This document shows, one piece after another, positions 1-23,474 of a stretch of 23,474 nt of DNA; the stretch's first letter is position 1; the number at the start of each line of letters is the position of its first letter. Location: IMG/VR virus record IMGVR_UViG_3300035138_000092, positions 1 through 23,474 of that record; one strand, 5' to 3'. The position numbers and the translations under genes were made by a program. Below the pieces are notes generated by a model, which ran no database searches, was not told the DNA's origin, and worked only from the letters and a program-made list of their open reading frames with translations. The stretch comes from a virus.

Positions 1-42
1 GAATGGGTAGCACCACCACTAGAGAAGGTTAAACAAAAATAG
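1..42 (+). CDS. 3' end of a CDS cut off by the window start
   Basis: Frame 1 is open from the first base to a TAG at 40-42 and encodes a tail ending PPLEKVKQK. The other two forward frames hit stops early. The next gene has its ribosome binding site directly after this stop, as expected for the end of an upstream gene in the same operon. Thirteen residues are too few to assign a function. Confidence 0.45.
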   Translation, partial: EWVAPPLEKVKQK

Positions 43-59
43 TGCAAGGAGAAAAAATT

Positions 60-305
60 ATGGGTAAGTTTAAAATTATTGAATTCATAATGAAGATAAT
101 GGCCATTTTTGAAGATGGAAAGTTTAATTATGAAGACAAGGACAAATGTCATGAGCTGGTGGATGACTTACTGGATGAATTTTGTAGTGGTTTTGGAAAA
201 ACAAGACGTTTTATTTGGGGACAAATAGCATATTGGATAGTAGAAGAAGCGTTCTGGCACTTGAAAAAATATCCAGATATACCAGATGCAATACCAGTTG
301 AATAA
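60..305 (+). CDS. hypothetical protein, 81 aa
   Basis: I do not recognise this protein. It is acidic overall, with a hydrophobic N-terminal helix (roughly residues 4-17), an acidic centre (EDKDKCHELVDDLLDEF) and aromatic residues near the C-terminus (FIWGQIAYWIVEEAFWHL). I chose the ATG at 60 over the in-frame GTG at 42 because AAGGAG at about 46-51 sits 8 bases upstream of 60, and the GTG overlaps the previous stop. It is probably a small cytoplasmic phage protein. Confidence 0.7.
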   Translation: MGKFKIIEFIMKIMAIFEDGKFNYEDKDKCHELVDDLLDEFCSGFGKTRRFIWGQIAYWIVEEAFWHLKKYPDIPDAIPVE

Positions 306-447
306 AAGATACATTTACTATACACATGACTTTTTCGTTCACAGAGATGATAGGTAGTGGAGTTTATTGGTTTTCATTGCTACCTACAATTCTCCTCCTT
401 TCTGGGATGAGCGGGGGGAGTGGTCACCCCCGCTCTGAATATAAATT
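306..447 (+). other. intergenic leader with two hairpins
   Basis: This 142-base gap has no convincing ORF. It holds two inverted repeats: TAGGTAG at 351-357 with CTACCTA at 380-386, and a strong 9-bp GC stem, GAGCGGGGG at 409-417 with CCCCCGCTC at 427-435 around a 9-base loop. The GC stem has no U-tract after it, so a classical intrinsic terminator is not supported. It ends only 12 bases before the next start codon and may act on translation or RNA stability. A weak promoter-like pair, TTGAAT at 298 and TATACA at 319 with a 15-base spacer, lies upstream. Confidence 0.5.
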
Positions 448-726
448 ATGGCAGGAATAATATTATTTGTAAGACCCAATTGCATAAAATGTATGGAAGC
501 TGAAGAGGATTTGATGCTTAATGAAATCGAATATGAGTTAATAGATATTACGAACACACCTGGTTGGATATTAGATTCTTATGGTTTACCCTTACGACAA
601 TTGCCGATAGTTATTTATGGTGATATTAAAAAACATCGCACTATAAAAGCTTGGCCCAAAGGAACTGAACATTTAAGATTTGTTCAGGAATATATATCGC
701 AGGGGTGTGGAGGATGCAAGAAATAA
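448..726 (+). CDS. glutaredoxin-like thioredoxin-fold protein, 92 aa
   Basis: The product has the layout of a small glutaredoxin: a first strand (IILFVRPN) leading into a redox motif C12-I-K-C15, a helix, a second strand (EYELIDI), and the cis-proline loop LPIVIYGD with P53, followed by the final strand and helix. Length fits the family (80-100 aa). Phage glutaredoxins usually supply electrons to ribonucleotide reductase or keep thiols reduced in the cytoplasm; no reductase gene is visible here, so the partner is unknown. Unusual is a second C-x-x-C at the very end (C87-G-G-C90). The start is the ATG after the GC-rich hairpin; no Shine-Dalgarno is evident. The next small gene starts inside the 3' end. 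Confidence 0.75.
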   Translation: MAGIILFVRPNCIKCMEAEEDLMLNEIEYELIDITNTPGWILDSYGLPLRQLPIVIYGDIKKHRTIKAWPKGTEHLRFVQEYISQGCGGCKK

Positions 727-818
727 TATGGTTATTAAAATTAATAGATGTGATTGTAGCTGGAATTATTGTTGTTACTATTCGTCAATTGATAAAAATG
801 CTTGAGAAGGAGAAGTAG
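714..818 (+). CDS. small single-pass membrane peptide, 34 aa
   Basis: This short reading frame starts at an ATG inside the end of the glutaredoxin-like gene and stops at TAG 816-818, two bases before the next start codon. Residues 4-23 form a hydrophobic stretch (IIWLLKLIDVIVAGIIVVTI) followed by a basic/acidic tail (RQLIKMLEKEK), the look of a one-helix membrane peptide. A purine-rich AGGGG at 701-705 lies about 8 bases upstream. Tight packing between neighbours supports translation, but a peptide this short has no recognisable family. Function unknown. Confidence 0.5.
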   Translation: MQEIIWLLKLIDVIVAGIIVVTIRQLIKMLEKEK

Positions 819-819
819 T

Positions 820-1170
820 ATGTCAGATGTAGTAGCTGAGTTGATGAGCACTAAGGATGCAGCTAATTATTTAGGTCTGCACCATAAGACAGTAGAAAAA
901 ATGTGTCGTGAGGGTGGAATTGAATATATTCAAATAGGTGAAAGATATAGGTTTAAAAAAGCAGATTTGGATAAATTTATAGAGAAGAAACGTAAAGGTA
1001 ACAATAAAAAAGTAGTAATAGAAGGATTTAGGTGTCATGTAGCGAAATGTGAAGATAATCCTCATATGAAATATAGATTACTTGTTTGTGAGAAAGATTG
1101 TATGGCAAGACACTGGTTGTTCGGAAAGAATAAAAAAGTAAGAGTTATATATGAAGAGATTGATGAATAG
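820..1170 (+). CDS. excisionase-type helix-turn-helix DNA-binding protein, 116 aa
   Basis: Residues about 9-62 match the HTH_17/excisionase pattern: STKDAANYLGLHHKTVEKM forms helix-turn-helix, followed by EYIQIGERYRFKKADLDKFI, the typical wing and last helix of MerR/Xis-like proteins. The C-terminal half (65-116) is separate, with scattered cysteines (C73, C78, C91, C95), and may bind metal. The ATG at 820 is preferred over a TTG at 802 because GAAGGAG at 806-812 precedes it. Position just before the terminase genes suggests DNA binding linked to packaging or regulation; a role as a terminase accessory or transcription factor is inference. Confidence 0.72.
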   Translation: MSDVVAELMSTKDAANYLGLHHKTVEKMCREGGIEYIQIGERYRFKKADLDKFIEKKRKGNNKKVVIEGFRCHVAKCEDNPHMKYRLLVCEKDCMARHWLFGKNKKVRVIYEEIDE

Positions 1171-1203
1171 CTATTCATGGAATAAAAATATTTACAATAA
1201 ATT

Positions 1204-1728
1204 ATGGCAAAAAAGACAAGGAAAAAGACTGTCAGAAATCCAAAATATTTTTGTACAGGCACAAACAAAAGTGGTAATCCTTGCCAGAAATATAGGATGA
1301 AAGGGAAATTGACTTGTAAGACTCATCATGTGGGTAGACCATTAAAACACGGTAAATACAGCAAGGTATTAGTAAAGGAACTTGCTGAAAAGATTGAAGA
1401 AGTTAAACAGGATAAAAGATATTTACAGTGGGAAAATATTCTTGCTACCACATATTCAATAATAGAGCATCTAGGAGAACGTATATCTGAGGAAACACTC
1501 ACTCAGGAGATGGGTGATGTTCTTATAAATAGATTAAACATGTATGTCAAACAACTGGAAACGTTTAATAAAGTGCAACACGGTGAAAGGCATATTGTGA
1601 CGTACGAAACAATCGATATTGTTTTGAAACAGTACGTACATATCATACAGGAAATAGTACCGGATGCTAAACTTAGAGACAAACTCATCGAAAGAATCGC
1701 TCAATTACGTATACCAGAGGACAGTTAA
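1204..1728 (+). CDS. putative small terminase subunit with N-terminal Cys/His cluster, 174 aa
   Basis: The gene lies directly before, and overlaps, the large terminase gene, the usual place of the small subunit that recognises phage DNA. The basic N-terminus contains a Cys/His cluster (C17, C27, C38, H41/H42, then HVGRPLKHG), similar to the CxxxxG.PC..H.G motifs of many phage DNA-packaging proteins. Residues about 60-165 are strongly helical and charged, suited to oligomerisation. No ribosome binding site is evident; the leader is A/T-rich. The assignment as TerS rests on position and composition, since small terminases diverge too far for clear motifs. An alternative is a zinc-binding adaptor. 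Confidence 0.55.
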   Translation: MAKKTRKKTVRNPKYFCTGTNKSGNPCQKYRMKGKLTCKTHHVGRPLKHGKYSKVLVKELAEKIEEVKQDKRYLQWENILATTYSIIEHLGERISEETLTQEMGDVLINRLNMYVKQLETFNKVQHGERHIVTYETIDIVLKQYVHIIQEIVPDAKLRDKLIERIAQLRIPEDS

Positions 1729-3322
1729 TATATATAAAAATCAAAGAAAATCCTCTGATATTATTTCTTTCAGAAAATGGATTGATAAATATTATCGCAT
1801 ACCATTAAGTAATAGAGCACCACAGGGAACACTGGTATTTTCTGATAAACCCTACCTTAAAGACTTATATAAATGCACTGATAAAGAGATAGTGGTAATG
1901 AAAAGTGCTCAAGTGGGTATAAGTGAATGGGCAATCGCACAATCAATTTATCATGCTGATCAGTATGGTGCTATTGTGTTATATACATTTCCTACTGCAG
2001 CACAAATAGGTAATTTTGTTTCAGGACGTGTTAATCCTGTTATAGAGAACTCAATGTATATAAACCAGTTAATAGGTAAATCCAGGTACTCCAAAGATGA
2101 TATAGGAATGAAATCTATTGGTGGTGCTTTTTTATATTTTAGAGGTTCAGTTGATAGAAACCAAATAATCAGTATAAACGCTGATATGGTTGTGTTGGAT
2201 GAATTGGATCAGATGATTCAAAACAGTATCGATACTATAGAGAAACGTTTATTATCAAGTGCATACCAGTGGAAAAGGAAACTGAGTGCACCGACATATG
2301 TAGATTTTGGAATAGATGCTGAATATGCAAAAAGTGATATGCGCCAATGGTTTATTAAATGTCCCAAATGTCGTAAAGAACAAACACTAAGATTTCCACA
2401 ATCATTTCGAATAGATCCACCACAGGATGGATATTGGTGCGATAAACACAAGTGTGACGGTAAACTTAATCCAACAAAAGGTATGTGGATTAAAACTGTT
2501 CCTGAATCCGATATAACCGGTTATCATGTAGTAGGTATGATGAATCCCAGAACTAACGCATTAAAAATTATTGAGAAATACAATGATCCACGCACTAATA
2601 TAATGGAATTTTACTGGCAGGATATTGGGATTCCATACAATCCCAAAGGTTCCAAAATGACACGTGATATTTTAGATGCATGTCGGGCAACCGATAAAGA
2701 AGTTCTTGCTGAAATTGGAAACCATTGCAGAATGGGTGTTGACGTTGGAAAAGTCCTACACGTGAGAATAAGTGAACTAGTGGATGAACGGAAGGTTGCC
2801 CGATATATAGGAACTGTTAAAGAATTTGAGGATCTGGATAAATTGATGCGACTATATGATGTGGATGTATGTATTATCGATGCATTACCAGAAACAAGAA
2901 AAGCTAAAGAGTTTCAGGAACGATACAAAGGAAGAGTATGGTTAGCTTATTATACTCCAATAAAAGGTGGACGAATATGTGATTTTGATCCTAAAGAACC
3001 AATAGTAAAGGTAAATCGCACACTTGCACTTGATCATGTACATGCTGAATTAGAAGGTAGAGAACAGGTGCTACCGAAAAATATAGACGATATTGAAGAT
3101 TTTTATGATCAGATGTGTGCTTTGACTAAGATTGAGAAAACTGATCCTAAAACCGGTAATAAATCATATCTTTATGTAGGTGGCAGTGTTGATGAACAAG
3201 GTAAACCTACAACTGTTGAGAGACCTGATCATTATATGCATTCCAGTGTGTATGAGTTCATAGCCTGGCAAGCGAAAGTATATAGAACATTTACTGGTAG
3301 AAGGGCAAGGATATTCGGATGA
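1664..3322 (+). CDS. terL: terminase large subunit, GpA family, 552 aa
   Basis: This is the motor ATPase and nuclease that packages DNA into the prohead. The deviant Walker A KSAQVGIS begins at K80 and, as in lambda gpA (KSARVGYS), has its lysine at the start of the loop. Walker B is VVLDELD with D179/E180. A Cys pair motif follows (CPKCRKE, then C and H), a feature of GpA-type enzymes. The C-terminal RNase H-like nuclease shows RMGVDVGK with D360 and VCIIDALPE with D406. The length fits. The start at 1664 overlaps the preceding gene by 65 bases; no other in-frame ATG precedes the ATPase core. A small membrane gene begins in the stop codon region (ATGA). Confidence 0.93.
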   Translation: MLNLETNSSKESLNYVYQRTVNIYKNQRKSSDIISFRKWIDKYYRIPLSNRAPQGTLVFSDKPYLKDLYKCTDKEIVVMKSAQVGISEWAIAQSIYHADQYGAIVLYTFPTAAQIGNFVSGRVNPVIENSMYINQLIGKSRYSKDDIGMKSIGGAFLYFRGSVDRNQIISINADMVVLDELDQMIQNSIDTIEKRLLSSAYQWKRKLSAPTYVDFGIDAEYAKSDMRQWFIKCPKCRKEQTLRFPQSFRIDPPQDGYWCDKHKCDGKLNPTKGMWIKTVPESDITGYHVVGMMNPRTNALKIIEKYNDPRTNIMEFYWQDIGIPYNPKGSKMTRDILDACRATDKEVLAEIGNHCRMGVDVGKVLHVRISELVDERKVARYIGTVKEFEDLDKLMRLYDVDVCIIDALPETRKAKEFQERYKGRVWLAYYTPIKGGRICDFDPKEPIVKVNRTLALDHVHAELEGREQVLPKNIDDIEDFYDQMCALTKIEKTDPKTGNKSYLYVGGSVDEQGKPTTVERPDHYMHSSVYEFIAWQAKVYRTFTGRRARIFG

Positions 3323-3492
3323 AAGTTATAAAATTTATAAGTTATTCAATTATGAGTTATTTAATATTTACACTAATAGAAATAATTGCAATAGAATATA
3401 ATTATAACCAATTATTATTAGATTTGATAAAAAGAAGTTATGGATTTAGTATCGGAATATTACTTTATCATTATTTAATCAGGAAGGAATAA
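3319..3492 (+). CDS. small membrane protein, 57 aa
   Basis: The frame starts at the ATG of the ATGA that ends the terminase gene and stops at TAA 3490-3492, which shares a base with the next ATG, so three genes are coupled by overlaps. Residues 4-26 are hydrophobic (IKFISYSIMSYLIFTLIEII) and a second hydrophobic stretch covers about 41-54 (YGFSIGILLYHYLI), with charged residues between and after. Two membrane passes are likely. A role near terminase could be an accessory or holin-like function, but nothing in the sequence shows it. Confidence 0.55.
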   Translation: MKVIKFISYSIMSYLIFTLIEIIAIEYNYNQLLLDLIKRSYGFSIGILLYHYLIRKE

Positions 3493-3698
3493 TGGAACAA
3501 ATATTATTAAGCGATATTTTATATACAGAAAATATTGATGAACTAAGGAGAATAGCCAAGGATTTATTTTTTGATGTACTTACTTTTAGAGGATATTATG
3601 CAGAATTTAAAGCAATATGTAAAAATCATGGCTATGAAGGTAGTTCACATCATGAATTATTAAATTATCTAGAGGATAAATTATGGAAAAAAAACTGA
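3492..3698 (+). CDS. hypothetical protein, 68 aa
   Basis: I do not recognise this protein. It is acidic to neutral and predicted helical (SDILYTENIDELRRIAKD), with a second half carrying KAICKNHGYEGSSHHELLNY. GGAAGGAAT lies just before the ATG, which overlaps the preceding stop by one base. The next small gene begins inside its 3' end. It is probably a cytoplasmic accessory protein. Confidence 0.65.
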   Translation: MEQILLSDILYTENIDELRRIAKDLFFDVLTFRGYYAEFKAICKNHGYEGSSHHELLNYLEDKLWKKN

Positions 3699-3853
3699 TG
3701 GAAATACATAATCTAGCTTTAAAAAAAGCTAATGAATACAAACGAATAGATACACAAATAAAGTATTATAAAAAAGAAAGAAACCGGTTATTAGAAGAAA
3801 ATAAATATTGGGAAAAACTATCCGATAAATTAGTGGAAATAATGAAACAATAA
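3683..3853 (+). CDS. coiled-coil small protein, 56 aa
   Basis: The ATG lies 16 bases before the end of the preceding gene; the stop is at 3851-3853, one base before the next ATG. The product is Lys/Glu-rich with heptad-like hydrophobics (LMEIHNLALKKANEYKRI, then NRLLEENKYWEKLSDKLVEI), so an alpha-helical coiled coil is likely along most of its length. Gene order without gaps supports it as real. No family is recognised. Confidence 0.6.
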   Translation: MEKKLMEIHNLALKKANEYKRIDTQIKYYKKERNRLLEENKYWEKLSDKLVEIMKQ

Positions 3854-3854
3854 A

Positions 3855-4124
3855 ATGAAGTTTATAAATGACATAGAAGAATTTGGATTATGGTTTAAAC
3901 GTTTATTAAGATGGGATAAATGTGAATTCTGTGAAAACATAGATTATGAAATTAAATTATATGATTTAAAGATATTAGATTATGTACAAATAAGCTCAGA
4001 AGTAGAGATAACGTGTAATCGATGTGGAAAAATAAAAAAATGGAATACCGATAAACTATATTCATATTATCAATCGTTAAAACTGAATCGGAATGTGGAG
4101 GCAGAAAATGGCAGATGCAGTTAA
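3855..4124 (+). CDS. zinc-ribbon small protein, 89 aa
   Basis: Two CxxC knuckles are visible: C23-E-F-C26 and C54-N-R-C57 (WDKCEFCENIDYEIK, then EITCNRCGKIKKW), a spacing typical of a zinc ribbon. The N-terminus is amphipathic and aromatic. Zinc ribbons commonly bind nucleic acid or protein partners; no specific role can be given. The 3' end overlaps the portal start by 17 bases, so translation is likely coupled to portal. Confidence 0.68.
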   Translation: MKFINDIEEFGLWFKRLLRWDKCEFCENIDYEIKLYDLKILDYVQISSEVEITCNRCGKIKKWNTDKLYSYYQSLKLNRNVEAENGRCS

Positions 4125-5748
4125 AGATCCAATATTAAGAAAAGCAATTATTCTTGGTGATATAAAAACAGCAAGACAAACTGGTAAAAGTAAACAAGTT
4201 AGCAGACTTATTAAAAAGGATAAATTTGATTACAAAGGTACTGATGCTATTAAACCGCCATATAATTTATTTTGGTTAGCTGATTATATGGTGAGATGTA
4301 CTGAACATGAAGCAGCAGTGAATTTGAAAGCCAGTACAATTATATCTGAATTACAAATAATTCCAGTTGAAGGACAAGAAACAGAAAGTAAACGTGAAGG
4401 TGATGAATCATTAGAAAAAGAAGAAAAACGTATATGGGAACGAATTGATAATCTTAATCCACATACACCAACAAATGAAATATTTAGAAGAACAGCGATA
4501 GATTATGAAGCTATAGGTTGTGGATATATGGAAGTACTTCGATTTACCACTCAGGAACTTGCACAGTTAAACCATGCTTCTGCAACAGATATGCGAATAA
4601 GACAGGATGGTATAGGGTTTATCCAAGAGGTAGGTGATTCTTATCGTTATTTTAAGCTGTTTGGTGATAATGATATTCCGATGAGTTATGCATCTGGTAA
4701 GTTTCCACTCACAGCGGAACAGATACAGAAACATTTCAGGGAAAGTCATAATATTTTAATTGATAGTGAAAGAGCAGAAGAGTTGGTGGCTAAGGAAGAA
4801 GAGTATTTTGAAGAAGATGAAGCAACTGAAATACTTGATTTTCAGAAATATCATACACAAAGTGAAAGGTATGGATTACCGGATTGTTTATCATGTACAG
4901 TTGATATGGAAATTTTGGAGAAAGCAAAAGAATATAATTATTACTTTTTTCAGAATCATGCTATGGCAAGATGGTTGATATTATTATCCGGTCCGGACGA
5001 TACATTAACTCATGAGGATGAAGAAGTTATACAAAATTATATAACTGCATCAATAAAAGGTAATAGTAATGTCGGCAAATCCTTATGGTTAAGATTACCA
5101 AGTGGTGTATCAATAGAAATACAGCGATTAGATGCAGATATTAAGGAAGGTAGTTGGGAGAAGTTAATATATAACAGTGCATTATCAGTAGCAAGAGCAG
5201 AAGGTGTACCACTGGATTTACTTCAAATAGTTACTCCACAAGGATTAGGAGGTACACGAACTAAACAAGCACTTGTGCAATTCAAGGAACATGTTATTGA
5301 TCCTGGACAGAAATACTTTTCAAACCGCATTAATAAGAATCTTGTATGGAGCGATAAAGGATTGAATATAAATAACTGGCAGATCCAATTTAAATCATTC
5401 GATATAGACAAAACCGGTGAAGATGTAGAATATTTCACCAAGATGGAGAAAGCCGGTAGATTTAATACTGACGAAATGAGAGCATTTGCAAAACAATTAG
5501 GATTCACGTTCTTCGATGAAGTGGAAGTGGAAGGTGGAAAAGCTATATTGGTTGATACTAATAAGCAACCATTAGCGTATTTAGCTGGAACACCAGAAGA
5601 ACAGGTTGAAGCGAATAAAACACCGGAAGAGAAAACAGTTAAATCGCTTCATGATCTAAAAAAGAGTATATTGGAAATGGTAGGAAAACAAACTAAACCT
5701 GAATCAGAAGAAGAATTGGTAGACTTGGAAGTTGAATTAAATGATTAA
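4108..5748 (+). CDS. phage portal protein, 546 aa
   Basis: Position right after terminase and the sequence point to the portal, the dodecameric ring through which DNA enters the head and to which the tail joins. The N-terminal region has YNLFWLADYMVRCTEHEAAV, typical of portals that carry a tyrosine/leucine-rich start. The core includes FFQNHAMARWLILLSG, GVPLDLL and GTRTKQALVQFKEHVIDP, like PBSX-type portals, and the tail is acidic. The start at 4108 has GGAGG about 6 bases upstream; the in-frame ATG at 4093 does not. Length (500-550 aa) fits the family. Family assignment is by overall pattern rather than a catalytic motif. Confidence 0.85.
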   Translation: MADAVKDPILRKAIILGDIKTARQTGKSKQVSRLIKKDKFDYKGTDAIKPPYNLFWLADYMVRCTEHEAAVNLKASTIISELQIIPVEGQETESKREGDESLEKEEKRIWERIDNLNPHTPTNEIFRRTAIDYEAIGCGYMEVLRFTTQELAQLNHASATDMRIRQDGIGFIQEVGDSYRYFKLFGDNDIPMSYASGKFPLTAEQIQKHFRESHNILIDSERAEELVAKEEEYFEEDEATEILDFQKYHTQSERYGLPDCLSCTVDMEILEKAKEYNYYFFQNHAMARWLILLSGPDDTLTHEDEEVIQNYITASIKGNSNVGKSLWLRLPSGVSIEIQRLDADIKEGSWEKLIYNSALSVARAEGVPLDLLQIVTPQGLGGTRTKQALVQFKEHVIDPGQKYFSNRINKNLVWSDKGLNINNWQIQFKSFDIDKTGEDVEYFTKMEKAGRFNTDEMRAFAKQLGFTFFDEVEVEGGKAILVDTNKQPLAYLAGTPEEQVEANKTPEEKTVKSLHDLKKSILEMVGKQTKPESEEELVDLEVELND

Positions 5749-5764
5749 GGGAGTTGATTAAATA

Positions 5765-5950
5765 ATGAGTTCAGGAAGAAAAGATAGAGGTAGTGGAGGC
5801 GCAAAGAAAATAGGCAGAGATAAAAACAAACCACAACGTACACTTCAGAATATACGCACAAGGCAGAATGTTCAGAGACGTAGGGAAAAACATAAAAAGA
5901 AATATCCAAATGATAAAGAATCCTTAAAAAATGCAAAAAGATGGCTATAA
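5765..5950 (+). CDS. small basic protein, 61 aa
   Basis: The protein is very basic and polar: SGGAKKIGRDKNKP, then RTRQNVQRRREKHKKKYPND. It resembles short phage proteins that begin with a KIGRN-like motif and end with a basic HPND-like helix; these are common near structural genes but uncharacterised as far as I know. GGGAG at 5749-5753 precedes the ATG by about 11 bases. Nucleic-acid binding is plausible from the charge. Confidence 0.65.
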   Translation: MSSGRKDRGSGGAKKIGRDKNKPQRTLQNIRTRQNVQRRREKHKKKYPNDKESLKNAKRWL

Positions 5951-5969
5951 AATTATTGGAGATAAATTT

Positions 5970-6182
5970 ATGAAACCTAAAAGAATGGATATACCCCTAG
6001 AAACTACGCTTGATTCTAAACAATTAGCAAAAAATCTTGGCATAAAAATATATATAAAGAATTATAAACAATGGCAATTTAGAATGTGGTTATCAACTAT
6101 ATTAATTAAATTAGCCAGTAAAATATCATGGATGAATTGTGAAGTTATTTTGGGAGAAAAAAATGAAACCCAAAACAGTTAA
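5970..6182 (+). CDS. hypothetical protein, 70 aa
   Basis: I do not recognise this protein. An earlier in-frame ATG at 5931 exists, but GGAG at 5958-5961 sits 8 bases before the ATG at 5970, so I prefer the shorter form. The middle is aromatic and amphipathic (YIKNYKQWQFRMWLSTILIK), possibly membrane-associating. The 3' end overlaps the next gene by 20 bases. Confidence 0.55.
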   Translation: MKPKRMDIPLETTLDSKQLAKNLGIKIYIKNYKQWQFRMWLSTILIKLASKISWMNCEVILGEKNETQNS

Positions 6183-6462
6183 TATTCTGGGTAAAAATTA
6201 CAAGATAGGGTATTATGATACACCAGGAGAAGTTGATCCCAGTAAATACCAAGCATATTTGGGTCACATAGACTTTATGATGAAAGAAATATCTATCTAC
6301 GATAATGGATATAACTTTGAAGATGTGTGGCACGCTATTTTTCACGAAATATTACATGCAATTGCTATGGAATTAAAATTACAGTTTGATGATGAGGATA
6401 CAGTTGATTTGCTTGCATTAGGATTAACCGATGTCATGTTCAGAAATAAATGGATTAAATAA
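6163..6462 (+). CDS. HEXXH-containing mini-protein, putative metallopeptidase-like, 99 aa
   Basis: Residues H61-E-I-L-H65 form the HEXXH zinc-binding motif of zincin peptidases, set in a helix (DVWHAIFHEILHAIAMEL). A following acidic helix (DDEDTVDLLALGL) could provide the third ligand. The N-terminal half is a small beta-rich region (VNILGKNYKIGYYDTPG). At under 100 residues it is a minimal zincin core. Similar small HEXXH proteins occur in phages with unknown substrates. The ATG at 6163 follows GGGAG (6152-6156) by 6 bases; the earlier ATG at 6139 does not have a site. Peptidase activity is inferred only from the motif. Confidence 0.7.
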   Translation: MKPKTVNILGKNYKIGYYDTPGEVDPSKYQAYLGHIDFMMKEISIYDNGYNFEDVWHAIFHEILHAIAMELKLQFDDEDTVDLLALGLTDVMFRNKWIK

Positions 6463-6628
6463 GTATACCTGTCCTGTATGTAGTAGAGATATGGCTATAA
6501 TAACTACATATTCTGATGCGGAAGGTAAAACACACGTATTAACATATTGTTCCAACTGCAACGAATATTATGAGATTAAACCGGTAAGGGAAGACAAAGT
6601 GATGAACCCAAACCCAAGGAGATGTTAA
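6431..6628 (+). CDS. zinc-ribbon small protein, 65 aa
   Basis: A canonical zinc ribbon is visible: C14-P-V-C17 and C40-S-N-C43 separated by a beta hairpin (MAIITTYSDAEGKTHVLTY). The C-terminal tail is polar. The ATG lies 32 bases before the end of the preceding gene, so the two are probably translationally coupled. The next gene follows directly, and the end of this gene carries its AAGGAG site. Function unknown. Confidence 0.65.
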   Translation: MSCSEINGLNKYTCPVCSRDMAIITTYSDAEGKTHVLTYCSNCNEYYEIKPVREDKVMNPNPRRC

Positions 6629-7144
6629 ATGCTTAAGAGTAAAACAGAAAAAACTATAAATGAAAAATTTGATAGCATTATCAATAGATTACACGATTTT
6701 CATACGTATAATATTATGGTTTCTATTGTACAGGGTTTCATAAAGGGGATTGAAGATTCTTTTCTCAAAGGGCTTTATGGTAAACTTTCTGGTAATTATA
6801 GTATTGGTAATGCTCTTTTTTATGAAATATCTCAAGAATATGGAAAAAAGTATGGTTCGAAAATAGTTCAAATTTTATTGGATAAAAAGAAAAAGGAAAG
6901 AATTACAAAAGAAGCAGAATTTAGATTTGATAAATTAGATACAAAACCTGGTGATTTACTATTAATTAATTCTGATGAATCAATTTTTCAAGATGAATAT
7001 TATGAGAATTTATTTAGAGAATTAGCGCAAAAACACAATATTAAATTCATACATATAAAAAAGGATATAAGAATACAAGATATACCAGAAAAAGAAATGG
7101 AGAAAATGGGATGGGTTAGAAAGGAAAAAATAACATCACAATGA
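6629..7144 (+). CDS. hypothetical protein, 171 aa
   Basis: AAGGAG at 6615-6620 sits 8 bases before the ATG. The protein looks like two parts: a helical N-terminal region (EKFDSIINRLHDFHTYNIM, then GSKIVQILLDKKKKERI), and from about residue 105 an alpha/beta stretch (KPGDLLLINSDESI, then LAQKHNIKFIHIKKDI). I do not recognise a family. The last codons overlap the next gene by 4 bases (ATGA). Confidence 0.68.
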   Translation: MLKSKTEKTINEKFDSIINRLHDFHTYNIMVSIVQGFIKGIEDSFLKGLYGKLSGNYSIGNALFYEISQEYGKKYGSKIVQILLDKKKKERITKEAEFRFDKLDTKPGDLLLINSDESIFQDEYYENLFRELAQKHNIKFIHIKKDIRIQDIPEKEMEKMGWVRKEKITSQ

Positions 7145-7617
7145 TACAAGACGTACAAGTAAAACTATTAAAAACCCACAGATCCGCTGATAAAAGTGAG
7201 TTTACTGAAATAATACGTCATTCTGATACATTTTTTACAGAAGGATTTGCACAGCTTAATCATGTTACTATGTATGGGAGAGGAACAATAAAAGCATGGC
7301 ATATCTGTCAAACACAGGAAGAATGGTGGTATGTTCCAGTTGGTAATCTTGCTGTTAAACTTATTGATATAAGGAAAAATTCGCCTACATATAAAAACGA
7401 AATGATTATAACGTTGGGTGATAGTTACCCACCGAAAGTGCTTAAAGTACCACATGGGATAGTACATGGATGTAAATCAATATATTTTGTTACTCATTTG
7501 ATTTATATAGCGTCAAAAGAATATGATGAGCATGAAGAACTTAAATTTAAATTAAAAGATGATTTTAATTTTTATTGGGATGAATGGGAGAAAATAAAAA
7601 AAGGAGTGAATATATAA
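7141..7617 (+). CDS. RmlC-like cupin, dTDP-4-dehydrorhamnose 3,5-epimerase family, 158 aa
   Basis: The sequence follows the RmlC-type jelly roll: HSDTFFTEGFAQLNHVTM, GTIKAWHICQTQEEWWYVP, GNLAVKLIDIRKNSPT, and PPKVLKVPHGIVHGCKSI. The histidine in KAWH takes the place of the catalytic base found in the KGxxRGxH motif of RmlC, and PHGIVHG matches the second conserved His region. The classical arginine before that His is absent, so true epimerase activity is uncertain; sugar binding or isomerisation is a reasonable guess. Length is slightly under the usual 180. It overlaps the previous gene by an ATGA. No other sugar genes are visible, so it may act on host-made nucleotide sugars. Confidence 0.72.
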   Translation: MIQDVQVKLLKTHRSADKSEFTEIIRHSDTFFTEGFAQLNHVTMYGRGTIKAWHICQTQEEWWYVPVGNLAVKLIDIRKNSPTYKNEMIITLGDSYPPKVLKVPHGIVHGCKSIYFVTHLIYIASKEYDEHEELKFKLKDDFNFYWDEWEKIKKGVNI

Positions 7618-12965: not shown

Positions 12966-13313
12966 ATGAATGAATTGCAGACGTATCGCCAACTACAGAA
13001 AAAAGCAGACGACTATCGTGACAAACACAAGATAATCATTGAAAAACAGGAACACGATGAAGCTGCATCCGAAATCAGAAAAACAATGCCGAAATTACTA
13101 GATACCTGTAGCATATGGTGTAGGAAACATAAAGTCTGTATAGAAGCCACTCATTGTGATTTATTAAAATGTGAATATAAGGATAATCCTAAAGATGTAG
13201 TAAATGGATGTGCTGAATGTCAGGATTTTCAAATAACAACAAAATCTGATAGCTGGGGACCAGCAAAACATATATTTGGTTATGCAGAGGTTAGTCAATG
13301 GCAAGGAAGATAA
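12966..13313 (+). CDS. Cys-rich protein with helical N-terminus, 115 aa
   Basis: GAGGAG precedes the ATG by 9 bases. Residues 1-45 are a charged helix, likely coiled coil (LQTYRQLQKKADDYRDKHK, EKQEHDEAASEIRK). Residues about 48-90 hold eight cysteines and two histidines in a tight array (CSIWCRKHKVCIEATHCD, LKCEYKD, GCAECQDF), probably two metal sites. The C-terminal GPAKHIFGYAEVSQW is uncharacterised. No family is recognised. Confidence 0.66.
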   Translation: MNELQTYRQLQKKADDYRDKHKIIIEKQEHDEAASEIRKTMPKLLDTCSIWCRKHKVCIEATHCDLLKCEYKDNPKDVVNGCAECQDFQITTKSDSWGPAKHIFGYAEVSQWQGR

Positions 13314-13465
13314 AATGTTTACCCTAATGAATTAGGAACGACAAAACAACGTACCAGGCTAGCGTTGACAAACCGTTCGTCCTGCCTGGAAGGAAACTTG
13401 CTGGAGATGCAAAACTGGCGGTGATGGGTAAACATTATTGGTTGAACTTATAATAAGGAGTTGTC
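13314..13465 (+). other. gap with inverted repeat and possible gene remnant
   Basis: No ORF with a normal start fills this 152-base gap. One frame is open from 13331 to a TAA at 13451-13453 and ends AKLAVMGKHYWLNL, which resembles KLIAVMGKHY encoded at 14485-14514, so it may be the end of a decayed gene. CCAGGC (13354-13359) and GCCTGG (13384-13389) form an inverted repeat. The end carries TAAGGAG for the next gene. Confidence 0.45.
13418..13440 (+). repeat. 23-bp direct repeat, copy 1
   Basis: The 23 bases at 13418-13440 (core GGTGATGGGTAAACATTATT) are identical to 14495-14517. The copies are 1077 bases apart and bracket three genes. Confidence 0.9.
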
Positions 13466-13663
13466 ATGACTAATAAACTCAAATTAGAAGATTATCATCG
13501 TAGCTTCTCTATCCCACTTGAAGAATTAGGTGTTAAGGGGAATTTAAAACATCCTTATACATCTTTAGGTGAGTCAATATGTGAAATAGCGAATATAATT
13601 TCAAAACATGTTCTTTTGGAACAATTGATAGAATTATACAATGATGATAAAGATAAATATTAA
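13466..13663 (+). CDS. hypothetical protein, 65 aa
   Basis: ATAAGGAG at 13452-13459 sits 6 bases before the ATG. The protein is acidic: KLEDYHRSFSIPLEELGV, then a helical C-terminus ICEIANIISKHVLLEQLIEL and DDKDKY tail. No motif or family is recognised; probably a small soluble protein. Confidence 0.62.
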   Translation: MTNKLKLEDYHRSFSIPLEELGVKGNLKHPYTSLGESICEIANIISKHVLLEQLIELYNDDKDKY

Positions 13664-13697
13664 TATTTTATAAAGATATATCAGAAGAAGAAAAATA

Positions 13698-14042
13698 ATG
13701 GAAAATGAATTAAAAGAACAAATTTGTTTTTGGTGTGGTGGTGTTGGATATATTTTTGAAACAATAAATGATGAAATAATTATTTATGTATGTCATTATT
13801 GCTGTGGGAAGGGTAAAATGCGCATCCGTCCTTGTGAACATATTGAAATAAAAATAGATTCTTGGCAAGAAATTATAAATAAATTTAAAAAACAAGGTAT
13901 TCACAAACAAGGCATAGTTACTGAATTAATAAACGAACCCAAATTATGTCCAAGATGTAATAATGAAATACCGGTAATAAACAAATATCCAGGTGATAGA
14001 ATAGAATGTGGGCTATGTTTTTCAATATCGATGGTGTATTAA
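13698..14042 (+). CDS. DnaJ-type and zinc-ribbon double zinc protein, 114 aa
   Basis: The first half carries the DnaJ-like pair CFWCGGVG (residues 10-17) and CHYCCGKG, close to CxxCxGxG, around a beta hairpin. The second half is a separate ribbon: CPRCNNEIPV and ECGLCFS. A helix (WQEIINKFKKQGI) joins them. DnaJ-type fingers bind unfolded protein or RNA in various contexts; there is no J domain here. No Shine-Dalgarno is seen. Confidence 0.68.
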   Translation: MENELKEQICFWCGGVGYIFETINDEIIIYVCHYCCGKGKMRIRPCEHIEIKIDSWQEIINKFKKQGIHKQGIVTELINEPKLCPRCNNEIPVINKYPGDRIECGLCFSISMVY

Positions 14043-14043
14043 A

Positions 14044-14487
14044 ATGATTAAAAACGAATATCCATTTCTCTGTCCAGAATGTAATGAGCCATCTTTACTT
14101 GACCGAGATAAAGAAGATCGATCAGGTTTTTCTTGTCCTAAATGTAATACAGAATTTGAATATTATTTTGGACATAATTATAAAGATGAACCCGTTACTT
14201 TATTATTGAAGAAAAATAAAAATAGATATTCATATTGTGGTTGTCCAAGATGCGGTACGTTTGATCATATATTTTATCCATATGCATACTACATAAGTAA
14301 ATGTAAGAGATGCGGCACTTATTTTTATAATGATGCTGATTTTAAAAATATTATCTGCGATGATGATGATCCACGAGTAGAATTAATAAAAGAAAGAAAA
14401 AGAATTAATGAAGAAACTAAATGTAAGTATTGTAAAGGAACTGGAAGAGTAAATGCAGAAGCTGGAATTGAACCCGAATCAAAGTAA
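14044..14487 (+). CDS. multi-zinc-ribbon protein, 147 aa
   Basis: Several metal sites can be read: CPECNEPS with CPKCNTEF; CPRCGTF with CKRCGTY; and CKYCKGTGR, one half of a DnaJ-type motif. The tail NAEAGIEPESK is encoded within a duplicated copy of the MuF gene start, read in another frame. I took the ATG at 14044 rather than a GTG at 14008 because the first zinc ribbon begins 10 residues after it; no ribosome site helps. Function unknown, but three zinc modules in 147 residues suggest binding of nucleic acid or protein. Confidence 0.66.
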   Translation: MIKNEYPFLCPECNEPSLLDRDKEDRSGFSCPKCNTEFEYYFGHNYKDEPVTLLLKKNKNRYSYCGCPRCGTFDHIFYPYAYYISKCKRCGTYFYNDADFKNIICDDDDPRVELIKERKRINEETKCKYCKGTGRVNAEAGIEPESK

Positions 14488-14551
14488 GCTGATAGCGGTG
14501 ATGGGTAAACATTATTGTGATGATACAATGAGATACAAAACCAATGATTAA
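14453..14551 (+). pseudogene. relic or duplicate of the MuF gene start, 32 codons
   Basis: From 14453 the frame reads MQKLELNPNQSKLI, matching the first 14 residues of the MuF-like protein at 15151 (MQKLELNPDQSKLI). The 42 bases differ at 5 positions, four of them in changes that leave the amino acid the same. After this the frame continues with AVMGKHYCDD and stops at 14551. It appears to be an old MuF start stranded by insertion of the YkgJ-like gene. Confidence 0.7.
14495..14517 (+). repeat. 23-bp direct repeat, copy 2
   Basis: Identical to 13418-13440. It begins exactly where similarity to the MuF start ends, so it marks a recombination junction. Confidence 0.9.
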
Positions 14552-15197
14552 ATGTGATACACATAAAGAACTTAAATCATATTTAGATAATATTCCACTT
14601 TTAACCAAGCAGGAAAAATTAGATATAATTAATCTTATAAAATTCAAACATGAGAAAATTAACAATTTAATGGATAAATGTGGAGAATTATCTTTAGATA
14701 TTTTACTTTGGGCTATGAAGAAAGTGGCTAATAAAAAATTGGAATTTGACACTTATTTAAAAACTAAAGAAAAAGAACCAGAATATATCTGCAAAAAATG
14801 TGGTTTATGCTGCAGGTGTACAACTGTTAATATAGATTGTTATAATATAAAAACTAAAGAATATTATCCAAAATATTTTAAAAAGAAGGATTTGAATCCC
14901 AAAATCCCTGAAGAGAAATTCATAATAAAAAACTGGAAAAGGATATCAAGAAAAACAGCGCGAAAATTAAATCCATATCATTTTAATACAACCAATAAAT
15001 ATAGCAATGGGAAAATGCCATATTATTATACTTGCAAACTATTAAAAGATAACAAATGTTCTGTGTATGAAGAAAGACCCGAAATATGTAGAAATCACAA
15101 ACCCGGGGATAGTTCATATAGCCCTGATTGTGGAATAAAGGTGATACCTGATGCAGAAGTTGGAACTGAACCCAGATCAAAGCAAGCTGATAACTGA
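14544..15197 (+). CDS. YkgJ-family CxxCxxCC metal-cluster protein, 217 aa
   Basis: The centre has ICKKCGLCCRCTT (around residues 82-94), the CxxCxxCC signature of YkgJ-type proteins, which bind zinc or iron-sulfur clusters. The second signature half follows: YTCKLLKDNKCSVYEERPEICRNH. Both are intact. The N-terminal 75 residues are helical and not part of the family core; between the halves lies a basic insert (KNWKRISRKTARKLNP). The C-terminal tail DAEVGTEPRSKQADN is read in another frame from the first 47 bases of the MuF gene, which it overlaps. The gene is enclosed by two copies of the MuF start. The biochemical role of YkgJ proteins is mostly unknown; some modify or assist protein maturation. 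Confidence 0.78.
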   Translation: MIKCDTHKELKSYLDNIPLLTKQEKLDIINLIKFKHEKINNLMDKCGELSLDILLWAMKKVANKKLEFDTYLKTKEKEPEYICKKCGLCCRCTTVNIDCYNIKTKEYYPKYFKKKDLNPKIPEEKFIIKNWKRISRKTARKLNPYHFNTTNKYSNGKMPYYYTCKLLKDNKCSVYEERPEICRNHKPGDSSYSPDCGIKVIPDAEVGTEPRSKQADN

Positions 15198-16911
15198 AAT
15201 TGATCTTTTCGCAATAGATTTGGTTGATCAGATAGATCTTACCAAATCAATCAAACCGCCTATTGATGAGTATGGACAGTTTCTATCAACACTTACCAAA
15301 TACTGGAACGAACAAGTAAGTAAAGCTGTCCAAGATGTAATACTCACAGCAAACCAATTTTTACGTACAGCACAGCTTAACGAACGTGTAATAGATTTAA
15401 TGACTGATTCATTCACTGAATACCTGGGTCCGGGATTAGCTGGCAGATCACAGGTAAGAGATGCTGTAAAGAATTTAATAACACAATCCTGGACTAAAGG
15501 AAAAGATCTTGCTTTTGCTCCCAGTGGATTAAAATGGAGTTGGCAATTAATTGATCAACGTGCTGTGAATCATCTTACAAGGGATACAATGTATTGGATA
15601 GGGAACCAGTATGGTAAAAATATTGGTCCCAAAATAGCTGAGATAACACGTAAAGTTGGTATTGAATCCGGACTTGGTAGACGTGAAGTGGGTAAAGCTT
15701 TAAGAGATGCTTTTGAAGGTGAGTTAAAGATACCGGTTGGTTTCAGAGGATCACCACTGAACTATTATACTCTTGTTGGTGCATCGGCAATGAATAGATC
15801 TAGGACATGGGGAAATATTACTGGATATCAAGAACGTGGAATTGCTTATTATAGATGGGAAGCTGCACTAGATGAAAGAATGTGTTTCCCCAAGGGAACA
15901 AAGGTTCTTACAGATAGAAAAGAGAAATCAATTGAAACTATTCAACCCGGATGGAAAGTATTCACTGACCAGTTGCGTTTTAAACGAGTTAAAGCTATTT
16001 CAAAAACCAAATACAAAGGTCAAATGAATCGAATAATAGCTAAAAACAAAAAGATTGAATGTACTTCAGATCACCTAATTATGATCTATCGCAATGATCA
16101 AATAATGTGGGTTGAAGCAAAAAATATAAAAAGGGGTGACTATCTTATAAAGCGAAAAACAGGTGGAAAATGTAAAGAATGCGGAAAAGAATATCATTTG
16201 CAACCACTCCAAAATCGTAAATTTAGTATTGAACGAATGAATTATTGTTGTCAAGAATGTTATAACAAATACAGACAAAGAAAAAACTGGACTGAAATTA
16301 CATGTAAGAATTGTGGTAAAAACAAAAAAGTTAGAAAAATATATGTTGATCGCAATCAATATAAATGTTGTAGTGAAAAATGTAGAAGAAATTATGAATT
16401 AAAAGGTTTAAAACCAGAAGATTTATATCAAATATGTAAAAGATGTGGCAAGAAATATAGAGCGAAACCCAAAGAAATTCTTAATAAGACAAGATCCTAC
16501 TGTTCAGAAGAGTGTTATCGCCCTCCACAATATTTAATATGCAAAAATTGTAAAATACGATTTAGATATGTTCCCAGTGAAATAGTACACAGACGATTTT
16601 GTTCAAATGGTTGCTACAAATCGTATACGGGAGAAACAAGGTTCCAGAAAAAGGTAAGAAAATTCATAGAATCAAAGGGTGTATTTATAGAAAATGAAGT
16701 TCAGTATAATCGATTTGTAGTTGATTTCTTCTTACCCATACACCAAATGGCGATAGAAGCTGATGGAACATATTGGCATTCCAAGCCAGGGATTAAGGAG
16801 CGAGATGCGAGAAAAGATAAACTATTAAAAGATAACGGAATTCAAGTTATAAGAATATCGGAAGAATGTCTTGAAAGGGATTTAAAAAAGCTGGGGAAAA
16901 TATTGAAATGA
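15151..16911 (+). CDS. MuF-like minor head protein N-part with intein N-half and nuclease, 586 aa
   Basis: Residues 1-244 are the N-extein, a helical head-morphogenesis protein of the Mu gpF/SPP1 gp7 kind ending YYRWEAALDERM. Residue C245 starts an intein: block A CFPKGTKVLTD, block B IECTSDHLI, then WVEAKNIKRGDYLI. Residues 341-488 hold four zinc-finger units, each CxxC then CxxC or CxxxC (C341/344/367/370, C385/388/407/411, C429/432/451/455, C464/467/484/488). Residues 494-586 form a Vsr/PD-(D/E)XK-like nuclease (VVDFFLP with D525, AIEADGTYWH with E536, D538, H543, then RDARKDKLLKDNGIQVIRI), a plausible homing endonuclease. The frame stops at TGA 16909, inside the next gene's ATG. GGTGAT precedes the start. 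Confidence 0.88.
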   Translation: MQKLELNPDQSKLITEIDLFAIDLVDQIDLTKSIKPPIDEYGQFLSTLTKYWNEQVSKAVQDVILTANQFLRTAQLNERVIDLMTDSFTEYLGPGLAGRSQVRDAVKNLITQSWTKGKDLAFAPSGLKWSWQLIDQRAVNHLTRDTMYWIGNQYGKNIGPKIAEITRKVGIESGLGRREVGKALRDAFEGELKIPVGFRGSPLNYYTLVGASAMNRSRTWGNITGYQERGIAYYRWEAALDERMCFPKGTKVLTDRKEKSIETIQPGWKVFTDQLRFKRVKAISKTKYKGQMNRIIAKNKKIECTSDHLIMIYRNDQIMWVEAKNIKRGDYLIKRKTGGKCKECGKEYHLQPLQNRKFSIERMNYCCQECYNKYRQRKNWTEITCKNCGKNKKVRKIYVDRNQYKCCSEKCRRNYELKGLKPEDLYQICKRCGKKYRAKPKEILNKTRSYCSEECYRPPQYLICKNCKIRFRYVPSEIVHRRFCSNGCYKSYTGETRFQKKVRKFIESKGVFIENEVQYNRFVVDFFLPIHQMAIEADGTYWHSKPGIKERDARKDKLLKDNGIQVIRISEECLERDLKKLGKILK

Positions 16912-17045
16912 AAGATATAGATCTGAATAGATGGGAATTGGTTGAGGTTGAATCAAACAAGTCATATGAGGATGAGCTAGAAGTCTATGATATAGAAGTT
17001 GAAGATGATCATACGTTTATTGCTAATGGATTTATAGTACATAAT
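15883..17045 (+). mobile_element. intein with zinc-finger/Vsr-like homing nuclease, split over two frames
   Basis: The element begins at Cys1 (codon 15883) and ends at Asn (codon 17043-17045), before the Cys+1 codon at 17046. Splicing blocks are intact: A (CFPKGTKVLT), B (CTSDHLI), F (VYDIEVEDDHTFIANGF) and G (IVHN followed by C). The insertion point is the CPIC motif of MuF proteins, a conserved site, as is usual for inteins. The stop at 16909 and start at 16908 divide it into about 342 and 46 residues. The element is probably mobile as a homing unit. Confidence 0.85.
16881..16890 (+). promoter_or_regulatory. candidate -1 frameshift site (T TTA AAA AAG)
   Basis: In the frame of the first MuF gene the codons are TTA AAA AAG, containing both T TTA AAA and A AAA AAG, the heptamer used by E. 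coli dnaX. The -1 frame is open from 16875 to the end of the second MuF gene, so a slip here would join both. AAAGGGA sits only a few bases upstream, closer than the usual stimulatory spacing, and no strong downstream hairpin is visible. A-runs are common in this genome, so chance is possible. Confidence 0.4.
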
Positions 17046-17963
17046 TGCCCTATCTGCACTGAACTTGAAGGTAAGGAATGGAAAACTGAATGGGGAACCA
17101 AAAGAATTGAACAAGCAATGGAATTAACCAATCCTGAAGATATGAAAAAGCATATGCCCTGGATAGGGTTTGATGGTGGTAGGGCTTCTAAAGCTGGTTG
17201 GAAACCATCTGAACCAGTATATCCACAAGGAGTTAAGCTTTATCCACAATCAGGTATTCAAAAAGGCAGGGCAGCAGGTTTATTTATAAAAGATCCCGAT
17301 AGTGGGAAGAAAACTTATTTTGCAGGTAAAGATGGTAAATTGAAAGGTACAAAAGAGCTTGCTGATTTGGGTATAGTATCACCGCCAATTCATGCATTAT
17401 GCAGATGCAGCATCATTGAGTCAGTTGACCGAATAATAAAAACAATTACAGAAAAAATTACAATAATTTCCAATATAACAAATATTACCGATAGAGAATT
17501 AAATTACATCCTAGCAACCATAAAACAAATAAAACTACCCGAAGAAGGTATACTTACAATCAAGTTAGGTACTGAACCCGCAAAAGTCGATTTCAAAACT
17601 GGTAAAGATAAAAAAGGTTTATATATAAAAAGTCGTACAAGAAAATTAACAGGCTGGAAAACATACAGACAAGATGATCCTATTTTCAAAGAATATCTCA
17701 GGACAATGATTGAGCAGGGAATCTTACCGAAACCTGTTATTCCAACAAACGCTAAAACAATCGTTAAACTAACCAGTAAATCGTTTAATGATAAGATACA
17801 AGGGGTACCAGTCCAGTATGAGGGTAAAACGTTAAAAATGAGCCGGATATCGCATGATAAGTACGGTTTATTTATAGAGTTAGAAGACGTGGTTATATAC
17901 AAAAGATTTTTACCGGATAAGTTTAATGAAATTATCAGACAAATTAAGAAAAAGATATATTAA
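16908..17963 (+). CDS. intein C-half and MuF-like minor head protein C-part, 351 aa
   Basis: Residues 1-46 are the C-terminal intein segment with block F (VYDIEVEDDHTFIANGF) and block G ending H45-N46; C47 is the +1 extein residue. From there the C-extein reads CPICTELEGKEW, and later PPIHALCRCS, the two cysteine motifs typical of MuF proteins (CPxC and PPxHxxCRC). Spliced with residues 1-244 of the previous gene it gives a 549-residue head protein. The remaining C-terminal 190 residues are a variable domain (LPEEGILTIKLG, KKGLYIKSRTR). The ATG overlaps the previous stop (ATGA), and GGGG lies 11 bases upstream, so coupled translation is plausible. Confidence 0.87.
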   Translation: MKDIDLNRWELVEVESNKSYEDELEVYDIEVEDDHTFIANGFIVHNCPICTELEGKEWKTEWGTKRIEQAMELTNPEDMKKHMPWIGFDGGRASKAGWKPSEPVYPQGVKLYPQSGIQKGRAAGLFIKDPDSGKKTYFAGKDGKLKGTKELADLGIVSPPIHALCRCSIIESVDRIIKTITEKITIISNITNITDRELNYILATIKQIKLPEEGILTIKLGTEPAKVDFKTGKDKKGLYIKSRTRKLTGWKTYRQDDPIFKEYLRTMIEQGILPKPVIPTNAKTIVKLTSKSFNDKIQGVPVQYEGKTLKMSRISHDKYGLFIELEDVVIYKRFLPDKFNEIIRQIKKKIY

Positions 17964-17975
17964 AAGGAGAAAAAA

Positions 17976-18176
17976 ATGGCTAATATTATTGTATCTATGA
18001 AAGATGGGACCGTTAAAGAATATTTACATAAAGGTAGACCGGGAGGTAGTTATACCAAAACCATTCGCTATGAAGGAGAATTTGCAATTATAAAAGATGA
18101 ATATGGTGGAGAAATAGCTATACCTGCTAAAGATATAAAAGAAATAAAAACAACTTCTCATCAAGCATCTTTTTAA
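17976..18176 (+). CDS. hypothetical small beta protein, 66 aa
   Basis: AAAGGAG precedes the ATG by 7 bases. The sequence alternates strands: NIIVSMKDGTVKEYLHKG, YTKTIRYEGEFAIIKDEYG, EIAIPAKDIKEIKTT. It looks like a small SH3-like or Hfq-like barrel, ending in strand plus DIKEI as in many short regulatory or phage accessory proteins. It follows the MuF gene closely and may be co-transcribed with head genes. No family is certain. Confidence 0.68.
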   Translation: MANIIVSMKDGTVKEYLHKGRPGGSYTKTIRYEGEFAIIKDEYGGEIAIPAKDIKEIKTTSHQASF

Positions 18177-18201
18177 TACAATACTCTTGGTATGGATTTA
18201 A

Positions 18202-18369
18202 ATGAACGAAGAAAGATATAAATGCCCTAAATGTGGGTGTATAGGAACAGAAGAAGATATGGAATTTGATTGTATAATTGGTGAAGATGGAGAAGAATGC
18301 TGTTGTGATTGGATATGTCCTGAATGCGGAATGTGGCAATTTTTAGATGATTATGAAATTATCCAATAA
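18202..18369 (+). CDS. acidic zinc-ribbon small protein, 55 aa
   Basis: This short frame reads YKCPKCGCIG, then a strongly acidic loop with EECCCDW, then ICPECGMWQF. CPKC and CPEC form a zinc ribbon about 30 residues apart. The ATG at 18202 has only a weak upstream site. The end overlaps the next frame by 23 bases. Function unknown. Confidence 0.6.
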   Translation: MNEERYKCPKCGCIGTEEDMEFDCIIGEDGEECCCDWICPECGMWQFLDDYEIIQ

Positions 18370-18661
18370 ATTACCATATATTCCTTTATACTCCCCATAT
18401 CGTTATTTTTCATTGACATTAATATTATTATGGTTAAATTATAATATTAAGATGTCAAATACTAACACGTTTTATACAGGATATACTTATTTTGAGTTAC
18501 GTTGTGAAAAATGTAACCGATATATGGGGACAGCGTTTTTATACAATGGGATCATAACACTGCGTTGCCCCGTGTCTAAATGTAAACATACTACAACCAT
18601 TGAATATAGATTAGGTGAAAAAATATATGGAGATAAAAAATCTGATATTGTAGCTTTATAA
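18347..18661 (+). CDS. Com-like zinc-finger protein, 104 aa (start uncertain)
   Basis: The second half (from about residue 48) reads FELRCEKCNRYMGTAF, then GIITLRCPVSKCKHTTTIEY. This resembles the Mu Com family, where CxxC and CPxxxC bind zinc; Mu Com is a translational activator acting on an RNA hairpin. The first 35 residues are hydrophobic and aromatic (YSPYRYFSLTLILLWLNYN) and may not be translated; an ATG at 18452 would give a 69-residue protein with just the zinc part. Neither start has a ribosome site. Confidence 0.55.
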   Translation: MIMKLSNKLPYIPLYSPYRYFSLTLILLWLNYNIKMSNTNTFYTGYTYFELRCEKCNRYMGTAFLYNGIITLRCPVSKCKHTTTIEYRLGEKIYGDKKSDIVAL

Positions 18662-18696
18662 AAAGCTGTAATTGCTTAGAATTATGAGCGTATAAG

Positions 18697-18761
18697 AAGC
18701 TCCGATTCCATTTTGGGACGACGCCAAGCGTCAGGTACCAAAGTGTCATCGGAGCTTTTTT
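18697..18761 (+). terminator. three-tier structured RNA ending in a U-tract, terminator-like
   Basis: AAGCTCCGAT (18697-18706) pairs with ATCGGAGCTT (18748-18757), 10 perfect pairs, followed by a run of T to 18761. Within it CATTTTGG (18709-18716) pairs with CCAAAGTG (18738-18745), and inside that GACGC (18720-18724) pairs with GCGTC (18728-18732) around CAA. The stem plus U-run is a good intrinsic terminator; the layered interior is longer than one needs. It lies between the small zinc genes and the capsid operon. A reading frame from 18713 runs through it but has a better start at 18803. Confidence 0.72.
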
Positions 18762-18763
18762 AT

Positions 18764-18784
18764 TTTGTGGAAGTTGACGTTGAA
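18764..18784 (+). repeat. 21-nt leader repeat before protease gene
   Basis: TTTGTGGAAGTTGA plus CGTTGAA matches 20675-20695 at 19 of 21 positions. Each copy lies in the leader of a capsid-operon gene: this one 18 bases before the protease start. Confidence 0.7.
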
Positions 18785-18802
18785 TATGGAGGTTTGTTGC
18801 TA

Positions 18803-23474: not shown

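What the first reader, a model, noticed from the sequence alone, without database searches (positions are those of the whole stretch)
15883..17045. Intein in a MuF head protein with four zinc fingers and a Vsr-like nuclease, divided between two genes
Seen: intact splice blocks A, B, F and G and nucleophiles (C1, HN end, C+1), with the C-terminal 46 residues in a separate reading frame that has its own ATG. Known: split inteins with Vsr-like homing nucleases have been described in fractured phage genes from metagenomes; in those the nuclease is usually a separate gene. Here the nuclease is fused to the N-half and has an array of four CxxC...C(x2-3)C fingers not typical of inteins. Inference: a naturally split intein making a capsid-associated protein by trans-splicing.
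Basis: partly seen in the sequence, partly recalled or inferred. Interest (0 to 1): 0.85.

Follow-up and report, generated by a model that had tools for sequence, protein, structure and literature searches.

The report
Split intein with nuclease-fused N-half
In an uncultured virus, the gene for a head-assembly protein is cut in two by a self-splicing protein element that carries its own DNA-cutting enzyme; the two gene products probably join into one head protein, an unusual variant of a known kind of broken phage gene.

Summary
A class 1 intein (C1 at 15883, terminal HN ending at 17045, C+1 at 17046) interrupts a MuF-like head gene. IntN, four CxxC...CxxC fingers and a Vsr/EDxHD-like nuclease share one ORF (15151-16911). 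The 46-residue IntC and the C-extein form a second ORF (16908-17963) that starts on an ATGA overlap. Intein-free phage relatives align without a gap across the insertion site. Most likely this is a natural split intein of the 'fractured gene' type, trans-splicing into a 549-residue protein, with the homing nuclease fused to IntN. That layout is rare: in 52 distinct ATG-started split inteins sampled from viral contigs, only this locus and a PolB intein (L062, HNH nuclease) have it; elsewhere the nuclease is free-standing or absent. The IntC start position and the 4-nt overlap match other split inteins. Two rivals remain: -1 frameshifting at T TTA AAA AAG, or a private one-base indel in that A-run. 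No same-locus relative was found to settle it. The finger-plus-Vsr nuclease resembles a homing-endonuclease group described in 2025, so that part is not new. Splicing is predicted, not shown.

The parts
15151..15882 (+). N-extein of MuF-like head protein (244 aa, ends ...ALDERM)
   Evidence: phrog_13868 profile positions 138-246 on aa 131-243; intein-free homologues in phages DLP_3, LV6 and HATV-3
15883..16170 (+). IntN: blocks A (CFPKGTKVL) and B (TSDH), ending GDYLIKRKTGG; net charge +16
   Evidence: Pfam Intein_splicing, Hint_2, TIGR01445; charge
16171..16620 (+). four CxxC...CxxC zinc-finger-like repeats, probable DNA-binding part of the homing nuclease
   Evidence: CxxC at nt 16171, 16303, 16435, 16540 with matching second pairs; no Pfam family reached
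16621..16911 (+). Vsr/EDxHD-like PD-(D/E)XK nuclease domain, same ORF as IntN, stop TGA 16909-16911
   Evidence: MTES_1575 E 9.5e-11, DUF559 E 7e-8; PDB 3r3p I-Bth0305I E 2.7e-4; D, E, G, H, P, D invariant with nine relatives; Foldseek best hits I-Bth0305I and Vsr, weak model
16881..16890 (+). T TTA AAA AAG: -1 slippery sequence inside the ORF overlap, possible frameshift site or indel site
   Evidence: such heptamers are common in comparable overlaps; no stable downstream stem
16908..16911 (+). ATGA stop/start overlap linking the two ORFs
   Evidence: also used at 3319 and 7141 in this contig
16908..17045 (+). IntC (46 aa): block F YDIEVEDDH, block G FIVHN; net charge -11
   Evidence: TIGR01443 44 bits, Pfam Intein_splicing; M to block F 26 aa, other split inteins 16-25
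17046..17963 (+). C-extein of MuF-like protein, starts CPICTELEGK, contains PPIHALCRC
   Evidence: phrog_13868 positions 250-355, phrog_115 minor head protein E 0.0023; alignment to HATV-3 Mu gpF-like protein

Best explanation
A naturally split class 1 intein of the fractured-gene type interrupts a MuF-like head-morphogenesis gene just before the first Cys of its CPIC motif. Two coupled ORFs (ATGA overlap) give N-extein-IntN-fingers-nuclease and IntC-C-extein. IntN (+16) and IntC (-11) would associate through opposite charges, fold into one Hint domain and splice in trans (C1, terminal HN, C+1) to give a 549-aa head protein. The excised IntN-nuclease would act as a homing endonuclease that cuts intein-less MuF alleles, with the finger array adding DNA specificity. 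Shown by sequence: the domains, the splice motifs, the empty site in relatives, the two ORFs and the nuclease residues. Inferred: trans-splicing, nuclease activity, homing, finger function and presence in virions.
For: Both halves match intein splicing profiles in complementary parts. phrog_13868 runs 138-246 over the N-extein and 250-355 over the C-extein, and DLP_3, LV6 and HATV-3 align without a gap over DERM|CPIC, so the site is empty in relatives. Of 52 distinct ATG-started split inteins in viral contigs (this one included), the IntC start lies 16-26 aa before block F (this one 26), 31 overlap the upstream ORF and 8 use exactly the 4-nt overlap. L062 (PolB) has the same layout: IntN plus HNH nuclease in one ORF, ATGA, separate IntC. 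The nuclease frame ends within about 10 residues of where free-standing relatives end. ATGA coupling recurs in the contig, and the SD-like pairing before IntC (-5.5 kcal/mol) is average for its genes. IntC charge of -10 or lower over the comparable region is reached by 10 of 51 split and 3 of 67 cis inteins.
Against: No relative of this contig with the same locus was found, so conservation of the split is untested. IntN-nuclease fusion with separate IntC is rare (2 of 52). The C frame is open 10 codons upstream of its ATG, and the overlap holds T TTA AAA AAG (in-frame A AAA AAR expected 0.018 times per 10 codons here). IntC charge does not differ overall between split and cis sets (p 0.77). 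One intein with fused LAGLIDADG nuclease (L170) looks like a plain frameshift.
Confidence: 0.66

Rival explanations
1. Programmed -1 frameshifting: ribosomes slip at T TTA AAA AAG (16881-16890) and make one continuous precursor that splices in cis; the unshifted product is an N-extein-IntN-nuclease protein.
For: The heptamers lie in the right frame inside the only stretch where a -1 shift would join the ORFs; A AAA AAG is the known E. coli dnaX site (own knowledge).
Against: No stable structure downstream (z -0.33); no Rfam match. In 33 overlapping upstream-ORF/IntC pairs, 8 have an X XXY YYZ heptamer, mostly where it could not join the frames. A good ATG with ATGA overlap makes frameshifting unnecessary.
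Confidence: 0.15
2. A private one-base deletion in the A6 run (or an assembly error) broke an ordinary continuous nuclease-bearing intein; the split has no history.
For: The frames differ by one base at a homopolymer; L170 shows such a break in another intein; no relative shows the split at this locus.
Against: The break falls between nuclease and IntC, where natural splits lie; an ATG stands at the usual distance and exactly overlaps the stop. L170, by contrast, has no ATG there.
Confidence: 0.15
3. The intein is degenerate and does not splice; the two halves are made and used separately as head proteins.
For: None positive; there are no expression data.
Against: All splice residues and both motif halves are intact with a strong C-terminal motif score; the cut falls inside a conserved motif of the head protein.
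Confidence: 0.04

Closest known systems
Fractured genes with split inteins and EDxHD/Vsr homing endonucleases (Dassa et al. 2009, NAR 37:2560; text not held, known through citing papers PMC7891396, PMC12350094, PMC6892783 and own knowledge)
   Same: Split at the usual endonuclease site, Vsr-like nuclease lying between IntN and IntC, phage gene, overlapping ORFs; the layout was re-found here in L012, L016, L031, L036, L085, L088 and others
   Different: There the nuclease is its own ORF; here it is the C-terminal part of the IntN protein. The host gene here is a MuF-like head gene.
L062 PolB split intein (IMGVR_UViG_3300026518_000344)
   Same: IntN and homing nuclease in one ORF, separate IntC, ATGA overlap
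   Different: PolB host gene; HNH-type nuclease, no finger array
CapR/DUF4379-like repeats plus EDxHD/Vsr-outgroup homing nucleases in phage introns (PMC12350094)
   Same: Several repeats followed by a ~100-aa Vsr-like nuclease
   Different: Found there in group I and II introns; here inside an intein. Repeat relationship judged by layout only.
AceL NrdHF split intein (PMC7891396) and MIJ3 PolB split intein (PMC6892783)
   Same: Fractured phage gene, split intein, homing nuclease between the halves
   Different: Nuclease is a separate gene (GIY-YIG, HNH); AceL NrdHF is class 3
I-Bth0305I (PDB 3r3p)
   Same: Homologous catalytic domain (E 2.7e-4)
   Different: Mobile-intron nuclease; only the catalytic domain is solved

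Membership tests
Class 1 intein | C/S at position 1, TxxH in block B, block F D/H, terminal HN, C/S/T at +1 | tested here: met
Class 1 intein | Catalyses splicing | not testable with these tools
   needs expression
Naturally split intein | Two ORFs split at the endonuclease site, IntC of about 35-50 aa with its own start codon | tested here: met
   that translation is really separate is inferred
Naturally split intein | Split conserved among relatives at the same locus | tested here: inconclusive
   no same-locus relative found
Fractured-gene arrangement (Dassa 2009) | Homing nuclease coding region lies between the two intein-bearing gene halves | tested here: met
Fractured-gene arrangement (Dassa 2009) | Nuclease is a free-standing ORF (usual, though some fractured genes lack a nuclease) | tested here: not met
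   nuclease is continuous with IntN in a 586-aa ORF
EDxHD/Vsr-like homing endonuclease | PD-(D/E)XK Vsr-type domain with conserved E...D...ExxG...H | tested here: met
EDxHD/Vsr-like homing endonuclease | Cuts the intein-less allele | not testable with these tools
   needs biochemistry
CapR-like repeats + EDxHD outgroup (PMC12350094) | Three to five CapR-like repeats before a C-terminal Vsr-like domain | tested here: inconclusive
   four repeats present; no CapR or DUF4379 profile match
MuF head-morphogenesis protein | Homology and DxRxCPxC / PxHxxCRC motif pair, in a head-gene neighbourhood | tested here: met
   weak by profile (no Pfam Mu_F hit), supported by alignment and portal/MCP neighbours

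The most novel reading that the evidence does not exclude
The locus has two outputs: most translation ends after the nuclease and restarts at ATGA (trans-splicing), while a fraction slips -1 at T TTA AAA AAG to give a continuous cis-splicing precursor, so the ratio of head protein to nuclease-bearing half is set by recoding.
Probability: 0.1. Interest if true: 0.65.

Novelty: new variant of a known kind. Interest (0 to 1): 0.45.

Why it matters
It shows a layout between ordinary nuclease-bearing inteins and fractured genes with free-standing nucleases: the intein is already split but the nuclease still rides on one half. Together with L062, from another host gene and nuclease family, it suggests that a split between nuclease and IntC is viable and recurs, which bears on how split inteins arise. 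It also gives a split intein tied to a head gene, and a finger-array Vsr-like nuclease inside an intein.

Tried and rejected
Searches for close relatives with the exteins, major capsid protein, intein-nuclease and terminase in viral contigs, and with the exteins and nuclease in genome contigs, found none usable. A DNA pattern for inteins at the DERxC site gave one hit, L100, a chance match on the wrong strand. An internal start for a separate nuclease was considered and dropped: the first in-frame ATG after IntN (about 16237) lies inside finger 1. Downstream stem-loop for frameshifting: none. Rfam and tRNA scans were empty. IntC charge as a general marker of splitting: no overall difference. 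The structure model was too weak (pLDDT 55) to say anything about the fingers. The Dassa 2009 text was not available.

Full report
What was checked. The window is a 23,474-base IMG/VR virus contig with a terminase, portal, protease-like protein and major capsid protein. ORF1 (15151-16911, 586 aa) holds the N-extein, IntN, four CxxC...CxxC repeats and a Vsr-like nuclease. ORF2 (16908-17963, 351 aa) holds a 46-aa IntC and the C-extein. All splice residues are intact: C1, TSDH, YDIEVEDDH, HN, C+1. The finding's coordinates are right.

Host gene. The N-extein matches phrog_13868 up to position 246 and the C-extein from position 250. Proteins of phages DLP_3 and LV6 and the annotated Mu gpF-like protein of HATV-3 align over the joined exteins with no gap at DERM|CPIC. 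The site is therefore empty in relatives, and lies at the first Cys pair of the CPIC ... PPIHALCRC motif pair. There is no Pfam Mu_F hit, so the MuF label rests on these alignments, weak PHROG minor-head hits and the head-gene neighbourhood.

Nuclease. The last ~96 residues score above the Pfam MTES_1575 and DUF559 cut-offs, match I-Bth0305I, share D, E, G, H, P and D with nine relatives, eight of them free-standing nucleases of fractured genes and one (L025) a portal-protein domain, and a weak model finds I-Bth0305I and Vsr first. Repeats followed by a Vsr-like domain were described in 2025 for phage intron nucleases (PMC12350094). I found no CapR or DUF4379 profile match, so that link is by layout.

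Comparison set. Two DNA-pattern scans of viral contigs, together with loci, gave 52 distinct split inteins whose IntC starts with ATG. The patterns demand ATGA upstream of block F, so the set is biased and is not a census. Within it, the IntC start lies 16-26 residues before block F (this locus 26), 31 overlap the upstream ORF, 8 by exactly four bases. Most have a free-standing Vsr-like, HNH or GIY-YIG ORF between the halves, or none. IntN and nuclease share one ORF only here and in L062 (PolB, HNH nuclease, ATGA). L170 also has them joined, but has no ATG for IntC and looks frameshifted.

Split, slip or break. ORF2's frame is -1 to ORF1's and is open for 10 codons before its ATG; the overlap holds T TTA AAA AAG. 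In-frame A AAA AAR is expected 0.018 times in 10 codons of this window, yet among 33 overlapping pairs 8 carry such heptamers, mostly in a relation that could not join the frames, and no stem follows. The ATGA overlap is used twice more in this contig, and the SD-like pairing is average. I put a true split at about two in three, frameshifting and a private indel at about one in seven each. Without a same-locus relative this cannot be closed by sequence.

Charge. IntN is +16 and IntC -11, as expected for electrostatic capture of halves (principle in PMC11923092). IntC charge does not separate split from cis sets overall, though extreme acidity is commoner in split ones (10 of 51 against 3 of 67).

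Verdict. A new variant of a known kind: a fractured-gene split intein with the nuclease retained on the N-half. Splicing, homing and virion presence are predictions.

Noticed in passing
window 8183-9538: TROVE/Ro60-like RNA-binding protein (Pfam TROVE E 2e-17, phrog_850) in a viral contig.
   Followed up: no
L024 about 1822-1980, L025 1225-1383, L026 3057-3248: Portal-like proteins with a C-terminal DUF559/Vsr-like domain, not an intein nuclease; 45% identical to this nuclease over 53 residues in L025.
   Followed up: partly
L006 840-3101: Another MuF-like protein with an intein at the second Cys motif (HPN|CIC); the IntC frame has no ATG and no plus-strand nuclease ORF was seen in between.
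   Followed up: partly
L190 (reverse strand, block F at 2754 and 3974): One IMPDH/GMP-reductase-like gene apparently cut by two split inteins in a row.
   Followed up: no
L170 about 1300-3100: Intein with LAGLIDADG-like nuclease whose IntC is in another frame without an ATG; probably a frameshift break.
   Followed up: partly
window 14544-15197: CxxCxxCC zinc/iron-chelating family protein whose ORF overlaps the start of the MuF-like ORF by 47 bases.
   Followed up: no

What the first reader, a model, noticed from the sequence alone, without database searches (positions are those of the whole stretch)
16872..16911. dnaX-type slippery heptamer just before the stop that divides the intein
Seen: in-frame T TTA AAA AAG at 16881-16890; the -1 frame is open from 16875 onward and runs into the intein C-half and C-extein. 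A slip would make a single cis-splicing precursor. This competes with the split-intein model and with a simple indel in the A6 run (one more A would fuse the frames). Against programmed slipping: the purine AAAGGGA is very close, and there is no strong downstream stem.
Basis: partly seen in the sequence, partly recalled or inferred. Interest (0 to 1): 0.72.

Follow-up and report, generated by a model that had tools for sequence, protein, structure and literature searches.

The report
Two-gene split intein, not frameshift
A phage capsid-assembly gene carries a self-splicing protein insert that is encoded as two overlapping genes whose products most likely join after translation, and the suspected ribosome-slip site between them looks like a coincidence.

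Summary
The sequence claim is correct. T TTA AAA AAG lies in frame at 16881-16890, shortly before TGA 16909, and the -1 frame is open from 16875 into the intein C-half and C-extein. Programmed slipping is not supported: no Shine-Dalgarno-like element at a stimulatory distance, no downstream hairpin; in-frame A_AAA_AAG occurs 7 times in 22 window genes, and the same decamer recurs in the protease gene.

Best reading: a naturally split intein in a gpF-like head protein. ORF 1 carries N-extein, IntN, zinc ribbons and an I-Bth0305I/Vsr-fold homing endonuclease. ORF 2 carries a 46-aa IntC and the C-extein and starts at an ATGA overlap. Two unrelated viral loci (L192, L294) have the same two-ORF layout with overlapping start/stop and no heptamer there. 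IntC starts overlap an upstream ORF in 25 of 46 split loci examined. An indel is not excluded: no reads, no close relatives.

A side result may matter more. At the same gpF site in L030, and in L158 and L202, the intein frame stays stop-free across 221-432 codons of an endonuclease encoded in the overlapping +1 frame (0 of 20,000 codon shuffles match): an overprinted intein.

The parts
15151..15882 (+). N-extein of gpF-like (phage head morphogenesis) protein, start of ORF 1
   Evidence: PHROG 13868 matches residues 131-243 at profile positions 138-246; homologous to the L030 N-extein
15883..16158 (+). Intein N-half (IntN): Cys1 at 15883, TSDH block-B motif
   Evidence: PF14890 1.3e-9 and Hint_2; TIGR01445 from profile position 1, below its cut-off; IntN profile match; model residues 1-93 match Hint/intein structures
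16159..16629 (+). Cysteine-rich zinc-ribbon-like repeats between IntN and the nuclease
   Evidence: Conserved cysteine pairs in alignments A1 and A2; boundaries approximate
16630..16908 (+). Homing-endonuclease catalytic domain, I-Bth0305I/Vsr-like PD-(D/E)XK fold, ending in frame 0 as LKKLGKILK
   Evidence: MTES_1575 2.7e-9 (just under cut-off), DUF559 2.2e-7 (over cut-off); 3r3p Z 13.2 over model residues 252-342, 1cw0 Z 12.9
16881..16890 (+). T TTA AAA AAG slippery decamer (T_TTA_AAA and A_AAA_AAG in frame); judged incidental
16893..16897 (+). GGGGA, weak Shine-Dalgarno-like stretch 10 nt before ATG 16908
   Evidence: Read directly from the sequence; not tested
16908..16911 (+). ATGA: start codon of ORF 2 overlapping the TGA stop of ORF 1
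16908..17045 (+). Intein C-half (IntC), 46 aa, ending VHN
   Evidence: TIGR01443 1.7e-11 over the whole profile, above cut-off; PF14890 9.4e-6; length within 34-58 aa of split loci
17046..17963 (+). C-extein of the gpF-like protein, Cys+1 at 17046
   Evidence: PHROG 13868 resumes at profile position 250; homologous to the L030 C-extein

Best explanation
This is a naturally split intein in a phage gpF-like head gene, encoded by two overlapping ORFs. Shown by sequence: ORF 1 (586 aa) is N-extein + IntN + zinc ribbons + an I-Bth0305I/Vsr-fold nuclease; ORF 2 (351 aa) is a 46-aa IntC + C-extein and starts at ATGA on the ORF 1 stop. Inferred: ribosomes ending ORF 1 re-initiate at the overlapping ATG; the two proteins associate through IntN and IntC and splice in trans, restoring a head protein of about 550 aa and releasing an IntN-nuclease of 342 aa that can promote homing into intein-less DERTC-type sites. 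The slippery decamer is incidental and could at most give a trace of fused cis precursor.
For: Splicing motifs are present in both halves (sequence). The intein interrupts one protein family between profile positions 246 and 250, and intein-less relatives read DERTC-xxC there (13 of 15 loci). The nuclease fold runs to the last frame-0 residue (Z 13.2 and 12.9 over 252-342 and 249-342). Two unrelated loci, L192 and L294, have the same two-ORF layout with IntC start overlapping the stop and no heptamer in the -1-open stretch. In three-ORF loci, where a slip cannot join IntN to IntC, the IntC start still often overlaps the nuclease stop; 25 of 46 split loci overlap an upstream ORF. An ATG within 10 nt of the stop: 16 of 48 split loci against 9.3% of simulated indels. 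L030, at the same site, keeps the same -1 offset between nuclease and IntC. ATGA pairs are strongly coupled in tested cases (abstract of PMC6728339).
Against: No experiment, reads or transcript. No relative close enough to test conservation of the junction; the nearest, L030, is 37% over the nuclease and has a different layout. The tail profile does not separate frame 0 from -1 (113.8 against 113.2 bits). Simulated indels would give an ATG at the stop in 9.3% and ATGA in 5.0% of cases, so the overlap alone is not decisive. Only 3 of 48 split loci have this two-ORF layout, and all three have the -1 frame. The heptamer is a real, efficient type of slip motif.
Confidence: 0.77

Rival explanations
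1. The stop is an artefact or a recent mutation: a one-base indel in the homopolymer has broken a contiguous intein-nuclease gene (assembly error, or a recently damaged or decaying element).
For: The homopolymer run at the junction is where such an indel would act; contiguous inteins with related nucleases in gpF-like genes exist (L089, L104); the tail profile does not discriminate; indels give an ATG at the new stop in 9.3% of simulations; no reads could be examined.
Against: The ATGA overlap, an IntC of ordinary length, two other loci with the same layout, and the shared -1 nuclease-to-IntC offset in L030. The flanking head genes are full length.
Confidence: 0.14
2. Programmed -1 frameshifting at T TTA AAA AAG makes one cis-splicing precursor, with the frame-0 product as IntN-nuclease.
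For: A_AAA_AAG is among the most efficient heptamers in E. coli when stimulators are present (PMC4066793 passages); it is correctly in frame and the -1 frame is open.
Against: No SD-like stimulator and no GC-closed hairpin; weak folding, z -0.98, -0.78, +0.76, +1.03; without stimulators motifs were 2.1- to 10-fold over a 0.055% background in E. coli, about 0.5% at most by my arithmetic; the decamer also occurs where no shift is needed; heptamer in 1 of 6 loci tested. Pseudoknots were not modelled and the host is unknown.
Confidence: 0.07
3. The locus is dead: no functional gpF is made from it, or another gene supplies it.
For: The record is a 23-kb fragment and its fate is unknown.
Against: Intact intein motifs in both halves; terminase, portal, protease-like and capsid ORFs are full length.
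Confidence: 0.02

Closest known systems
Fractured genes: split inteins with a homing endonuclease gene between the halves (Dassa et al. 2009, NAR 37:2560; not held, known here from reference lists and from recall)
   Same: Split intein in a phage gene; nuclease of the I-Bth0305I/Vsr fold; IntC on its own ORF.
   Different: Here the nuclease is fused in frame to IntN, giving two ORFs instead of three.
Contiguous inteins with a nested homing endonuclease
   Same: Order IntN - nuclease - IntC, as in L089 and L104, which also lie in phage structural genes
   Different: IntC is in another frame with its own start codon
ShiLan domain, out-of-frame HNH endonuclease in a phage methylase (PMC11855218; abstract and section 4.3 read)
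   Same: Frame conflict between a homing endonuclease and its host ORF; closest to L030, L158 and L202
   Different: HNH, no splicing domains, host frame stays open; the window itself is not overprinted
dnaX-type -1 programmed frameshifting
   Same: The heptamer A_AAA_AAG in frame
   Different: No SD-like element in the tested spacing and no downstream stem-loop

Membership tests
Naturally split intein | Intein N- and C-splicing motifs present | tested here: met
   PF14890 on both ORFs (ORF 1 over cut-off, ORF 2 below it); TIGR01443 over cut-off, TIGR01445 below cut-off; Cys1, TSDH, VHN/C in the sequence
Naturally split intein | The two halves are on separate ORFs, each with a plausible start | tested here: met
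   ORF 2 starts at ATG 16908
Naturally split intein | Inserted at a site that is uninterrupted in relatives | tested here: met
   13 of 15 loci without intein; PHROG 13868 continuity
Naturally split intein | Trans-splicing activity | not testable with these tools
   Needs expression of the two ORFs
I-Bth0305I (EDxHD) homing endonuclease family | Vsr-like fold matching I-Bth0305I | tested here: met
   3r3p Z 13.2, rmsd 2.0, 87 aligned; phmmer 0.0017
I-Bth0305I (EDxHD) homing endonuclease family | Conserved acidic and histidine residues | tested here: met
   E255, D281, E292, H299 nearly invariant in 27 rows; the motif name is recalled
I-Bth0305I (EDxHD) homing endonuclease family | Site-specific cleavage of the empty site | not testable with these tools
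   Needs a cleavage assay
Fractured gene (three-ORF split intein) | Nuclease on an ORF separate from IntN | tested here: not met
   One ORF 15151-16911 holds both
-1 programmed frameshift gene | Slippery heptamer in frame before the 0-frame stop | tested here: met
-1 programmed frameshift gene | SD-like or hairpin stimulator | tested here: not met
   pseudoknots not modelled
-1 programmed frameshift gene | Motif conserved in relatives | tested here: inconclusive
   Absent in the -1-open stretch of L192, L294, L012, L106 and L207, but none of these is a close relative

The most novel reading that the evidence does not exclude
A homing endonuclease gene and an intein that do not share one reading frame settle the conflict in alternative ways. 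Either the whole nuclease is overprinted on a stop-free intein frame (L030 at the very same gpF site, L158, L202), or translation ends and restarts near the nuclease stop so that the intein becomes split (window, L192, L294, and the three-ORF loci). The homologous pairs window/L030 and L189/L202 each show one split and one overprinted state with the same -1 offset between nuclease and IntC. If so, frame conflict with the endonuclease is a route by which natural split inteins arise, and out-of-frame endonucleases inside live inteins are a further class of mobile intein.
Probability: 0.35. Interest if true: 0.78.

Novelty: new variant of a known kind. Interest (0 to 1): 0.5.

Why it matters
If right, it adds a two-gene arrangement to the contiguous and three-gene forms of endonuclease-bearing inteins: the splicing half carries its own homing nuclease and the second half is started on its stop codon. 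That gives an intermediate for the cis-to-split transition and a natural test of whether termination-reinitiation balances the halves of a capsid-assembly protein. The overprinted relatives give a clean, testable case of an intein whose linker is a second gene read in another frame. It also removes a tempting but probably false programmed-frameshift annotation.

Tried and rejected
Nuclease-tail profile (84 tails): frame 0 scores 113.8 bits and -1 scores 113.2 (best domain); too close to use. Tail length (15 aa after the last strand; median 22, n = 90) fits a natural end but does not prove it.

Close relatives: ORF 1 in viral contigs, no pattern match; capsid in viral contigs, 3 pattern matches but none a relative; ORF 2 in viral contigs gave mostly unrelated inteins matching only around IntC; phages collection, none near (capsid about 30% to Streptomyces phages); genome contigs with the nuclease alignment, 1 distant locus. 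Isolate-phage searches with L294, L030 and L192 proteins gave matches to the nuclease part only, or nothing.

Transcriptional slippage: only six As; not tested further. Alternative code (TGA = Trp): TAG follows at 16918. Rfam and tRNA: none. A dead-element reading was kept as a low rival.

Literature: searches (listings seen). In the listings I found no report of an endonuclease overprinted out of frame on an intein with splicing domains; the nearest was ShiLan. The library lacks most subscription papers, and Dassa 2009 could not be read.

Full report
THE OBSERVATION. The window is a complete IMG/VR virus record of 23,474 bases with GpA-type terminase, portal, protease-like and capsid ORFs. 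TTTAAAAAAG is at 16881-16890. In the frame of ORF 15151-16911 it reads T TTA AAA AAG, so both T_TTA_AAA and A_AAA_AAG are in frame. The stop is TGA 16909-16911. The -1 frame is open from 16875 and continues through ATG 16908 to 17963. The motif is not rare here: over 5,389 codon positions of 22 genes, X_XXY_YYZ occurs 36 times and A_AAA_AAG 7 times, and the same decamer is in frame at 20410 inside the protease-like ORF.

WHAT THE GENE IS. ORF 1 is the N-extein of a gpF-like head protein, an intein N-half (PF14890 1.3e-9), cysteine-rich repeats and a nuclease domain (MTES_1575 2.7e-9, just below its cut-off; DUF559 2.2e-7, above its cut-off). ORF 2 starts with an intein C-half (TIGR01443 1.7e-11, whole profile, over cut-off), followed by the C-extein. 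The label 'gpF-like' rests on weak minor-head and head-morphogenesis PHROG matches of ORF 2 (0.0023 and 0.0026) and on the DERTC/CxxC arrangement (recalled as typical of Mu gpF relatives). PHROG 13868 (no function given) matches ORF 1 up to profile position 246 and ORF 2 from position 250, so the intein interrupts one family. Thirteen of the 15 loci have no intein and read DERTC-xxC at that point; the other two are records of the L030 contigs, which do have it. Several of the 13 are identical or nearly so, and one of the two search patterns contained the DERTC motif.

THE NUCLEASE. AlphaFold2 on the protein of 15883-16908 with 27 rows gave mean pLDDT 86 and pTM 0.48, so the domains are confident and their arrangement is not. 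Residues 252-342, to the last frame-0 residue, match I-Bth0305I (3r3p, Z 13.2, rmsd 2.0, 87 aligned), and residues 249-342 match Vsr (1cw0, Z 12.9, rmsd 1.5, 94 aligned). Residues 1-93 match Hint/intein structures such as Npu DnaE (4lx3, Z 7.8, rmsd 3.3, 89 aligned). The frame-0 ending LKKLGKIL is modelled as the last helix (334-341, block pLDDT 84-86). A profile of 84 relatives' tails does not separate frame 0 from -1 (113.8 against 113.2 bits).

LAYOUTS IN OTHER VIRUSES. I fetched loci with IntC, nuclease, extein and pattern queries, so the counts below describe that sample, not nature. With profiles for IntN, IntC and nuclease over 357 sequences on both strands (the window counted through its copy L001), distinct IntC sites fell as follows: IntN and IntC in the same ORF 119; same ORF plus an out-of-frame nuclease 3; split with the IntN ORF ending soon after IntN 45; split with the IntN ORF running more than 240 nt further 3; no IntN within 5 kb 19 (189 in all). 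The three long-ORF cases are the window, L192 and L294.

L192 is a DNA polymerase B gene (Pfam) with IntN and an HNH-like stretch (by eye; no Pfam hit) in one ORF, and IntC starting at ATGA 4986-4989. L294 (minus strand) has DUF559 1.5e-10 and PF14890 9.1e-16 in one ORF, with the IntC ATG 7 nt before its TAA; its extein looks like DNA polymerase B by eye. All three have IntC in the -1 frame. Only the window has a heptamer in the -1-open stretch; L012, L106 and L207, which also have ATGA junctions, have none.

WHY SPLIT RATHER THAN SLIPPED. In many loci IntN ends on its own stop codon, the nuclease is a separate ORF and the IntC start still overlaps the nuclease stop: L012, L016, L029, L106, L179, L189, L191 (first of two), L197, L217; L191 (second), L193 and L205 do not overlap. 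There a slip at the nuclease end cannot join IntN to IntC. Of 46 split loci with an ATG start, 25 overlap an upstream ORF, and IntC lengths run 34-58 aa (median 41; window 46). Simulated indels in 101 contiguous inteins put an ATG at the new stop in 9.3% (ATGA 5.0%) of 13,736 cases, against 16 of 48 (ATGA 5 of 48) in split loci: supportive, not decisive. By the criteria quoted in PMC4066793 (passages) there is no SD-like element and no GC-closed hairpin; plain folding is unremarkable (z -0.98, -0.78, +0.76, +1.03). That paper reports 2.1- to 10-fold over a 0.055% background for shift-prone motifs without stimulators, about 0.5% at most by my arithmetic, for E. coli ribosomes. ATGA coupling is well documented (13 of 14 tested overlapping pairs strictly coupled; abstract of PMC6728339), and ATGA also joins ORFs at 7141/7144 in this window.

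THE SAME SITE SOLVED ANOTHER WAY. L030 (two records, identical over 6,492 nt) has the intein at the same gpF site, with a homologous nuclease (37% over 247 aa) and IntC/C-extein (29% over 165 aa). There the intein ORF is open from end to end, and the nuclease is read in the +1 frame inside it. L158 (Mu F-like, PF04233 4.3e-9) and L202 (helicase) do the same. Shuffling synonymous codons within each nuclease gives 26.5, 17.6 and 11.8 stops on average in the intein frame; the observed number is 0 in all three, and 0 of 20,000 shuffles reach it. The other frame is unremarkable (26, 20 and 19 observed against 22.1, 22.4 and 17.6). L189, a homologue of L202 (nuclease 42%) with a split intein, shows no such avoidance (22 against 22.8), nor does the window (30 against 29.3). 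In window and L030, and in L189 and L202, the nuclease-to-IntC offset is -1. That argues that the offset is old rather than a sequencing slip. But in the window the nuclease is in frame with IntN and in L030 it is not, so the histories differ at the 5' side. The nearest precedent I found is the ShiLan domain (HNH, no splicing domains; PMC11855218, abstract and section 4.3).

MECHANISM. Shown: anatomy, intact motifs, overlap, fold, recurrence of the layout. Inferred: reinitiation at ATG 16908, association of the halves, trans-splicing, homing activity. Confidence 0.77 for the split-intein reading, 0.14 for an indel, 0.07 for programmed frameshifting as the main route.

LIMITS. No reads, no close relative, host unknown, pseudoknots not modelled, and Dassa 2009 not readable here; its content is taken from its title in reference lists and from recall.

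Noticed in passing
L030:2311-5046 and 3221-4666; L158:1191-5291 and 3751-5085; L202:3504-6119 and 4333-5025: Inteins whose reading frame stays stop-free across a homing endonuclease encoded in the overlapping +1 frame; 0 of 20,000 codon shuffles reach the observed absence of stops. How the nuclease is started is unclear; the start codons seen are TTG, GTG or ATG inside the IntN region.
   Followed up: partly
L189:3762-5999 and L202:3504-6119: Homologous intein-nuclease elements (nuclease 42% identity); L189 is split and shows no stop avoidance, L202 is overprinted and does.
   Followed up: partly
L148:3358-6560: Another gpF-like gene with an intein at a DDRT/C site: zinc-ribbon remnant fused to IntN, then a separate small PD-(D/E)XK-like ORF (by eye) overlapping the IntC start, and what looks like a second intein in the C-extein.
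   Followed up: no
L104:2567-6397: One phage ORF with two in-frame inteins, each with a related nuclease.
   Followed up: no
window 8183-9538: Ro60/TROVE plus vWA-type protein in a phage (PF05731 2.2e-17; Rsr model 3.3e-8, below cut-off); no Rfam match anywhere in the window.
   Followed up: no
window 18694-18761: Very stable hairpin followed by a T-run (-41.5 kcal/mol, z -5.5 for 18660-18770), probably a terminator; the mechanical TTG start 18713 of the next ORF lies inside it, so the real protease start is probably later.
   Followed up: no
window 7141-7144: A second ATGA start/stop overlap, between ORFs 6629-7144 and 7141-7617.
   Followed up: no
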